A model generated the notes under the pieces. That model saw only the letters and a program-made list of their open reading frames with translations. It made no database searches and was not told the DNA's origin. Position numbers and translations under genes: made by a program. A stretch of 64,000 bases of DNA from Planctomycetaceae bacterium (GTDB lineage: Bacteria; Planctomycetota; Planctomycetia; Planctomycetales; Planctomycetaceae), in the NCBI GenBank assembly GCA_021732785.1, contig JAKFUG010000022.1, positions 62,001 through 126,000 of the forward strand, in the 5' to 3' direction. Numbering within the stretch: the first letter of the stretch is position 1; every line of letters begins with the position of its first letter. Shown in pieces: positions 1 to 64,000 of this stretch.

Positions 1-1
1 C

Positions 2-364
2 ATCGTGCTGCCGACCGGCGGTGTGATCATCACGCCGAATGATCGCTGGGAATTCCGTCTGCTGTTCCCCAAGGGCCGGATCAGTTACTTCCTCGGCAAC
101 TTCTGGAATGGCTCGCACTGGCTCTATGTTTCCTCCGAGTACCATGTGGAAGCCTATCAGTACAACAACGTGTTCACGCCGCGTGACCGTGTCCAATATG
201 AAGATTGGCGGTTCGCCCTCGGGATGCGGAGCGACCACGGCTGGTTCGACAAATACATCGAAGTCGCCTGGGTCACCGGGCGAAACTTCGAGAATCAATC
301 GGGCTTCCCGCCGAAGGTGAACGTCGACGACCAGGTGATGGTGCGCGGCGGGATTCGCTTCTAA
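2..364 (+). CDS. C-terminal part of a probable outer-membrane beta-barrel protein (5' end outside window)
   Basis: The reading frame is open from the window edge to a TAA at 362-364, so only the last 120 or so codons are visible. The protein is rich in Trp, Tyr and Phe, with short alternating hydrophobic/polar stretches such as WEFRLLF, SHWLYVSSEYHVEAYQY and KYIEVAWVTGR. It ends in ...GGIRF. A terminal phenylalanine after amphipathic strands is the usual C-terminal signature of BAM-inserted outer-membrane barrels. The family (perhaps a DUF6268-like planctomycete protein) cannot be fixed from this fragment. An inverted repeat follows 13 bases after the stop. Confidence 0.5.
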   Translation: MVLPTGGVIITPNDRWEFRLLFPKGRISYFLGNFWNGSHWLYVSSEYHVEAYQYNNVFTPRDRVQYEDWRFALGMRSDHGWFDKYIEVAWVTGRNFENQSGFPPKVNVDDQVMVRGGIRF

Positions 365-377
365 CCTTCGATTTCCA

Positions 378-450
378 TCAGCCCGCAGTGACGGCAAGGT
401 CGAGTTCCTTTCACACAGGAATCGCCCCCTTTGCCGACACTGCGGGCTGA
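378..450. repeat. Inverted repeat with 13-bp perfect arms between the outer-membrane-like gene and glmU
   Basis: The arms TCAGCCCGCAGTG (378-390) and CACTGCGGGCTGA (438-450) are exact reverse complements, separated by 47 bases. The arm resembles the outer arm at 51949-51972, which also starts CAGCCCG and continues to GCAAGG, so this looks like a weaker member of the same dispersed family. It sits just downstream of a stop codon and may also help end transcription. Confidence 0.6.
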
Positions 451-483
451 TTCAATTCTATCTTCTCAGAATGTGAGCGACCT

Positions 484-1443
484 GTGAGTGCATTGGCGAT
501 TGTTCTGGCGGCGGGGAAGAGCACCCGCATGAAATCGGCGCTGCCGAAAGTGCTGCACGAAGTGTGCGGGCGGCCGATGGTCGATTACGTGCTGGATGCC
601 GCACGGGCGGCGGGGGCGTTGCGGATTGTCGCCGTGGTGGGACATCGGGCCGATCTCGTGCAGGCGCATCTTTCGCAGTACGCCGATGTCGACTTCGCGT
701 TGCAATCGGAGCAAAAAGGAACCGGGCATGCGGTGATGATGTGCCGGGCCGCACTGGCCGCGCACGATGGTCCGGTGCTGATTCTTGCCGGGGATACGCC
801 ACTGCTGAAGCGGGAATCGCTGGCGAAGTTGCTCGATGCTCAGGGCGAAAAGAAGGCTGCGGCCGTCATCGGAACGGCGGTGACCCCGGCGAATCAGGGA
901 CTCGGCCGCATCGTGCGGGAGGCCTCCGGAAACTTCGTGAAGATCGTCGAAGAAAAGGACGCCAACGCCGCGGAAAAGACGATTCAGGAAATCAACACCG
1001 GGTGCTATGCGTTCGATTCACAAAAGCTGCTGGCGGCCCTCGATCAAATCCGTCCCGACAACGCGCAAGCCGAGTATTACCTGACCGATTGCCCGAAGGT
1101 GCTGTTGCAGGCGGGTCACCCCGTCGTAGCGATGCAGGCGTTTGAAATCACCGAAGCGCTGGGCGTGAACACCCGCGTGCAGTTGGCCGAAGTCACGCAA
1201 ACGATTCAACAGGAAACGCAGACGCGGTTGATGATCAACGGCGTGACCATCGTCGTCCCGTCGCAGACCGTCATCGATCCGCGGGCTGCCATCGGGGCGG
1301 ATACCGTCATCGAACCGTTCACCGTGATTCGCGGTGCGGTGACCATCGGCAGCGATTGCCGTATCGGTCCCCACGCGGTGATTCAGGGGAACGCGAACAT
1401 TCCCAACGGGACGACGGTCGGGCCGTTTCAAGTGGTGGGCTGA
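484..1443 (+). CDS. glmU: GlmU-type UDP-N-acetylglucosamine pyrophosphorylase lacking the full acetyltransferase domain
   Basis: A cytoplasmic nucleotidyltransferase that should join UTP and GlcNAc-1-phosphate to make UDP-GlcNAc for peptidoglycan and LPS. Residues 8-25 carry the signature LAAGKSTRMKSALPKVLH. GTGHA lies at 79-83 and the metal-binding aspartate of GDTPLL at 104. The EINTG and NNA/QAEYYLTD segments of GlmU are present. After about residue 245 there are only a few left-handed beta-helix turns (IGADTVIEPFTVI..., IGSDCRIGPHAVI...), and the protein stops at 319 residues, against about 456 for bifunctional GlmU. The acetyl-CoA-binding half and its catalytic His are therefore missing. 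Translation starts at a GTG; the nearest upstream ATG is followed at once by a stop. The glucosamine-1-phosphate acetyltransferase step must be done elsewhere, or the enzyme is a paralogue. Confidence 0.82.
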   Translation: MSALAIVLAAGKSTRMKSALPKVLHEVCGRPMVDYVLDAARAAGALRIVAVVGHRADLVQAHLSQYADVDFALQSEQKGTGHAVMMCRAALAAHDGPVLILAGDTPLLKRESLAKLLDAQGEKKAAAVIGTAVTPANQGLGRIVREASGNFVKIVEEKDANAAEKTIQEINTGCYAFDSQKLLAALDQIRPDNAQAEYYLTDCPKVLLQAGHPVVAMQAFEITEALGVNTRVQLAEVTQTIQQETQTRLMINGVTIVVPSQTVIDPRAAIGADTVIEPFTVIRGAVTIGSDCRIGPHAVIQGNANIPNGTTVGPFQVVG

Positions 1444-1622
1444 AGCGCCCCGGTCCTCATAAGGCCTTGGTCTCAACACATTTTCAGCGATCGTATCGAG
1501 TGTTCTGGGTGGGGCTCGATTTCCGGCGGTTTCGCATCGGGCTTTCTTGATGAAGGCGGTCTCGACAGATTACGCTATCGACGATCAAAATCGATGGCCA
1601 CGATCTTCAGGACACCCTTGCC

Positions 1623-2858
1623 ATGCTGGTCCGCTCGCTCATTCTTTGCGTGTCGTTCGCGGTCCTGTCCTCCGTCGCGAACGCTGCCGAACCGTGGCCG
1701 CAATGGCGGGGGCCGCATGGCGACGGGCGGGTGACGGACACCGTTCCCCCTCTCACGTGGTCGGCCGAGAACGTGGCCTGGCAGGTCGCACTGCCCGGGA
1801 ATGGTCAATCCTCGCCCGTGGTGTGGGACAACCGCATTTTTCTCACCAGTGACGAAAACCGCGGTGCCGAACGGTTGGTCTTTGCATTGGATCGCGGCAA
1901 TGGCAAGCTCGCATGGAAGCAGACCGCGTGGCAAGGTTCGCCCGAACCATCCCACCAGATGAACGGTTGGGCCTCGGCGACCTGTGCGACCGATGGCGAA
2001 CGGGTCTACGCCTTCTTCGGGCGCGGGGGCGGTCTGTTCTGTTATTCCCGTGATGGTGAAAAGCTGTGGGATCTCCCGCTCGGCGATTTTCCCGGCCCGT
2101 GGGGAACCGCCGCCTGTCCGGTGCTCACCGAGAGTCTGGTCCTCCAGAACTGCGATGCGGAAGGTGACGCCAAACTCATCGGCGTGGATAAGCTGACCGG
2201 GAAAATCGTCTGGTCCACTCCGCGCGAAAACCAGCGCGGATGGAGCACACCCTTGTTGATCAACGCGGGGGGCAAATCGCTCGCGGTCCTCAATGGCCAT
2301 ACCGGAACTCGTTGTTATGACGCCGAGATTGGTAAAGAACTCTGGTTCTGCCCCGGATTTAACGGCCGCGGTGAGCCGACGGTGACCCCAGACGCCGCGG
2401 GGCATCTGTTCGTCGTGAATGGACTCGCCGGCGATGTGTATGCCATCCGCAATGGCGGTTCGGGCAATGTCGGGCAATCGCATCGGCTGTGGCACACGCC
2501 GCGGAAATCCGGACGCGATCTCCCTTCGCCGGCCATCGTCGGTGCGCACCTGCTCGTGATGGCCATGAAAGGAATTTTGACCTGCTACAGCACCGCCGAG
2601 GGTGCGATCGAGTGGGAAGAGCGCGTCGGGGGCAATTTCTCGGCATCACCCGTGGTTGCCGACGGCAAAGCGCTGTTCGTTGCCGAAGACGGCGAAGTGG
2701 TCGTGGTCGATCCGGTCGCGTCCCCGCACATCGCCCGCCGGAATGTCATCGTCCCGGCGGCGAATGAAGTCTTTCGCGCATCGCTGGCCGCTCACGACGG
2801 ACAATGGTTGTTACGATCCGACAAGACACTGTACTGCATCGGAGCCAATTCCAAATAG
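1623..2858 (+). CDS. Secreted PQQ-binding-like beta-propeller repeat protein
   Basis: The protein has 411 residues with a clear Sec signal peptide (about 1-21, ending SVANA-AEPWPQWRG). The mature part opens with the WPQWRGPHGDG motif typical of planctomycete quinoprotein-like propellers. It then shows repeated blades of the type VFALDRGNGKLAWK, IGVDKLTGKIVW, CYDAEIGKELWF and CYSTAEGAIEWEE. This is the pattern of an extracytoplasmic eight-bladed propeller, often annotated as an outer-membrane-assembly or alcohol-dehydrogenase-like repeat. No heme or disulfide motif of a true PQQ dehydrogenase is seen, so binding of PQQ or catalysis is unproven. It is convergent with lpxB, with an inverted repeat in the gap. 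Confidence 0.8.
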   Translation: MLVRSLILCVSFAVLSSVANAAEPWPQWRGPHGDGRVTDTVPPLTWSAENVAWQVALPGNGQSSPVVWDNRIFLTSDENRGAERLVFALDRGNGKLAWKQTAWQGSPEPSHQMNGWASATCATDGERVYAFFGRGGGLFCYSRDGEKLWDLPLGDFPGPWGTAACPVLTESLVLQNCDAEGDAKLIGVDKLTGKIVWSTPRENQRGWSTPLLINAGGKSLAVLNGHTGTRCYDAEIGKELWFCPGFNGRGEPTVTPDAAGHLFVVNGLAGDVYAIRNGGSGNVGQSHRLWHTPRKSGRDLPSPAIVGAHLLVMAMKGILTCYSTAEGAIEWEERVGGNFSASPVVADGKALFVAEDGEVVVVDPVASPHIARRNVIVPAANEVFRASLAAHDGQWLLRSDKTLYCIGANSK

Positions 2859-2877
2859 ACTGCATCCAGAGCGTCGT

Positions 2878-2943
2878 GTGCCACTGGCTCTGCCAGTGTC
2901 TTTTGCGACCGAAGAAAAATCGCGCTGGTGGAGCCAGTGGCAC
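2878..2943. repeat. Dispersed palindrome, 'TGCCACTGGC' family, copy 1
   Basis: The arms GTGCCACTGGCTC (2878-2890) and GAGCCAGTGGCAC (2931-2943) are exact reverse complements. The left arm continues with a hairpin, CACTGGC-TCT-GCCAGTG, and then TCTT. The same word with longer arms occurs at 52006-52085. It lies between convergent genes (stops at 2858 and 2978). Confidence 0.8.
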
Positions 2944-2977
2944 CCGAGAATCCCTCTTTTGTATGCAGCACTCGCGG

Positions 2978-4144
2978 TTATGCCGCGCGTTGTTTTGCCA
3001 CCGCGTCGGTTAACCGGGAAAGAATCACTTCGGCGGCCCGCCCGGTGGCTCCCACCGCGCCGACTTGTCGCCGGATCGCTGCCAATTCCATGCGAGTTTC
3101 GGCCAGCGTTTCCGGATGCGATAACCACCGATCCAGATCGGCCGTCACGCCGGCGATCGCGGGTTCCGTGCGACCGACGCTGAGATGTTCCGGAAGAATC
3201 TTGCGATTGGCAATCAGATTCGGCAACGACAGATGCTTGATCGTGACCAGCATTTTCCCCACGAGATACGTTAGCCAGCCGGCTCGATACAACACCGTGG
3301 CCGGTGTACCGCGCGCCAGCATTTCCAGGCTGACCGAGCCGGAAACCATCAGCGCGCAATCGCCAAGCTGGATGATTTCCGGCGTCTTCCCCACAAAAAA
3401 CGAGATCGGCAGCCGCAGCCCCGACTTGCGGTACAGGTCCTGACAGAATTGCCGCTGCGATTCTTTGTAATTCGCCACCAGAAACTGCACCTGCGGATGC
3501 CGTTCGGTCAACCGCCGGGCGGCTTCGAGCATGAGCGGCCAGTTGCCGGTGACTTCGTGCCCGCGCGAACCGGGCAGCAATGCCACCGTCGGTCCGCGTT
3601 CGGTGCGCCATTCCCGCATGAAGGATTCATCGAGCGGGTGCTGTGAGACTTCGTCGAAGAAGGGGTGGCCGACATACAGCACCGGCACTTGTTTGAGCGC
3701 GTACCATTCCGCTTCGAATGGCAGACCGGAAAGGACCAGATCGACATATTTGCGAACTTTGCGAATTCGCCACGGTGCCCAGGCCCACAATTGCGGCGGC
3801 AGATAATAGACCACCGGAATGCCCTGTTTTTTGGCAGCGCGAGCAATCCACCAGTTGAAGCCGGGGAAATCGATCAACACGACGAGGTCGGGCTTATGCC
3901 GGGCAAAGTATTCCCGAGCCTTGAGCACCAGCTTGTAGAATTCCCAGATTTTGGGAACGACGGCCATGATGCCCATGACCGCCATCGTGGTGAGCGGGAA
4001 GAGAATCTGGCATCCGGCCTGCTCCATGCGGGGGCCGCCATAGCCGGAAACGCGGATCTCGGGCCGTCGCCGCCGCAGTTCCTCGAGCAACAAGGCGGCA
4101 TGCTGGTCCCCGCTGGGTTCACCGACAGAGAAGAAGACGTGCAT
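2978..4144 (-). CDS. lpxB: Lipid-A-disaccharide synthase
   Basis: A GT-B glycosyltransferase (family GT19) at the inner membrane. It condenses UDP-2,3-diacylglucosamine with lipid X to form the lipid A disaccharide. The protein starts MHVFFSVGEPSGDQHA (GEPSGD at 8-13). It carries VVLIDFPGFN, the LPPQLWAWAPWR segment, YVGHPFFDE, the LLPGSRGHEV glycine-rich motif, and near the end GSVSLEMLARGTPATVLYRAG followed by LPNLIANRKILPE, which match LpxB. The start at 4144 is chosen over an in-frame codon at 4183 because the family begins with this hydrophobic strand. The length of 388 residues is normal. It implies a Gram-negative-type outer membrane with lipid A. Confidence 0.93.
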   Translation of the reverse strand: MHVFFSVGEPSGDQHAALLLEELRRRRPEIRVSGYGGPRMEQAGCQILFPLTTMAVMGIMAVVPKIWEFYKLVLKAREYFARHKPDLVVLIDFPGFNWWIARAAKKQGIPVVYYLPPQLWAWAPWRIRKVRKYVDLVLSGLPFEAEWYALKQVPVLYVGHPFFDEVSQHPLDESFMREWRTERGPTVALLPGSRGHEVTGNWPLMLEAARRLTERHPQVQFLVANYKESQRQFCQDLYRKSGLRLPISFFVGKTPEIIQLGDCALMVSGSVSLEMLARGTPATVLYRAGWLTYLVGKMLVTIKHLSLPNLIANRKILPEHLSVGRTEPAIAGVTADLDRWLSHPETLAETRMELAAIRRQVGAVGATGRAAEVILSRLTDAVAKQRAA

Positions 4145-4506
4145 GCGTACCGCCTGGCCGGGTGACCGTGCAGAAGGTGGCAAACGGCCACGGTGGGAAG
4201 GTCGGCACGGGATTCCTCAAGTCTGCGAGATCGCACATGCGGTCGTTTTGGTCAAGACCGAATCCAATTTAACAACGGCCTCCCCGCATCAATGCGTGTT
4301 CAAAATACACGTCTTTAATCGTCGTATGGCACCAACTTCAGTCAAAATGTCCATGACTTCAAAGTGACTTGCCAACAAATCTGAAATGTTTGTTGAATCC
4401 GACTCACAGTTTTCGTGAAGGAATGGTTAACTCGTTAGTTGGCGCTGGCGCTCGTGTGCCTGCGTTTGTCTTTGTTCTCAGGCGGATGATGCCGCCGTAG
4501 AAAGGA
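4145..4506. other. Divergent intergenic region between lpxB and the DUF1559 gene
   Basis: These 362 bases hold no convincing gene. The stretch from about 4237 to 4440 is noticeably more AT-rich than its surroundings, as expected for divergent promoters. No promoter could be assigned with confidence. A short palindromic stretch lies near 4370-4394 (CCAACAAATCTGAAATGTTTGTTG). The sequence AAAGGA at 4501-4506 lies directly before the downstream ATG and 6 bases before an in-frame GTG at 4513. Confidence 0.4.
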
Positions 4507-5535
4507 ATGTCTGTGAAGTTCACTGGAGCTCTACGTCGTCGTCCCGGGTTTACGCTGATCGAGTTGCTGGTTGTGATTGCCATCATTGCCATTCTGATCG
4601 CTCTACTTCTGCCTGCCGTTCAACAGGCTCGGGAAGCGGCCCGCCGGACTCAATGCAAGAACAACGTCAAGCAGTTGGGCCTGGCACTGCACAACTATCA
4701 CGACACCTTCCTGACCTTCCCCCCCGGTGCCGTGTCGAATCCGACTCTCGGCCAGATTTACCAGGGTTGGGGCTGGAACACGATGATTCTGCCCTACATG
4801 GATCAGGCTCCGCTCTACAACCAGTTCAATTTCTCGAACGGGATGCTGGCGACGATTACCGCCACTCCGACGGTCATCGCGACCCAAATCGGTGCCTTGC
4901 GCTGTCCCTCCGATGTCGGTACGAACATTGTCAATTACGTGGACGTTGCGGCGACAGTCGGTCCCGCCACCTCCAACCAGGTGAATCAATTCGGCCGTTC
5001 GAATTATCTGGGTGTGGTCGGGTGGAGCACTCCTGCCACTCCCACAGGGTTGGTTGTCGGTGTCCCACCGACCACGACTGCGTACCGCGGAATCTTTGGT
5101 GCCAATTCCAGAGTCAATATCGGTGCCATGACCGACGGCACGTCCAACTCCATCGTCATCGGCGAACGTTACACGCCGAATGCTCCCGGGGTCACGACGC
5201 TCGGATCACAGCCTGTCGGACATGGCGTCTGGGTGGGTGCTCCGAATCCGGCGACGGTTGACGGCTACGCTGCGATCCTGGGCGACACCGCGGTTTCCGC
5301 TACCCTCGCCAATGCATTACCAACGCCATTCGCTCCGGTCAGCTACCGCATCAACGGCAATAACAACGGTGTTGCCATCCGCGGCCAGACCTCGGGCTTC
5401 GGCAGCTTGCACGTCGGTGGTTGCCACTTCCTGCTCGGTGACGGCACGGTCCGTTACATCAGCGAAAACATCGACACGACGATCTATCGCAACCTCGGCA
5501 CGATCAACGACGGTAACCCGATCGGCGATTTCTAA
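4507..5535 (+). CDS. DUF1559 domain protein with prepilin-type N-terminal cleavage/methylation motif
   Basis: One of the large planctomycete family of pseudopilin-like proteins (DUF1559/SBP_bac_10). After a short basic leader comes the type IV pilin signature RRPGFTLIELLVVIAIIAIL (about 11-30), with cleavage expected after the Gly before FTLIE. The DUF1559 hallmarks LLPAVQQAREAARRTQCKNN and LGLALHNYHDTFLTFPPG follow. The C-terminal part has the HVGGCHFLLGDGTVRYISENID motif (family: H..GG.....DGSVRFI). The length of 342 residues is usual. The first ATG lies right against AAAGGA; the GTG two codons later is better spaced and could be the real start. The role is unknown; it may assemble as a surface or periplasmic pseudopilin. 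Confidence 0.9.
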   Translation: MSVKFTGALRRRPGFTLIELLVVIAIIAILIALLLPAVQQAREAARRTQCKNNVKQLGLALHNYHDTFLTFPPGAVSNPTLGQIYQGWGWNTMILPYMDQAPLYNQFNFSNGMLATITATPTVIATQIGALRCPSDVGTNIVNYVDVAATVGPATSNQVNQFGRSNYLGVVGWSTPATPTGLVVGVPPTTTAYRGIFGANSRVNIGAMTDGTSNSIVIGERYTPNAPGVTTLGSQPVGHGVWVGAPNPATVDGYAAILGDTAVSATLANALPTPFAPVSYRINGNNNGVAIRGQTSGFGSLHVGGCHFLLGDGTVRYISENIDTTIYRNLGTINDGNPIGDF

Positions 5536-5565
5536 GCCTCGGCCGATCTACGTTTAGTCATGATG

Positions 5566-5601
5566 AGAAGCCCCGCCAAAGTTCTGGCGGGGCTTCTTTT
5601 T
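5566..5601 (+). terminator. Rho-independent terminator of the DUF1559 gene
   Basis: Arms AGAAGCCCCGCCA (5566-5578) and TGGCGGGGCTTCT (5585-5597) pair perfectly around a 6-base loop, and a T run follows. It lies 31 bases after the stop. Confidence 0.9.
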
Positions 5602-5641
5602 GTGCGCGGACCGGTGATGCTGCGAAGCGCGAGCGAGAGAT

Positions 5642-6496
5642 TCAATTCCCGTACCGAGGCTGGCCGCCCCAGCCGAGCTTTTGATGCAGCGTGCCGTAGA
5701 AGCTGCAATCGGGAAGACGCGCCAACTGGAACGATACCGGTGCCCGGCGAATCTCAATCCGATCGCCCGCGCACAGCGGCCGTCGAATCTGTCCATCAAT
5801 GACCAGCATCACCCCCTCCGCCGCCTCGGGCAAACTGAGCGTGTAAACGCAATCGGCGCGATCGACCAAAGGACGATTCGTCAGGGTATGCGCACACACC
5901 GGTGTAATCACGAAGGCTTGCAGATCGTGCTTCAGGATCGGACCGCCAGCCGCAAGATTGTGAGCCGTGGAACCGACCGGCGTGCTGACGATCAAACCAT
6001 CACCGTTGTAGGTGGAGACCCGTTCGCCATCAATCGCGAGATCGATCTGCACCAGTTGCAGTGAGCCCGCCGAGAGGACGGCCGCTTCGTTCAAACCCAC
6101 GTCGACAACGGAAGTGCCATCCGCGCGCAGCAACCGGCACTCAAACATCAGGTGGTCAATCACCTTGTAACCACGGCGAACAATTTGCGGCAGGTGCTGT
6201 TGAAATTCCAGCGGCGATAACTCCGCCAGAAATCCCAGGCGGCCGAGATTCACGCCGAGAATCGGCCGCTGGCGTGGCCCCAATTGGCGACAGGTGCGCA
6301 GGATGGTGCCATCGCCTCCCAAGACGACGACCAGTTCAAAAGGGAGCGCAGGGTCGACGTTATCGGTTGAGACCACATCCACCAGGCGCAACATCGGTTC
6401 GTTCGGCTGCAGGGCCGCAAGATCGCTGACGATGCGCTGCACGCGATCGCTGTTATCGCGCGTGACCACAAGCATGGGCAGCGGCGGCAAAGACAT
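5642..6496 (-). CDS. nadK: NAD kinase
   Basis: A cytoplasmic enzyme that phosphorylates NAD+ to NADP+ using ATP. With the start at MSLPPLPMLVVTR, the GGDGT motif lies at about residues 60-64, LNE at 135-137, NGDG at 164-167 and STPVGST at 171-177, all hallmarks of the family. The length of 284 residues fits. An in-frame upstream start at 6529 would add 11 residues not expected in the family. The gene is 79 bases downstream of the creatininase-family gene on the same strand and may be co-transcribed. Confidence 0.93.
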   Translation of the reverse strand: MSLPPLPMLVVTRDNSDRVQRIVSDLAALQPNEPMLRLVDVVSTDNVDPALPFELVVVLGGDGTILRTCRQLGPRQRPILGVNLGRLGFLAELSPLEFQQHLPQIVRRGYKVIDHLMFECRLLRADGTSVVDVGLNEAAVLSAGSLQLVQIDLAIDGERVSTYNGDGLIVSTPVGSTAHNLAAGGPILKHDLQAFVITPVCAHTLTNRPLVDRADCVYTLSLPEAAEGVMLVIDGQIRRPLCAGDRIEIRRAPVSFQLARLPDCSFYGTLHQKLGWGGQPRYGN

Positions 6497-6575
6497 CTCT
6501 GCGAGTTCTCTTCGAGAAAGGGAAATCACACCTGCGGATCATGGTATCGACAACATGGTCCAATGCGAACGCGAG

Positions 6576-7400
6576 CTACCACTGAATCTGCGATTGCACC
6601 GGATGCGTGTGCATGTCGGCCCGCTTTTCGATCGGCCAGGCGATCAATTCATCGACCAGCTTCACCAGCCCGTTGACGGCCGCTTCGAAAATGATCTTGC
6701 CCTTCTCTGCGGTTCCTTTGGTGGCATCGCCGTGGACGCCGGTTTTGGTCCAGCGACCCCAGTAATCGTTGAACCGCACAAAATAGTTCATCGTGCTGTC
6801 GCTGCTGACGAACTCGCCCATGCGGTCGTCGTCTTTCACCGCTTTGTCCATCTGCACGCGGTCCCCGGCGAGATACAGGTACAGCGACGTCTCGAACTCA
6901 TCGGCATGCGCGATCACCTTCGACTCACGCACCTTTTCAAACGCTTCCAGCAAGAACCAGAAGTACGTCGTGGCGAAGCACAGCGAGTTGGTTTCCAGCA
7001 CCGTTTTCCGCGCGATCAGATCGATCAGCGGGGCATTCGATCCGTGACCATTCACCAGCAGAATCTTTTCAAAACCGTGATAGGCGACGCTCTTGGTAAT
7101 GTTCAGCCCGAAGTTCACGAAGACATCCGGTTCGATATGAATCGTGCCGGGAAAATCGATGTGGTGCCGGTTCAAACCGTACGAAATGGGCGGCAGCACC
7201 AGCACCTTTTCGGGCACGCGGCGACCGACTTCGAGGCACACCGATTCCGCGAGGAAGACATCGACATCGAGCGGTAAATGATGCCCGTGCTGTTCGGTCG
7301 ATCCCGTCGGCAGAATGATCAGCTTCTGCATGCCGATCGCGTCATTCATCTCCGGCCAGGTGAGACGGTTGTAGCGGTATTCGGTCGCGGCGCGGGACAT
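6576..7400 (-). CDS. Creatininase-family metal-dependent amidohydrolase
   Basis: The protein has 274 residues. The metal-binding signature is clear: LPTGSTEQHGHHLPLDVD (about 31-48) supplies the Glu, His and Asp ligands, NGHGSNAP (about 117-124) supplies another His, and HADEFETS (about 165-172) the final Glu. Family members hydrolyse creatinine, cyclic amides or mycofactocin precursors (MftE), so the substrate cannot be assigned. It is the last gene of a same-strand run with an MFS transporter, an AstE-like hydrolase and a mandelate-racemase homologue, which suggests use of a small organic acid, amide or lactone. Confidence 0.85.
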   Translation of the reverse strand: MSRAATEYRYNRLTWPEMNDAIGMQKLIILPTGSTEQHGHHLPLDVDVFLAESVCLEVGRRVPEKVLVLPPISYGLNRHHIDFPGTIHIEPDVFVNFGLNITKSVAYHGFEKILLVNGHGSNAPLIDLIARKTVLETNSLCFATTYFWFLLEAFEKVRESKVIAHADEFETSLYLYLAGDRVQMDKAVKDDDRMGEFVSSDSTMNYFVRFNDYWGRWTKTGVHGDATKGTAEKGKIIFEAAVNGLVKLVDELIAWPIEKRADMHTHPVQSQIQW

Positions 7401-7412
7401 GGCGGTACTCCA

Positions 7413-7510
7413 GGGTGATAGGTGGCAGGTGGTCGGGGGCAGGCAGAGAGGATGTACTGCGGCGTAGGCGTCTTTCTCTGCCCATCACCGACCACCTGTC
7501 ACCCATCATC
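7413..7510. repeat. Word-like inverted repeat overlapping the MFS stop codon
   Basis: The left arm, about 7413-7448, is built from GGTGATAGGTGGCAGGTGGTCGG followed by GGCAGAG; the right arm, about 7476-7510, is its imperfect reverse complement (CTCTGCCCATCACCGACCACCTG then TCACCCATCATC). The arm contains short related words (GGTGATAGGTGGCAGGTGG). The TGA stop of the MFS gene and its last four codons lie inside the right arm. Confidence 0.75.
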
Positions 7511-8842
7511 TTTCTCCAACGATTTCGTGCAATCGATCATCAACCAGCAAATCCCGCTGCCGAAGTACATCGCGGCGACAAGGTAAAACAACGGCGACCA
7601 GTTGGTCACTTTGACGAGTTCTTCGCCCACCCCGCGGGAGGTCGTGAAGAAATCGAGCAACCACCCGAACAGGGGCGGCATGATCACCCCGCCCAATGTC
7701 CCCGACGTATTGATGATACTGAAAACCGTCGCCGAGTACCGGCCGCCGAGATCGGTGCAGGTTCCCCACACCGTCGGCTGGCTCCAGTCACTGAAAAACT
7801 TCGCGACGCCGAGCATGACCGCGGCGTTGATGGGATTGGTCATCGCCGCCATCGACAGAAGCAGCATGCAGGCAACGATTTTCCCGATCGATCCAATCAG
7901 ACTGCGTGCCCAGCGGCGATTGCCGAAGGCGCGAATGCACTCTTCGTTCAACCAGCCGCCAACGATTCCGCCGAGAGCGCCGCCCCACAGCGGCAAACTC
8001 GCCAGCCAGCCGACATTCTTCAGGTCGAGATGATGTGCCTGCAGAAAATAGGCCCCGATCAGCGAAACGAAGACGACATCCGAACCGGCGTCGAGATATT
8101 GTTGCACGACGAACACCCGCAGGCTGCGGCTGCGGAACGCATCGCCCCACGGCAGCACGCCCCCTTGCGGCGCCGCGGTCGTCGCCCCATCGCGAATGAC
8201 AGCGAGTTCCGCCGCATTGACGTCCGGGTGGTCTTCCGGATGGTTGCGAAAAAACCACCAGAAGATTCCGCCGAAGATCATGCCGACAAGGCTGAGAACG
8301 ATCAGTGCGGCCTGCCACGAGAGACCGCCATAACCGATGAGCAGGGTACCCATCAGAATCGGCGACATCGCTCCGCCGCAACGCCCGCTGGTGGTCGCGA
8401 TCCAGCCTTGAATCATCGTTCGGCTGCGCAGCGGGAACCACAGTCGCGTCACTTTGGTGAGCGCGGGATAACAGCCCGCCTGCGTGGCTCCGAACAACGC
8501 TCGTAGCCCGCCGAGTGCCCACAGATTCCCGGTCAATCCGAACCCGGCCAGCGCCGCCGACCACAGCACAATGATCCACGAGAGAAACCGATGCGGTCCG
8601 AAGCGGTCGATGAACACGCCGCTGGGAATCTGCCCGAGGGCATACGTCACATAGAAACCTGCAAAGACGAAGCCCGCCGTCGTCTGATCGAAATGATACG
8701 TCTCCTGCAACTTCGGCCCGACAATGTTCCAGACATACCGATGGACATACAACAGCCACGACGTCCCGCACGCGAGCAGAAAAATCCGCCAGCGTACTTG
8801 CGTGGGGCGGGACTCGTCGGAGGTAAGGGGCGGCGTACTCAA
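7499..8842 (-). CDS. MFS transporter, anion:cation symporter type
   Basis: A 447-residue inner-membrane protein with about 12 hydrophobic helices. The loop after TM2 has the MFS signature GVFIDRFGPHRFLS. The N-terminal helix pattern (LLYVHRYVWNIVGPKLQETY...) resembles the ACS family that carries sugar acids, glucarate, galactonate or phthalate. It lies between a creatininase and an AstE-like hydrolase on the same strand, and a mandelate-racemase homologue lies beyond that. Import of an organic acid feeding these enzymes is the natural inference; no substrate can be named. Its last codons (EKDDG, stop) are supplied by an intergenic repeat arm. Confidence 0.85.
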   Translation of the reverse strand: MSTPPLTSDESRPTQVRWRIFLLACGTSWLLYVHRYVWNIVGPKLQETYHFDQTTAGFVFAGFYVTYALGQIPSGVFIDRFGPHRFLSWIIVLWSAALAGFGLTGNLWALGGLRALFGATQAGCYPALTKVTRLWFPLRSRTMIQGWIATTSGRCGGAMSPILMGTLLIGYGGLSWQAALIVLSLVGMIFGGIFWWFFRNHPEDHPDVNAAELAVIRDGATTAAPQGGVLPWGDAFRSRSLRVFVVQQYLDAGSDVVFVSLIGAYFLQAHHLDLKNVGWLASLPLWGGALGGIVGGWLNEECIRAFGNRRWARSLIGSIGKIVACMLLLSMAAMTNPINAAVMLGVAKFFSDWSQPTVWGTCTDLGGRYSATVFSIINTSGTLGGVIMPPLFGWLLDFFTTSRGVGEELVKVTNWSPLFYLVAAMYFGSGICWLMIDCTKSLEKDDG

Positions 8843-8872
8843 GTTGATGGAATCGTCTCTTCGGGATTTCTG

Positions 8873-8976
8873 TAGCCCTGTCGCTCCGCGACAGGATCAG
8901 CCGTTGGATCGTAACGTGTTCTCAAATCAGTCGCGGTGCCCCCGATCGGCTTTCCTGTCGCGGAGCGACAGGGCTA
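8873..8976. repeat. 23-bp inverted repeat, 'GCTCCGC-loop' family, copy 1; supplies the AstE-like stop codon
   Basis: Arms at 8873-8895 and 8954-8976 are exact reverse complements. Each arm is itself a small hairpin, CTGTC-GCTCCGC-GACAG, preceded by TAGCC. The CTA at 8974-8976 is the TAG stop of the AstE-like gene on the minus strand. The polA/xseB repeat (61705-61830) has the same TAGCC lead and GCTCCGC loop but a different stem. Confidence 0.9.
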
Positions 8977-10014
8977 CTTTGGGGGCCAGGGTTGTTCTTC
9001 ACCGACGCACGCAATGAACTGCCCCTGCCGCACACGAGCCCCCCAGGCGCTGCCGACAATGATGCCGTCGAGTGGTGCGGTTACCAGCCACGCGGTTTCG
9101 TCGATGCGTTGGAAGTCGTGCAGCCGACCGACGACAGTTCCTTTTTTCACGCGGGTGCCACAACGGACGACTTCTTCGTAGTGACCATCAAACGGGGCGG
9201 GGACATAACATTCGAAATCGACAATCGCCGCACATTTCTGCGTGCCGTCGGCGTGATGACCGATCGGTTGAATCTCGCCACGGAGTTGCCCCTGACGAAT
9301 CGCCGCCGCGAGCACCCCTTGCTTGCCGTACCGGACACCGGCTTCGAGAACGGCTTCGCCCCAGCCGAGTTCTGTCCCCACAGTGATTTTGCCGAGTCGT
9401 TCCGCTTCGCTGGTGAGCAAGCCCGGAGTGCGGTTCTGGTAGATCATGATGAGCGGGCAACCGAACCACCGCGCGGTTTCCGCAATCGCCGCGGCCTGAG
9501 TGGGATCATCAATCGGATGGAAACTCGAACAGAGATCAAAGCGGATTTGATTCCCACCCGAGTGCAGATCGAGCACGACATGTACGTGCGGCCAAATCGA
9601 TGTGCGAATAAACGCCGCGAGCCGATGTGTGATGCCGGTCAATCCCGGCCGCGATCCGGCCCCGTCGATGAAGGCCCGGTTGAGATTCACATCATCAGCC
9701 CCGACGCTATCGCGCGTCCCGGTGCGGAAGGCCTGCACGTTCAGCACAGGAATGAAGATCAACCGGCCGAGAACGTCACTGGCGTCGATCTCATGCAGGA
9801 TCTGCTTAATCGCGGTCGGGCCTTCGTACTCATTGCCGTGGGTGGACCCGATCGCAACGAGTCCTTTTCCCGGTTGTGCGTGTGGACCAACAATCACCGT
9901 CACCGGGACGAGTTGCGTGCCCCACATCGTGTCATGTTCGAGGGCCACCCAGTAATCGCGCCGACCGGGGGTGTCGAAATCGATATTGTGCGGTTGCGTG
10001 ACGAGACGTGGCAT
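8974..10014 (-). CDS. Succinylglutamate desuccinylase/aspartoacylase (AstE/AspA) family metallohydrolase
   Basis: A zinc carboxypeptidase-like (M14-related) deacylase of 346 residues. The zinc motif is in GSTHGNEYEG (His and Glu about 56-61). VNLNRAF provides the substrate-binding Asn-Arg, DLHSGGN the third zinc ligand, and TELGWGEAV the catalytic Glu. After about residue 260 a beta-sheet domain follows (DFECYVPAPFDGHYEEVVRCGTRVKKG...), as in family members that remove N-acyl groups from amino acids or related molecules. The substrate is unknown. The last codon AAG and the stop TAG are part of a palindromic repeat. It belongs to the catabolic-looking cluster from 6576 to 11215. Confidence 0.85.
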   Translation of the reverse strand: MPRLVTQPHNIDFDTPGRRDYWVALEHDTMWGTQLVPVTVIVGPHAQPGKGLVAIGSTHGNEYEGPTAIKQILHEIDASDVLGRLIFIPVLNVQAFRTGTRDSVGADDVNLNRAFIDGAGSRPGLTGITHRLAAFIRTSIWPHVHVVLDLHSGGNQIRFDLCSSFHPIDDPTQAAAIAETARWFGCPLIMIYQNRTPGLLTSEAERLGKITVGTELGWGEAVLEAGVRYGKQGVLAAAIRQGQLRGEIQPIGHHADGTQKCAAIVDFECYVPAPFDGHYEEVVRCGTRVKKGTVVGRLHDFQRIDETAWLVTAPLDGIIVGSAWGARVRQGQFIACVGEEQPWPPK

Positions 10015-10034
10015 AGGGCGTTCCGAAGTAGGAC

Positions 10035-10068
10035 AGCACCCCGGCTGCTTCTGAGCAGCCGGGGTGCT
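10035..10068. repeat. Single hairpin of the 'CCCGGCTGC' family
   Basis: The arms AGCACCCCGGCTGCT (10035-10049) and AGCAGCCGGGGTGCT (10054-10068) pair perfectly around TCTG. Four more members stand near the right end of the window. It lies between the mandelate-racemase stop (10079) and the AstE-like start (10014), so it would be transcribed as a 3' hairpin of the upstream gene. Confidence 0.85.
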
Positions 10069-10078
10069 TCATCGTAAA

Positions 10079-11215
10079 TTACGCGGTGAACCGCACCGGT
10101 TGCTTGCAGAACGATTTCAACTTGTCGGGATCGACGGTCACTCCCAGGCCCGGTGTCGTGGGAATCGTGAGATGCCCCGAGGCGTCCAGGACGAACGGCT
10201 CGGTCAGCAGGCCGTCCACGTACGCGCACGGCGTGAGGTATTCCACATACCGCGCCACCGGAATCGCCGCGGAGAATTGCAAGTCGGCGGCGAGACCGAT
10301 CGCCGTGTTCCAACCATGTGGAACGACCTGCACGTTGTGATCGTAAGCGAGCCACGCAATGCGGCGGGATTCGCTGAGGCCGCCGTTTTTGGTGCAGTCG
10401 GGTTGGAGAATATCGACCGCCCGGCGTTCAATCCACGGTTGAAATGCCTGCCGCCGAGTCAGGACTTCGCAGCCCGCAATCGGTACCGGCGAGACGCGCG
10501 TCAGTTCCGCGTAGCCGTCGATGTCATCCGGCGGCAAAGGTTCTTCAAACCACACAATGTTGTAATCGGCGAGCATCTCCGCCGTGTTGCGGGCCCAGTT
10601 GGTGCCGTGCGGCCAGAACTGCTCGCTACCGCCCGCATCGACCATCAGTTCGACATCATCGCCGACGGTCTCGCGTGCGGTCTTCACCAGCAGCTCGTCG
10701 AACTGACGATTGCGGCGTCCGAACGGTCGCCACCCCATCTTGATCGCTTTGAATCCGCGCGCGACGACGCTTTGCAGCATGGCTTTCAGCGGCGCGGGTT
10801 CATCGAACAGAATCGAACCATACGGCTTGATGGTGGTGCGATAATTCCCGCCGAGCAACCGCGAAACCGGTTGTCCGCACGCCTGGCCCATCAGGTCCCA
10901 CAGGGCGATGTCGATGCCGCTGATGGCGTGTTCGACTGCCCCGCCGCGGCCTTGCCAGAACGAAGACTGCCGCAGCTTTTCGGAGACGCGTTCGGGTTCG
11001 ACGGACGATTCATTTTTCAGCAACGGCCACAGCAATTGCACCGCGCCAGTGACCAGCGTGCCCGAGGTGAAACAACTGCCGAAGCCGACTAATCCGTCGC
11101 CACTTCGCACCGCAATCAGCGTGTGCAGATTCTCCGCCGGTTCGTGTCCCTGCGGCCACCCGCCGTCGACCGTAGCGCCGGTTAACGGATAAACATCAAT
11201 TCCCGTGATCGTCAC
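10079..11215 (-). CDS. Mandelate racemase/muconate-lactonizing-enzyme family protein (enolase superfamily)
   Basis: A TIM-barrel enzyme of 378 residues that should abstract the proton alpha to a carboxylate, probably as a sugar-acid dehydratase or racemase. Visible active-site elements are GFKAIKMGWRPFG (Lys base strand), VDAGGSEQFW (first metal Asp), IVWFEEPLPPDD (Glu), PIAGCEVLTRRQ (Glu), LQPDCTKNGGLSESRRIA (Asp of the His-Asp dyad) and VVPHGWNTAIGL (catalytic His). The GTG at 11215 is preferred over an ATG at 11251 because AAGAGGG lies 7 bases before it. It is first in the same-strand cluster with AstE-like, MFS and creatininase genes. The substrate is unknown. Confidence 0.85.
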   Translation of the reverse strand: MTITGIDVYPLTGATVDGGWPQGHEPAENLHTLIAVRSGDGLVGFGSCFTSGTLVTGAVQLLWPLLKNESSVEPERVSEKLRQSSFWQGRGGAVEHAISGIDIALWDLMGQACGQPVSRLLGGNYRTTIKPYGSILFDEPAPLKAMLQSVVARGFKAIKMGWRPFGRRNRQFDELLVKTARETVGDDVELMVDAGGSEQFWPHGTNWARNTAEMLADYNIVWFEEPLPPDDIDGYAELTRVSPVPIAGCEVLTRRQAFQPWIERRAVDILQPDCTKNGGLSESRRIAWLAYDHNVQVVPHGWNTAIGLAADLQFSAAIPVARYVEYLTPCAYVDGLLTEPFVLDASGHLTIPTTPGLGVTVDPDKLKSFCKQPVRFTA

Positions 11216-11327
11216 GCAGCACCCTCTTGAGGAACCGTCACGCATCAACATTCACAACCGCATGCAGTGTGCCGTGAGGCGTGCCGAAACACCAGCGCAG
11301 CGATTGGAATTGCAGCAGGTCAAACGA

Positions 11328-11355
11328 AACCGCCCCGCGTGAAAGCGGGGCGGTT
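11328..11355 (-). terminator. Terminator downstream of the HtrA-like protease gene
   Basis: AACCGCCCCGC (11328-11338) pairs with GCGGGGCGGTT (11345-11355). On the minus strand the stem is followed by TTCGTTT. It lies 28 bases past the protease stop at 11384. Confidence 0.75.
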
Positions 11356-11383
11356 CATGATTGAATTTGCGATTGCAGCGCGA

Positions 11384-12775
11384 TCAGCGGGCCGTGGTCG
11401 GCTTCACATCGAGACCCGCCACCTGCATGTGTCCGTAGAGCGTTTCCTGTCCGCGAATCACGAGGAATTTCATGCCGCCTTGTCCCGGCGGCATCGGCTG
11501 ATTCAGAATCCAGGTGATGTTGTCGACGGTGAGAGTTTCCCAGTCGCTCAGTCCCACCAGAATGTCGTCTTTTTTGATTCCATTCAGAGCGGCCGGGCTT
11601 TGAGCACGGACCTCGCTGACAACCAGTCCCCCGCGATACTTGGCCGGCACAACGCCCGACCGGTCCGCGGCAATCTTGTTGACGCGGATACCGAGCACGC
11701 GCCAGAACCGTTCACTTTCGTTCGTGTCGTTGTTCGCCCGTGCCACAAACTCACCCTGCAACCGGCTGCGACCGCCGATGTACGGAGCGAGCGCAAGCTG
11801 CATGTTTTCCGTGGCTTCGCCGCGACGAACGATGATCGCCACCGCTTCGTCGGCTTTGCGATCGAGGAACGCTCGTTCCCAATCGACGGTATCGACAATC
11901 TCACGATCGCCCGCTTTCACGATGATGTCGCCGCTCTTCAAACCGGCCTTGGCAGCCGGGCTTTCGGCTTGCACGGTTTCCACGATCAACATCCGCGTGG
12001 CACCCACCTTATGATCTTTGGTGGCCAGGCCGTGATACGTGTGATTCAATTGTTCGACGCTGATCAGCCGAGCCACGGTCCGGCGGGCGTCATCGATCGG
12101 AATCGCGAAACCGATCCGCTGCGCCCCGGCACGAATCGCGACATTGATGCCGACGACTTCCCCGTTGAGGTTCAGCAACGGACCGCCGCTGTTGCCGGGA
12201 TTGATGCTGGCGTCGGTCTGAATCAGATTCTTGTAGGATTGCGTGTCGTTGACTTCGACATCACGTCCCAACGAACTGATGATCCCTTTAGTCACCGTGT
12301 GGCTGTAACCAAAGGCGTTACCGACGGCGATGACGTCTTCACCGAGCATCAAATCGGAAGAGGTGCCCGAAGGCATGACTTTCAGCGGCTTGATGGGATT
12401 CACGCGAATCAGGGCCAGATCGTGATCGCGATCGAAGGAGACCACCGAGGCGTTGGTCTTGGTTCCGTCTTCGAAAGTGGCCTGAATCAGATCCACATCG
12501 GCAATGACGTGGTAGTTGGTAACGATGAAACCCCGCTCGTCGATGATGACGCCGGTCCCCATTCCATTGACTTTGCGGGGCTTGCTGGTCCCGGTGTTGA
12601 AAACACTGTCGCGTTCGACGGTGGTCTTCTCCGTGTGGATGTTGACCACCGAAGGAGCCGCGCGTTTGACGGCGCGGACCAGCGGAGTCTCACGGTGATC
12701 CTCGGCAGCGGTGGCGATGACCGCCATCGAGAGGACGAGACCGCACTGTAGAAATGACATCAGCCTGTATTTCAT
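11384..12775 (-). CDS. Periplasmic HtrA/DegP-like serine protease with two PDZ domains
   Basis: The protein has 463 residues. A signal peptide covers about 1-23 (...SMAVIATA-AED). The trypsin-like domain (about 30-215) has the full triad: His89 in TNYHVIADVD, Asp119 in DRDHDLALI and Ser196 in NPGNSGGPL. PDZ1 spans about 265-345 (AESPAAKAGLKSGDIIVKAGDREI) and PDZ2 about 355-450 (AQSPAALNGIKKDDILVGLSDWET). The family degrades or refolds damaged envelope proteins. It is probably monocistronic, with its own terminator downstream. Which Deg paralogue it corresponds to cannot be said. Confidence 0.9.
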   Translation of the reverse strand: MKYRLMSFLQCGLVLSMAVIATAAEDHRETPLVRAVKRAAPSVVNIHTEKTTVERDSVFNTGTSKPRKVNGMGTGVIIDERGFIVTNYHVIADVDLIQATFEDGTKTNASVVSFDRDHDLALIRVNPIKPLKVMPSGTSSDLMLGEDVIAVGNAFGYSHTVTKGIISSLGRDVEVNDTQSYKNLIQTDASINPGNSGGPLLNLNGEVVGINVAIRAGAQRIGFAIPIDDARRTVARLISVEQLNHTYHGLATKDHKVGATRMLIVETVQAESPAAKAGLKSGDIIVKAGDREIVDTVDWERAFLDRKADEAVAIIVRRGEATENMQLALAPYIGGRSRLQGEFVARANNDTNESERFWRVLGIRVNKIAADRSGVVPAKYRGGLVVSEVRAQSPAALNGIKKDDILVGLSDWETLTVDNITWILNQPMPPGQGGMKFLVIRGQETLYGHMQVAGLDVKPTTAR

Positions 12776-13051
12776 AGGAAGGTCTGCTCGTGGGCCGCTC
12801 TAAGGTGTGCTTTGAGGGTGAGTCGACGCGCGTTTGCCACGATCCTTCGTTACGTAGAAGACGGTTCCATCCGTCTCCGTCTCCGTGTGAATCGACTGCC
12901 CGTGTGAGAACGCTTGAGAGGTGGAGAGGGGTGGTGCACAGCTTTCCTAATCCAAGGGTGGGGAGAGGCGCACTTGGGATGGATTGCGCGACTTGTGCGC
13001 CAGACCGGGACTGGATGACGGGAAAAATCCCTCCGTGGTCAGAATTCGCTC
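12776..13051. other. Intergenic region upstream of the TPR/acyl-CoA dehydrogenase unit
   Basis: The divergent region between the protease start and the TPR unit. An open frame runs through it, but its codons look random and it has no ribosome site until 13052. A short inverted element, CCGTCTCCGTCTCCG with nearby GGTGGAGAGGGG, gives no clear structure. I see no gene or named signal here. Confidence 0.4.
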
Positions 13052-13058
13052 AAGGAGG
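13052..13058 (+). promoter_or_regulatory. Strong Shine-Dalgarno AAGGAGG before a short ORF
   Basis: AAGGAGG at 13052-13058 is a full match to the anti-SD, 4 bases before a GTG at 13063. It is the best SD in the neighbourhood. The following TPR gene has no comparable site of its own, which suggests that ribosomes load here. Confidence 0.6.
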
Positions 13059-13062
13059 ACCG

Positions 13063-13164
13063 GTGACGGTTGTGCGACTTGCAGGCGTTGTCACACAATG
13101 GATGTCAGTTGAAGCACAAGTTGCCGGTGAATCACCGGTCAAACCCAGGTTGGATGGGGCATGA
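13063..13164 (+). CDS. Possible 33-residue leader peptide coupled to the TPR gene
   Basis: A GTG-initiated ORF (VTVVRLAGVVTQWMSVEAQV... to ...RLDGA) with a strong SD. Its TGA stop (13162-13164) overlaps the ATG of the TPR gene (13161-13163) as ATGA. This is the usual geometry of translational coupling. The peptide has no recognisable domain and no run of a regulatory amino acid, so classic attenuation is not indicated. It could be a small protein, or simply a device to bring ribosomes to the TPR start. Confidence 0.4.
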   Translation: MTVVRLAGVVTQWMSVEAQVAGESPVKPRLDGA

Positions 13165-13469
13165 GCCGTCGCGAAACTTTAGAAAAAATGCTGGCGGAAG
13201 AGCCGCACGATGTCTTCCTGCATTACGCCCTCGCCAACGAATTGGTGAAAGCGGGGGAACACACAGCGGCGTGGGAACGATTCACGCTGTTGCACCGCGA
13301 TTTCCCGGACTATGTTCCCGCATGGTTTCGGCACGCGCAGGCGCTGGCGGAAGCGGATCACGTCGACGAAGCCCGCACGGTGGGACAACAGGGGCTGACG
13401 GTCGCCGAGCGCGTGGGAGACCTGCACGCCGCCGGGGAGATTCGCGGCTTTCTTGAGTTGTTGCCGTGA
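13161..13469 (+). CDS. Small tetratricopeptide-repeat protein
   Basis: The protein has 102 residues and is almost wholly helical. It shows TPR-like pairs: DVFLHYALANELVKAGEHTAAWERFTLLHRDFPDYVPAWFRHAQALAEADHVDEARTVGQQGL, with the canonical W/A-G/A-P spacing. There is no signal peptide. It lies in a tightly coupled unit: ATGA overlap with the upstream leader ORF and GTGA overlap (13466-13469) with the acyl-CoA-dehydrogenase-like gene. A stable complex with, or chaperone role for, the downstream enzyme is a fair inference; nothing in the sequence states a function. Confidence 0.75.
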   Translation: MSRRETLEKMLAEEPHDVFLHYALANELVKAGEHTAAWERFTLLHRDFPDYVPAWFRHAQALAEADHVDEARTVGQQGLTVAERVGDLHAAGEIRGFLELLP

Positions 13470-14530
13470 CATTGTTCATGGCAGCGATCGCGGAACTGCA
13501 AAACCTCTGGCAGTCGCAGCGCGAACAATCTTCCGACGAAGAATGGCCCCACGAGGCTTGGCAACGCCTGGTTGAGATCGGCGGTTGCCGCTGGGGCATT
13601 CCGTCCGCGTATCGTGGTGAAGCGCTGACGACCGCCGAGTTCCTCGACGTGGCCATCGAGTTAACCCGCGGCGACTTGACCCCGGCGTTTATCTGGACAC
13701 AATCACTTGCCGCCATTCAGCGATTGGACAAAGCCCCCGCGGCGCTGCAGGAAAAATGGTTTCCGCGATTGGCCGAAGGCAAAGCGTTTGCGACCGTGGG
13801 AATCTCACATCTCACCACGTCACGCCAACACTGGACCAAGCCGACCGTAGTCGCGGTGCCACAGGCGAACGGCTATCGCATGACCGGCTCGGTTCCATGG
13901 GTGACGGGCGTGACGTACGCGGACATCGTTGTCACCGGCGCGGTTCTCGACGATGGCCGACAACTCCTCATCGCGCTCGACATGGCACTACCGGGTGTCA
14001 TACGAGGCGAAAGACTGCCGTTATTGGCACTCCGCGGTTCGATGACGGGAAGTATTGAACTCGATGACGTCATGATTTCATCCGACGACATCATCGCGGG
14101 ACCCGTGGACAACGTGTTGAAAGCCATCGGCAGCGGCGGCGCGGGATCGTTCATGACGTCCGCGGTCGCGATGGGGCATGCCTTTGGCTCGTTCGATGAA
14201 CTGGAACGCATCACCGCTGGTCGTGCAGAATTCGACGATCTCAAAGCGGGTTGGCACACCGCACTGGCCGACTTGCGGGAAGAGATTCTGGTCGCCGCAC
14301 AGGAACCAGTTCCACCACCGCAGAGCGCGGAAACACTCCGCGTGCGCGCCACGACGCTCGCCCTACAGATGTCGCAATCACTGCTTACCGCGAGCAAAGG
14401 GGCCGGGTTTGTCCACGGCCATCCCGCCGAACGCATGGTACGGGAAGCGATGTTCTTCCTCGTGTGGTCGTGTCCGCAAGCCGTCGCGGGGAAACTGCTG
14501 CGCGGGTTCGGATCATCAACGTGTTCGTGA
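13466..14530 (+). CDS. Acyl-CoA-dehydrogenase-like flavoprotein, shortened
   Basis: The protein has 354 residues from a GTG that overlaps the upstream stop (GTGA); an ATG at 13478 is an alternative. The N-terminal helices (CRWGIPSAYRGEALTTAEFLDVAIELTRGD...) and the beta-domain segment (GKAFATVGISHLTTSR... GYRMTGSVPWVTGVTYADIVVTGAVLDDG... FDDVMIS-type strand SIELDDVMISSDDIIAG) match acyl-CoA dehydrogenases. The C-terminal helical domain is present but short, with LLTASKGAGFVHGHPAERMVREAMFFLVWSCPQ in place of the usual ending. Typical enzymes have 380-400 residues and a catalytic Glu that I could not place. It may be an inactive or atypical member. Confidence 0.7.
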   Translation: MTLFMAAIAELQNLWQSQREQSSDEEWPHEAWQRLVEIGGCRWGIPSAYRGEALTTAEFLDVAIELTRGDLTPAFIWTQSLAAIQRLDKAPAALQEKWFPRLAEGKAFATVGISHLTTSRQHWTKPTVVAVPQANGYRMTGSVPWVTGVTYADIVVTGAVLDDGRQLLIALDMALPGVIRGERLPLLALRGSMTGSIELDDVMISSDDIIAGPVDNVLKAIGSGGAGSFMTSAVAMGHAFGSFDELERITAGRAEFDDLKAGWHTALADLREEILVAAQEPVPPPQSAETLRVRATTLALQMSQSLLTASKGAGFVHGHPAERMVREAMFFLVWSCPQAVAGKLLRGFGSSTCS

Positions 14531-14537
14531 GGTGAGC

Positions 14538-14557
14538 GGGGGGACGTGAGTCCCCCC
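14538..14557. terminator. Bidirectional stem between convergent genes
   Basis: GGGGGGAC (14538-14545) and GTCCCCCC (14550-14557) pair around GTGA. It lies between stops at 14530 (plus) and 14573 (minus). There is no strong T run, so termination is likely but not certain. Confidence 0.55.
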
Positions 14558-14572
14558 GGTGATTGATGCCGA

Positions 14573-15157
14573 TTACTTCGCCAATTTCTCAACTGCATCC
14601 AGCACCGCCTGGCTGTCTTCCGCGGCGGCGACTTTCGTGTTCTTCGCAGCAATTTTGCCATCTTTGTCGATCACGAACGTCCATCGGGCCGTCGTCACAT
14701 TGCGAATCAGAACTTCTTCCTTGCCCGTCTTGAATTTTGCGGTGACCTTCTTTTCACCGGGGGTCACTGGCACGCCGAACGCGGTGGCGACTTTGCCCTC
14801 GGTATCGGCGAGCAGCGGGAAGGTCAGATCGTGTTCCTGTTTGAAGAGGACGTGACTGGCGACGGTATCACCGCTGACGCCGACAACTTCGATCCCCTTC
14901 TTGCTGAGATCGCCGAGCTTGTCGCGGAAGCCGCACGCCTGCTTCGTGCAGCCGCCGGTCATGTCGGCAGGGTAGAAGTAGACGACGACAATCTTCTTGC
15001 CGACATGCTCGCTCGACTTCCAGGGCTTGCCGGTGTCGTCGAGGGCTTCGAATGTCGGCGCTTTGTCACCAACCTTCAAATCGACGGCGTCCGCAGCATG
15101 GACGAGATTGCCAAAGAGGCTTGCGGCAACCACGGTGAGCGACAACAGAATCTTCAT
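14573..15157 (-). CDS. Secreted Bcp/PrxQ-type peroxiredoxin
   Basis: The protein has 194 residues with a signal peptide (about 1-22, ...GNLVHA-ADAVDLKVGDKAPTF). The thioredoxin-fold AhpC/TSA domain follows. The peroxidatic Cys70 stands in YPADMTGGCT, with a resolving Cys75 five residues later (CTKQAC), the atypical two-Cys arrangement of Bcp/PrxQ. GVSGDTVASHVLFKQEHDLTFPLLAD is also typical. It reduces peroxides with thiol reductants. The export signal places it in the periplasm, unlike the cytoplasmic E. coli Bcp. It is divergent from the histidine kinase gene. Confidence 0.9.
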   Translation of the reverse strand: MKILLSLTVVAASLFGNLVHAADAVDLKVGDKAPTFEALDDTGKPWKSSEHVGKKIVVVYFYPADMTGGCTKQACGFRDKLGDLSKKGIEVVGVSGDTVASHVLFKQEHDLTFPLLADTEGKVATAFGVPVTPGEKKVTAKFKTGKEEVLIRNVTTARWTFVIDKDGKIAAKNTKVAAAEDSQAVLDAVEKLAK

Positions 15158-15343
15158 CAGACGTTCTCCTGAAATTCATGGTGGGACGGACAGCGATCAT
15201 CCGTGCAGGAAGCGGTATGCTGGACACCAAATCGCGTGTTAGCATACGGGACGGAAGCTCGAATCCGCAAATCGCCAACCCCCGGGGGAGGCGAGGAAAA
15301 GGATCGTTGTGAAGCCGTCTGGACCGCAGCCAAGGTGATCGGG

Positions 15344-17155
15344 ATGTTGTCGTCGCAGTTGTTTTGGCGTGTCTTCCTCGTCTACATCGGGCTGACGGCG
15401 GGCATCTCGATTGTCGTCTTCGTGCTCCTTTCCCAGCGGTACCACGATCTGGCGATGCAGCAGGTGGAGCAACGCCTGCGGGAAGACACGCAGTTGGTGG
15501 CCGACGTGCTCACCAACGGGCAAACCGAGCCTGCAGCGGCGGACCTGTCCGATCACGACAAGTCGCTGCTCGGGATCGTCACACGGAGCCGGGTCACCGA
15601 AGTCGTCATCGCGGGAGCGGACGGCCAAGTCTTGTGGACGAGTCCACAGACCGATTTGGCAAAACTGCAGGAATTACTCGCTGCCACATCCCCATTGCCC
15701 GCCGAACAGAATGACGTCATCAGTCCCTTGTCCGATGCCGCGGGGCGCCAGTGGCTAGCACTGCGGACATCGATCCACACAGCGGGTCGTCCGAATCTGG
15801 AGATTCGGGCCGTATTTCCGATTGGGCTGTTGCAGCAAAAACTGTCTACCACCACCACCCGGTTATGGGGTGTGGTGGCGACCGCGGCGATACTCTCCCT
15901 GGCGATTACCTATGTTGTCGTCGGCCGCATCATTCGACCGCTGGAGACGTTGACCGAAGCGGCAGAGCACATGGCGATGGGCGATTTCCCTGCCGAAGTT
16001 CCGGTGCAGAGCCGCAACGAAATCGGGACGTTAACCCGCGCGTTCAACTCGATGGGGCAGCAACTCACCAGCCGTATTCTCGATTTGCAGGAACAGCGGC
16101 AACACTCGGCGGAAAGTCATCATCGGCTCGAAGCCGTACTGAGCTCAATGGTCGAAGGGGTGATGGCGATCGACGGCGAACAGCAAATCCTGCTGGCCAA
16201 TCGGGCCGCGGTGGAGTTGCTGGATCTTCGCCCGCAAAGCACCGTCGGCCGTCCCCTGTGGGAAGCCGTACGACAGCCGCAGTTGCTGGCGCTCGTCAAC
16301 GAAGTGCTGGCGGGCAAGCCGAGTGAACGAGTCGAAATTGAAGTGGCTCGAACCCAATGCACGTTGGCAGTCACCGCCGCACGGTTCACCGGCGAACCCT
16401 GTTCGGGGGCGGTGCTCGTGATGCACGACGTGTCGGAACTTCGCCGGCTCGAAAACCTGCGGCGGGAGTTCGTGCAGAATGTCTCTCACGAATTGAAGAC
16501 GCCGCTAAGTTCGATTGCCGCTTATGCCGACACGCTGCTCGAAGGGGGACTGGAAGATGAGTCGTGCAATCGGCAGTTTGTGGGTCGCATTGCGGAACAG
16601 GCCGATCGCCTGCACACGCTGATTCTCGATCTGCTCGCGCTCGCGCGGATGGAATCCGACGAGCAAAGCTACGATGTCATCCCGATCGATGTCGTCCGCA
16701 TCGTTCGGGCCAGCATTGATGGACACCAGGCCGTCGCCGCGGCGAAACAGATTCAACTCCTCGGTGACGGTTCCAGCGAACCGTTGATGGGAATGGCCGA
16801 CAACGAAGGTCTCCGCACGGTGATCGACAATCTGCTCGATAACGCCATCAACTACACGCCGCCGCGCGGCCGAGTGAAAGTCCGCTGGCGACACGATGAC
16901 CGGGCGATTGTGCTGGAAGTCGAAGACACCGGCGTCGGCATCGCGAAAGAACATCAGGCCCGTATTTTCGAGCGATTCTTCCGGATTGATCGGGCACGGT
17001 CACGTGAGATGGGCGGCACCGGCCTGGGGCTCGCCATCGTGAAACATCTTTGCCAGATGTTCGGCGGATCGGTGAAAGTGAGCAGCCATCTGGGTCAGGG
17101 AAGCACTTTCACCGTGCAGCTTCCCGCCGCGGAAGAGATGGCGCTGATGGAGTGA
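15344..17155 (+). CDS. PhoR-like sensor histidine kinase (HAMP-PAS-HisKA-HATPase)
   Basis: The protein has 603 residues from the ATG at 15344, which has AAGGTGA 5 bases upstream; a longer frame to 15203 lacks such support. TM1 spans about 8-29 (VFLVYIGLTAGISIVVFVLL). A periplasmic loop to about residue 165 precedes TM2 (LWGVVATAAILSLAITYVVVG). HAMP (IIRPLETLTEAAEHMAMGDF), a PAS domain (RLEAVLSSMVEGVMAIDGEQQILLANRAA), and HisKA with His382 in NVSHELKTPLSS follow. The ATPase domain has DNLLDNAINYTP, DTGVGIA and GGTGLGLAIVKHL. The domain order is that of PhoR, which senses phosphate limitation. No response regulator is adjacent, so partner and signal are open. Confidence 0.88.
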   Translation: MLSSQLFWRVFLVYIGLTAGISIVVFVLLSQRYHDLAMQQVEQRLREDTQLVADVLTNGQTEPAAADLSDHDKSLLGIVTRSRVTEVVIAGADGQVLWTSPQTDLAKLQELLAATSPLPAEQNDVISPLSDAAGRQWLALRTSIHTAGRPNLEIRAVFPIGLLQQKLSTTTTRLWGVVATAAILSLAITYVVVGRIIRPLETLTEAAEHMAMGDFPAEVPVQSRNEIGTLTRAFNSMGQQLTSRILDLQEQRQHSAESHHRLEAVLSSMVEGVMAIDGEQQILLANRAAVELLDLRPQSTVGRPLWEAVRQPQLLALVNEVLAGKPSERVEIEVARTQCTLAVTAARFTGEPCSGAVLVMHDVSELRRLENLRREFVQNVSHELKTPLSSIAAYADTLLEGGLEDESCNRQFVGRIAEQADRLHTLILDLLALARMESDEQSYDVIPIDVVRIVRASIDGHQAVAAAKQIQLLGDGSSEPLMGMADNEGLRTVIDNLLDNAINYTPPRGRVKVRWRHDDRAIVLEVEDTGVGIAKEHQARIFERFFRIDRARSREMGGTGLGLAIVKHLCQMFGGSVKVSSHLGQGSTFTVQLPAAEEMALME

Positions 17156-17174
17156 TTGTCGATGGAAGGAAGAG

Positions 17175-17196
17175 ACCCAGGGATCGGAATCCCTGG
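17175..17196. terminator. Palindrome between convergent genes, 'ATCGGAAT-loop' family, copy 1
   Basis: The outer stem CCCAGG/CCTGGG encloses a G-C pair and the loop ATCGGAAT. It lies between the stops of the kinase (17155) and mgtE (17209). The palindrome at 54271-54292, read on the minus strand, has the same loop and outer stem but C-G in place of G-C. Confidence 0.75.
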
Positions 17197-17208
17197 GCTT
17201 CCGGTGGA

Positions 17209-18612
17209 TTAAAAGAAGAACCGTTCGAGCAGCACAATCGCGACGGTGAAGTAGATCGCGGTGGCAAACATGTCGCTCAGCGAAGCAATCAGCGGGTTGC
17301 TCATCACCGCGGGGTCCATGCCGAGACGGTCAAACAGCATCGGCAAACACGATCCGGTGACCGCCCCCATCGTGACCACCACGGCGATGGTCATCCCCAC
17401 CACACTGGCTTCCAATGCGGAATGGCCGAACAGCGGCTGAACGGCGATGAAGATGAACAATCCGAGCACCGACCCGAGAATCATCCCGGTATACAGTTCC
17501 CGCCACATCGCCTGCTGCTGTTCTTTCTTCGTCAGCGTCGACAAGCCCATCGCGCGAATGATCAGCGTGGCCGATTGCGAACCTGTGTTGCCGCCGCTCG
17601 CGAGAACCAGCGGGTAGAAACATTCCATCCAGCCGTGACGATCGCCGACCGCTTCAAAGGCCCGGGCCACCGCCGCGGTGACCAGCGACATCACCGACAA
17701 TGCCAGCAACCACACGCCGCGCTTGTGAGCAATGGTGAGTAGCGGTGTCGAAAAATAACTGTTTTCGAGCGGCTCCATCGCGGACTGCCGGTAAGCGTCT
17801 TCTTCCGCCGATTCCTGCACGAGATCGAGCACATCGTCGTGCGTGATGATGCCGACGAGTCGATGTTGATCGTCTACAACCGGCAGCGCAAGCAAGTCGA
17901 AGCGTGCCAATTCGCGCGCGGCGTTTTCCGTCGGCTCATCGACACGGACGGACACGACATCGCGTCGCATCACGGCGTCCAGTGGTGTTGTGGGACGCGA
18001 CAGAATCAGTTGTCGCAAGGTGATGACACCGTGCAGATGCCGGTCTTCATCACAGATGAAAATGTAGTAAATGGTCTCGCGATCGGGGGCCTGCTGTCGC
18101 AAGCGTTCCAACCCTTCCCGAATCGTCAGATGCTCGGGCAAACGGGCATACTCGGTGGTCATGATCGAGCCGCATGTATCGTCGTCGTAAGACAACAACC
18201 GGCGGATGTCTTCCCGTTCGGCTTGCGCCACCAGCGGGAGCAGTTGCTCAACCTGCTCTTCGTCCATGTGCTCCAGCAAGTCGACGCGATCGTCCGACGA
18301 CATGACTTCGATCAACTGCGACAGGTGCTTGCGATCGACCGCCTGCACCAGCTCCAACTGCTGATGCGGCTCGATGAACTCGAAGATCTCGGCTTGCCGG
18401 GAGATCTCGCAGGCATGGATCACTGCCCAGGCTTCTTCAGGGGGCATGCCGTCAAGAATTTCCGCGACCACCACCGGATAGAGCGCCTCGCAGAACTCGC
18501 GCAGTCCGGCTTGATCCCCTTCGGCGAGCATCAGCCGCACGTCGGGTTGAATCAGGTCGTGATAGATGCCGACTTGGGGCATAACCGGACGACTCTTGGG
18601 CGGGGCATTCAC
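17209..18612 (-). CDS. mgtE: Magnesium transporter MgtE
   Basis: The protein has 467 residues. The cytoplasmic N domain (about 25-140) has the helical MgtE_N pattern (EEAWAVIHACEISRQAEIFEFI... HMDEEQVEQLLPLVAQAEREDIRRLLSYDDDTCGSIMTTEY). Two CBS domains follow (about 140-265; TTPLDAVMRRDVVSVRVDEPTENAARE). Then about five TM helices carry the pore signature VLASGGNTGSQSATLIIRAMGL and GMTIAVVVTMGAVTGSCLPMLFDRLGMDPAVMSNPLIASLSD. The protein is a homodimeric Mg2+ channel gated by cytosolic Mg2+ through the N and CBS domains. It appears to be a single gene. Confidence 0.94.
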   Translation of the reverse strand: MNAPPKSRPVMPQVGIYHDLIQPDVRLMLAEGDQAGLREFCEALYPVVVAEILDGMPPEEAWAVIHACEISRQAEIFEFIEPHQQLELVQAVDRKHLSQLIEVMSSDDRVDLLEHMDEEQVEQLLPLVAQAEREDIRRLLSYDDDTCGSIMTTEYARLPEHLTIREGLERLRQQAPDRETIYYIFICDEDRHLHGVITLRQLILSRPTTPLDAVMRRDVVSVRVDEPTENAARELARFDLLALPVVDDQHRLVGIITHDDVLDLVQESAEEDAYRQSAMEPLENSYFSTPLLTIAHKRGVWLLALSVMSLVTAAVARAFEAVGDRHGWMECFYPLVLASGGNTGSQSATLIIRAMGLSTLTKKEQQQAMWRELYTGMILGSVLGLFIFIAVQPLFGHSALEASVVGMTIAVVVTMGAVTGSCLPMLFDRLGMDPAVMSNPLIASLSDMFATAIYFTVAIVLLERFFF

Positions 18613-18702
18613 TCAATGGGGCAGACGGTGGGCAATCCGCAGTCTTTACAGTATCGGCTTGTGTCCGCGCGTTGAATAGGGGCGGGCGGGCGACAAAAAC
18701 AA

Positions 18703-18734
18703 AATCACCCTGTTGAATCGTTTCAACAGGGTGA
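18703..18734 (-). terminator. Terminator of the rplM-rpsI operon
   Basis: ATCACCCTGTTGAA (18703-18716) pairs with TTCAACAGGGTGAT (18721-18734) around a 4-base loop. Read on the minus strand it is followed by TTTTGTTTTTG. Confidence 0.92.
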
Positions 18735-18769
18735 TCGAACATCCCGGAGATGGATCAAATCGCAGTGAA

Positions 18770-19297
18770 TCAGCGTTTCGAGAACTGGAAGCTGCGGCGG
18801 GCTTTCTTCAGACCGTATTTCTTGCGTTCGACCATGCGGCTGTCGCGGGTGAGGTAACCGTGCTCGCCCAGCATCCGGTGCAGTGAGGGGTTGAGGGCTT
18901 CGAGAGCACGAGCCAGACCGAGCAGAATCGCTCCGGCTTGACCCGTTGTGCCACCCCCTTCAACGGTCACGTGGACATCCACCGCCCCGTGCTTTTCCGC
19001 GGCTCGCAGCGGTTGTTCGATGATCATCCGGTCGCGCTCGACGCAGAAATATTCGCTGTGCGGACGGCCGTTGATCTGGAACTTGCCGTTGCCTGCCATC
19101 ACCCGCACGCGAGCCACAGACGTCTTCCGACGGCCGGTGCCCCAGGCGGTGCCGAAGCGATCGAGTTTCCCGCGGATCACCACGGCGGCCGGTTCCACCA
19201 CCGGTGCGGCGGTTTCGGTCTCGCCGGGGCCGGAAAAAACCAGTGCCGGGGATTCGGCTGCGGGATTCGGGTCAGCGTTCAGATCTAAATCGCTCAT
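18770..19297 (-). CDS. rpsI: 30S ribosomal protein S9 with N-terminal extension
   Basis: The core, from about residue 47 (FGTAWGTGRRKTSVARVRVMAGNGKFQING), is a normal S9. It contains EGGGTTGQAGAILLGLARALEALNP and the conserved C-terminal tail ...LTRDSRMVERKKYGLKKARRSFQFSKR, which reaches the P-site tRNA. The protein has 175 residues, about 45 more than E. coli S9; the extra N-terminus is rich in Ala, Pro and Glu and is probably disordered. It lies downstream of rplM in the conserved L13-S9 order, with an 86-base gap. Confidence 0.95.
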   Translation of the reverse strand: MSDLDLNADPNPAAESPALVFSGPGETETAAPVVEPAAVVIRGKLDRFGTAWGTGRRKTSVARVRVMAGNGKFQINGRPHSEYFCVERDRMIIEQPLRAAEKHGAVDVHVTVEGGGTTGQAGAILLGLARALEALNPSLHRMLGEHGYLTRDSRMVERKKYGLKKARRSFQFSKR

Positions 19298-19383
19298 CGC
19301 ACGTTCTCGTCAGTCGCCAGGAGAATTCAAACGGTCACAGAATGCGTCCGCGTCACGTCGCGGTCGTCGATTCAGGACACAAC

Positions 19384-19887
19384 TTATTTCGGTTGCAGAT
19401 GTTCCGGCCAAGGCTGCGGCTGCTGGGCCTGATGCGGGTGGGCATCGCCGACAAACAGTTTCAGTCGGTCAAGCATGTGCCGGGCCAGCGCGTTCTTGGG
19501 CAGCATTCGCTTGACGGCCAACCGCAGAATTTCGGTGGGCTTGCGATCCCACAGGTTGATGGCGGTGATTTGCTTCTGACCGCTGTTGAAACCGGTGTAC
19601 CACTCGTATTCTTTGGTGTTCATCTTCGTGCTGTGGTACTTATGGCGCGGATGCACCATATCGCTGCCGATGAAACGCACTTTGTCGGCATTCACGACGA
19701 TCACGAAATCGCCGCCATTGACGTGCGGGGTGTAATCGGGCCGGTGCTTGCCCATCAGCACGGTGGCGATCTGCGTTGCCAGACGGCCGACCGTGAGGCC
19801 GTCACCATCGACAATGAACCAGCCCGGCTTCCGCGCGCCCTCGAAGTCTGCGGCCTTCAAAAACGTTGTTTTCTGTCCGACAGTCAC
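19384..19887 (-). CDS. rplM: 50S ribosomal protein L13
   Basis: The protein has 167 residues. It shows the L13 landmarks WFIVDGDGLTVGRLATQIATVLMGKHRPDYTPHVNGGDFVIVVNADKVRFIG, then KYHSTKMNTKEYEWYTG and AVKRMLPKNALARHMLDRLKLFVGDAHPH. The C-terminal Gln/Pro/His-rich tail (QAQQPQPWPEHLQPK) adds roughly 20 residues to the usual 142-150. It is the first gene of the rplM-rpsI unit; the leader is in the 268-base gap after flgL. Confidence 0.95.
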   Translation of the reverse strand: MTVGQKTTFLKAADFEGARKPGWFIVDGDGLTVGRLATQIATVLMGKHRPDYTPHVNGGDFVIVVNADKVRFIGSDMVHPRHKYHSTKMNTKEYEWYTGFNSGQKQITAINLWDRKPTEILRLAVKRMLPKNALARHMLDRLKLFVGDAHPHQAQQPQPWPEHLQPK

Positions 19888-20155
19888 GAACGCACCTCAC
19901 TCACAAACTGCGAATCCGCTTCCGGGTCGTCGCGACCTGCGGCTCAAAGATTTCAAGAATCGTTGCCCGTCCTCATGACGTCAATCGCCATCAGCGGGAA
20001 CCGGGTAGAATAACGATCCCACGCAACGGGTTCAACCGCAGGCGGCAACTTCCAATTCCGGCACCCATACGGGGATCTTCCGCTTCCAAAAATAAGGTGC
20101 GGTTCATAAGACTCGTTGGCGCAGCAAAGAACAACAGCAAAAGCAGATACGGCGA
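19888..20155. other. Intergenic region between flgL end and rplM start
   Basis: These 268 bases should contain the rplM promoter (minus strand) and the end of the flagellar operon. I see no gene and no strong terminator stem. Confidence 0.4.
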
Positions 20156-22081
20156 TTACAGATAATTCAGAATGCTGAGTTTGAGGGCCTCGGACGAGAC
20201 CTGCATTGCCCCTTGGAGCGACTGCTGCCGCTGAAGAAATTCCGTCACCGTCGTCGCAAAGTCCGTGTCGAACAGCTCGGAAATCGTTTGTTTGAGACTG
20301 ATCTGGGCGTCTTGCAGGTGGTTATCCACGTCCGTCAGCAGCTTCTGTCGCGTTCCGACATCCGCCCGCACGACGGCGACGCGCTTGGTTTCGGCATCGA
20401 GTTGTCCGGAAAGGCGATTCAGGGTGGATTGATCGTTCGTGGCCAATGCCCGCTGCAAAGTCACCAGCAAGGTCAACACCCCGGTGGGCTGCTGCGGGTT
20501 TACATCTTTTCCCGCGAGAACTCCCGTCGTGCCGGTGTTCTCGGAGCCGTTGAGGCCTAGCGCCGTGCTGAGGGCGTTTTCGCCGACGGTCAGCGGCCCC
20601 GTCCCGGAATCATCGGTGAGCGAGATCCCATTCCCGGTCGTGTTCAGACTGGCCACGAAATGACCGGGATCAACGGCGTTCAGCTTATCGAGCACATTTT
20701 GAATCGTGTTCGCACCGGCGAGACTCACTTCGATGGCAGAACCATCCCGGCGGGTCACATTCAGTTTCGTCGCCGACAGATCGGGAACACCACCTCCGAG
20801 GTTCAGCCCGGTGAGCGCCGTCGTTGCCGTGAAAGTCCGTAACCCCAGTGCCGCGGCATTCGTGCCCCCGTTTTCACCGATCGAAAACGTGGCTCCGTTC
20901 AGGCGACTGGCGACCCGTAATCCGGAACCGTCGGCGGAGATCTCCGCGTAAACATCGGGATCGGCGGCGCGAATACGGTTCAAAACGTCCTGGACGGTGG
21001 CGGCTCCGTTCAGGTCGACGGTATGCACCTTCCCGGCGTGTTCGATTCGCAGCCCGGTTCCGGCCGTCGCACCAATGCCGGCACCGCCGTTCAGATCACC
21101 GACGGCGGTAAACAGGGTGATCGCCGGATTGAGATCGCTCCCCTGCAGTACGGCTGAGGGCGCAGTGCGAAGGCCCAATTCGGCGGCCGTTCGTCCCTGA
21201 TCGACGTCCTGCACGCCCACCGTTCCCGCGGACGGTGTGAGCCGCAAGCTGTTTTTCGTCGTCGGATCAATGTCGACGGTCAACGTGATGGATTCCGCGG
21301 CGAAGGCGGCTTCCAGTTTCGATTTGACGTCCTGAATCGTTTGCGCGCCGGTGAGATCGACGGTCTTCTGAACCGTCGCGGTCGGGGAATTATCAAGTGT
21401 GACGCGAACCGATTGCGGCAGCGATCCGGTCCCGCCATTCAGTTGATCGAACCGTGTCGACAACGAAAGGGCCGGGTTGAGATCGAGCGTGGGTGACTGG
21501 CTCAAAGCGCGGAGATCGTGCCCGCCATCCACCGATCCATCGACGCGGAATCCGAAGTCGGCGAAGGTGTCAATCGACCGCTCATCGCCCTGGTAGCGGA
21601 TCGTACCGTCGCCCTGAACGGTGAACGGAATCTGATCCGTCTGAGTACCGGCGAAAATGTATCGGCCATTGTAAGACGTATTGAGCGACAGCAGAGCCGA
21701 CTGAATCAACGATGAGGCTTCTTGAGCCAGGCCGCTCCGCTCGGCGGCCGAAGTCTGATCGCCCACACCGGCCTGCAACAACCCGCGGGCGGTGTTGAGC
21801 GTATCCCCCAGCGAGGCCAATGCCTGATCGGTAGCTCCCAACGCTCCTTGCGCGGTGCCGATGTTGTTCTGAAACGCGCTGCGGCGTTCATCCAGCTTCT
21901 GCAGGGCCAGTGTCTGCGTGGCGGCGGTCGGAGATTCCGACGGCAGAACAAACCGCTTGCCGGAACTCAACTGGTCCTGCAGCCGTTGAATTTCCAATTG
22001 GCCACTCTGAATGGACTTCGCCAGCCGCGATGTCGCAAGCGACAGCGGAACACGTCCAGGCAGCAGTGAGGGAATGGACAT
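20156..22081 (-). CDS. flgL: Flagellar hook-filament junction protein FlgL, enlarged by three internal repeats
   Basis: The N-terminal helix (SRLAKSIQSGQLEIQRLQDQLSSGKRFVLPSESPTAA) and the C-terminal helix (QISLKQTISELFDTDFATTVTEFLQRQQSLQGAMQVSSEALKLSILNYL) are the D0/D1 segments of FlgL. The protein has 641 residues, about twice the E. coli FlgL. The extra part (about 215-540) is three diverged repeats: VDLTGAQTIQDVKSKLEAA, then VDLNGAATVQDVLNRIRAA, then VSLAGANTIQNVLDKLNAV, each followed by a GLRL/GLRV/GISL strand and ending ...ALGL. These resemble flagellin IN-type modules and should be surface exposed. It is the last gene of the flagellar operon, secreted by the flagellar export apparatus. 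Confidence 0.9.
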   Translation of the reverse strand: MSIPSLLPGRVPLSLATSRLAKSIQSGQLEIQRLQDQLSSGKRFVLPSESPTAATQTLALQKLDERRSAFQNNIGTAQGALGATDQALASLGDTLNTARGLLQAGVGDQTSAAERSGLAQEASSLIQSALLSLNTSYNGRYIFAGTQTDQIPFTVQGDGTIRYQGDERSIDTFADFGFRVDGSVDGGHDLRALSQSPTLDLNPALSLSTRFDQLNGGTGSLPQSVRVTLDNSPTATVQKTVDLTGAQTIQDVKSKLEAAFAAESITLTVDIDPTTKNSLRLTPSAGTVGVQDVDQGRTAAELGLRTAPSAVLQGSDLNPAITLFTAVGDLNGGAGIGATAGTGLRIEHAGKVHTVDLNGAATVQDVLNRIRAADPDVYAEISADGSGLRVASRLNGATFSIGENGGTNAAALGLRTFTATTALTGLNLGGGVPDLSATKLNVTRRDGSAIEVSLAGANTIQNVLDKLNAVDPGHFVASLNTTGNGISLTDDSGTGPLTVGENALSTALGLNGSENTGTTGVLAGKDVNPQQPTGVLTLLVTLQRALATNDQSTLNRLSGQLDAETKRVAVVRADVGTRQKLLTDVDNHLQDAQISLKQTISELFDTDFATTVTEFLQRQQSLQGAMQVSSEALKLSILNYL

Positions 22082-22125
22082 AAGGCAATGCTCTTCAGCG
22101 AACTCGGAAGCCGTTCATTCCGTGT

Positions 22126-23823
22126 TCAGATTTCGAGTAACGTATTCAGTAATTGATCGATGGTGGAAACGATTCTTGCGGCGGCCTGGTAATTGCGTTG
22201 CAGTCCCATAATGCGGATGGCTTCGTCGTCGAGACTGACCCCGGATGTCTGTTCTCGCTGCGTTTTCAGCGAATCCCGGAAGTTCTCAAAGCCGGTGCTC
22301 AAAGATTTTTCCGCCGCGCCGGACTGTGCCGTCGTGCCAATGAGTTGGGTATAAAACTTGTCGATGCTGATCCCTCCCAAGGCGGCGACGGGCTGGTCGA
22401 TGAATTGCGCGAGATCGAGCAGGTTGGAGTTATCGGCCGGCCCGCCGCCGCGTCCGCTTGCCAGCAGACGCTGATCCTGCACGATGCGGCTGTTGACGCC
22501 GAGATCGCCCGAGTTGCTGCCGGTGAAGAACGTATTGATGCCGAGTCCGGCTAGCACTCCGCTGTTGTCGTTGCCGAAACGGATTTCCGATCCCGCAGCG
22601 GTGGTGATGCGCAGTTTGCCTTCCGTGGTGATGGAGGCATTCACGCCGTTGATGGCGTCCAGCGAGGCCCGCAGGTCTTCCAGCGAGGTGTCGCTGCCCA
22701 CGCCATCCAGATCGATGGGGACATTCGTGACTTCGACTTGCCCGGTCTGCACGTTGCGGACTTTGACTTCGAAGTGGCCGTTGGTCGGCGGAAAGGCGAG
22801 TCCGGCTTTGTTGAGCGCGGCCGTCGTATCGTTGACGTTGTTCGTACTTGTGACATCGGTAAACCCGACCAGGCCTTCGCCGCTGGCATGGACTTTGTTG
22901 AACTCGTTGACCACGCTGCCGACGAAACGATCGAGTTGACCGACAAAGCCCTGCAAGACAGTATCGCGGCCTTGAATCAACCCGCCGAGTTCCCCCCCCG
23001 CGGATGAAAGAGACCCCCCCGTATTCGACAGCCGAACGTTGACCTCCGTGACGCCATTGGTCCCGGGGGCTAACACCGTCTGCAGCTTTTGCGCGTGCCC
23101 CGCGAGCAGCAGGTATTCCGAACCCGAAAAGACATCCACCGATCCCGACGGATACTCCTGCACGCGAATCGGGACGATTTCCGACAGTCGATTCAGTGCA
23201 TTCAGGCGCTGGACGCGCAGTCCGCCGGCGTCGTTTCGGTTCAGCCCGTTGGCTTCCAGTTGCGTGATCTGTCCGTTGAGTTTATCGACGGTCGCCAATA
23301 ACGAATTCGCTTCGCCCACCACGCCCGAGATATTATCGGAATAGCTGTCGCTGACGTTGTCCAGGCGTCCGCGCAGCTTTTGGATGTCGGTGACGAATTG
23401 CTGGCCTTGCTGAATGAATGCCGACCGGAGAGCTGGGTCATCGGGCTGACTGGAAGTGGCGTTCAGGGCCGACACGAAGTTGTTCAGGCTGGTGGAAAGG
23501 TCCTGATCGCCGAGTTCCTGCAAGGCCGTTTGGAGTTGATCGAACGCACTGCTGCGAATGTTGGCCGAAGAAAAATCGCTGTTCGCACTGTAGATCCGCG
23601 ATTCCAGATACGTGTCAATCCGCTGGCGGACGCCGACGGCGTTAACGCCGGTTCCGATGAGCACGCCGCCGGTGGAATACGGAGCCGCGGTGGCGACGTG
23701 CAGTTCGTCGCGGACGTACCCCGGCGTCGCTGCATTGGCAATGTTCTGCCCGGCAACCTGAATGCCGAGCGAAAACACTTCCAACGATCGAGAGGCGATT
23801 GCAAGGGCACCATTCAGCGACAT
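22126..23823 (-). CDS. flgK: Flagellar hook-associated protein 1
   Basis: The protein has 565 residues. The N-terminal start MSLNGALAIASRSLEVFSLGIQVAGQNIANAATPGYVRDELHV is the FlgK form of the axial-protein helix. SGVSLDDEAIRIMGLQRNYQAAARIVSTIDQLLNTLLEI at the C-terminus is the other half of the coiled coil. The middle has LDRFVGSVVNEFNKVHASGEGLVGF. It forms the first junction ring between hook and filament. It lies 44 bases upstream of flgL and 49 bases after flgN, the position expected with its chaperone. Confidence 0.93.
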   Translation of the reverse strand: MSLNGALAIASRSLEVFSLGIQVAGQNIANAATPGYVRDELHVATAAPYSTGGVLIGTGVNAVGVRQRIDTYLESRIYSANSDFSSANIRSSAFDQLQTALQELGDQDLSTSLNNFVSALNATSSQPDDPALRSAFIQQGQQFVTDIQKLRGRLDNVSDSYSDNISGVVGEANSLLATVDKLNGQITQLEANGLNRNDAGGLRVQRLNALNRLSEIVPIRVQEYPSGSVDVFSGSEYLLLAGHAQKLQTVLAPGTNGVTEVNVRLSNTGGSLSSAGGELGGLIQGRDTVLQGFVGQLDRFVGSVVNEFNKVHASGEGLVGFTDVTSTNNVNDTTAALNKAGLAFPPTNGHFEVKVRNVQTGQVEVTNVPIDLDGVGSDTSLEDLRASLDAINGVNASITTEGKLRITTAAGSEIRFGNDNSGVLAGLGINTFFTGSNSGDLGVNSRIVQDQRLLASGRGGGPADNSNLLDLAQFIDQPVAALGGISIDKFYTQLIGTTAQSGAAEKSLSTGFENFRDSLKTQREQTSGVSLDDEAIRIMGLQRNYQAAARIVSTIDQLLNTLLEI

Positions 23824-23872
23824 GGACGACGGATTTCTTCTGGAGGACGAACTTCACTACGATCGCGAAACG

Positions 23873-24367
23873 TTACGCCGCAGCGTCGAGCATCACGCCG
23901 CCGTGGGATGACTGCGGCGCGAGCGGCTGGTCGGTATAAACGGGGGATGTCCGCCCGCCGTGGGCAATCATCTCCAGCACTTCCGCGTAATACGCGCTCG
24001 ATCGCTGCGTGACGACCCATTCAATCCACGCTTCGCGCTGCACTTCGACAAAGCGTCTCTGCAACAGCAGCAACCGACCGCGCAGCGCTTCCGTCGCCGG
24101 GGTCACCTCGTGGGCCAGAATCTCGACGAGGGTCGCGCCGTCTTCACCCGCCTGCCGGGCATCGGCGATGAGCCGTTGTCGCCACACGCCGAGCACCTGC
24201 AGCCGCTGGGCCGACTGCCGCCCGGCTTCGTTGAAGCGTTCCAGTTCCAGGACGGTCGCGCCGTGCAATGCCTGCCGACGTTGACGCAGGACCGTCAGCA
24301 AGGCCTGCTGCGATTGATCGAGCACCTGCGTAAACCGGGTCAGTTCATCCAGCCATGCCGAGGTCAT
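23873..24367 (-). CDS. flgN: FlgN-like export chaperone for hook-associated proteins
   Basis: A 164-residue, nearly all-helical protein (MTSAWLDELTRFTQVLDQSQQALLTVLRQRRQALHGATVLELERFNEAGRQSAQRLQVL...), of the low-complexity type seen in FlgN, which binds FlgK and FlgL before secretion. Similarity is by helical pattern and by its place between flgJ and flgK rather than by strict motifs. The ATG at 24367 has GGGAG 7 bases upstream and is preferred to a TTG at 24400. The C-terminal 40 residues lose helical character (TSPVYTDQPLAPQSS). Confidence 0.72.
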   Translation of the reverse strand: MTSAWLDELTRFTQVLDQSQQALLTVLRQRRQALHGATVLELERFNEAGRQSAQRLQVLGVWRQRLIADARQAGEDGATLVEILAHEVTPATEALRGRLLLLQRRFVEVQREAWIEWVVTQRSSAYYAEVLEMIAHGGRTSPVYTDQPLAPQSSHGGVMLDAAA

Positions 24368-24440
24368 CGTGCCGCTCCCGCTTTGGGACGTCGGCGGCAA
24401 GGCGGGAAATGTCGCGCCTGCGGGGCTTTCGTCTTACTCC

Positions 24441-24896
24441 TTATTTTCGGAGTAAAGCGGACAGACCTGCGGTGCCGGTTGTGATTCCTGCGCCTTGCGA
24501 CGCGGGTTGTGTCTGTCGTGACGATTCCATGAGATTGGCGAGTGAGTCAGACCGTGCCTGCTCAAGCGATACCGCAGACAGGGGCGACTTTACCGATTGC
24601 GCGGACTCTGCCGGCAAATCGAGCTGGCGACGGAACTGGGCGTAGAGATCCCCAATGAAGGCCCCGCCGTTGTCTTCCGCGAGTTGTTCGACGAATGTCT
24701 GATCGAGTTGCGACTGAAAAATCTCTTCCGCCTGCCCGCCATGAATGTAAGCCGGTTTGCCAACCGTCGACCGCATCGCCTTCATCATCTGGCCGAACAA
24801 CATCCCTGCCACGGCTTTTTGAAACGTTGGCTTCAGCTCGGACGACGGCTTGGTACTGGCCGCGGATGACGACAAACTGGCGAGGGCGGCTGTCAT
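24441..24896 (-). CDS. flgJ: Rod-binding protein FlgJ, rod-cap domain only
   Basis: The protein has 151 residues. The segment FQKAVAGMLFGQMMKAMRSTVGKPAYIHGGQAEEIFQSQLDQTFVEQLAEDNGGAFIGDLYAQF matches the N-terminal rod-binding domain of FlgJ. The C-terminal muramidase domain of enteric FlgJ is absent, as in many other phyla, so a separate peptidoglycan hydrolase must open the wall for the rod. It lies directly downstream of flgI. Confidence 0.82.
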   Translation of the reverse strand: MTAALASLSSSAASTKPSSELKPTFQKAVAGMLFGQMMKAMRSTVGKPAYIHGGQAEEIFQSQLDQTFVEQLAEDNGGAFIGDLYAQFRRQLDLPAESAQSVKSPLSAVSLEQARSDSLANLMESSRQTQPASQGAGITTGTAGLSALLRK

Positions 24897-24951
24897 GGCA
24901 GTCTGCTACTCTTCGTAGGGTGTGTCGAGTCTTCGAGACGCACCACGCTGT

Positions 24952-26034
24952 TTAGCGTTCGATCAATTCCGCATGGAGCTTGCCGCTGGTGTGCAATTCG
25001 CGAATGATGGAAATGATGTCCGACGCCGGGACGCGCAACTGGTTCAAAGCGTCGACGAGTTGCTTCAACTGTTGCGGCGACTGACGGCTTTGCCCGCCGT
25101 CCACCAATCCGACAAACGCGCCGGGAGGGGCTCCGAGAGCATCCGGGCCGACTTCGACGCTGAAGTTGGTATGCGCGATGACGACCGGGCTGATTTCCAC
25201 CTCGCCGGTGACAATGACGGTGCCCGTTCGCGGGTTGAGAATCACGCGGGCTTGTGTCGTGGGAACGTCGATGCCGATGTCGAGCACCTGGGCGATGAAG
25301 TCGATGGCCGATTCGCGATACTGCGGGGGAACGGTCACTTCGACCACGTTCGGTCCCACGGGCCGCGCGATCTGCTTGCCGCCCGATTCGAATGTGAATT
25401 CGCCGTTGACCACGCGGGCCACTTCCGACGAGGTCCAGAAGCTGGCGTGGTTGGGATCAATCAACAGCGTGACCAGCGAGCCTTGTTGTTGCGACAGGAA
25501 CAACGCCTGCACTTCCTGGTGCATGTCGACGCCGTTCGACACGATGGCGGTCGTCGGACGTTGCAAATCCTCGATATTCAGCGGCCCGGCAGCCACCGCG
25601 ATCATCAATTCGTCATTCAAAGCGGACGCGGTGAGCGGCGTCGACAGGAGTGTCCCGCCGCGCAGACTTTTCGCCCCCATTACCGTGCTGACCCGCGCGT
25701 TAATCTTCTGCCCGCGACGCAGGCCGGTTCGAGGAATGGTGGCCTCGACCATCACGATCGCCACGCTGTCAGCGTTCTTCAGATCGGTGTCCAGCGCCGG
25801 GAGATTCATGCGGTTGAGTGCGGCACGCAAAGCGCGGATGGTGGGAACGTTTTTTCCGTCACCGGTGCCGGGAGCGAGGCCCGTGACCAGTCCCAGACCG
25901 TTCAGCCGGACTTCCTGCTGACCTTGGATCGTACAGATATTTTCCAGCCGCGGACGTGCGTCGGCAACCAACGGCAGCAGCCCCGCGAGCAGCGCCAGAG
26001 CCCAGGCAAACCGAACGGGTCGTTGACGAATCAT
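24952..26034 (-). CDS. flgI: Flagellar P-ring protein
   Basis: The protein has 360 residues with a signal peptide (about 1-26, ...LLAGLLPLVADA-RPRLENICTIQG). It shows the FlgI landmarks GLVTGLAPGTGDG, TIRALRAALNRM, ARVSTVMGAKSLRGGTLLSTPL, ARVILNPRTGTVIVTGEVEISPVVIAH and, near the end, LKQLVDALNQLRVPASDIISIIRELHTSGKLHAELIER. It forms the periplasmic ring around the rod, which implies a peptidoglycan layer or an equivalent. It lies 43 bases downstream of flgH. Confidence 0.94.
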   Translation of the reverse strand: MIRQRPVRFAWALALLAGLLPLVADARPRLENICTIQGQQEVRLNGLGLVTGLAPGTGDGKNVPTIRALRAALNRMNLPALDTDLKNADSVAIVMVEATIPRTGLRRGQKINARVSTVMGAKSLRGGTLLSTPLTASALNDELMIAVAAGPLNIEDLQRPTTAIVSNGVDMHQEVQALFLSQQQGSLVTLLIDPNHASFWTSSEVARVVNGEFTFESGGKQIARPVGPNVVEVTVPPQYRESAIDFIAQVLDIGIDVPTTQARVILNPRTGTVIVTGEVEISPVVIAHTNFSVEVGPDALGAPPGAFVGLVDGGQSRQSPQQLKQLVDALNQLRVPASDIISIIRELHTSGKLHAELIER

Positions 26035-26077
26035 GCTGAGGAACTCCCGTCACAGGACGGTAAAAAGAGAACGTGAA

Positions 26078-26809
26078 TCAGAAGGGCATGAGCGTATCGA
26101 GGAGGCGGGTCCCCCAATTGACTTTGGTGCTGTCGAAGATTTTTCCGCGTTGGATGCGTTCGATCTGCAACTCGGCGATGTCTTCCGTTCGCGCGGTCCG
26201 ATCGGGTTTGATTTTGCCTTTGTCGACGCGCCCCGTCAGGCGATACTCGAACACGTCCTGATTGGTCCGGATGGACTTGCGGGCTTCGAGCACGACGGTG
26301 CCGTTGGGCAGGACATCCACGACGGTCGCCGCGATTTTGTAGGTGATCCCTTCGCTGTCCGTCGCCTGGCCAATCGTTTGCAGGCGGTTGGAGAGCGTCC
26401 CTTCAATCGTCGGCGTATCGGTGTTCGCCGGCACCAGTTTGGGTCCGGGGATGACGCGAACAAAGTCTTTCAGTTGAAGCTTGTATGACCCGTTGCGCTG
26501 CCGATTGAACCGCGAGTTGACAATCACTTCTGCCTTCTCGTCGACTTCAATCGTCAGAATATCATGCACTTTGATGAGACTGGGGGGCGGCGGCGGGGGA
26601 ATGAAAATGAACGAGTGCTCGCGAACGAACGAGCGCGTGGGCGAAACGACAAACGGACCGGGGGCCAGCATGGGTGCCGGGCCGGGCGGAGGGGGCATCG
26701 GTGGTTGTGCCAGCGCGGGAACGAGCAATTCTCCGCAGAGAACGACGACCGCGCCGGTGGCAACGCGGAACCAGCGTGTTCGAGACAGGCGGCGGAAGTT
26801 CGTGGTCAT
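26078..26809 (-). CDS. flgH: Flagellar L-ring protein, proline-rich and without an obvious lipobox
   Basis: The protein has 243 residues. The C-terminal half is typical FlgH (DILTIEVDEKAEVIVNSRFNRQRNG..., GTLSNRLQTIGQATDSEGITYKIAATVVDVLPNGTVVLEARKSIRTNQDVFEYRLTGRV). The N-terminus has a signal-like helix (FRVATGAVVVLCGELLVPALAQ). The only Cys follows VVVL, not the L-[AS]-[GA]-C lipobox seen in most FlgH, so it may not be a lipoprotein. A Pro-rich linker follows (QPPMPPPPGPAPM and IPPPPPPSL). The start overlaps the flgA stop as ATGA. Confidence 0.88.
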   Translation of the reverse strand: MTTNFRRLSRTRWFRVATGAVVVLCGELLVPALAQPPMPPPPGPAPMLAPGPFVVSPTRSFVREHSFIFIPPPPPPSLIKVHDILTIEVDEKAEVIVNSRFNRQRNGSYKLQLKDFVRVIPGPKLVPANTDTPTIEGTLSNRLQTIGQATDSEGITYKIAATVVDVLPNGTVVLEARKSIRTNQDVFEYRLTGRVDKGKIKPDRTARTEDIAELQIERIQRGKIFDSTKVNWGTRLLDTLMPF

Positions 26810-27963
26810 CGCACACTCCGCCGGGGGGGGGCGGAACTCTCGGCCTCTTCGACACGGAGCCCGCTGGCGGGGGTCGCGTCCGGCGAGAGATCCGCCAGCG
26901 TGGCTTCGCGATAACCGGTGACAGTCGCCTGAATCCGCAAACGCGGGTCGTTCAAGGCCACGAGCGAAACGGTGTCGTTCATGGCTCCCGCAGAAAGAGC
27001 CTTGAACTCACGCCGGACGGAAATGCCCGGTCGACGAACCACTACGGTGACAATGTCGTTCGTCCGCATCAGGGGAACTCGGGCGAGATCGTTCGGGACC
27101 AGCGGTTGCCCCGCGCGCAGATTGTGCGTGGTTTCTTTCCCGATGGCATCACCAAGGTGCTGCAAACCATCATCGTTGTCATCGGCATCGACCCACATGA
27201 GATCGTCGGGGCGCAACGGGAATCCTTTGGGCGTCGCATAGCGAACCGCCAGCCGCTGTGGTCGTGGCTTGATCGTGACCATGACTTTGGCTGTCATGCG
27301 CTCATCGGATTTTGAATCCAGCCACCACACGGTCAACGGCGTGGCGACATCACTGCGAAGCGCCGCGGAGGAAAAGTGAAGTTCTTCCGGACGACAAGGC
27401 AGGATGCGGGCGGCATCAACCGGCGCGAGTTCACACTCGAAGTCCACGGACGTGCCCGTCTCGGTCGGTTTGAAAACGCGCTCCAGCACGGAAACGAGCA
27501 ACGTTTCCGCGCGGCGCTGTTCCACATCCGTCGCCGATTTGACGCGAGGCAACGGTGCTACTTCACGCATGGGCTTGAAGACCGGTTCCGGCTTCATCAC
27601 GTCCGCTTTCACCGGCTCCACGATGTTTTTCGTCGCCGCGGCGGTGATCATCACCTGGCGCTGTCCGCGAAACTCAATCGCCGCGAGGTTCTCACCCCTT
27701 GCCTGCAGTTTCTGTCGGACTTCATCGTACGAGAGGGGAAGCGAGCGGCCGGCAGCCGGGGCGGGACCGAGGGGTAAGTCGCGAAGGCTTGCCGCCTGGC
27801 GATCATCCGCGTGGTGAATGGCGGCCACATCACCCAGCCGTACCACACTTCCCGCGGGAACCGAGACCCGGTCGCGCAGCTCGATCACTCCCGCATCCAC
27901 CACAGTGGAAGCCAGCAGCAAAGCCAACAGGAAGAAAAGAGACGGCTTCATAACACGGGCCAA
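26806..27963 (-). CDS. flgA: P-ring assembly chaperone FlgA
   Basis: The protein has 385 residues, longer than the 219 of E. coli FlgA. It has a signal peptide (about 1-24, ...LLLASTVVDA-GVIELRDRV). VRLGDVAAIHHADDRQAASLRDLPLGPAP is the FlgA-type start. The SAF-like C-terminal half has PRPQRLAVRYATPKGFPLRPDDL, HNLRAGQPLVPNDLARVPLMRTNDIVTVVVRRPGISVRREFKALSAGAMNDTV and the ending ...DPRLRIQATVTGYREATL. It helps FlgI assemble in the periplasm. It starts 3 bases after the flgG stop and overlaps flgH by 4 bases. Confidence 0.9.
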   Translation of the reverse strand: MARVMKPSLFFLLALLLASTVVDAGVIELRDRVSVPAGSVVRLGDVAAIHHADDRQAASLRDLPLGPAPAAGRSLPLSYDEVRQKLQARGENLAAIEFRGQRQVMITAAATKNIVEPVKADVMKPEPVFKPMREVAPLPRVKSATDVEQRRAETLLVSVLERVFKPTETGTSVDFECELAPVDAARILPCRPEELHFSSAALRSDVATPLTVWWLDSKSDERMTAKVMVTIKPRPQRLAVRYATPKGFPLRPDDLMWVDADDNDDGLQHLGDAIGKETTHNLRAGQPLVPNDLARVPLMRTNDIVTVVVRRPGISVRREFKALSAGAMNDTVSLVALNDPRLRIQATVTGYREATLADLSPDATPASGLRVEEAESSAPPRRSVR

Positions 27964-27966
27964 AAA

Positions 27967-28767
27967 TTAGAACCGACGGAGCTGAGCGACCATCTGGAGC
28001 AGTTGATCGGAGGCCTGCACAACCTGGCTGTTGAACTCGACGTTGCGCTGTGTCTTGATCAAATCCACCAGTTCGCGTACCGGTTCCGTATTGGAGGCTT
28101 CGAGGAAACTCTGTCGCAGCGTGCCCAGTCCCAGGGTGCCCGGTGTGCCGAGTTGCGGCTGTCCCGAGGCGTCGGTCAGTTGATACAGCGTGTCGCCGAC
28201 GTGCAGCAGCCCTTCGGGATTGAGGAAGCGGGCAATGTTGAGCTGCCCCAACTGCTGCTGCTGTGTCGCCCCGGCCTGTGTCGCGGAGACAATCCCGTCG
28301 GTCGAGATTCCGATTTCGAGCACGTCGTTGGGAACGGTAATGGGCGGATCGACAATCAGCCCGCGGTTTGCCGTCGAAAGCACGAGCGACCCGGTGGCAT
28401 TCACGCTGAATTGACCGTTCCGCGTGTAGTAAACCTGCGACCCTTCGGTGACCTGAAAGAAGCCGTTGCCCGCGATGGCGACATCGAGTTGCCGCCCGGT
28501 GTCGATCAAACTGCCTTGGGTGAAGTCGGGCTGCGTGGCTCCGACGCGAACGCCCGACCCCGCGAAAATCCCCTCGGGCATGATGTTGCCCTGGTTATCC
28601 TGCGTGCCGGGCGGTTTGTAGTACTGGTAGAAGAGATCTTCAAAGTCGGTCCGCGAGCGCTTGAACGCCGTCGTTCCCGCGTTCGCGAGATTGTTGGAGA
28701 TCACGTCGAGATTAAAAATGTAGGCGTCCATGCCGGACGCGGCGGAATTCATTGCTCGATAGAGCAT
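27967..28767 (-). CDS. flgG: Flagellar distal rod protein
   Basis: The protein has 266 residues. The start MLYRAMNSAASGMDAYIFNLDVISNNLANAGTTAFKRSRTDFEDLFYQYYKPPGTQ contains the rod/hook signature SNNLAN and the FlgG-specific YQ insertion. GNGFFQVTEGSQVYYTRNGQFSVNATGSLV and the C-terminal FLEASNTEPVRELVDLIKTQRNVEFNSQVVQASDQLLQMVAQLRRF are typical. The protein forms the distal rod and is exported without a signal peptide. It is 35 bases downstream of flgF. Confidence 0.95.
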   Translation of the reverse strand: MLYRAMNSAASGMDAYIFNLDVISNNLANAGTTAFKRSRTDFEDLFYQYYKPPGTQDNQGNIMPEGIFAGSGVRVGATQPDFTQGSLIDTGRQLDVAIAGNGFFQVTEGSQVYYTRNGQFSVNATGSLVLSTANRGLIVDPPITVPNDVLEIGISTDGIVSATQAGATQQQQLGQLNIARFLNPEGLLHVGDTLYQLTDASGQPQLGTPGTLGLGTLRQSFLEASNTEPVRELVDLIKTQRNVEFNSQVVQASDQLLQMVAQLRRF

Positions 28768-28802
28768 CGTCAGACTTCCTGTCGACGGTTGTCAAAAGCG
28801 AA

Positions 28803-29570
28803 CTAACGTCGCGGCACACTCTGAATCAGTTGCCCCAGCATTTCGTCCTGATGTTTCATCATGGTCATGTTCATTTCGAAGGCCCGGGCGGTCTGGATCA
28901 GTTCGACCATGCCTTCGACCGGATTCATCGCCGATTCTTCCAGCACGCCCTGTCGCACCTGAGCGGCGACCGCGGGCCGCACTTCGCCGGTGGTGGTGTA
29001 GTGGCTGTCGCCTTCTTTTTTCAGCGACGCGTAATTCGCGGGTTCCACGATGGCGAGTTGCCCCAGCGGGATCACCGTGCCGCTGAAACTGGTACCGCTG
29101 ACCGTGCCATCGCCGGCAATCGAGATGTTCTGCGTTTCGGGCGGGATGAGAATCGGCTGGCCGTCGACCGACAACACCGTCGCCCCGTCATCCGCTGACA
29201 CAACTTTGCCGTTCGGATCCAGCGATAACCGGCCATCCCGTGTGAGAAAGGTGTCTTTGCCGTTGGTGACTTGGAGAAATCCCTGACCAACGACGGCCAC
29301 ATCGAGAGGAGCATTGGTGACGTTGAGCGGACCCTGACGGTGATCGGTGACGGTCGCCACCATTTCGACGCCGCCGGTTTGCTGATCCAGCGTCTCCGGA
29401 ATGGCATTCGGCTGGAGATGGGTCAGGTCGTACGGAAGATGCGAGCGGAACAGCGGAATATCGGGCTTGAAGCCCGTCGTCCCGGCGTTGGCCATATTGT
29501 TGGCGAGAATGGATTGACGAAGGGCCTGCGTTTCCGCGCCTTGTGCAGAAAGGTAGAGCCCGTAAATCAT
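28803..29570 (-). CDS. flgF: Flagellar proximal rod protein FlgF
   Basis: The protein has 255 residues from MIYGLYLSAQGAETQALRQSILANNMANAGTTGFKPDIPLF; an ATG two codons upstream (29576) is possible. The FlgF/FlgG core GQGFLQVTNGKDTFLTRDGRLSLDPNG and the C-terminal LEESAMNPVEGMVELIQTARAFEMNMTMMKHQDEMLGQLIQ are present. It is the first gene of the nine-gene flagellar operon. The 5' region (29571-29696) has no promoter I can name with confidence. Confidence 0.9.
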   Translation of the reverse strand: MIYGLYLSAQGAETQALRQSILANNMANAGTTGFKPDIPLFRSHLPYDLTHLQPNAIPETLDQQTGGVEMVATVTDHRQGPLNVTNAPLDVAVVGQGFLQVTNGKDTFLTRDGRLSLDPNGKVVSADDGATVLSVDGQPILIPPETQNISIAGDGTVSGTSFSGTVIPLGQLAIVEPANYASLKKEGDSHYTTTGEVRPAVAAQVRQGVLEESAMNPVEGMVELIQTARAFEMNMTMMKHQDEMLGQLIQSVPRR

Positions 29571-29696
29571 GACCAAAATCTCGAAAGAGGATCACTCTTC
29601 GAGAAAATCGGCTCGGGTGAGGTCGGAACTTCAGCGAAATCGGCAAAGTCGACCCGGATTCCGCAAATTGCCGAATTCGTCCCGAGCTTGGATCAA

Positions 29697-29772
29697 GTGA
29701 GCCGCAAGGCGCCAGGAGCGGGTTCTTGATCTGATCAAAAAGACACCCGCTGGCGAGCACCTTGCGGCTCAC
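29697..29772. repeat. Inverted repeat upstream of the flagellar operon, 'GTGAGCCGCAAGG' family
   Basis: The outer arms GTGAGCCGCAAGG (29697-29709) and CCTTGCGGCTCAC (29760-29772) are exact. The inner parts (29710-29723, ending GAGCGGGT, and 29745-29759, starting ACCCGC) pair imperfectly. It lies after the YTV terminator and before flgF and is another member of the same structural class of intergenic repeat. Confidence 0.75.
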
Positions 29773-29782
29773 AAAAACAAAA

Positions 29783-29816
29783 CCGCCCCGCGAGTCCTTC
29801 CGGATTCGCGGGGCGG
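29783..29816 (-). terminator. Terminator of the YTV-repeat gene
   Basis: CCGCCCCGCGAGTCC (29783-29797) pairs with GGATTCGCGGGGCGG (29802-29816), with one G-T pair. On the minus strand TTTTGTTTTTGTG follows. It lies 45 bases after the stop. Confidence 0.9.
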
Positions 29817-29860
29817 CGAACTTCACAAATCTCGACCGGCGAACCGGACGAAACTCTCGC

Positions 29861-31639
29861 TTAGCGGCAGCAAGCCGGAGCAGCCGGAGCACAGCCACCG
29901 CAGGCCGGAGCCGGGGCGGGAACCATGACCGTCTTCGGAACCATGCGGCAGACCTGCACCTGGACTTCCTTCTCAACGCTGACGGGGACGTTGACCGTGT
30001 AGGTCTCGGTCTTTTCTTCCGTCACGCATTCGTTGGTCGTCACGGTGTATTCTTCGGTCTTCGTCTTCGGGACGCAAACCTGGAAGGAGACCGTGCGGGT
30101 CTTCGTTTCCGGAACGATTTCACAGACTTGCTTCTGAGCGGTCTTCTGCTCGGCGACGCAGGTCGTGACCTGGTACTCGTACTCTTGCGTGACCGGGACC
30201 ACTTCGCACACCTTCACGGTGTACTTGCGGGTTTCCGGATGGCAGGACTGAACCGCGTAGGAATATTCCTGCTCGCTGGCGACCATCTCGCAGACCTTGA
30301 CCGTGCGGGTCTGGGTTTGTGGGACGCACGTCGTCACGTTGTAGGAGTATTCCTGTTCGCTGGCGACCATCTCGCAGACCTTGACCGTACGGGTCTGGGT
30401 TTGCGGGACGCACGTCGTCACGTTGTAGGAGTATTCCTGCTGGCTGGGAACCATCTCGCAGACCTTGACCGTACGGGTCTGGGTTTGCGGGACGCACGTC
30501 GTCACGTTGTAGGTGTACTCTTCGGTCGAGTAAACCAGTTCGTTGACCGTGTACTGCACTTCGCGCTGCACGATGTTCGATTGCCACACCCAACGCATCG
30601 TCGGGCCGCAGCTACCGCAAGCCTGTGCATAGCTGCCACAAGCGGCCGGAGCGCATCCGCCACAGGCACCGCAAGCCGAAGCTGCCGGGGCACAACCACC
30701 GCAAGCACCACAGCCACCACACGCCGGGGCGGCCGGAGCACATGCCGGGGCGACTTCCTGCTGAACCCATTGACCCTTGTCTTCGCAGACGGTCGTGGTC
30801 TTCACCGCCGGGACGCACTTCGAAACCTGACGGGTTGCGGTTTTGGCTTCCGTTTGCGGAACCATCACGGTGTAGCTTTGCTCAACATCTTTCCACGATG
30901 GGGTGTGGATCGTGCGCATCGCCGTTTTGGTTTCCGTCTGGGGAACCATCACAGTGTAAGTTTGTTCGACATCCTTCCAAGAAGGGGTGTGAACAATCCG
31001 CTTGGCCGTCTTGGTTTCCGTTTGCGGAACCATCACGGTGTAAGTTTGTTCGACGTCCTTCCACGACGGAGTGTGGACGATCCGCATCGCCGTCTTGGTT
31101 TCCGTGTGAGGAACCATCACGGTCGTTTCTTTTTCAACGTCCTTCCAGCTCGTCTGATTGACGGTCCGCGTCCCCTTCTTCGTTTCCGTGACCGGCACCA
31201 TGACGGTGTAAGTCACATCGACGGTCTTCATCACCTGCGTGTTGACCGTGTAGGTCTCTTCGCGGGTCTGAGTTTCCATCTCGTTGTAGGTGACTTCCCG
31301 AGTCTTGGTCTCGGTCTTCGGTACCGACCGTTGAACGGTATATTTCCGTTCTTTCGTCTGCGGCTGGTATTCGGTGACGGTTACCTTGCGGGTTTCCGTC
31401 ACGGTTTCCGGAACCATGACCGTCTGTTCCATCATGGCGGGAGCAGGGGCCGCACACGGAGCGGCAACGCCACACGGTGCTGCCTGACCACAGCCGGATG
31501 TGCAACCGGAGCAAACCGGTTGCGGGGCACACGTCGTCGGACACGGAGCACAACATCCCCGAGACCGGTGGCTCTTCGCTTCAGCGGTCGATGCCGCCAA
31601 GCAGGTTGCCACAACCAACCAGGTACAAACAAACTTCAC
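29861..31639 (-). CDS. Secreted cysteine-rich YTV-repeat protein (planctomycete cell-wall type)
   Basis: The protein has 592 residues with a signal peptide (about 1-21, VVATCLAASTAEA-KSH). A Cys/Ala/Pro-rich segment (about 28-70) is followed by many YTV modules: YTVMVPQTETKTA... units joined by TPSWKDVEQ, a second Cys-Gly-Ala-rich spacer (CGGCGACGGCAP...), and then EYSYNVTTCVPQTQTRTVKVCEMV units. Both modules are 28 residues long. The protein ends in ACGGCAPAAPACCR. YTV proteins (PF07639) are restricted to planctomycetes and were reported in the insoluble cell-wall fraction of Rhodopirellula baltica; disulfide or other cross-links are presumed. A GTG start has GGGGGAG 7 bases upstream. It is transcribed toward the flagellar operon but separated by a strong terminator. 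Confidence 0.92.
   Translation of the reverse strand: MKFVCTWLVVATCLAASTAEAKSHRSRGCCAPCPTTCAPQPVCSGCTSGCGQAAPCGVAAPCAAPAPAMMEQTVMVPETVTETRKVTVTEYQPQTKERKYTVQRSVPKTETKTREVTYNEMETQTREETYTVNTQVMKTVDVTYTVMVPVTETKKGTRTVNQTSWKDVEKETTVMVPHTETKTAMRIVHTPSWKDVEQTYTVMVPQTETKTAKRIVHTPSWKDVEQTYTVMVPQTETKTAMRTIHTPSWKDVEQSYTVMVPQTEAKTATRQVSKCVPAVKTTTVCEDKGQWVQQEVAPACAPAAPACGGCGACGGCAPAASACGACGGCAPAACGSYAQACGSCGPTMRWVWQSNIVQREVQYTVNELVYSTEEYTYNVTTCVPQTQTRTVKVCEMVPSQQEYSYNVTTCVPQTQTRTVKVCEMVASEQEYSYNVTTCVPQTQTRTVKVCEMVASEQEYSYAVQSCHPETRKYTVKVCEVVPVTQEYEYQVTTCVAEQKTAQKQVCEIVPETKTRTVSFQVCVPKTKTEEYTVTTNECVTEEKTETYTVNVPVSVEKEVQVQVCRMVPKTVMVPAPAPACGGCAPAAPACCR
30253..30530. repeat. 84-bp tandem repeats encoding the C-terminal YTV block
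   Basis: Units starting near 30256, 30340, 30424 and 30508 are about 84 bp apart and nearly identical (for example GAGTATTCCTG, then ACCATCTCGCAGACCTTGACCGT). They encode the 28-residue unit with two cysteines. The high DNA identity points to recent duplication or gene conversion. Confidence 0.88.
30867..31205. repeat. 84-bp tandem repeats encoding the N-terminal YTV block
   Basis: Units begin at about 30867, 30951, 31035 and 31119, at an exact 84-bp spacing for the first three. They encode WKDVEQTYTVMVPQTETKTA-type modules without Cys. The repeats are less identical than the C-terminal block, with third-position changes. Confidence 0.88.
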
Positions 31640-31970
31640 GAGTAATCTCCCCCAACAAACAGGCTTCCCACTTTACCCAGCCCTCGGAACCCCCCGATGA
31701 GCTCTTTGTTTTTCAAAAAATCAGAGATGAACGTCCACGCAAGACACGGCGAAATTGACGTCTAGGCGGGATGAGCAAAATGGTATAACAGCGTAGATGC
31801 TGCTGTCTAGCCAGAACTGCTTCCGAATTAAAGGAAAATCACTCATCGCCATTTTCAATGAGCAGAAGGCCCTTCGGGGAGCACAAGGAAGCACGACGCC
31901 CCGTCGTCCATCAGACACGACGGTTTCAACCCCGTTTTTCAGGCCCATGAAGTCCGAATGGCGATGTCAT
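31640..31970. other. Intergenic region between the YTV gene and apt
   Basis: These 331 bases are the probable promoter region of the YTV gene (minus strand). They are AT-richer than the flanks around 31640-31870. The ribosome site GGGGGAG (about 31647-31653 on the complement) belongs to the YTV gene. Short open frames here have no family features. No terminator for apt was obvious. Confidence 0.45.
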
Positions 31971-32507
31971 CTACGCTTCGCTGTCGTAGTCCATCAAACT
32001 TATCACCGGGTGGGGTTGCAGACGGTCCCGACCGCGAAGAAAGCTCAGCTCAATGAGAAAACCCAGGCCGACGATTTCCGCACCGCTGAGTTCCGCCAGT
32101 CGCAGGCACGCTTCAATCGTCCCCCCGGTGGCCAGCAAATCGTCGATGAGCAGCACGCGTGCCCCCGGCTCGATGGCATCGATATGAATTTCGAGCGTGT
32201 CGCTGCCGTATTCCAGGTCGTAACAGAACTGGTGCGTCTTGTGAGGCAGTTTGCCCGGCTTGCGCACCGGGACGAAGGCCGCCCCCAAGCGTAACGCCAA
32301 CGGCGCGGCGAAGATGAATCCCCGCGATTCCGCCGCGAGAATGGCCGTCGGTTTCGTCGCGGCAAACGCCTCGGCGAAGCAATCGATCGTCTTGCCGAAC
32401 GCCTGCGGATTCGATAGCAGCGGCGTGATGTCCCGGAACATAATTCCCGGCTTGGGAAAATCGGCCACACTCCGGATGTACTGCTTGAGTTGATGAGGAT
32501 CCGACAT
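31971..32507 (-). CDS. apt: Adenine phosphoribosyltransferase
   Basis: The protein has 178 residues. It joins adenine and PRPP to give AMP in purine salvage. Landmarks are the start [56 protein letters not shown], and the PRPP-binding loop [16 protein letters not shown]. It is last in the same-strand run that begins with the polysaccharide operon, but a 157-base gap separates it from the gene above, so it may be independent. Confidence 0.94.
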
Positions 32508-32664
32508 GCGACGAACGTCTTCCGGTTTCTAAAAGGACTCGCGGGAAATCACCACCCTGTGGGCGCATTGAACGCCGTGAGGAAACCACATCACGGCATC
32601 GAACACAAGTCCGCGACAGTCACCGCAGCACGATCGTGTACACGAACCATTCGCCTGCCGTCGG

Positions 32665-33747
32665 CTAACGGACCAGTTCCGCGGCGATGAGATGATGGTC
32701 CGAGCCAATACTCCGTCCCACGGTACATTGCCGCACGGTCCAATCCGGCGAGCAAAGGATGTGGTCAATGCGGGCCCAGGGCGTATTGGCCGGCCAGTTG
32801 CTGTGCGTCTTCACCGGCGAGGTGTATCCATATCCCACGCCGGCCAGGTCGAAAGAACTTCGCAGGTCGCCCCAATGCTCCTGAAAGAGCGTGCTCGATG
32901 TCGGCGTGTTGAAGTCGCCGCAAATGACCAGCGGGCGCTCTTCCCGGCGGGAATCGATGGCCTGCCGTAATTCGGCGCTCTCCGCCGCACGCAGGATTTG
33001 AAATGATTCGACGTCGTTGCCGGCTTCGCCGGAAAGCAGCGACCCCTTATTGATCGCCTGCAAGCCGCGGCGGGCGGTCATCTGGTGAAGATCCGCCAGC
33101 ACGATCGGGCCGTCCGGAGTCGTGATTTCCACCAGCAATGCCGTCGGCCGATCAAACGCTTCAGTTTCAATCCGGGCAATTTCCTTGAGCGGATGCTTCG
33201 AAGCAACGAAGAAGTATTCATAATGCAGCGTGTTCCAGTCCGGAAAGGATTCCTTCAATAATGGGTGATCACCGCGGGCTTCCTGCAGTACGACGACATC
33301 CGGTTGAAAACGATGCACTTCACGCAGCACGTCTGCAAAATTCGGTTTGTAAGCCTGTACGTTGCAACTCACCACGCGTAACGCTTTGGGATTCGATGGT
33401 GCGGCCGTGATCAACGGACCGGTAAACCCCGGCGCGCGAAATTCCATCAACGGCCCGGCGACCATCAGGAACGCGATCAGATTGATCCACAGCGTCGGCC
33501 GATGCCAGATCAACCCCGCCACGGCGAGCACCAGCGATGGCACAGCCCAGGGTGACCGCGGCAAATACGTGAGGGCCGTGCTCACCCACCAGTGCTCTGA
33601 GACTACGAAGACCAGCAATAGCGCCCCGACAACAGCCGTCAGATTGAGCCCTGACAACGCCCAGATCAATCGCGGAATGCGCCTCGGCACCGCGCCAATG
33701 GTTTTCTGATGCGGTTGCGAGGCGGATGCGGGCGAAGTCACGGCCAT
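32665..33747 (-). CDS. Membrane-anchored endonuclease/exonuclease/phosphatase (EEP) family protein
   Basis: The protein has 360 residues from the ATG at 33747, which has AGGAA 4-5 bases upstream; an upstream in-frame codon at 33798 is less supported. About three TM helices lie at 25-95 (LIWALSGLNLTAVVGALLLVFVV, WAVPSLVLAVAGLIW, LWINLIAFLMVAGPL). The EEP catalytic domain follows: RVVSCNVQAYKPNFADVLREV, DVVVLQEARGDHPLL, VICGDFNTPTSSTLF, WARIDHILCSPDW and GSDHHLIAAEL, with Asn, Glu, Asp-Asn and Asp-His residues intact. It cleaves a phosphodiester, but nucleic acid, lipid or sugar phosphate cannot be told apart. Its place at the end of the polysaccharide operon suggests an envelope substrate. Confidence 0.82.
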   Translation of the reverse strand: MAVTSPASASQPHQKTIGAVPRRIPRLIWALSGLNLTAVVGALLLVFVVSEHWWVSTALTYLPRSPWAVPSLVLAVAGLIWHRPTLWINLIAFLMVAGPLMEFRAPGFTGPLITAAPSNPKALRVVSCNVQAYKPNFADVLREVHRFQPDVVVLQEARGDHPLLKESFPDWNTLHYEYFFVASKHPLKEIARIETEAFDRPTALLVEITTPDGPIVLADLHQMTARRGLQAINKGSLLSGEAGNDVESFQILRAAESAELRQAIDSRREERPLVICGDFNTPTSSTLFQEHWGDLRSSFDLAGVGYGYTSPVKTHSNWPANTPWARIDHILCSPDWTVRQCTVGRSIGSDHHLIAAELVR

Positions 33748-33825
33748 GAGATTCCTGCGGGGTAAAAACTCTCCGGGTTGTAACTCGAACCGAAGCATTC
33801 CCGGAAGAGCGATTCCCCGACGGCG

Positions 33826-35022
33826 TCACACCAGCGCGACGGACGGCCGCAAAGCGACCCGATCCAACCCCGCGGAGTCGGTGCCTTGTTCGGCCTGTCG
33901 CACAAGTTGGGCCATCTCCCACGCCGTCACATAGTGGTACCGAAACTGCGGATGTTCGCGATGCGTGCGAGCCAGATCAGCGTGGAATTGCTGTACCGTG
34001 TCACTGAGCCACATCTTGAGATTCGATGGCTTGCAGCCGTGCGTGTGTAACTTCACGAACCGCCAGTTCGGCTGGCCAACCACGGTGACACCGGCCTGCA
34101 ACCACAGCGGTAACCGGCGGATTTGCGGCGGATGACTGTCGAGCAAATCGCCGTTCTCGACCTTCGGCACCACGCCCCATTTACGGCGACCGAAATCGAA
34201 CGCCAGCGGTCCCTGAATCATCAGCAAACTGTCCGGCGGGGGTGTCTTGCCGACTTCCGCCATCACGCCCCGTTCGTGCGAAGCCCGACACCCCGGACAA
34301 TCTTGAGCGTGATAGATGCGATTGATGATGCGCGGTTGCGTGTCGCTCGGGGCCGATGGAAACGTGAAGTCGGCGTAACAACCGGTTTCGAGCAGGATCG
34401 GAATCTCGTGATCGACACCGCACCAGCGCCCATCGCGCCGGGAATTGTTCAGCGCCCAATTGCCGTGAATGAAACCGTAGACGATTTGGCCCGAGGTCGG
34501 ATCAACGCGCAACAAGCCGTGCTGGTAATACAAATCGCGGCGGAACGTTTCGAGCTTTTCGCGCAACCCGTCCGGTGTGTCATTGTCGTGATGGAGATGC
34601 ACGTCGACATCGCCAAACCCGGCGGTGACCAGATCACGCAGTCCGTCGAGATACTGCGGTCGATATTGATCTTGCGGATAGAAAAACGTGTGTTGTGGTG
34701 GCCGGCCGTCGACATCGGCACAGGAACCGAACAGCCGCGGATATTCCTGTCGCCATTGGTTCACGCGCGCCATGGCGTCATCGGGATTCGCGTTTCCCCA
34801 CTCCGGTTCGTAGTGATCGCAAATCGCGATAAAGACATCCAGCGGTTCGTCCGGCACGCTCACCGGAGCCGACCACGACTGTTGTTTGAGCGCGGTGGCA
34901 GCCCAGCGGTCTAACCCCTGCGCGCGAACCGAACGCCACGCATGTCGCGCAATGACTCCCGTGGCCGCGGTGCCGAGCACGCCGCCGGTGATGAGCGCCG
35001 TCTGAATTACGCTGTCGAACAC
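33826..35022 (-). CDS. Unknown protein of the polysaccharide locus, weakly deacetylase-like
   Basis: The protein has 398 residues with one N-terminal hydrophobic helix (about 6-26). The rest is soluble and rich in His, Trp and Asp. Motifs that look catalytic are AICDHYEPEWG, HTFFYPQDQYRPQYLDGL, VDVHLHHDNDTPD, FIHGNWALNNSR, RFVKLHTHGCKP and YHYVTAWEMAQLV. The spacing of Asp/His near strand ends recalls the NodB polysaccharide-deacetylase barrel, but no canonical TFDDGP or HTxxH is present. A CxxC (DCPGCRASHERG) could bind metal. It sits between a GT2 gene and the EEP gene with gaps of 16 and 78 bases. An activity on exported polysaccharide is an inference. Confidence 0.6.
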   Translation of the reverse strand: MFDSVIQTALITGGVLGTAATGVIARHAWRSVRAQGLDRWAATALKQQSWSAPVSVPDEPLDVFIAICDHYEPEWGNANPDDAMARVNQWRQEYPRLFGSCADVDGRPPQHTFFYPQDQYRPQYLDGLRDLVTAGFGDVDVHLHHDNDTPDGLREKLETFRRDLYYQHGLLRVDPTSGQIVYGFIHGNWALNNSRRDGRWCGVDHEIPILLETGCYADFTFPSAPSDTQPRIINRIYHAQDCPGCRASHERGVMAEVGKTPPPDSLLMIQGPLAFDFGRRKWGVVPKVENGDLLDSHPPQIRRLPLWLQAGVTVVGQPNWRFVKLHTHGCKPSNLKMWLSDTVQQFHADLARTHREHPQFRYHYVTAWEMAQLVRQAEQGTDSAGLDRVALRPSVALV

Positions 35023-35038
35023 GGTCCTGCTTTCTTGC

Positions 35039-36190
35039 TTAGGCGGTGGTCTTCCGCCAGGTCACCTGATACCGCGACCGGCAGGCATCCCACAACGCTT
35101 GAGCCGTGGTGAGATTGAGCGTGAGAAACATCAGAAACGGGCCGAACAACGCCGAACGGACACCGGCCCGCTGGAAAGTCCAGCCAATCAATCCCGCGGC
35201 ATAACAACCGCATTGGGCAATCAGCAACACGGCATACAACGGTTGATGCCGTAGCAACACACTCGCAGTGATCGCCAGCACGAGGCACGCGGGGGACGCC
35301 AGTCGGGCCAGTTTGTGCGAGACGAATTCGAACCACAGCGGATTCCGCCACGGCAAGAGCCATTGCGGATACAACACCATCAATTGCACCGCTCCGGCAA
35401 TGGTGCGTCGTTTGCGAATCGCTTCCTGGCCGGTGGATGCTGAAGGGCGGTCGTACGCAATCGCCCCGCGCTCGAACAGGCAACGGTATCCTTGCGCGAC
35501 AATCTGCAGCGGAATCGCGACGTCATCGAGAATCGTTGTCGCGGCAATCGGGCGATACAACGCGCGGCGAATCAGATAGCAGGCTCCCGTCGCGCCGGGA
35601 ACCCCTCGAAATCCGCTTTCAGCATGGCGAATGAATTTCTCATAGCGCCAATAGAGCCCGATCCCTTCCCCCGCAGTCGTGGTCGAGGCGTCGGCTTTCA
35701 GCACCAGTTCGCCGGAAACCACGCCAACGGTAGCGTCCGCGAAATTCGGCAGCGTCGTCGTGAGAAAGTCCGGGGCGAAGTCCTGCCGCACATCGGTGAG
35801 CAGCACAATGTCACCCCGGGCGTGTTTCATCAGATCGTTGATCACCGACGGCTTACCGCGGCGTTCGGCGAACGGGATCCACTTCGCGCGGGCATCGGGA
35901 TAAGCCTCCACGACCGCCGCGGAATCATCCGTGGAGCCATCGGAGCCAATCAGAATCTCCACGATTTGCTCGGCCGCGTCCATGCTCAACAAACTGTCGA
36001 GTTTGCGTCGAATCTGCCCGGCTTCGTTGTGAATCGCCAGTATGACAGTGATGGACGTGTGGAACGGGCGACGCTGCACGCCGTGCCCGCAACATCGCCC
36101 CAGCATCCACACCAGCAGCGGATAACCCGCGTAGATGTAAACCAGGGCGACGAGGCTCGTCCAACAGAGGATTTGCAGCGACAGGGCCAT
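35039..36190 (-). CDS. Membrane glycosyltransferase, family 2
   Basis: The protein has 383 residues. The ATG at 36190 is one base after the stop of the upstream gene (TGA-G-ATG), which fixes the start. It has an N-terminal TM (LCWTSLVALVYIYAGYPLLVWML). The GT-A domain (SITVILAIHNEAGQIRRKLDSLL..., LIGSDGSTDDSA, DIVLLTDVRQDF as the DxD region, GEGIGLYWRYEKFI, and RKRRTIAGAVQLM as the R-R-R-T acceptor motif in place of QxxRW) is followed by three or four C-terminal helices. The architecture is that of polymerising or lipid-linked-sugar GT2 enzymes. Confidence 0.85.
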   Translation of the reverse strand: MALSLQILCWTSLVALVYIYAGYPLLVWMLGRCCGHGVQRRPFHTSITVILAIHNEAGQIRRKLDSLLSMDAAEQIVEILIGSDGSTDDSAAVVEAYPDARAKWIPFAERRGKPSVINDLMKHARGDIVLLTDVRQDFAPDFLTTTLPNFADATVGVVSGELVLKADASTTTAGEGIGLYWRYEKFIRHAESGFRGVPGATGACYLIRRALYRPIAATTILDDVAIPLQIVAQGYRCLFERGAIAYDRPSASTGQEAIRKRRTIAGAVQLMVLYPQWLLPWRNPLWFEFVSHKLARLASPACLVLAITASVLLRHQPLYAVLLIAQCGCYAAGLIGWTFQRAGVRSALFGPFLMFLTLNLTTAQALWDACRSRYQVTWRKTTA

Positions 36191-36191
36191 C

Positions 36192-37586
36192 TCATTGCTC
36201 CTGTCGTTGGTGTGTGAGTTGATCGAGCAGTTCCACCAAACGCTCGGTTTGTCGTTCCCGGCTGAATTCCACAATTTCGCCGGTATGACCAATTGGCATG
36301 TTCGCGCCGACGCTGAGCCGTTGCTCGAACCATTTCGCGATGCCGGCGGTGTTGGACGGTGCAATGGCTCCCGCGGGATGACACCGTTCGATCAAGTCCG
36401 CGGCTTCCCCCGCAGGCAGTACGGCCAGCAGGTCTTTGCGGACCGCGAGGTACTCGAACAACTTCGCCGGGACGACACGTTCCGCACCGGCGACATCTGA
36501 AAGCAACAAACACAACGCCTCCGCCGATTGCAACCAGGCGATCACCGTCGAATGATCGCAGTAATCGACATTGACCAGCCGGCATCCGGTTGCGCCCAGT
36601 CGTGTCAGCACTGCTTGCTGTTCCGGAGTCTTGCGGCCAACGCAGACGAATTCCAGTTGGCGAACCAACTCCGGTGAGCGCTGTTGGAGTTCTTCAATGG
36701 CCGTCACCACCGGGGCAACACTCGTCAGGTTCCACAGCGTCCCGGTGTAGACCAGCCGGAACACGCCGGGGGCCTTTGCGGGAACCGCCGCTGACGGACG
36801 GTGAACCGATGAGTCGAAATCATCGTCATCGAAACCGTTGTAGATACAGGTTGTCGAGGCCGACGATTTCAGCGCCCGCAACCGTTCCGCTAACCGATCG
36901 GTACTCGCCTGGGTCGTCGCGACAATGGCATCGGCCCGATTCAAAACGTGACGCTGCATCCGTTCCTGCACGAAGGATGACCAAACATCGCGCTGAGCGT
37001 TTTCGAGGTAACGGCTGCTCAGGTCCCACTCGTCGCGATAGTCGAGAATGAGCGGTAACGAAAACCGTTTCTTCAGTGCCGACCCCACGAGGAAATTCGT
37101 GTAGGGGGGCGCGGTTGCCAGAATGGCGTCGTGCGGGACTTCGCGCAGGTGTGCCTCGGCGGCGTTGACCGCATTGTGATACCAGAGAATCTGCGGATCG
37201 GGCTGTAACACCAGTTTGGCGACCGACCGGGCCACCGCTCCCGCCATGCGTTTCGGCCAAGCCAGCCAATTTCGTGCGGCGTTGTCGCTCTGCGCCAGGG
37301 AATGCTTGGCCCGATAACTCGGTTCCCATGTCGACGGGCGAATAAACGCCGTTTCAACCGGGATTTCGCGTTCGAGGCTGTGGTCGATCACCGGCACGGA
37401 TGGATTTGACGGCGTCAACACCGTGACGTCCCAACCCTGCCGATGGAGATACTTCACCCACTTCACCGGCCGTTGCACCCCCGCTCCACCCACCGGGGGG
37501 AAGCAATACGCCACCAGCAACAACCGACGACGCGGCCGGCTGCGCGGGATGACTTTCGGTGGCGGTAACAACGTGGCGGTCGACAT
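36192..37586 (-). CDS. Glycosyltransferase, GT4-like
   Basis: The protein has 464 residues. RRRLLLVAYCFPPVGGAGVQRPVKWVKYLHRQGWDVTVLTP opens the N-terminal Rossmann domain. HDAILATAPPYTNFLVGSALKKRFSLPLILDYRDEWDLS and FRLVYTGTLWNLTSVAPVVTAIEEL mark the GT-B halves, and ERVVPAKLFEYLAVRKDLLAVLPAG is the C-terminal donor site with an E-rich motif. Donor and acceptor are unknown. It lies 24 bases after the deacetylase gene and abuts the GT2 gene. Confidence 0.83.
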   Translation of the reverse strand: MSTATLLPPPKVIPRSRPRRRLLLVAYCFPPVGGAGVQRPVKWVKYLHRQGWDVTVLTPSNPSVPVIDHSLEREIPVETAFIRPSTWEPSYRAKHSLAQSDNAARNWLAWPKRMAGAVARSVAKLVLQPDPQILWYHNAVNAAEAHLREVPHDAILATAPPYTNFLVGSALKKRFSLPLILDYRDEWDLSSRYLENAQRDVWSSFVQERMQRHVLNRADAIVATTQASTDRLAERLRALKSSASTTCIYNGFDDDDFDSSVHRPSAAVPAKAPGVFRLVYTGTLWNLTSVAPVVTAIEELQQRSPELVRQLEFVCVGRKTPEQQAVLTRLGATGCRLVNVDYCDHSTVIAWLQSAEALCLLLSDVAGAERVVPAKLFEYLAVRKDLLAVLPAGEAADLIERCHPAGAIAPSNTAGIAKWFEQRLSVGANMPIGHTGEIVEFSRERQTERLVELLDQLTHQRQEQ

Positions 37587-37610
37587 GAAAAGGGGCTTTA
37601 GTCAAAATGA

Positions 37611-38390
37611 TCAAGACACGGACTCAAGAGCTGGCATGGTTGTGGGCGAACCGTTGACGGCCCTCCCCTCTGGCAGCGAATGCCGTTCAGCGGGATGGGC
37701 GGTATCGCGGTTCGGGATCGCACTTGTCCGCGGATGCAGCCAGGTGGTCAGGGGAACCGAATGGCATTGCGACCATCGGCCGGCTTCACCCCACGCCGAC
37801 AGCAACTGCGCGGCACCCGGACGGTTGTCGTGCAGCAGCACGATGTCCCCATGTTGCCAGCGGGTTTGTTCGCTCACCGTGCGGACCTGTTCGGCAGTTT
37901 CCAGCCGATAATCGCGCGGATCGACGTTCCACAACGCCACGGTATAACCCGCCCCCCACAATCCCAACGTTTTGGAAAACGTCAGCTCGCCCTTCGGTGG
38001 TCGCACGAAGCGCGGGGTCACACTCGTCAAGGTTTCCAGCAGCACCGCGGTTTGATGAACTTCTTGTGCAAACGTGACGGCCGAGGTGCGCGACGGTTCG
38101 GAATGGGTCCACGTATGATTCGCGACGGTGTGTCCCGCCTGCACGATCTGTTCGACGAGTTGCGGATACGCGGCGGCTTGCTGGCCGATGACGAAAAACG
38201 TGGCCGTGAGATTCCAACGGCTCAATTCTTCGAGCACGCGCGGCGTGTGTTCGGGGTGCGGGCCATCATCGAAGGTTAACGAAATCGCAGGCAACGGACC
38301 GTCCTGAGGCGTGCGGCCGCGCGTGAGCCACCGTTCCGCCGGCAGGCAGGCGGTCATCGCGTGCTTCACGAATTGTCGCAGCAGTCCCAT
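37611..38390 (-). CDS. NodB-type polysaccharide deacetylase
   Basis: The protein has 259 residues. The NodB domain has ISLTFDDGPHPEHTPRVLEEL (catalytic Asp and metal Asp), GHTVANHTWTHSEPSR (HxxxH-type metal pair), FVRPPKGE (RPP motif) and GDIVLLHDNRPG (LxH motif). The metal-binding triad appears complete. The N-terminus (MGLLRQFVKHAMTACLPAERWL) is only weakly hydrophobic, so it may be cytoplasmic or peripheral. It probably removes N-acetyl groups from a nascent or lipid-linked sugar. Confidence 0.88.
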   Translation of the reverse strand: MGLLRQFVKHAMTACLPAERWLTRGRTPQDGPLPAISLTFDDGPHPEHTPRVLEELSRWNLTATFFVIGQQAAAYPQLVEQIVQAGHTVANHTWTHSEPSRTSAVTFAQEVHQTAVLLETLTSVTPRFVRPPKGELTFSKTLGLWGAGYTVALWNVDPRDYRLETAEQVRTVSEQTRWQHGDIVLLHDNRPGAAQLLSAWGEAGRWSQCHSVPLTTWLHPRTSAIPNRDTAHPAERHSLPEGRAVNGSPTTMPALESVS

Positions 38391-38433
38391 GATTGTCTCG
38401 GTTCGGAACCCGGCTGGAGTTTGACGGTGGTTG

Positions 38434-39657
38434 TCAGTGTGAGTGGTGACTTGCGGCGGCAGAACGACGATGCCCCATTTCTGATGAGCTTCCCGTCGAC
38501 GATGGCTCGTTCAATTTCACGACCGTCGAAAGCACTTCCGTCAGCCGTTGTGTGGTTGTCGCTTGCGAGTTCGGTTCAAAGCGGCGTTGATAACCGGTCG
38601 GCGGTGTGTGTTGGAGACGATCGATCACGGCCTCGGCAATCGCCGCCGGGTTCTTCGTGGGAACCAGTCGGTCGCAAACCGGGTCGGCAATTTCGGGAAT
38701 GCCCCCGACTGCGGTCGCCACGAATGATCCGCCACACGCCATCGATTCCAGCAACACGTTGGGAATGCCTTCGGAAATGCTTGTCAGCAGGGTGACGTCC
38801 GCAGCGCGATACCACGTCGCCAGTTCCTGCGGGGTTTGCGAGCCGCGCAATTCGATAAAATTGTTCAATCCGTTGCGAGTGATCCAATCCTGCAGTTCCG
38901 CTTGCAACGGCCCCGCACCGCAAACATAGCTCGCAGGATTCACGCCGCGCGAGACAAGTTCACCGCACGCTTCCAACCAGGTGATCCAGTCCTTCACGGC
39001 GACCAACCGTCCGGCCCCGACAATCACCGGACGGTCCAGCGGAAGCCCCAATTGCTGACGGGCCGCCGCTCGGTCACCGGGATGAAATCCATTCGCATCG
39101 ACGCCGCGGCCGATCACGGAAATCTTTTCGGACGGCAAGCCATCGCCGATCATCGTGTCCGCCAGATCGTGACTGACCGCCACGATAGCATCCGCGGCGG
39201 AAAGGGCTTTCAGAATCGCTTTGCGGCGCGATCCTGACCGCGCGAGCAGTAGCACGTCGCTGCCGCCGACCATCACCACCGCCGGAATGCCCGCTTCGTG
39301 CGCGGCACGCACGGCAACCGCACCATCGGGATGCGCCCAGTAACTCAACACCACATCCGGCACGAAATCGCGCACGCAGGCACGCACCGTGTGGCGAATC
39401 GACCACCACAGGAATTTGTCGTACTGCGATCGACCGAACTTCGGCGGATAGAAGTACGTGGGGTATGTCGCCGGGACATTCGGCAAGGCTTGAAAACCCG
39501 AGATGCCCGCTGTGCGCCAGCGTTCGGTGAACGACACCGGAGCAATCACGCGGACGTCATGCTGCTGCGCGAGACCGGCGAGCATCGTACGGTTGAAGGT
39601 CCCCAATCCCGGTTGCCACGGGTTGGGATAGGCATACGAGCAGAACAGAATCCGCAT
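38434..39657 (-). CDS. Glycosyltransferase, GT4 family
   Basis: The protein has 407 residues. MRILFCSYAYPNPWQPGLGTFNRTMLAGLAQQHDV is the donor-proximal start. The GT4 core has VIGRGVDANGFHPGDR, VIVGAGRLVAVKDW and the E-x7-E motif in SEGIPNVLLESMACG, followed by VGGIPEI. It is one of three GT4-type enzymes in the operon. It begins 12 bases after the acetyltransferase gene. Linkage and sugar cannot be read from sequence. Confidence 0.87.
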   Translation of the reverse strand: MRILFCSYAYPNPWQPGLGTFNRTMLAGLAQQHDVRVIAPVSFTERWRTAGISGFQALPNVPATYPTYFYPPKFGRSQYDKFLWWSIRHTVRACVRDFVPDVVLSYWAHPDGAVAVRAAHEAGIPAVVMVGGSDVLLLARSGSRRKAILKALSAADAIVAVSHDLADTMIGDGLPSEKISVIGRGVDANGFHPGDRAAARQQLGLPLDRPVIVGAGRLVAVKDWITWLEACGELVSRGVNPASYVCGAGPLQAELQDWITRNGLNNFIELRGSQTPQELATWYRAADVTLLTSISEGIPNVLLESMACGGSFVATAVGGIPEIADPVCDRLVPTKNPAAIAEAVIDRLQHTPPTGYQRRFEPNSQATTTQRLTEVLSTVVKLNEPSSTGSSSEMGHRRSAAASHHSH

Positions 39658-39669
39658 GGTCCTGTTCCT

Positions 39670-40941
39670 TTATTCGCTGTCATTCGGTGTCGAGGCGACA
39701 GCCGTTGACGACTTGGTGTTTGTCAAGCGATTCCAGCCATACCGCACCCATTGACGGGCGCGGCTCGCCATCCCCAATGTGACCACGGCTCGACGAGCCG
39801 TCTGTCGAACCCGGCGACACCCGCGCACGTAATTCACGGTGGCCAGATTCGACAACGTTGGCGGCCACAGCCACAGCGTGCCACTGCGGCTTTCGTGACT
39901 GGCGAACATCTGCTTGTAATCCGCATCGCCGCCGCCGAAGTCGAACCATTCGGGGCGATCTTTCGCAAACAAATCGTCCATCACCTGGATGAGCATCATT
40001 TGTCCGGGCGAGTGCTTCGCGAACGGCGTGGCGTATCCCACCTCTTCATAATGGAAGCCGCCTTTGTCCTGATTACCGATCAGGAACGCGACGGGTTCCC
40101 CGTTACTGAACCAGAGATAGCTGCGCAGCAAACCCTCACGGGCGAGGATCGACAGCAGTTCCAGTTCTTCCGCGTTGTTGCGGACGCGCAGGCCAAGTTG
40201 TCGGGTCTGCCACGTTTGCAGCGAAATCTGATGGGCGATTTCGAGGAACCGCGGGACATCCGCGACATCGGTAATCCGTTCCAAACGGGTCTCGCCGAAC
40301 TTCTTTAATTTCCGGCGGAACGTGCTCCGCGTTTTGGTCGAGAACCGATTCCAATACTCGGCCGCGGTGGATGGCAGTTGAATCCGGCGGCGCGGCTGAA
40401 TTCCCGCATGGCGGAATGGCAGCCAAGTTTTCGGAGTCTTTTCGGTCACCGACTGAGCCAGCACGGTTTGATCGTCGAGATCTTCGATCAGCAGAAATGC
40501 GGCACCGGCTTGCACGACATGCTGCAACGCGGCATCAAACAGAGCGGCCGTTACCGCCGGATCGGCGTCGGCAACGAGGAAATCGTTGCCTGCCAGTCGC
40601 AGTCCCGGCACACGTTGATTCACCCCAATGCTGCCGACGCGGCGCGTCTGGCAAACTTTGGGAATCAACGGCGCCGCACCAACACATTGGCCGTTACGCT
40701 CTGCGAAAATCACCACCGGCTGCAATTTCAAGTGTGGTGCATGACGGGCTTCCCCCAGAACGTGGTCGGGGTGTTGCATCGGAGCCGCAACGACAGCGCG
40801 ACCGTACAACTGTCGCCACTCCCAATACGGTTGCGAGAGATGGTCGTGCCACGCGGCATCCAGCGGTGCCACACGGCAGGTCATCATTGCAGATGCTGCG
40901 GGACTAGTCGCCGGCGGTGTGAGATCAGCAGTGAAAGACAT
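39670..40941 (-). CDS. CelD/BcsL-type (FemAB-like) GNAT acetyltransferase of the polysaccharide operon, member 1
   Basis: The protein has 423 residues. The ATG at 40941 (MSFTADLTPP) is preferred to a frame running back into the neighbour. The N half has an acceptor-binding part (WHDHLSQPYWEWRQLYG). The C half has the acetyltransferase-6 signature NRFSTKTRSTFRRKLKKFGETRLERI, then REGLLRSYLWFSNGEPVAFLIGNQDKGGFHYEEVGYATPFAKHSPGQMMLIQVMDDLF and WFDFGGGDADYKQMFAS. Members occur in EPS loci and are thought to acylate or aminoacylate sugars. A second, diverged member is at 43503-44720. Confidence 0.8.
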   Translation of the reverse strand: MSFTADLTPPATSPAASAMMTCRVAPLDAAWHDHLSQPYWEWRQLYGRAVVAAPMQHPDHVLGEARHAPHLKLQPVVIFAERNGQCVGAAPLIPKVCQTRRVGSIGVNQRVPGLRLAGNDFLVADADPAVTAALFDAALQHVVQAGAAFLLIEDLDDQTVLAQSVTEKTPKTWLPFRHAGIQPRRRIQLPSTAAEYWNRFSTKTRSTFRRKLKKFGETRLERITDVADVPRFLEIAHQISLQTWQTRQLGLRVRNNAEELELLSILAREGLLRSYLWFSNGEPVAFLIGNQDKGGFHYEEVGYATPFAKHSPGQMMLIQVMDDLFAKDRPEWFDFGGGDADYKQMFASHESRSGTLWLWPPTLSNLATVNYVRGCRRVRQTARRAVVTLGMASRARQWVRYGWNRLTNTKSSTAVASTPNDSE

Positions 40942-40999
40942 GAACAATGATTCCAATCGATACGAACAATGCCGGTGCGAACCATGACGTGAGCGACGG

Positions 41000-42343
41000 C
41001 TACATCGCATGGACCACGACCCGGTGTTTGCCCGCGCCGGTCAACGGGATGTCGTCCACCAGTTGCAACTGAATGTTGACGACTGGGCCCGTGCAGGAAT
41101 GGACTTCCCGCAATAACGTTTCGCGGTCGGCCAGTGTGAAGCCGCCGTCGACGACGAGTTTCAGCGTGATGCACTCCACCGCTTCCTGCACCACTTGGAA
41201 GCGGCGAATGCAGGGGAACTCTTTCAGCAGGTGCGGGAAAAACTCGCCGGGGATCTTGCGACCGTCTGGCGTCTCCAACGTGTCGAGTTGCCGTCCCACG
41301 ACTTTCTTCAACAACGGCAGACCACGACCGCACGGACATTGCTCGAACCCCGCCACGGCCCGGTCACCGTTGACGTAACGGATAAACGGCATGCTGTCGT
41401 TGAACAGATCGGTGATGACAACGTTGCCTTCTTCCCCCGTGGGTGTCGGCCGGCCGTCATCATCGAGAATTTCGACGTAGAGATTTTCCTGACTCAAATG
41501 CAACCCGCGATGTTCCGGACACTCGGCACCAATCAGCATGAACTCGCGCGAACCGTACGTTTCAAAGACGGGGGCCTGAAAGACGGATTGCATGGTTTCC
41601 CGCTGAAAATCGTGCAGTTTTTCCGCGCCGACAATGATCGACTGCGGGGACGTCACCGTCAGATTCTCCCGCTGGAGATACTTCGCGAATTCATACAGCG
41701 GATTGGTATAGGCGACGATGACTTCCGGACGGTAACGGTTCCACTTGGCGACGTGTTCCCGCATTTTCTCCGGCGTGAATTCAAAGCAACTGATGACGGC
41801 GTGGCGATCGAAACGGTGATGCAGCGACGTCTTCCATTTCTTCCAGGTGGGGACATTGCCGAGCGCGCCGCCCCACACATAGAGTTGCTTGCTGCCGGGA
41901 GCACCGCCCGCCCAGCCGTAACCGCGATACATCATGGCCGTGCGGCGATCGTTGCTGTCGGCACTGAGATCAAATTGCAAGGGCTCGCCGCTGGAACCAC
42001 CGGTCGCTTTGGTCATGCGCGTCATGGGCACCGTGGTGCGCATGGCGAGACGATGACGCCGAATGGTGTCGCGGGTGATCAGCGGCCACGCTTCAAAGTC
42101 GGTCAGCGATTGCAATCGCTCCGTGGACAGGCCGTGCTCGGCCCACGTTTTTTTGTAATAGGGGCAGGTCGTTTCCGCGTGTCGCAGAAGCCGCTGTAAG
42201 TTCACCAGTTGCGTGACGGCGTGCTTTTCCCGCGGCCACCACTGCGATTGTTCCGCTTGCTGCCAATAATCCAGCGTCTTCCGTCCTTTCACCACGCGGT
42301 CGAAGAACGGGAGCAACACGTGTCGATAAAGTGAGCCGTACAT
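41000..42343 (-). CDS. CapK/PaaK-like adenylate-forming enzyme
   Basis: The protein has 447 residues and resembles phenylacetate-CoA ligase and the capsule gene CapK. Motifs are TKATGGSSGEPLQFDLS (AMP/phosphate loop), YVWGGALGNVPTWKKW, VFETYGSREFMLIGAECPEHRGLHLSQENLYVEILDDDG (A5-type), and FIRYVNGDRAVAGFEQCPCGRGLPLLKKVVGRQLD. In polysaccharide loci such proteins activate an acyl or amino acid for sugar modification; the two adjacent GNAT/FemAB-like genes would be natural acceptors of the activated group. The substrate is unknown. Confidence 0.8.
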   Translation of the reverse strand: MYGSLYRHVLLPFFDRVVKGRKTLDYWQQAEQSQWWPREKHAVTQLVNLQRLLRHAETTCPYYKKTWAEHGLSTERLQSLTDFEAWPLITRDTIRRHRLAMRTTVPMTRMTKATGGSSGEPLQFDLSADSNDRRTAMMYRGYGWAGGAPGSKQLYVWGGALGNVPTWKKWKTSLHHRFDRHAVISCFEFTPEKMREHVAKWNRYRPEVIVAYTNPLYEFAKYLQRENLTVTSPQSIIVGAEKLHDFQRETMQSVFQAPVFETYGSREFMLIGAECPEHRGLHLSQENLYVEILDDDGRPTPTGEEGNVVITDLFNDSMPFIRYVNGDRAVAGFEQCPCGRGLPLLKKVVGRQLDTLETPDGRKIPGEFFPHLLKEFPCIRRFQVVQEAVECITLKLVVDGGFTLADRETLLREVHSCTGPVVNIQLQLVDDIPLTGAGKHRVVVHAM

Positions 42344-42358
42344 CAGAAGCCCGTCCTT

Positions 42359-43498
42359 TCAGCGTCGTTTCGCGTCAAACAAGGACTGATACAAATCCTC
42401 GTAGTCCGCAGCCATGCGACGAATATCGAAGTGTTCGGCGACGCGATCGCAGCCGGCGCGGCCATAGGTTGGCCACAAGCCCTGTTCATCACACATGCGG
42501 ACGATGGCATCGGCCAGGGCTTTCGGATTGGCCGCCGGTGCCAGCCACCCGGTTTCGCCCTGGACGACAATCTCCGGGTTGCCGCCCACTTTCGTCGCTA
42601 CCACCGGCAAACCGACGGCCATCGCTTCGAGCAAGGTCAGCGAGATCCCCTCGGTGAGCGAGGACGTGATGAAGAACCCGGCTTGCGTCAGCAACTCGGG
42701 AACATCCCGCCGTTCGCCGAGAAACTCAACGTTGTGGCGAAGGTTCAATTCCGTCGTGAGGGCTTCCAATGCGGCGCGTTCCGGACCATCGCCGACCAGC
42801 TTCAACTTCAGTCCCGGCACGCGCGGCAACACGAGGGCCATCGCCCGCAGCAACGTGGGGAAATCTTTCTCCGCCGAGAGCCGTGCGACGGCAATCGCGA
42901 CCAGTTCGTCGCGCGGGCCGGTATAGCGAAACTGGCTGAGATCGATGCCGTTCCAGATGCGGGTGACCTTCTTCGCCGGGATTTTGTCGGCAGACACGCA
43001 CAAGCCTGCGGCGTCGTCCGAGACGGCAATGATGCGGTCCACTCCCTTCGCGGCCCAGCGGTATTGCAGGCTCGACTTCCAGCCGTGACCGGCGCGTTGA
43101 CCGTGACGGGTTTGCACGACCACCGGCACTCCCGCCCAGCGTGCCGCGAGGGTGGCATACAAATGCGGATAAGTGTTGTGCGTGTGGACGACATCGAAGC
43201 GATTGTCGCGGAAGAACTGGGCCATCTCGCGTAAACCGCCGAAGCGACTCTGGTTTTGCAGCAAGGCGACCGTGCGTCCGCAATCGCGAATTTCGTCGGC
43301 AAAGCGGCCGATTTCCCGCAAGGCGAGAAACGTCGGTTCACAGCGCTCCGATGTGTGGTGGCATGCTAAATCGGCAAGGATGCGTTCGAGTCCGCCCGTC
43401 TTCAACGTCAGGCTGACATGACACACCTTCAGCGGTCGTGTCGCGACCGAAACGTCGGACCGTAGGGGGGGATGCGGTGCGCAGACCAGGGTCGTCAT
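42359..43498 (-). CDS. Glycosyltransferase, GT4 family
   Basis: The protein has 379 residues. KVCHVSLTLKTGGLERILADLACHH and FDVVHTHNTYPHLYATLAARWAGVPVVVQTRHGQRAG are the N-terminal GT4 domain. The C-terminal domain has RLSAEKDFPTLLRAMALVL, LKLVGDGPERAALEAL and the E-x7-E motif in LTEGISLTLLEAMAVGLPVVATKVGGNPEI. It starts 4 bases after the stop of the upstream acetyltransferase gene, so it is clearly co-translated within the operon. Confidence 0.88.
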   Translation of the reverse strand: MTTLVCAPHPPLRSDVSVATRPLKVCHVSLTLKTGGLERILADLACHHTSERCEPTFLALREIGRFADEIRDCGRTVALLQNQSRFGGLREMAQFFRDNRFDVVHTHNTYPHLYATLAARWAGVPVVVQTRHGQRAGHGWKSSLQYRWAAKGVDRIIAVSDDAAGLCVSADKIPAKKVTRIWNGIDLSQFRYTGPRDELVAIAVARLSAEKDFPTLLRAMALVLPRVPGLKLKLVGDGPERAALEALTTELNLRHNVEFLGERRDVPELLTQAGFFITSSLTEGISLTLLEAMAVGLPVVATKVGGNPEIVVQGETGWLAPAANPKALADAIVRMCDEQGLWPTYGRAGCDRVAEHFDIRRMAADYEDLYQSLFDAKRR

Positions 43499-43502
43499 GG
43501 CG

Positions 43503-44720
43503 TTAAGACACCTTCGCTGGAGGAGAATTCATATCGGTCTGCGGCGACCGGTTCAGCCATCGCTTCGCCGTCTGTTTGCAGGATCGCAGCGCGTCATACA
43601 ACGGGAGCCGCCAACCGGGCCAGCGGTATTCCGCCCAGACGAGCGGGACGGTATGCGTCGACAGCCGCCGCTTGTGAATGGAATCGCCGGCCATGAAATC
43701 GTAGGCGTCATAACCCCGATTCAGGCATTCGAGCATGCAGAGATAATCGGTGATCAGACCGGGGCTCTTCTTGCCCGAGTTGGCAATCCGCCCCCCCTGA
43801 TAAACCAGCGCCCGGCCGCGATCGAGCAACACCTGCGAGCACCCCATGGTGACGCCGTTGGCTTTGACGCGCACGATGGTCATCAATCCCGCGGGGACCA
43901 GACGCTCGATCAATTCCCGGTGAAACGCCGTGAACCGCGGGCTGGCATAACACCCCGGTTGCCCCTCCGCGATCCAGCGTTCCTGATGCAACGTAATGAG
44001 TTCATCAAACACGGAGTGCGCGGCAGCCGGGGTCTCGGTCCATTCGACTTCGACCGGGCCGCAATGGCGCAGGTTCTGACGAATCCCTTTCCGCGTGGAG
44101 TCGCCGAACGCAGTGATGAGTTCAGCACCGCTTTCACGCACCGTGCGAAGATCGCAGTAGTTCGCAACCTTGCGGGTCAGTTGCCATCCCCGTTCGCGGG
44201 TGACGTTGTCCGGCAAATCGACCGAGGCGAAACCATCGAGCACGAGACGATCGCCCCCCAGGCCGAGCGCTTGCGCGGTGATCATCAAATTGAGAACCGC
44301 GTCCCGGTCTTCGGGAAAACAGAGCCAGTCGTTGTATTCCACGCAGACCGAGTCGCGGTCCGGTTCGCCTGCGGTCCCCACGTGCCAGGTGGTGAGCGGG
44401 ATGAGGGACTGCCGATCCGTTACGTCCTGCGATAACAGGAAGACCGAACGGAGTTGATTACCGCGCCAGACGAGACCAAATTGGTGCGCGACCTGATCCC
44501 CGAAGTGATTGAGCCAGCTCTCGGTCCATGCCGCGGTGCAGGTCACCGCGATGGAACCGAGCGATTTCTCGAGGGTTCGCCACAACGAAAGAACTTCGTG
44601 CCGCTGATCGCGACCGCGCACTTCCCACCGCAACGGAAGTTGACGACATGTGTCGCCGGTCTCCGCGGTCGTCGTCAACAAGGGGGAAGGCATCAACATC
44701 GTCACGGCAGTCACTCGCAA
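43503..44720 (-). CDS. CelD/BcsL-type GNAT acetyltransferase of the polysaccharide operon, member 2
   Basis: The protein has 405 residues. The domain pattern matches the acetyltransferase-6 family: LWRTLEKSLGSIAVTCTAAWTESWLNHFGD, GDSTRKGIRQNLRHCGPVEVEWTETPAAAHSVFDELITLHQERW, MGCSQVLLDRGRALVYQGGRIA, SPGLITDYLCMLECLNRGYDAYDFMAGDSIHKRRLS. It shares architecture but little sequence with the gene at 39670-40941. The first codons (MRVTAVTMLMPSP) contain other possible starts. It lies 40 bases after the polymerase-like gene. Confidence 0.8.
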   Translation of the reverse strand: MRVTAVTMLMPSPLLTTTAETGDTCRQLPLRWEVRGRDQRHEVLSLWRTLEKSLGSIAVTCTAAWTESWLNHFGDQVAHQFGLVWRGNQLRSVFLLSQDVTDRQSLIPLTTWHVGTAGEPDRDSVCVEYNDWLCFPEDRDAVLNLMITAQALGLGGDRLVLDGFASVDLPDNVTRERGWQLTRKVANYCDLRTVRESGAELITAFGDSTRKGIRQNLRHCGPVEVEWTETPAAAHSVFDELITLHQERWIAEGQPGCYASPRFTAFHRELIERLVPAGLMTIVRVKANGVTMGCSQVLLDRGRALVYQGGRIANSGKKSPGLITDYLCMLECLNRGYDAYDFMAGDSIHKRRLSTHTVPLVWAEYRWPGWRLPLYDALRSCKQTAKRWLNRSPQTDMNSPPAKVS

Positions 44721-44760
44721 ATCGGCTGGAATTGGAACGTCGCGTCACATTCCAAGACGG

Positions 44761-46089
44761 TCAGGTAAAGATCATGGTGAAGACATACAGCCCAATGAAG
44801 GTGCATGCGCTGGCTCCCACGAGGCGGGCCATCAGGAACCGATCCCACAAGGCCAACGGTCGCCCCGAGGGCGTATGAATCCACACGAGATTGAAATACG
44901 CCGCCTGCACGCCGAGGACGAGAAACGTTGGCACCACGTAGCAACGGCTGAGCGAAAACATCGACATGCACCACCCGGCTAAGAGCCCGGCGATGTACGG
45001 TCGCATCCGGACCAATTCGTCATGACAGACCGGTTCCGGCAAGCGCCCCATCCGATAGTGCTGCACCGCGGCGAGGAAGAAGCAGCCGAAGAAAATCGTG
45101 CCGCCGAAGACGCCGAGTTCCACATACGTGTGGACAAACGAATTGTGGGCGACCAGTCCCGCGAGATCGGCGTAATTGTGCTGTCCGATACCGAACAAAA
45201 TTTCCGGCGACTTGATGGCATCGAAGCCTTCCCGCCACATCATGATCCGTTCTTCGCTGGTGCTCCCTTCGCCGATTTCAATATTGGCGCTGCGGCCGGC
45301 CACAATCGGCAGCGTGCAGACCCCGAGTACGGCAAGGACCGTCGCGACCTTGGTTCCGTACCGCAACGACGCCATCGCCATGACCGCCGCGGCACCGGCC
45401 AGCAATCCGCCGCGCGACTTTGTTTCCAGAATCGCGGCGGCAAAGACGAAAATGGGCGCCGACCAGAGAAACCGCCAAACACCGAGGCTTTTATCCGTCA
45501 GGAAATACAGGCAGAGACACCCCCCGGCGACGATGATCATCGCGAGATCGTTCGGGTCTCTGAAGATGCCAGTCCCTCGCATGCGCGAGAACCAGATGGG
45601 ATCGCCTTCATCGTCGTGACCGTCCAAGTCTTGTAAATGGACGATGAATTCGACATCGATGATTTCCCAATAGTCGAGCAGACACAACGTCACCATCAGC
45701 CCGGTGCTGATGCCGAGATTGGCCAGAAACCAGCGTAAGCGGCTGGGCGAATTGACGGTGGTAATCGCCAACCCGTAATACAGCATCGTTTTCAGGAATT
45801 CCGAGCTGCCGTCGTAGATGCCGCCGAAGTAGAAGTGCGTCAGGTGAGAAAGAATGATGGCGACCAGCATGCCCACCACACACAAGGTGATCGGCTGGCG
45901 ATACATCGATCGCTTGTGAAAATGCGGTTCCAGCGACGTCACCGCGAGGGCGAACGTGGAAAGAATCAGTCCCTCGTACAGGGGGACATCTTCCAGCCAT
46001 TCGAACAATTCCGCCGGGCGCAAAAAGAGCGTGGCTGTTGTCAGTTGAAACAACAGAAACGCGAGCACTGCGATGAGGGGGTTGCTCAT
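44761..46089 (-). CDS. O-antigen ligase/polymerase-like membrane protein
   Basis: The protein has 442 residues with 10-12 hydrophobic helices. It has the periplasmic-loop pattern of Wzy_C/O-antigen ligase proteins: RMRGTGIFRDPNDLAMIIVAGG (RGTG...DPN) and ILFGIGQHNYADLAGLVAHNSFVHTYVELGVFGGTIFFGC (HNSFxxxYVELG). It polymerises or transfers lipid-linked glycans at the periplasmic face. The ATG at 46089 is preferred to one at 46116 because of the hydrophobic start MSNPLIAVLAFLLFQ. It is the first gene of the eleven-gene operon. No Wzx flippase is seen in this window. Confidence 0.82.
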   Translation of the reverse strand: MSNPLIAVLAFLLFQLTTATLFLRPAELFEWLEDVPLYEGLILSTFALAVTSLEPHFHKRSMYRQPITLCVVGMLVAIILSHLTHFYFGGIYDGSSEFLKTMLYYGLAITTVNSPSRLRWFLANLGISTGLMVTLCLLDYWEIIDVEFIVHLQDLDGHDDEGDPIWFSRMRGTGIFRDPNDLAMIIVAGGCLCLYFLTDKSLGVWRFLWSAPIFVFAAAILETKSRGGLLAGAAAVMAMASLRYGTKVATVLAVLGVCTLPIVAGRSANIEIGEGSTSEERIMMWREGFDAIKSPEILFGIGQHNYADLAGLVAHNSFVHTYVELGVFGGTIFFGCFFLAAVQHYRMGRLPEPVCHDELVRMRPYIAGLLAGWCMSMFSLSRCYVVPTFLVLGVQAAYFNLVWIHTPSGRPLALWDRFLMARLVGASACTFIGLYVFTMIFT

Positions 46090-46420
46090 GTCGCACCGTA
46101 CGGACGTTTTGCGCACCGGTCAGGAACGCGTGTTGCTGATTCAAAGGGGCAACGGACCGGTAGGCTTGCGCAAACCTACGTCACGGTTGAGCAGGAGGTT
46201 GTCGCGACCGCGATGGCGGACTCGACGATCCGGGCGGTATTGCGCGGCGGTGCAGGTAAGAACGATTGTGACGAGTTGAATGGGACGGGAGCAGCGCGAT
46301 CTCCCGCTTGCGGTTTCGCGCCTCGCACTGATTCTGCCGCGTGGTTGTCGATACCGTGAAGCGTTCAATGCGGGGTGTGAAACCGCGAGCGCCGCAGCAT
46401 GATCATGTCTTGATCCGCCC
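46090..46420. other. Intergenic region upstream of the polysaccharide operon
   Basis: About 330 bases between the operon start and the heptamer repeat. They contain no convincing ORF. The promoter of the polysaccharide operon (minus strand) should be here. I see no clear -35/-10 pair. Confidence 0.4.
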
Positions 46421-46462
46421 CTGAGCCCTGAGCCCTGAGCCCTGAGCCCTGAGCCCTGAGCC
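46421..46462. repeat. Six tandem copies of the heptamer CTGAGCC
   Basis: Exactly 42 bases, six perfect CTGAGCC units in a row. The array begins 3 bases downstream of the ubiB-like stop codon (minus strand, stop at 46466-46468). A heptamer array carries no frame constraint and can change copy number by slippage. It lacks the mirrored second arm seen in the other word repeats. Confidence 0.95.
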
Positions 46463-46465
46463 ACC

Positions 46466-48136
46466 TCACAACCGTCCGCTGCGGAAAATGCCGTAAATCA
46501 GCCAGATTCCGAGCAAACTGGAAATCAGGAACAGCGGCAGTGTGAGCCACAGCGATTGTGTTCCCTGCCGCATGAGCAGTGCCGACGCCACGATAATCGC
46601 CGACATCACCAGACCGACCGCCAGCCGGTTGCTGGCCCGTTCAATTTCCAGTGTGAAGCGATCGAGCCCGCGATGTTCCAACTGCATGCGCAGCTCGTCT
46701 TTGCTCAATTTTTCCAGTGTGCTGCTGACATGGCCCGGCATCGCTTCCAGCGCATGCCACACCCGCTTCGATCGATCGAGCAACCGATCGGCCATGCGTC
46801 CCGGTTGGTAACGATCTTTGACCAGCTTTTCGACATACGGTTGGAGATGTCCCGCGAGATTGAACTCGGGGTCCAACCGTCGGCCAATCCCTTCCAGTGT
46901 GACGAGGGCACGAATCAACAACGTGAGACTGCCCGGACAACGAATCCCGTGCTGCGTGAGAATTGTTACGAAGTCGCCGAGCATGTTGCCGACGTTCAGG
47001 CGTTCCAGTTCGATGCCGTAGTAGTTCGCCACGAAGTCGCGCATATCGATCTGCAACAGGGGACGATCGACTTCGCGGTACGGTTGTCCCAGGACCAGCA
47101 CAACATCGACCGCGCTGTCGGCATCCTGTTGGGCAATCGCCACGAACAAGTCGACCAGCATCTCCCGCATGGCCTCATCCAGCATCCCGATCATGCCGTA
47201 ATCGAGCAGGCAGATGGCCCCATCGGGACGAATCCGCAGGTTGCCGGGATGCGGGTCACCATGGAAGACGCCGTATTCGAACGCCTGTTTCATGAAGAGC
47301 CGGGCACCACGGACGGCGATATCCGCCGGGCTGCACGGCCAGCGCGAAAGGTCCGCCGTATCATCGACGCGCAAACCTTCGACGTACTCCATCGTGAGGA
47401 CGCCTTCGGTTGTCAAATCGTCCCACACGCGCGGCACATAGAGTGTGGGGTCGCTGCGAAAGTACCGTGCGAACTCCTGCATCGTGCGGCCTTCCCGCGC
47501 GAAGTTCAGTTCCCGGCGGATCGACCGTCCGAAGTGGACCACCAGCCCTGTCGGATCAAACACGCGCGACTCGGGGACATGCCGTTCCAGCAGGACCGCC
47601 AATTCCGTCATCAACGACAGATCGCGTTCAATATCTCGCACCGCGGACGGACGCCGGATTTTGACCGCGAGCGGCGTCCCATCGAGATGAGTCGCCCGAT
47701 GGACTTGCGCCAGCGACCCGGCGGCAAGGGGCTTGCGGTCGAACGTCGCAAATAGCGCGGAGACCGGACGGCCAAGTTCGTGTTCGACCTGGGCAATCGC
47801 CTCCGCGGAGGAAAACGGGGGCACCTGTTCCTGTAAGATTTTCAATTCGACGATCATCGCCGCAGGGATCAAATCCGGGCGGGTGCTCATCACCTGACCG
47901 AATTTGATGAATGTCGGTCCAAGCGCTTCCAGCGACAATCGCACCCGCGCAAACGCCGTCAGTGACGGGGTTGGCGGCAAAGCAGGCCGAAACGTCAGCC
48001 AGCGACTCCAGCGCTGCCAGAAATTCCGCAATCCGACGCGGTCGACGACGTCACCGAACCCGTGATTCAATAACACCGCGCCGATTTCCCGCGACCGGCC
48101 AAGGTTACGCAGCAGTCGAAACGGATGCGGTTCCAA
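46466..48136 (-). CDS. UbiB/ABC1 atypical kinase-like ATPase
   Basis: The protein has 556 residues. The family motifs are complete: [14 protein letters not shown] (KxGQ), [28 protein letters not shown] (Ala-rich loop and Lys), [12 protein letters not shown], and LLDYGMIG. Two C-terminal TM helices are present ([42 protein letters not shown]). Homologues support isoprenoid-quinone biosynthesis as ATPases rather than protein kinases. Most planctomycetes are thought to use menaquinone, so the exact substrate is unclear and the gene symbol is withheld. It is divergent from argB. The heptamer array lies right after its stop. Confidence 0.9.
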
Positions 48137-48219
48137 GGGCCGGTTCCGGTGCAGTGAGAAAAGACAACCGGCTTACAGCGTCGATTGTCGCGAGGGATGA
48201 GTCAAGCGGTGAGAGGATC

Positions 48220-48402
48220 GAAGTTCCAAATTCCAAAGTCCAAGTTCCAAACAAGAGGAAAGTTCCAAATTCCAAACGAAGATTAGGGAAGTCATCGCGA
48301 GTTGCCCAGATCGAGAATGTAAAGATCGCGATGCGGTTCTCTTCGTATGGAATTTGCCCATTGAAACTTGTTTGGAACTTGGATTTTGGAATTTGGAACT
48401 TC
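48220..48402. repeat. Large nested inverted repeat between ubiB-like and argB genes
   Basis: Arms at 48220-48255 and 48367-48402 (36 bases each) pair at 35 of 36 positions. Both are built from the words TTCCAAATTCC and CCAAGTTCC. Inside, AAATTCCAAACGAAG (starting near 48266) pairs with CTTCGTATGGAATTT (starting near 48340) with one mismatch, and CATCGCGA (48293-48300) pairs with TCGCGATG (48326-48333). The whole 183 bases can fold as one long stem. It lies in a divergent promoter region, so unlike most of the others it is not at a 3' end. Confidence 0.9.
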
Positions 48403-48534
48403 AGCCACCCCGCATTCCCGCTTTTACCGGAAGTCTTTACCATTTCCCGGTTTGATGTCGATTTGACGGCCCCACTACCGGCCGGTTATGCTGACGGTTT
48501 CCCGCTTTTGCAGACCCTGAGACCTGTCGCTGTC

Positions 48535-49419
48535 ATGTCGAATTTTGATGAAGCCGTCCGCAAGGCCGATGTGCTCCTGGAAGCGTTGAACTGGATTCGC
48601 CAGTTCCGCGACAAGCACGTCGTGATCAAACTCGGCGGCAGCACGATGGAAGAAACCGCGGCGGTGCGGCACCTCCTCACCGATGTGATCTTCATGGAAG
48701 CCGTCGGCATGCGACCGATTCTGGTCCACGGCGGCGGCAAAGCGATTAATGCCGCGATGGCGACCGCCGGAATCCAGGCGAAATGGGTGCAGGGCCGACG
48801 CTATACCGATGACGCGACGCTGGAAATCGTGGCGAAAGTCCTCGCCGGCGACATCTGCGGTTCGCTCGTCAACGAGATCGAACGCCAAGGGGGTGACGCG
48901 GTTGGGCTGAGTTATCTGACCACGAACTGTCTGCAAGGCACACGACTCACATTGCCGGGCGAAAACGGCGAACCGATTGATTTGGGGCGTGTCGGTGAGG
49001 TCACCGGGATCGACCGCGATTTGCTGTTGATGACGTGCCGCGACGGAAAAATTCCCGTGCTGCCGTCCGTCGCTCTCGATGAACATGGCGGCAAGTTGAA
49101 CGTCAACGCCGATACTGCCGCCGCCGCGGTAGCCCGCGATATTCAAGCCGAAAAACTGGTATTCCTCAGCGATGTGCCCGGCATTTATCTCGATCGCAAA
49201 GATCCGTCGACGCTGCAATCGCATCTCAATGCGGCGCGGTGCCGGGAACTGATCGCCGAAGGCATCATCGACGCGGGCATGGTTCCGAAGGTGGAAGCCG
49301 CTCTCGACGCCTTGCACGCCGGCGTGAAGAAGGTCCACATCATCGACGCCCGCATTCCGCATTCGGTCCTGTTGGAAGTGTACTCAGACGCCGGTATCGG
49401 CACGGAAATTGTACTGTAG
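48535..49419 (+). CDS. argB: Acetylglutamate kinase
   Basis: The protein has 294 residues. It catalyses the second step of arginine synthesis, phosphorylating N-acetylglutamate. [45 protein letters not shown]-type segment ([14 protein letters not shown]), [28 protein letters not shown] and [20 protein letters not shown] are typical. The N-terminal helix ([24 protein letters not shown]) before the core is the extension found in arginine-inhibited hexameric NAGKs, so feedback inhibition is likely. An open frame continues to 47911, but the upstream part runs through a palindrome and the opposite gene, so the ATG at 48535 is chosen. It is first of argB-argD-argF. Confidence 0.93.
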
Positions 49420-49644
49420 AAGGGCTAAGGGTTGATGGCTAAGGGCTAAGGGACGGAGATGAGAATGCGAGTGCAAAATGAAGAATGCAAAGTGAAAAGT
49501 GCAAAGTGGAAGAGACGCTCAGAAATACGCCGTTAGTATCGCTGATCGCCTTGTTTTCCATGTTGCACTTTGCATTGGTCACTTTTCACTTTGCACGGAA
49601 TTTTCCCTTTCTGTCTCTCCGCTTTTAGCCCTTAGCTCTCAGCC
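49420..49644. repeat. Word-like inverted-repeat island between argB and argD
   Basis: The left arm, about 49420-49509, has GGGCTAAGGG three times (approximately), then GTGCAAAATGAAG, ATGCAAAGTG and AAAAGTGCAAAGTG. The right arm, about 49557-49644, gives the complement words (GCACTTTGCATTGG, TCACTTTTCACTTTGC, TTAGCCCTTAGC). Pairing is imperfect but extends over about 85 bases each side. It begins directly after the argB stop. No ORF is seen; the region must be read through if argD is co-transcribed. Confidence 0.8.
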
Positions 49645-49656
49645 AAGGAATTCTTC

Positions 49657-50862
49657 ATGTCTGCCATCGACACCATCAGCAGTGCTTCCGTCATCGAGAA
49701 GTTCAACAAGTACGTGATCCAGAATTACCGGCGGTATCCGGTCTGCATCACGCGCGGCGAAGGCACGGCTGTCTGGGACGCCGAGGGCAAGCGCTATCTC
49801 GACCTGTTCCCCGGCTGGGGGTGCAACATTCTCGGTCATTGTCCGCCGCCGGTGGTGCGCGCGATTCAGGAACAGGTCACCAACCTGATTCATTTGCCGA
49901 ACACGTGGTACACCGAAGCGCAGGGCGATTTCGCCGAAGCCCTCTGCACGCGCAGCTTCGGCAAGGTCTTCTTTTCCAATAGCGGTGCCGAAGCCAACGA
50001 AGCGGCGATCAAAATCGCGCGGCTGCACGCCGGACCGAAAAAATATCGCATCATCACGTTCGAGAACGGCTTTCACGGTCGGACGTACGGATCGCTGACG
50101 GCGACCGCGCAACCGAAGTACCACGAAGGGGTCGGGCCGATGCTCCCCGGCTTCCGGTATGCGCCGTACAACGATCTCGAGGCCGTGAAACAACTCGTCG
50201 ATGACGAAACGTGCGCGATCATGCTCGAACCCGTGCAGGGCGAAGGGGGCGTCAATATCCCGGATGAAAGCTATCTGAAGGGGCTGCGCTCGCTCTGCGA
50301 TGAACGCGGCATCCTGCTCATTTTCGATGAAGTCCAGACGTGTATGGGCCGGTTGGGGCATTGGTTCGGATATCAATCCTTCGGCGTGCAGCCCGATATC
50401 TTCACGATGGCGAAAGGCCTCGCCGCTGGAGTCGCGTGTGGAGCCATGATCTGCAAGGACCACATTGCTCCGAGTTTGAAGCCCGGCACGCACGCCAGCA
50501 CGTTCGGAGGCAACCCGCTGGCGATGGCCGCCGGTCTGGCTGCGGTGAAAATGATTGAAGACGAAAATCTGCTGGATAACTGCCGGAAAATGTCCGAACG
50601 GTATCGGCAGCATTTCACGGCCTTGAAAGAAGAACTCCCCATCATTCGCGACTTGCGGGTCCGGGGCGTGATGATCGGGGTGGATCTCTCGATCTCGGCG
50701 GTTCCGGCGGTGGCGAAGTGCATGGAGCGCGGCGTGCTCATTAATGCGACGCACGACACTGTTGTCCGGTTACTGCCACCGATTACGATTACGGCTGAGG
50801 AAGTCGACGAAGGCTTCGAAGTCATTGCGGATGTGTTGCGGGAGATGTCCGTCACCGCCTGA
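49657..50862 (+). CDS. argD: Acetylornithine aminotransferase (class III PLP enzyme)
   Basis: The protein has 401 residues. It converts N-acetylglutamate semialdehyde to N-acetylornithine using glutamate. Class III features are [104 protein letters not shown] (PLP Asp) and the lysine in [33 protein letters not shown] is typical of ArgD. The sequence also fits the succinylornithine or generic ornithine aminotransferase, but its place between argB and argF supports ArgD. Confidence 0.93.
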
Positions 50863-50892
50863 CGGTCGGGCATGGGGCCAAGCGATTTCTGC

Positions 50893-50920
50893 AAGCCCGA
50901 CTCCTTTGCGAGTCGGGCTT
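50893..50920 (+). terminator. Hairpin after argD
   Basis: AAGCCCGACT (50893-50902) pairs with AGTCGGGCTT (50911-50920), and CTGGTTT follows. The T run is weak, so it may be only a partial terminator or an mRNA-stability hairpin between argD and argF. Confidence 0.55.
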
Positions 50921-51016
50921 CTGGTTTCCGGTTGGGAGGGATTCTCAACCCAAGTTGCGAAGGGGAAGTGCGGCGACAACGAATGGTTCGGTCGCGAAAA
51001 CTTCCGGGAATTGAAC

Positions 51017-51940
51017 ATGCGGCATTTGAACTCGGTGTCCGGGTTACCCCGGGCCGATATCGACGAGATTTTCCGAAGATCGAGCGTCCTCAAAGCGGGA
51101 GTGGCCCGGGGGGAACGTCCGCCCTTGCTGGCGCGGCGCGTCCTCACACAGGTCTTCGAGAAACCGTCCTTGCGGACTCGCGTGAGTTTTGAAGCCGCCA
51201 TGATGCAGCTCGGCGGCAGCAGCCTGTTCCTCAACTCCTCCGAGGCCGGATTCGGTGGTCGCGAAGCCGTGCAGGACGTGGCCCGCGTCCTCGGCAGTTA
51301 CAGCGATGCGATTGTGCTGCGCACGTTTTCGCAGAAACTGATTGACGAATTCATCAAGCACTCGGGGACATCCATCATCAATGGCTTGTCCGATGATCGT
51401 CATCCGTGCCAGGCGTTGACCGATCTGTTTACGATGCAGGAAGTCTTCGGCGATCTGACCGGGAAGAAGTTTGTTTTCGTGGGTGACGGCAACAACGTGG
51501 CCACGTCGATTGCGTCGGCGTGCGCGGTGATGGGCGTGGCGATGACGATCTGCGCACCGCCCGATTACCGGTTGCCGGAAGGTTTTCTGCGCGATCTCAA
51601 AAAGCGGATTCCGTCGACCGTCATCGAACAGTCGTCCGACTTTGCTTCCTCACTGGCCGATGCCTCGATCGTCTACACCGACGTGTGGACCAGCATGGGG
51701 CAGGAAGCGGAAGCGAACCACCGCCGCGTGGTGTTTCAACCGTTTCAGGTGAATGAAGCGTTGATGAAGCTCGCCCCGCCGACGGCCCGGTTCATGCACT
51801 GTCTGCCCGCCAAACGGGGACAGGAAGTGACGGACGGCGTGGTCGACGGTCCGCAAAGCATCGTCTTCCAGCAAGCGGAAAACCGCATGCACCTCGCCAA
51901 GGGTTTGTTGACCTGGGTGCTCGATGTGCCGGTGGATTGA
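51017..51940 (+). CDS. argF: Ornithine carbamoyltransferase
   Basis: The protein has 307 residues. It makes citrulline from ornithine and carbamoyl phosphate. Carbamoyl-phosphate site: FEKPSLRTRVSFE (SxRT) and DDRHPCQALTDLFTMQE (HPxQ). Ornithine site: GDGNNVATS and HCLPAKRGQEVTDGVVDGPQSIVFQQAENRMHLAKGLL. The ATG at 51017 (MRHLNSVSGL) gives a normal length. A longer frame to 50744 overlaps argD and is rejected. There is a 154-base gap from argD. Confidence 0.95.
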   Translation: MRHLNSVSGLPRADIDEIFRRSSVLKAGVARGERPPLLARRVLTQVFEKPSLRTRVSFEAAMMQLGGSSLFLNSSEAGFGGREAVQDVARVLGSYSDAIVLRTFSQKLIDEFIKHSGTSIINGLSDDRHPCQALTDLFTMQEVFGDLTGKKFVFVGDGNNVATSIASACAVMGVAMTICAPPDYRLPEGFLRDLKKRIPSTVIEQSSDFASSLADASIVYTDVWTSMGQEAEANHRRVVFQPFQVNEALMKLAPPTARFMHCLPAKRGQEVTDGVVDGPQSIVFQQAENRMHLAKGLLTWVLDVPVD

Positions 51941-51948
51941 GAGCCATT

Positions 51949-52129
51949 ACCAGCCCGTAGCGCGAGCAAGGGCATCCTCCATTTCCACGATCTCTACAAG
52001 CAATGTGTGCCACTGGCTCTGCCAGTGTCTTCCTTCTACGATCACCCGGTACGAATACGAAGACACTGGCAGAGCCAGTGGCACACGAATACAGAAGACG
52101 ACACTCCCTTGCTCGCGCTGCGGGCTGGT
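51949..52129. repeat. Nested inverted repeat between argF and rph ('CAGCCCG' outer, 'TGCCACTGGC' inner)
   Basis: The outer arms 51949-51972 and 52106-52129 pair at 23 of 24 positions. Inside them the arms 52006-52031 and 52060-52085 (26 bases) are perfectly complementary and are the second copy of the TGCCACTGGC family seen at 2878. Two different repeat families are thus stacked concentrically. The element starts 9 bases after the argF stop and ends 14 bases before the rph ATG. Confidence 0.95.
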
Positions 52130-52143
52130 TAGAAGCGACATCC

Positions 52144-52911
52144 ATGCGACACGACGGCCGACAACCCGATGAACTTCGTCCGATCAAAATCACGCGGCGG
52201 TATATCGGTGCCGCACCGGGTAGCGTGCTCATTCAAGCCGGTCGCACCACGGTTCTCTGCACGGCAAGCATCGACACGACGTTGCCGCCGTGGAAAGCCG
52301 CCGCTGATCCCGCGAAAGCGACTGGGTGGTTGACCGCCGAGTATTCGATGCTGCCCGGCAGCACCTCGCCGCGCAAACGCCGGGAACGCGAAAAACTCGA
52401 CGGCCGGTCATCAGAGATTCAACGCCTCATCGGTCGCAGTTTGCGCCAAGCCGTCGATCTCGTCGTGCTGGGACCGCGCACCATCACCATCGATTGCGAT
52501 GTCCTCGAAGCCGACGGCGGCACGCGCACCGCCAGCATCACCGGCGGGTTCATCGCCTTGTGCGACGCCATTGCGACGTTGAAGGACCAGCTCACGCCCG
52601 GTCGTCCAGTCATCGCCCGCAGCATTGCCGCGATCAGTGCCGGGATCGTGAACGGTATCCCGGTGCTCGATCTCGATTACATCGAAGACAGTTCCGCGGA
52701 AGTCGATTTGAACGTTGTGATGACCGGCACCGGCGGGTTCGTCGAAGTGCAGGGAACCGCGGAAGGGGCACCGTTCCCTCGTAAGCTCCTCGACGCCCAA
52801 CTGGCTCTTGCCGAGCAGGGGATTGCCCGTTTGACGCAGTTACAGCGGGAAGCTCTCGGGGCAGAATGGCCTCTCGATTCCCTCTCCCCCGTCCGCGGGG
52901 GAGAGGGTTAG
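52144..52911 (+). CDS. rph: Ribonuclease PH
   Basis: The protein has 255 residues. It trims tRNA 3' ends by phosphorolysis. Landmarks are [109 protein letters not shown] and [36 protein letters not shown]. The natural C-terminus (LTQLQREAL) is followed by about 17 more residues ([17 protein letters not shown]) encoded partly by a palindromic repeat, which also supplies the TAG stop. The tail lies beyond the fold and is probably harmless. Confidence 0.95.
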
Positions 52912-53031
52912 GGTGAGGGGCCTGATGAAGCGTTCAGCCCCCTCATCCGTCCTTCGGACCCCTTCTCCCCCGCAGACGGGGGAGAAGGGACCGCATTCGC
53001 GCGGGTTGAAACGCGGGGCGGAATGGCCTCT
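52858..53031. repeat. Three-hairpin palindromic element bounded by 16-bp direct repeats
   Basis: Hairpin 1: CCCTCTCCCCC (52880-52890) with GGGGGAGAGGG (52897-52907). Hairpin 2: GGTGAGGGGC (52911 on) with GCCCCCTCATCC (52937-52948). Hairpin 3: CCCTTCTCCCCC (52960-52971) with GGGGGAGAAGGG (52978-52989). Flanking direct repeats are GGGCAGAATGGCCTCT (52858-52873) and GGGCGGAATGGCCTCT (53016-53031), 15 of 16 identical. The left one lies in the rph coding region. This arrangement looks like an insertion with target duplication. Confidence 0.85.
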
Positions 53032-53178
53032 AGACACGATTTCGGCCAACTGCTAAGTTTCCGCCGATTCGGGAAAAATGGGCTCAAGTTGGCGGAGCGG
53101 TCTGCCGACGGTCGCCTCGTCGTGGGAAATGGATTCTCGCGGCCGATCCCGCTGTTCGCTGTCGGAAGGGAGTCTGCC

Positions 53179-54240
53179 GTGCGCGCAATTCGCGGACTGT
53201 TCGTCGTCCTGGCCGTGTCCTCGGGATTGGTCGGCGCTCCGGTTTCAGCCATTGAAGCCGTTCGCGGCAAGACCTATACGCTGTCGAAGCAACACGGTCC
53301 GTGGATGATCATGGTCGCCAGCTTCCGCAATGTGCCGGAAGACCGCCGTGAAAAAGGTCTGTCGGCCGAAGAAGCCGCCGCCGAACTGGTCTATGAATTG
53401 CGTGAAAAAGGCATCCCGGCTTATGTCTATGCTCAAGGGGCCGTCATTGAGCACATCTCGACGGTCGATCGGCAAGAGCGGCACGATGACCGCATTTATG
53501 CTGCCCAGCGCGACATGGTTTCGGTGATCGCCGGCAACTACCCGGCGGTGGATGATGATGTCGCACAGAAGACGCTGAAGTATCTCAAAGCCTATCATCC
53601 GAAGTTTATGAAAGATGAAAAGTCGGGCGCGATTTATCGCCAGACGCCCGGTCGCAAGGGGCCGCTTTCCGGTGCGTTTCTGACGGTCAACCCGATGGTT
53701 AAGGCAGAGGATCTGGCCCATGGCAAAGCCGATCCGGATACATTGCGATTGAATCCGTCGGTCAATTCCTTGCTGACAAACAAGCGGAAATTCACGCTGG
53801 TGGTAGCGACCTTCAGCGGCAAGAAAGTCACCCCCATCGGTGGCAGCAAGTATGCCGGCGATGAAGACAAGTTCACGCAGATGATCGAGAACTCGAACAA
53901 AGACCGTTCCGCGTACAACCTCAATCGCGCCGGCGAAGACGCCGAACAATTGACGAAAACGCTGCGTGAAAAGGGTTACGAAGCTTACGTCTATCACGAC
54001 CGTTACCAGTCGTTCGTCACCGTGGGTGGGTTCGATACGGAAACCGACGCCAAAATCCGCCAGTTAATGCCGCACTTCTGCGCGAAGCAAAAAGAAGACC
54101 CGGTAACGAAGCGGAACGTGGTGGTGGCGGAAACGTTAACGACCCAAATCCCGCCGAACCGCAACAATCCCTCGGGCAGCACGCAGACCTGGATTTTCGA
54201 TCCGCAACCGCAGTTGATGCCCGTCCCGCGTCTCAAGTAA
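53179..54240 (+). CDS. Secreted protein with two SPOR-like domains
   Basis: The protein has 353 residues from the GTG at 53179, preceded by GGAAGGGA 7 bases away; the in-frame extension to 53023 has no such support. It has a signal peptide (about 1-24, ...GLVGAPVSA-IEAV). Two similar modules follow: HGPWMIMVASFRNVPE... EEAAAELVYELREKGIPAYVYAQG, and RKFTLVVATFSGKKV... AEQLTKTLREKGYEAYVYHDRYQSFVTVGGFD. This is the strand-helix-strand-helix pattern of SPOR, which in other bacteria binds denuded septal peptidoglycan. SPOR assignment is by pattern only. It ends in a Pro/Gln-rich tail. Confidence 0.7.
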   Translation: MRAIRGLFVVLAVSSGLVGAPVSAIEAVRGKTYTLSKQHGPWMIMVASFRNVPEDRREKGLSAEEAAAELVYELREKGIPAYVYAQGAVIEHISTVDRQERHDDRIYAAQRDMVSVIAGNYPAVDDDVAQKTLKYLKAYHPKFMKDEKSGAIYRQTPGRKGPLSGAFLTVNPMVKAEDLAHGKADPDTLRLNPSVNSLLTNKRKFTLVVATFSGKKVTPIGGSKYAGDEDKFTQMIENSNKDRSAYNLNRAGEDAEQLTKTLREKGYEAYVYHDRYQSFVTVGGFDTETDAKIRQLMPHFCAKQKEDPVTKRNVVVAETLTTQIPPNRNNPSGSTQTWIFDPQPQLMPVPRLK

Positions 54241-54270
54241 CTCTCAACGTGTGATCGATGTCTTCAGAAG

Positions 54271-54292
54271 CCCAGGCATTCCGATGCCTGGG
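54271..54292. terminator. Palindrome between convergent genes, 'ATCGGAAT-loop' family, copy 2
   Basis: The outer stem is CCCAGG/CCTGGG. Read on the minus strand the loop is ATCGGAAT and the inner pair is C-G. TCTCTT follows on the plus strand. It lies between the stops of the SPOR-like gene (54240) and the small gene at 54306. Confidence 0.75.
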
Positions 54293-54305
54293 TCTCTTCA
54301 TTAAC

Positions 54306-54560
54306 TCACCGCGGCCGCGGCGCACGCACTCCCCCTGCGGGAAACGCGTTCCAGGTTTGATGGTAGCTTTGCATTCCCATTCCCATTTGATGCAGGGATT
54401 GCGACCGTCTTTGTTCGCGCGATGCTTCACGGGACTGCATCACGGCCGCGGGGATCAGCGCGAGAATGCACAGCACGCACGCCCCGACGACGGCGACATC
54501 GGCAAAACTACCGCGGCGGGAATGCGTGGCGGAAAGCGTTCGGAAAAATCGTGTGCGCAT
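54306..54560 (-). CDS. Miniature DUF1559-like protein without the pilin motif
   Basis: The protein has 84 residues from the ATG at 54560. A single TM helix (VAVVGACVLCILALIPAAVM) replaces the FTLIELLVVIAIIAIL signal. The next residues, QSREASREQRRSQSLHQMGMGMQSYHQTWNAFPAGG, align with the DUF1559 stretch [36 protein letters not shown] of the protein at 4507, including the YH and FP pairs. The protein then ends, so the large C-terminal domain is missing. It may be a relic of a larger gene or a small membrane partner. Gap of 28 bases from the SDR gene. Confidence 0.6.
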   Translation of the reverse strand: MRTRFFRTLSATHSRRGSFADVAVVGACVLCILALIPAAVMQSREASREQRRSQSLHQMGMGMQSYHQTWNAFPAGGVRAPRPR

Positions 54561-54588
54561 CACGGTCTCACAGGAATTCGACCACACC

Positions 54589-55371
54589 TTACCACACGGT
54601 ATAACCGCCATCGATCACAAACGCGGCCCCGGTGACATACCGCGCCGCATCACTGGCGAGATAGACCGCCATCGGTCCGAGATCTTCCGGCGGTCCCAGA
54701 TCGCCCATCGGAATCTGCTCGCGAAACTGTTCGATCACTTCCGGATGTTCCTGCGACCAGCGGACATTGGGGGCCGTCAAAAAGCCGCCGGGACAAATCG
54801 CATTCACGGTCACACGGTGGGGAGCCCAATCGGCCGCCGCGGCGCGGGTGAGTTGGATCACCGCCGCTTTGGAAGTTTCATAGCTGCGGCCGCCGATACT
54901 GCGGTTGATGATCATCCCCGAGATGGAAGCAATGTTGATCACGCGGCCGCCGTTGCCGCGGGCCACCATCGCCCCGCCGATGTGCTTCATGCAAAGAAAC
55001 GTGCTGGTCAGATTCAGATCGAGAATCTGCTGCCACTGTTCCAGAGACTGGTCCGCAAGCGGGACGTTGATGCGGCGACCGCCGACGTTGTTGATGAGAA
55101 TGTCAAACGGGCCGTGCTGTTCCAGCGCAGTCTGACACACCCGTTCGCAGTCTTGCGGAACGCCGACATCGCCGACGAGTGTCGTTGCTTGTCGACCACA
55201 TTTTCGGATGTCTTCGGATGTGGCCGCCAGCGCGTCGGCTTCGCGCCCCACCAGCACGACATCGGCCCCGGCTTCCGCCAGGGCGAGCGCCATCTCCCGC
55301 CCCAACCCGCGGCTTCCCCCAGTGATGAAGGCCCGCCGCCCGTCGAGCCGAAATCGATCCAGAACGCTCAT
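54589..55371 (-). CDS. SDR-family oxidoreductase
   Basis: The protein has 260 residues. The classical short-chain dehydrogenase signature is complete: ITGGSRGLGREMALALAEAGADVVLVGR (TGxxxGxG), ILINNVGG (NNAG-like), Ser in NIASISGMII, Tyr and Lys in YETSKAAVIQLTRA, and CPGGF. It resembles gluconate 5-dehydrogenase or 3-oxoacyl-ACP-reductase-like enzymes; LVGREADALAAT could favour either NAD(H) or NADP(H). The substrate is unknown, and it is probably not linked to its neighbours. Confidence 0.88.
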   Translation of the reverse strand: MSVLDRFRLDGRRAFITGGSRGLGREMALALAEAGADVVLVGREADALAATSEDIRKCGRQATTLVGDVGVPQDCERVCQTALEQHGPFDILINNVGGRRINVPLADQSLEQWQQILDLNLTSTFLCMKHIGGAMVARGNGGRVINIASISGMIINRSIGGRSYETSKAAVIQLTRAAAADWAPHRVTVNAICPGGFLTAPNVRWSQEHPEVIEQFREQIPMGDLGPPEDLGPMAVYLASDAARYVTGAAFVIDGGYTVW

Positions 55372-55500
55372 AAATTCCTATCTCCGAGAACGATTCATCG
55401 TATCGAACGCGCTCACGCTATTGGCGATGGACTCCGTTATACTATGAAGAGACGGCGTTCGCTGCTGGAACGTCATCCCGCGCGTTTTAGTCAGACTGCG

Positions 55501-55947
55501 ATGTCCCAGATTACCTATCAGATGGCCCAGTCTCGAGCCTTGCGGCTCAAGTGTCCGCAATGTGGTGAAGGGCCGCTGTTCAGCGGTCTGATGACCATGC
55601 CGCACCACTGCAGTCATTGCGGTTTTGTCTTCGAGCGCGCACCCGGATTTTTTCTCGGGTCGACGTACATGAACTACGGTTTTACGACGCTGTCGCTGAC
55701 CGCGATCTACATGGGACTGCACTACGGATTGGACATTTCCAACGCCGTGCTGGCCCCGATTCTGCTGGCGTATTGCCTCGTCATGCCGTTGATTCTGTTC
55801 CGTTATGCGCGGGCCTGGTGGTTGGCGATGGATTGCTATTTCGACACTCCTGAAACCGACATGGACGAAGCGAACTGGCAACGTCAGCAAGCCGATCTGG
55901 CGGACCGCGCACGCCAGCAGATGGAGCGGGAAGCTGCCGATCGTTAA
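55501..55947 (+). CDS. DUF983 family membrane protein
   Basis: The protein has 148 residues. It starts MSQITYQMAQSRALRLKCPQCGEGPLFSGLMTMPHHCSHCGFVFERAPGFFLG. Two CxxC pairs (CPQC and CSHC) form a zinc ribbon-like head. Two TM helices follow (YGFTTLSLTAIYMGLHYGL and LAPILLAYCLVMPLILFRYAR). The C-terminal 35 residues are charged. DUF983 has no assigned function. The ATG at 55501 is chosen; ATGs farther upstream would lengthen it without support. Confidence 0.85.
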   Translation: MSQITYQMAQSRALRLKCPQCGEGPLFSGLMTMPHHCSHCGFVFERAPGFFLGSTYMNYGFTTLSLTAIYMGLHYGLDISNAVLAPILLAYCLVMPLILFRYARAWWLAMDCYFDTPETDMDEANWQRQQADLADRARQQMEREAADR

Positions 55948-56008
55948 GCTGGGTCCGTAGCGACTTTCCCGAACGACAACGTTGCGAACCTTCCAATGGA
56001 AGTGCCCC

Positions 56009-56803
56009 ATGGCGCTCGAGCCGCTGTCCCCGCGCACCACCAGGGTGCTGCCGAACTATGCGCACCCGCCGCTGATTGCCGTTCGCATGGGCATTCGTTG
56101 TGCGACCGCAGCGATCGTCGATGTCGACGCGCTTGCAAAGCAACTCGGTCCTTCCTGGCTGAAGTCCGAGCGATCTGCTTCCCCGCAGCGATGGGCACGA
56201 ATCGGTCCGACCAACGATGAGTTGATTTCCACCTTCGCCGGAGTGCTGGGCGATCAGCATCTGGAAGTCTATGCGAACGGGATCGACTTCCTGTGGGATG
56301 GCCGCAGCGGCGAATCTTATCCCCACTATGAAACCTTGCGGGATGCCTTCCTGACCGCGTTCGATGGCTGGTCGCAAACACCCCGCCATGCTGTTGTGTC
56401 ACCCGTCCGCTGGCATGTCTCGTATTGGAATCGCATTCCCCAAGGAACCGTGTGGCAGCAACTCGCCGATTTGCGATTTTGTCGGTTGCTCGCGTCGGCC
56501 CACGAAACGCCCTTCGCCGAGCAACTGGCAGGCTTCCAACAGAACTGGATGTTCCGCGCGGCTGGTTCGCGCACTCAACTGCGGTGTGATGCCTGGCTGG
56601 AAAACGGCGAACCGGCCACCAACGAAGACGTCATCTGGATCGCGCTCACCAGTTCGGGGGAGACGAATCCCTCGCCTGCGACTTCGAGCGAGTCCGGGAA
56701 CGACTGGCTGTCGGAACTCGACGCCGGGCGGCGGTCGATCGTGTCGGGCTTCCGCGGCTTGATGTCGCCCAGCGCGAATGCGTATTGGGGTCTGATTGAT
56801 TGA
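56009..56803 (+). CDS. Unknown 264-residue protein (possibly TIGR04255-like)
   Basis: The ATG at 56009 has GGAAGTG 4 bases upstream. The protein is soluble with no signal peptide or TM. Landmarks are LPNYAHPPLIAVRMGIRCAT at the start, HLEVYANGIDFLWDGRSGESYPHYETLRDAFLTAFDGW, VSPVRWHVSYWNRIPQGTVWQ, TQLRCDAWLENGEPATNEDVIWIALTSSG and the end DAGRRSIVSGFRGLMSPSANAYWG. The PP-near-start and F..L.S..A...WG end patterns recall the sporadically distributed TIGR04255 family, but this is a weak reading. A function is not assigned. Confidence 0.65.
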   Translation: MALEPLSPRTTRVLPNYAHPPLIAVRMGIRCATAAIVDVDALAKQLGPSWLKSERSASPQRWARIGPTNDELISTFAGVLGDQHLEVYANGIDFLWDGRSGESYPHYETLRDAFLTAFDGWSQTPRHAVVSPVRWHVSYWNRIPQGTVWQQLADLRFCRLLASAHETPFAEQLAGFQQNWMFRAAGSRTQLRCDAWLENGEPATNEDVIWIALTSSGETNPSPATSSESGNDWLSELDAGRRSIVSGFRGLMSPSANAYWGLID

Positions 56804-56830
56804 CCCGCTTCAAATCAGGCGCACGAAACG

Positions 56831-56873
56831 AAATCCCCCGCCACGGTCGTGCTGACCGCGCGGGGGATTTTCT
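56831..56873. terminator. Bidirectional terminator between convergent genes
   Basis: AAATCCCCCGC (56831-56841) pairs with GCGGGGGATTT (56860-56870), with TTCTCG following. It separates stops at 56803 (plus) and 56894 (minus). Confidence 0.8.
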
Positions 56874-56893
56874 CGTCTGACAGAATTACGATA

Positions 56894-58423
56894 TCAATTG
56901 CCGCGGCCGAACAGTTTGCTGGTTTGACCCGCGGAGGTGTCGGCGGGCAGGGCTTTGTTCCGGCTGTAGTTCCCGCCGGTTTGCCCCGAGGACGTCCGAT
57001 CGCCCAGCGACTCATTGATGCCCGTGCTGGCGGCACCCGATTTGAGATTGAACGGTCGATCTTGACCCGGGCGGAAGAGGCGTTGCTTCGGTTTGTAACC
57101 GATGTAGTCCATGAACTCGCTGACGTTCACCACGCGAATCCCGTGCAACCGGGCTTCTTCCCGCATTTCCTTGTTGTGCGCCATGATGGCCGTCGCGGTG
57201 GCTTTTTCTTCGCCGGTGATCGCGTCGTTCGGATCCGGGATCTTGCCGAGAATCATGAACTTGAACGATTCGTCAATCTTCACGCCATCGGGAGTGCGGT
57301 TCCCTTTGTCATCGACTTCGGTCGCCACTTCGGCTCCCCGCACCGCCATTTCGGCTCTGAACAGATCGCGATCGCTCTTGCCGTCGCCGTCCATATCGAT
57401 GACGCCCACCACGGCGAACTTTTCAGCGCGGCCGGGGCTCCACAACGGGGTGAAGACCGCGTCGCCCGGTGACATCGGGCGGAAGAGATCTTCGTCGATG
57501 ATCTTGGCTTCCGACAGGTGGGCGTCGATGATGCGGGTGACTTCGATTTTCCCCTTGATATCCGCGACGGTCCGGCCGATGCCGGCGGTTTCCTTCCCGT
57601 AGACGCTGAACGTCATGCGGGGTTTGAGGAAATCGGCATCGCCAATGTTCAACCACACCACGCGGGAAACGTTATCCACCCGGCGGATATAACCATCGGC
57701 GACGTCGAATGTTTCTTTCTTGATCGTCTGCAATTCTTCGTACAGCTTCTGGTTGATGAGCACCAGATTGCCAATCTTGTCGTTCAGCGTCTTCCGCTCT
57801 TTTTCGCGGCCGTCTTTTTCCTGTTCGAGTTCCACTTGCAGTTGATTCAGTTCGCCGGTCATTTTGGTGATGACGGCCTGTTTGGCGGCAATCAGTTCAT
57901 CCCGTTCATCGACGGTCTTCCGGAGATCGGCTTCTGCGGCCTGACGGGCTTTCTGATGGCCGTCGGCATTGCCCTGATAGCGGGTTTGCAGCGCCCGCAG
58001 TTCTTTGTCGGACGCATCGAGCGCCGCCATTTTGCTCTTGAGTTCGGCATCAATCGTGTCGAGCTGCTGACGGAGTTTCGCCATCGTACCGGAGTACGTC
58101 GTTTCGGCGAGGGTCCCCCCGAACTTCCGCATGTCCTCGTTCAGTTGCCCGATGAGTGAATTGGGGCTGTTTGCCCCATTAGCGTCTACGACCTGTTCGA
58201 CGTTTTTGCCAAGCTGTTTCTTGACCGCATCCATGTCGTTGATGGCGTTGGTCCAGAGGCCATTCTTGCTGCTGGCGTCCGCCTTGGCTGCGGCTTCGCG
58301 CTTGCCCGCGTCGGAGGCTTCCTTCTGGAACATGTACGTCGTCACGCCGAGGATGATGCTCAGCATCACGAAGAAAATCAGCGAGTAGTGGACGGCGGTC
58401 GGTTTATTGTTCGACGCGGCCAT
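56894..58423 (-). CDS. Membrane-anchored coiled-coil protein with a BRCT-like C-terminal region
   Basis: The protein has 509 residues. One TM helix lies near the start (SLIFFVMLSIILGVTTYMF), then a coiled coil of about 180 residues (LRQQLDTIDAELKSKMAALDASDKELRALQ..., ELNQLQVELEQEKDGREKERKTLNDKIGNLVLINQKLYEELQTIKKE). A beta-rich middle (about 250-340; FSVYGKETAGIGRTVADIKGKIEVTRIIDAHLSEAKIIDEDLFRPMSPGDAVFTPLW) follows. The C-terminal part (about 340-450) has GVIDMDGDGKSDRDLFRAEMAVRGAEVATEVDDKG..., FKFMILGKIPDP and EEARLHGIRVVNVSEFMDYIG. This order (helix, G-x-xV strand, LG-P strand, then K/R-L-G-I-x-V-V-N-x-x-EF helix) resembles a BRCT domain. It is divergent from polA. No function is known. 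Confidence 0.7.
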   Translation of the reverse strand: MAASNNKPTAVHYSLIFFVMLSIILGVTTYMFQKEASDAGKREAAAKADASSKNGLWTNAINDMDAVKKQLGKNVEQVVDANGANSPNSLIGQLNEDMRKFGGTLAETTYSGTMAKLRQQLDTIDAELKSKMAALDASDKELRALQTRYQGNADGHQKARQAAEADLRKTVDERDELIAAKQAVITKMTGELNQLQVELEQEKDGREKERKTLNDKIGNLVLINQKLYEELQTIKKETFDVADGYIRRVDNVSRVVWLNIGDADFLKPRMTFSVYGKETAGIGRTVADIKGKIEVTRIIDAHLSEAKIIDEDLFRPMSPGDAVFTPLWSPGRAEKFAVVGVIDMDGDGKSDRDLFRAEMAVRGAEVATEVDDKGNRTPDGVKIDESFKFMILGKIPDPNDAITGEEKATATAIMAHNKEMREEARLHGIRVVNVSEFMDYIGYKPKQRLFRPGQDRPFNLKSGAASTGINESLGDRTSSGQTGGNYSRNKALPADTSAGQTSKLFGRGN

Positions 58424-58858
58424 GGGTCACTTTCCCCGAAAACGGGCGTGGCAGGCAATCACGACGGGACGCGAATCGTGACGGGATCAAACTCGCCGAA
58501 CCTCCCAGCCGGCCTTCACTTCGGGACCGGACGAGACTTCGGTTTTGCTATCTTGAGTGTAAGAAGCACCGCACGAGAGTCAAGCACATTTTTGACAATC
58601 GGCACCTTCGCCATCCCGTCGCTACCATTAGCGCAAGGAAACAGCTTCAATGCGGACACGGCCTCGTCTTGGTTTCGGCAGAAACTTCGGGTCAACGGCC
58701 ACGTTTCTCGATTTGGGACCCTGATCACCGAAACGGGAAATCCAAGACAACAACGATAGCGATGATTCGGCCTGTACCGATGGCGATTCAGCCACTCGGA
58801 CAGTCCCTCTGGGCAGACGCCGTTGGGCGTCACAACTCCTACAGATGATTTTCTCTCC
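58424..58858. other. Divergent promoter region between the coiled-coil gene and polA
   Basis: These 435 bases contain no convincing gene. A small hairpin GACGCC-GTTG-GGCGTC lies at 58816-58831, 28 bases before the polA ATG, and could affect its translation. AT-richer stretches near 58540-58590 may hold promoters. No clean -35/-10 was assigned. Confidence 0.45.
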
Positions 58859-61711
58859 ATGACCGATACTGTCTGCGTAATCGATACTTTCTCGCTGATC
58901 TTCCAGGTGTTCCACGCCATCCCGCCGATGACGTCGCCCTCGGGGCAACCGACGAACGCGCTGTTCGGGATCAGTCGCGATCTGGTGACGCTGTTCAAAG
59001 ACCCGAAACTCACGTGGTTGATTTGCGCGTGGGATGCCCCCGGTCCCAGCGAGCGGGTCGCGCTCTACCCGGAATACAAAGCGAACCGCAGCGAAACGCC
59101 GGTGGACCTCGTCCCGCAGATCGGTCGCATTCGCGAAGTCATCGAAGCGTTCGGGATCCCGGTCATTGAACAAGTCGGTTGGGAAGCGGATGACGTGATC
59201 GCGACGCTGACCCGGCACGCCGTCGAGCGTGGAACGAATGTTCGCATAGTGACCTCGGACAAAGACGCCCGGCAATTGCTTGGCCCGCAGGTCCATCTTT
59301 TCAATCTGCGAAAGAACACGGAGCTTGGTGAAGCCGAACTGATGGCCGATTGGGGCATCCGGCCCGATCAGGTGGTCGATTTTCAATCGCTGGTCGGCGA
59401 CGCCGTCGACAACGTGCCGGGGGTGCCGCTCGTCGGTCCGAAGAAAGCGGCGCAGTTGCTGAATCAGTTCGGCACATTGGAAGAGGTGCTCGCCCGCGCT
59501 GCGGAAGCCCCGGGGGCAAAGCTCAAAGAGAATCTGCAGACGTATGCCGAACAGGCGCGGATGTCGCGCGAACTCGTGCGGTTACGGACCGATTTGCCGC
59601 TCGATTTTCCGTGGGAACACGAACGCAAGCGGCATGTGAACGTGATCCGTTTGCACGAGATGTTCCGCGAGTTCGGTTTCCGGAAGCTGATTGAAGACGT
59701 GCGATCCTTGGGCGGCACCGAATCCGTGACGGTTCCGGTTGCAAGGAAAACAACCCCCGCGAAGTCCCGTACGAAATCCTTGTTCGATGATGATGAGGAA
59801 CCAACCCTCACACCGGGTGGCGAGACTTCGACTGACAACACGCCCTCCAACGAAGACGGCTCCGCGGCAACGTCGCCTTCCAAGTCGACGCACACGTGGG
59901 ACATCATCGACACGCCGGAAAAATTCGCCGCGTTCGTCCAACAACTGCGCACCCAATCGCGGATTTGTCTCGACTTGGAAACGACCAGTGTCGATCCGCG
60001 CCGGGCCAAAATCGTGGGCTGGGCATTCTGCTGGCAACCGGGACATGGTTATTACATCGCGGTGATGGGACCGCCGGGAAGCACGCTGCTCGATCCGCTA
60101 CTCGTCGTTGACAGATTGCGGCCGATTCTCGAAGCACCGGAGTTGGAACTCGTCAATCAGAACGTGAAATACGACCTGATCGTCCTCCGCACCGTCGGCA
60201 TTCACCCACAGAAACTCGGCGTGGACCCGATGGTAGGGGATTACCTGCTCGATGCCGGGGCGCGGTCGCACAGCCTGGAAACATTACTCGAAAAATATCT
60301 GCACCGGACGGGAATTTCGATCAGTGAATTGATTGGTACCGGCAAAAAGCAGAAATCGATGGCGGACATCGAAGTCCCGCGTGTCGCTGAGTATGCCTCC
60401 GAAGACGCCGATTGTGCGTTACAGATTGCCGACCGCATCGCCGCCGAACTGCGCGAACAGAATCTGTGGGATCTCTACTGGGATCTGGAACGGCCGCTGA
60501 TTCCTGTCCTGGTGGAACTCGAATACAACGGCATTCGGGTCGATGCGGATGAACTCGCCCAGCAGAGCGTCGCGCTCACGGCGGAACTCGAACGACTCGT
60601 GATCGAAATCCACGAAATCGCCGGGCATTCATTCAATATCGATTCGCCGATTCAATTGCGTACGGTCCTTTTCGACGAATTGAAACTCCCGCCGAAGAAG
60701 CGGACGAAAACCGGGCCGAGCACCGATCAGGACGTGCTGGAAGAACTCGCGGCGCTCCATCCGCTGCCGGCGAAAATCATCGAACATCGCCAGGCCAGCA
60801 AGCTGAAAGGGACGTACGTCGACGCGCTGCCGTTGCAGATCAACCCCGAGACCGGCCGCATTCATTGCTCGTTCAATCAAGTCGTGGCGGCAACCGGGCG
60901 GTTGAGTTCGAATGACCCGAACCTGCAGAACATCCCCATCCGCACACCGGCCGGGCAACGAGTCCGCAAGGCGTTCATTCCGGGCGAACTCGAATGGAAA
61001 CTCGTCTGTGCGGACTACTCGCAGATCGAGCTGCGAATGCTCGCCCATTTCAGCCAGGACAACGTGTTGCTCGATGCCTTCGCGCAGGGGATCGACATTC
61101 ACACCGCCGTCGCCGCGAGTGTCTACAGCGTCGAGCGCGAACACGTCACGTCCGACATGCGGCGGGTCGCCAAAGCGGTGAACTTCGGCGTGATCTACGG
61201 TCAAAGCCCGTACGGTCTCGCCGCCGCGCTCGGCATTCCGCAGGACGACGCGGCGAAGTTCATTGACGATTACTTTTCCCGCTACGCCGGGGTGACGCAG
61301 TTCCTCGAAGAGACGCTCGATGAATGTCTGCGGACCGGTTATGCCACCACGATTCTCGGTCGCCGCCGCAAGATTGACGGCATCCGCCCCGATCACAACC
61401 GGAACCGTAATCTCGCCGAGCGGACCGCGATCAATACGGTCATTCAGGGTTCCGCCGCGGATCTCATCAAGCAGGCGATGATCAACGTCTTCAATCGCAT
61501 GAAAACGGAACAACACCCCGGCCGGATGCTGTTGCAGATTCACGACGAACTGGTGTTCGAAGCCCCGGATGACGCGGTACCTTCGTTGGTGCGTCTCGTG
61601 CGGGAGGAAATGGAGCACGCGATGAATCTCGACGTGCCGTTAGCGGTGGATGTTTCCGTCGGCGACAACTGGCTGGAGACGGTGGAGTACGCAGACGGAA
61701 CCTCAAAGTAG
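58859..61711 (+). CDS. polA: DNA polymerase I
   Basis: The protein has 950 residues. The 5'-3' exonuclease domain (about 1-290) has VCVIDTFSLIFQVFHAIPPM, LYPEYKANR, QVGWEADDVIATLTR, IVTSDKDARQLL and VDFQSLVGDAVDNVPGVPLVGPKKAAQLL. A disordered linker (about 295-355, Asp/Ser/Thr-rich) follows. The 3'-5' exonuclease has CLDLETTSVDPR, NQNVKYDLIVLR and EYASEDADCALQ, so proofreading residues are intact. The polymerase motifs are A in CADYSQIELRMLAHFS, B in RRVAKAVNFGVIYGQSPYGLA and C in LQIHDELVFE. The ATG at 58859 is chosen over one at 58823. The last sense codon and TAG lie in a palindrome shared with xseB. Confidence 0.96.
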   Translation: MTDTVCVIDTFSLIFQVFHAIPPMTSPSGQPTNALFGISRDLVTLFKDPKLTWLICAWDAPGPSERVALYPEYKANRSETPVDLVPQIGRIREVIEAFGIPVIEQVGWEADDVIATLTRHAVERGTNVRIVTSDKDARQLLGPQVHLFNLRKNTELGEAELMADWGIRPDQVVDFQSLVGDAVDNVPGVPLVGPKKAAQLLNQFGTLEEVLARAAEAPGAKLKENLQTYAEQARMSRELVRLRTDLPLDFPWEHERKRHVNVIRLHEMFREFGFRKLIEDVRSLGGTESVTVPVARKTTPAKSRTKSLFDDDEEPTLTPGGETSTDNTPSNEDGSAATSPSKSTHTWDIIDTPEKFAAFVQQLRTQSRICLDLETTSVDPRRAKIVGWAFCWQPGHGYYIAVMGPPGSTLLDPLLVVDRLRPILEAPELELVNQNVKYDLIVLRTVGIHPQKLGVDPMVGDYLLDAGARSHSLETLLEKYLHRTGISISELIGTGKKQKSMADIEVPRVAEYASEDADCALQIADRIAAELREQNLWDLYWDLERPLIPVLVELEYNGIRVDADELAQQSVALTAELERLVIEIHEIAGHSFNIDSPIQLRTVLFDELKLPPKKRTKTGPSTDQDVLEELAALHPLPAKIIEHRQASKLKGTYVDALPLQINPETGRIHCSFNQVVAATGRLSSNDPNLQNIPIRTPAGQRVRKAFIPGELEWKLVCADYSQIELRMLAHFSQDNVLLDAFAQGIDIHTAVAASVYSVEREHVTSDMRRVAKAVNFGVIYGQSPYGLAAALGIPQDDAAKFIDDYFSRYAGVTQFLEETLDECLRTGYATTILGRRRKIDGIRPDHNRNRNLAERTAINTVIQGSAADLIKQAMINVFNRMKTEQHPGRMLLQIHDELVFEAPDDAVPSLVRLVREEMEHAMNLDVPLAVDVSVGDNWLETVEYADGTSK

Positions 61712-61830
61712 CCATCACGCTCCGCGTGATGAGCGGAGTTGTGGGCAAACCCACCGAGTTGGGATGGCTGGCTTGCAATTCGACGGTTTGTGATTCATCC
61801 GCTCATCACGCGGAGCGTGATGGCTACTTT
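61705..61830. repeat. 33-bp inverted repeat joining polA and xseB stop codons ('GCTCCGC-loop' family, copy 2)
   Basis: Arms at 61705-61737 and 61798-61830 are exact reverse complements of 33 bases, starting AAAGTAGCCATCACGC. Each arm also forms a hairpin, ATCAC-GCTCCGC-GTGAT. polA ends AAG-TAG inside the left arm. xseB ends with TAA at 61831-61829, two bases of it in the right arm, so both genes end within the repeat. The spacer is 60 bases. Confidence 0.97.
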
Positions 61831-62161
61831 ATTCCTCGTCGAACCCCAGATTCGGCGGTGCAGCGCGCCGTGGAGCCGCCCGGCGTTTGCCGGCGGGCGT
61901 TGTCGGTTGAGCGGTCGCGGCGGCATCGAACGGGGTCGTCCGCGGGTTGCCGTTTTCGTCGAACCCGACGAGTTGCTCAATCTGCAATTCCGCGGCGTCG
62001 AGCAACTGGTAACACGTCTGCAACAATTCCACCCCGCGGCCGAAGTCTTTCAGACCCTGTTCGAGGCCATTGCCGCCGTCTTCGAGCCGTGCCGCGATCT
62101 TCTGCAACTCGGCGAGCGCCGCTTCAAACGATAACGGGGCGGATTCGGCGTCAGCAGTCAT
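61829..62161 (-). CDS. xseB: Exodeoxyribonuclease VII small subunit
   Basis: The protein has 110 residues. LSFEAALAELQKIAARLEDGGNGLEQGLKDFGRGVELLQTCYQLLDAAELQIEQLV is the XseB helical hairpin (usual form: F...L..LE.IV..LE.G...LE..L..FE.G..L...C...L..AE..V). The extra C-terminal 40 residues (ATAQPTTPAGKRRAAPRRAAPP...) are basic and low-complexity. It partners the large subunit XseA, which is not in this window. It is convergent with polA across a palindrome. Confidence 0.9.
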   Translation of the reverse strand: MTADAESAPLSFEAALAELQKIAARLEDGGNGLEQGLKDFGRGVELLQTCYQLLDAAELQIEQLVGFDENGNPRTTPFDAAATAQPTTPAGKRRAAPRRAAPPNLGFDEE

Positions 62162-62210
62162 GATGGAAACGTTTTCCAGGCGAGCGTCGCGGCGTCAGCC
62201 CGACGTGAAA

Positions 62211-62306
62211 TTGGGTTGAGGGTCTAAGGTCGAGAGTTGAGGGTCAGAGAAGATGGCCGAAGTCGCGTTTTTCTGACCCTCAACCTTCGACTCTCAACCC
62301 TCAACC
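62211..62306. repeat. Word-like inverted repeat downstream of purD
   Basis: The left arm, about 62211-62249, holds GGTTGAGGGTC, CGAGAGTTGAGGGTCAGAG. The right arm, about 62272-62306, is the imperfect complement (TCTGACCCTCAACC, TCGACTCTCAACCCTCAACC). It starts 13 bases past the purD TAA (62319-62321) on the minus strand, and upstream of xseB. Confidence 0.8.
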
Positions 62307-62318
62307 GTTTTCTCGCCG

Positions 62319-63596
62319 TTACGAAATCACGGCCTTGTCCGAAATATCTTTCCGGCACCACGCCCCGTCCCAGCGGATGCACTTCACGGCCTGATAGGCG
62401 TGCAGCTTGGCTTCGCTGACGGTATCTCCCAGCGCGGTGACACCGAGGACGCGGCCGCCGTCGGTGAGGACTTGGCCGTCGACCAGTTTGGTCCCCGCGT
62501 GGAAAACCTTCGCATCGGGAAGCAGTGCGGCGTCATCGAGACCGCGAATCGGCAAGTCCTTGGCGTAGTCGCCAGGGTACCCTTCTGCGGCCATGACGAC
62601 GCAGACCGACGGCCGCGGGTCCCATTCCAAGGCTTCGATCGCTTCGAGCTTCCCTTCTGCGGCGGCCATGAGAATCGCCGCGAGATCGGACTTCAGCCGC
62701 ATCAACACGGCCTGCGTTTCCGGGTCGCCAAAACGTACGTTGAATTCCAGAACTTTCGGCCCGTTGTTCGTGAGCATCAGCCCGGCGTACAGACATCCGC
62801 GGAAACTGCGACCGTCTTTGCGGAGTTCATGCACGATGGGGATCAGAATTTTTTCGACGGCCGTGTCGATGAGTTCCGGTGTGAGGACGGGCGTCGGGCA
62901 GTACGAGCCCATGCCGCCGGTGTTCGGGCCGGTGTCGCCATCGAAGGCCGCTTTGTGATCCTGGGCGGCTTCCAGCGGAATGATTGTGTGACCGTCGACA
63001 ATCGCCAGCAGGCTCGCTTCCTGACCTTCGAGCCGTTCCTCGATCACGATCCGCTCACCGGCCGCGCCGAATTCCTTGTTGATGAGCATCCGTTTGATGG
63101 CGTCGCGCGTTTCGTCTTTCGAGCTGCAAACGATCACGCCTTTCCCGGCGGCGAGACCGTCCGCCTTCACCACGAAGCGCTCGATCTCCCGTTCGTCAAT
63201 GTAGCTGATCGCTTCCGCCGTGTTGGTGAAGACACGGAAGTCGGCGGTGGGCACGGCGGCTTTCCGCATCAGTTCCTTCGCGAATTTTTTGCTGCCCTCA
63301 AGCTCCGCGGCTTTCTTCGTCGGTCCGAAGACTTTCAGGCCGGCTTTGATGAACTCGTCGACGATCCCGGCGACCAGCGGGACTTCCGGGCCGACGACGG
63401 TCAGGTCGATCTGTTCTTTCTTCGCGAACTTGAGCAGCCCGGCGAAGTCCATCGCGGAGATGTTGACGTTCGTCGCTTCGAGGGCCGTCCCGGCATTTCC
63501 TGGGGCGCAGAAGAGGTGCGTGACCAGCGGCGACTGCTTCAGTTTCCACGCCAGCGCATGTTCGCGACCACCCTGTCCGATGAGCAGAATCTTCAT
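62319..63596 (-). CDS. purD: Phosphoribosylamine-glycine ligase (GAR synthetase)
   Basis: The protein has 425 residues. It is the second committed step of purine synthesis, joining phosphoribosylamine and glycine with ATP. MKILLIGQGGREHALAWKLKQSPLV opens the N domain. ATP-grasp elements are ERFVVKADGLAAGKGVIVCSSKDETRDAIKRML, ERIVIEERLEGQEASLLAIVDGHTIIPLEAAQDHKAAFDGDTGPNTGGMGSYCPTPV, GCLYAGLMLTNNGPKVLEFNVRFGDPETQAVLMRL, followed by the C domain (SVCVVMAAEGYPGDYAKDLPI, VLGVTALGDTVSEAKLHAYQAV). All GARS signatures are intact. Confidence 0.96.
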   Translation of the reverse strand: MKILLIGQGGREHALAWKLKQSPLVTHLFCAPGNAGTALEATNVNISAMDFAGLLKFAKKEQIDLTVVGPEVPLVAGIVDEFIKAGLKVFGPTKKAAELEGSKKFAKELMRKAAVPTADFRVFTNTAEAISYIDEREIERFVVKADGLAAGKGVIVCSSKDETRDAIKRMLINKEFGAAGERIVIEERLEGQEASLLAIVDGHTIIPLEAAQDHKAAFDGDTGPNTGGMGSYCPTPVLTPELIDTAVEKILIPIVHELRKDGRSFRGCLYAGLMLTNNGPKVLEFNVRFGDPETQAVLMRLKSDLAAILMAAAEGKLEAIEALEWDPRPSVCVVMAAEGYPGDYAKDLPIRGLDDAALLPDAKVFHAGTKLVDGQVLTDGGRVLGVTALGDTVSEAKLHAYQAVKCIRWDGAWCRKDISDKAVIS

Positions 63597-63630
63597 GAAG
63601 CAATCAATCTCTGGCGGTGCGAGGAACGTC

Positions 63631-63722
63631 GCATCCCGGCTGCTTCCTGGCAGCCGGGATGCTGGATTTCAAGGGACGACTCACCATCGAGCACCCCGGC
63701 TGCGAAGAAGCAGCCGGGGTGC
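63631..63722. repeat. Paired hairpins of the 'CCCGGCTGC' family, unit 1
   Basis: Hairpin A: GCATCCCGGCTGC (63631-63643) with GCAGCCGGGATGC (63650-63662). Hairpin B: GCACCCCGGCTGC (63691-63703) with GCAGCCGGGGTGC (63710-63722). A and B differ by one compensatory pair (T-A against C-G) in the stem, and their loops are TTCCTG and GAAGAA. B is roughly the reverse complement of A, so the two hairpins could also pair with each other. Confidence 0.92.
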
Positions 63723-63891
63723 GGCGTGTGGCGTGCGACCGAACGGGCGAGTATACCGCGGCGGGCGAACCATCTGTAGCGATTGCGCGTCCGTGGGACG
63801 AGATCGCTGCGATCGCATCGGGACCGGACGATGTTAACCCCGTTGCGAGCCACAACTTTCGGCGGGTATGATGGTGAGACAGGTTGCGACC

Positions 63892-63983
63892 GCATCCCGG
63901 CTGCTTCCTCGCAGCCGGGATGCTTTCCTACTTCCATACGTGTTGACAAAAGCACCCCGGCTGTGAAGAAACAGCCGGGGTGC
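63892..63983. repeat. Paired hairpins of the 'CCCGGCTGC' family, unit 2
   Basis: Hairpin A: GCATCCCGGCTGC at 63892 with GCAGCCGGGATGC ending at 63923. Hairpin B: GCACCCCGGCTGT at 63952 with ACAGCCGGGGTGC ending at 63983. The last pair of stem B has changed C-G to T-A, another compensatory change. Spacing and order repeat unit 1. Confidence 0.92.
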
Positions 63984-64000
63984 GACTCTCTTAAGGACTT

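Follow-up and report, generated by a model that had tools for sequence, protein, structure and literature searches.

A mobile REPIN as the probable source of the polA stop codon at a convergent polA-xseB junction in a Planctomycetaceae bacterium

The convergent genes polA and xseB of this Planctomycetaceae bacterium are separated by an inverted repeat that is very probably a non-autonomous mobile element of the REP/REPIN type. Its present position is best explained by landing at a gene 3' end and a subsequent filter on reading frame, with polA capturing a TAG of the element as its stop codon. The evidence comes from the window (the whole 64,000-nucleotide stretch that was analysed), from the other copies of the repeat in the genome and from the equivalent sites in a sister species.

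The inverted repeat at the polA-xseB junction

The two arms of the repeat (61705-61737 and 61798-61830) are 33 nt each, 100% complementary and separated by a gap of 60 nt, in agreement with the original prediction of perfect 33-bp arms in this spacer. Both ends carry GTAG followed by an 8-bp stem with a TCC loop, the tag and palindrome that typify a REP. The repeat is thus a REPIN consisting of two inverted REPs with their tags facing outward, and the pair at 61708-61827 is one of 57 such pairs described below. A search of the window against Rfam gave zero matches.

The polA product, which matches Pfam DNA_pol_A (1.3e-154) and also contains exonuclease domains, is encoded by a gene whose 3' end reads TCA AAG TAG inside the left arm, as had been predicted. 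On the opposite strand xseB ends GAA TAA; the T of this stop codon (61831-61829) lies one base beyond the right arm, while both A's are the outermost bases of the arm. It had been proposed that the repeat provides the stop codons of both genes, a view that is upheld for polA but not for xseB. In the sister genome G002, which is from the same genus and displays 83% DNA identity at polA, the two genes are convergent with stops ∼20 bp apart and no repeat between them, a junction identical to that of MAG D4_Bin_7 (L040). In G002 polA terminates at TGA, as does xseB, the latter at the codon that matches the xseB stop in this genome (FDEE*). As the xseB stop codon occupies the same position in the repeat-less sister, the repeat at most rebuilt this stop as TAA. 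From these alignments the position of the xseB stop is judged to be ancestral and the TAG of polA to derive from the repeat; the REPIN would have inserted at the native xseB stop or immediately downstream of it. The insertion point with respect to polA is not recoverable by joining the flanks because the sister is too diverged in this region and the joined flanks read on, staying open for ∼100 codons.

The AstE/AspA-like gene elsewhere in the window also ends AAG TAG in a related repeat, consistent with the original prediction; the REP in question belongs to a second subfamily (C).

Table 1. Coordinates of the genes and repeat features (window positions unless another locus is named)
Feature	Position	Strand	Details
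polA, DNA polymerase I	58859..61711	+	950 aa by codon model; longest ORF from 58823
polA stop codon	61709..61711	+	TAG of the left tag
xseB, exonuclease VII small subunit	61829..62161	-	Pfam Exonuc_VII_S 4.8e-15
Whole REPIN with AAA/TTT flanks	61705..61830	.	33-bp perfect arms, 60-nt middle; RNA fold -87.9 kcal/mol, z -12.8
Left REP	61708..61736	+	GTAG tag + hairpin CATCACGC-TCC-GCGTGATG + AGCGG; DNA hairpin -9.7 kcal/mol
Right REP	61799..61827	-	Inverted copy of left REP
AstE/AspA-like gene	8974..10014	-	Pfam AstE_AspA_cat 2.4e-8; ends AAG TAG at 8976-8974 in REPIN 8872-8977
Second REPIN of the window	8872..8977	.	Subfamily C, 106 bp
RAYT-like gene	L103:8022-8702 (contig C37)	-	Between two subfamily C REPINs; Pfam Y1_Tnp above cut-off

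A second palindrome family, CACCCCGGCTGC-loop-GCAGCCGGGGTG, is found at positions 63628-63990 of the window together with CATCCCGGCTGC variants; these occur as inverted pairs and lack a GTAG tag. Allowing ≤1 mismatch, CATCCCGGCTGC has 77 matches in the 1.88 Mb surveyed.

The repeat family and a candidate transposase

The 6.69 Mb genome contains 122 matches to the motif GTAGCCN{0,12}GCTCCGC, compared with 12 for a reversed control, demonstrating that the repeat copies are not due to chance. About sixty REPINs are present; the 57 inverted pairs with outward tags range from 86 to 234 bp, and 52 of these are intergenic, four intragenic and one at an edge, the abundance and mostly intergenic location expected of REPs. 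Subfamily A, the type at polA, has the stem CATCACGC-TCC-GCGTGATG, and subfamily C, present at the AstE-like gene, has CCTGTCGC-TCC-GCGACAGG. An AAA flanks 20 of 23 GTAG or GTCG ends in subfamily A but only 38 of 108 ends in subfamily C, and the sister alignments conflict (the AAA is extra at L082 but host-like at xseB), so that it may belong either to the element or to the target. Target-site duplications, the hallmark of DNA-transposon MITEs, were sought at the 57 REPINs and no excess of direct duplications was observed.

At 26 of 135 outward ends (for example L083, L084 and L127) the tag is GTCG instead of GTAG. GTCG is often found on both ends of a REPIN and is not covered by the published GT(A/G)G definition; rather than a product of random decay, it seems to be a second recognised tag. 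Subfamily A REPs also occur with tags inward, GTGG facing GTAG or GTCG 4 bp apart, in a conserved ∼140 bp element whose arms end near GGAATGCGTAT and GGATCGGTAT. Such pairs are present at L049, L054, L058, L062, L070, L073, L093 and other loci, one copy lying within a REPIN at L054 (C2:249367-249595). As they are never suppliers of stops, the tag-inward pairs (GTGG/GTAG) were counted separately. REPINs are also located inside called genes at L061 (10049), L063 (10041), L076 (14338), L082 (6072) and L115 (217), where they are read on the same strand in one frame only, mostly as SPVAPRQES...AFLSxSDRAT, forming in-frame inserts of ∼30 residues.

The genome contains nine Y1_Tnp matches. The RAYT-like gene at L103 encodes a protein with an HUH-like motif, NHVHLL, that scores 1.5e-13 and 50.9 bits against NCBIfam REP_Tyr_transpos, below the 80-bit cut-off for that model. 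The gene is flanked by REPINs of the family, as RAYT genes are, and ends SPK-TAG, the TAG being the REP's own. We infer that this putative RAYT, an IS200/IS605-like HUH tyrosine transposase, moves the REPIN family and has probably been responsible for its spread, with the outer GTAG acting as the recognition or guide tetranucleotide of the enzyme.

Genomes of the same genus contain almost no REP copies, indicating that the expansion in this genome is recent. GTAGCC-type REPs have also multiplied, separately, in other genera of the family; large expansions with up to 277 matches are present in G065, G132, G117 and G055, with stem variants such as GTCATCGC.

Stop codons at REPIN ends

REPIN-containing spacers comprise 14 convergent, 36 unidirectional and 2 divergent examples, compared with 210, 910 and 211, respectively, among all neighbouring gene pairs. 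The preference for convergent over divergent spacers (p = 0.004) is consistent with the predicted tie to convergent genes. To what extent the ends serve as stops was assessed in 1.88 Mb of REP-centred stretches, which include the window and nearly all copies with their surroundings, using uncurated gene calls from a codon model written for this analysis. For 17 of 105 outward GTAG ends the TAG is the stop of a called gene, and the same is true of 6 of 37 GTAG ends in the other-genus genome G065, where no GTAG end near the 3' end of a gene is read through. The prediction that repeat ends act as native gene stops is therefore substantiated. A further 34 of the 105 ends sit 1-30 nt past a stop (most ends near genes being at 5-30 nt), a single end, close to the end of a gene, is read through to a stop 103 nt farther on, and two are deep in genes, where the frame used gives SPVAPRQES or a close variant of it. 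Of the genes running into a GTAG end on the same strand, 17 meet the TAG in frame and three read through (p = 2.8e-6 against one-third). None of the 26 GTCG ends coincides with a stop codon; at L087 the TCG of GTCG is read in frame and the gene gains six residues (SPSRSA) before a TGA. Genes read through 4 of 26 GTCG ends compared with 3 of 105 GTAG ends (Fisher p = 0.03), a comparison that is post hoc and based on small numbers.

The count of TAG stops against random placement that had been proposed was carried out, but the raw fraction proved uninformative: uniform random placement yields an in-frame TAG in 13.8% of cases through gene truncation (0.43% in the last ten codons), similar to the 16% observed. 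Placement in the last ten codons and placement near stops were thus used as additional nulls. Insertion ≤30 nt from a stop is expected to give 36% read-through, 17% TAG stops and 47% ends with the stop upstream, whereas the 52 ends observed near stops show 2% (1), 33% (17) and 65% (34), respectively. The deficit of read-through is better fitted by the loss of such insertions than by stop-codon aiming. Indeed, the data do not support the proposal that stop codons are the target of insertion, as TAG stops make up 17 of the 51 TAG stops plus downstream landings, near the 26% expected from the placement null.

The fate of the native stops is illustrated by the sister species. G002 orthologues of 11 captured genes have stops, mostly TGA, that agree with those of the captured genes within a few codons. 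In silico excision of the REPIN gives KDSP* at L117, where the sister has KDTP*, and SSE* on the minus strand at L082, where the sister has PTE*; at both, the joined flanks reach a TGA a few bases beyond. At L048 the former TGA is now TCA. The REPINs at L054 and L082 provide TAG stops to both convergent genes, and, as the sister genes at L082 overlap at their 3' ends, a single insertion there removed, and then returned, both stops. These empty sites show landing in the final codons or in the stop itself, capture of the TAG and decay of the old stop.

These data suggest the following mechanism. With GTAG at every outer end, one of the three frames in which a gene can run into the element encounters TAG. 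If insertion is into the final codons or the stop of a gene and brings the TAG into frame, the copy would be kept because the gene ends at once, and the displaced native stop would decay afterwards. In the other frames the gene would acquire a long tail, and such copies would mostly be lost. Surviving copies are mainly at gene 3' ends. Selection has presumably removed the read-through insertions. The takeover of a native stop by a mobile repeat is thereby documented through landing, in-frame TAG and old-stop decay, and stop capture accounts for gene-end differences of a few codons between close species.

Alternative explanations and comparison with known REP systems

The original prediction viewed the repeat as a selected 3'-end module, in which the host keeps REPINs because the stop and a bidirectional hairpin end or protect convergent transcripts. 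The excess in convergent spacers is compatible with such a role, as are the very stable hairpin, which in the spacer transcript begins at the polA stop codon, and the report that E. coli REPs ≤15 nt from a stop affect translation (PMC12306157). A terminator scan gave one plus-strand match with the tail CTACTTTATT, which also weakly favours such a role; it contains three T's in a row, and the flanks of the other REPINs rarely contain more than TTT; such a short U-run after the hairpin argues against a module of this kind. Copies are, moreover, nearly absent from genomes of the same genus and lacking at the sister polA/xseB junction, the 26 GTCG ends cannot provide a stop, most ends near genes lie 5-30 nt past an ordinary stop, and tolerance of 3'-end insertions accounts for the placement. 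We therefore regard selection for a 3'-end module as unlikely. A hairpin located at a stop codon is not necessarily a terminator, and the hairpins may possibly influence termination, mRNA stability or translation, including that of polA. That the polA-xseB repeat is unique and fixed and has nothing to do with mobile repeats, serving for instance as a dedicated terminator, would be in keeping with its convergent position and strong hairpin, but is refuted by the dozens of near-identical copies elsewhere and by the empty site in the sister, and can be dismissed with near certainty.

If the transposase targeted pre-existing GTAG or TAG sequences, the stops would be older than the element. Relatives of IS200/IS605 do select short target motifs through guide tetranucleotides (PMC8266576), and sister stops lie within a few codons of the captured stops, 3 of 11 being TAG. 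This proportion, however, is near the genome-wide TAG frequency of 21%, the joined flanks at L117 and L082 minus run to TGA, relative to downstream landings TAG stops are not clearly enriched, and GTCG is the tag at 26 ends, all of which make targeting of pre-existing sites highly improbable. Within the preferred explanation of a mobile REPIN subject to a frame filter, there is a slight chance that the TAG in the tag is kept partly for safety at gene ends, stop capture being a selected trait of the element. Stop-bearing ends would then let the element land in last codons with no added tail, and stop capture would be more than a by-product of transposase recognition. The GTCG ends in the same genome provide a natural comparison for this reading.

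REPs are defined as a GT(A/G)G tag followed by a palindrome (PMC3686654). The pseudomonad and stenotrophomonad REPINs and RAYTs (PMC2817692, PMC3686654) share with the system described here non-autonomous doublets, a REP-flanked gene for an HUH tyrosine transposase and, in some cases, a RAYT gene that ends directly at a REP. They differ in that the RAYT described here is divergent, scoring below the NCBIfam cut-off, and in that the published tags are GTAG or GTGG and not GTCG. In E. coli, REPs ≤15 nt from the stop codon are cited as causing ribosome stalling and reduced translation (PMC12306157). Hairpins starting ≤15 nt from a stop are common to both systems, but at 17 ends here the stop is within the REP itself. 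The closest likeness is to the GTAG REPs of Planctomycetes, including R. baltica, described by Di Nocera et al. 2013 (PMC3733652). These favour convergent and unidirectional spacers, their termini often give a TAG stop, and they have GTAG with a perfect hairpin and inverted dimers with tags outside and spacers of 20-100 bp. The likeness therefore extends to tag, hairpin, layout and placement, although the stems found here were not assigned among the 24 families of that study. As the TAG-stop effect is already described in that study, the polA case is a new instance of a known effect, and the gain lies in detail and mechanism. The sizeable GTCG class is a further difference, and what is added to the published effect is the frame bias, derived from a count of frames, the empty sites and the double capture of stops by single REPINs.
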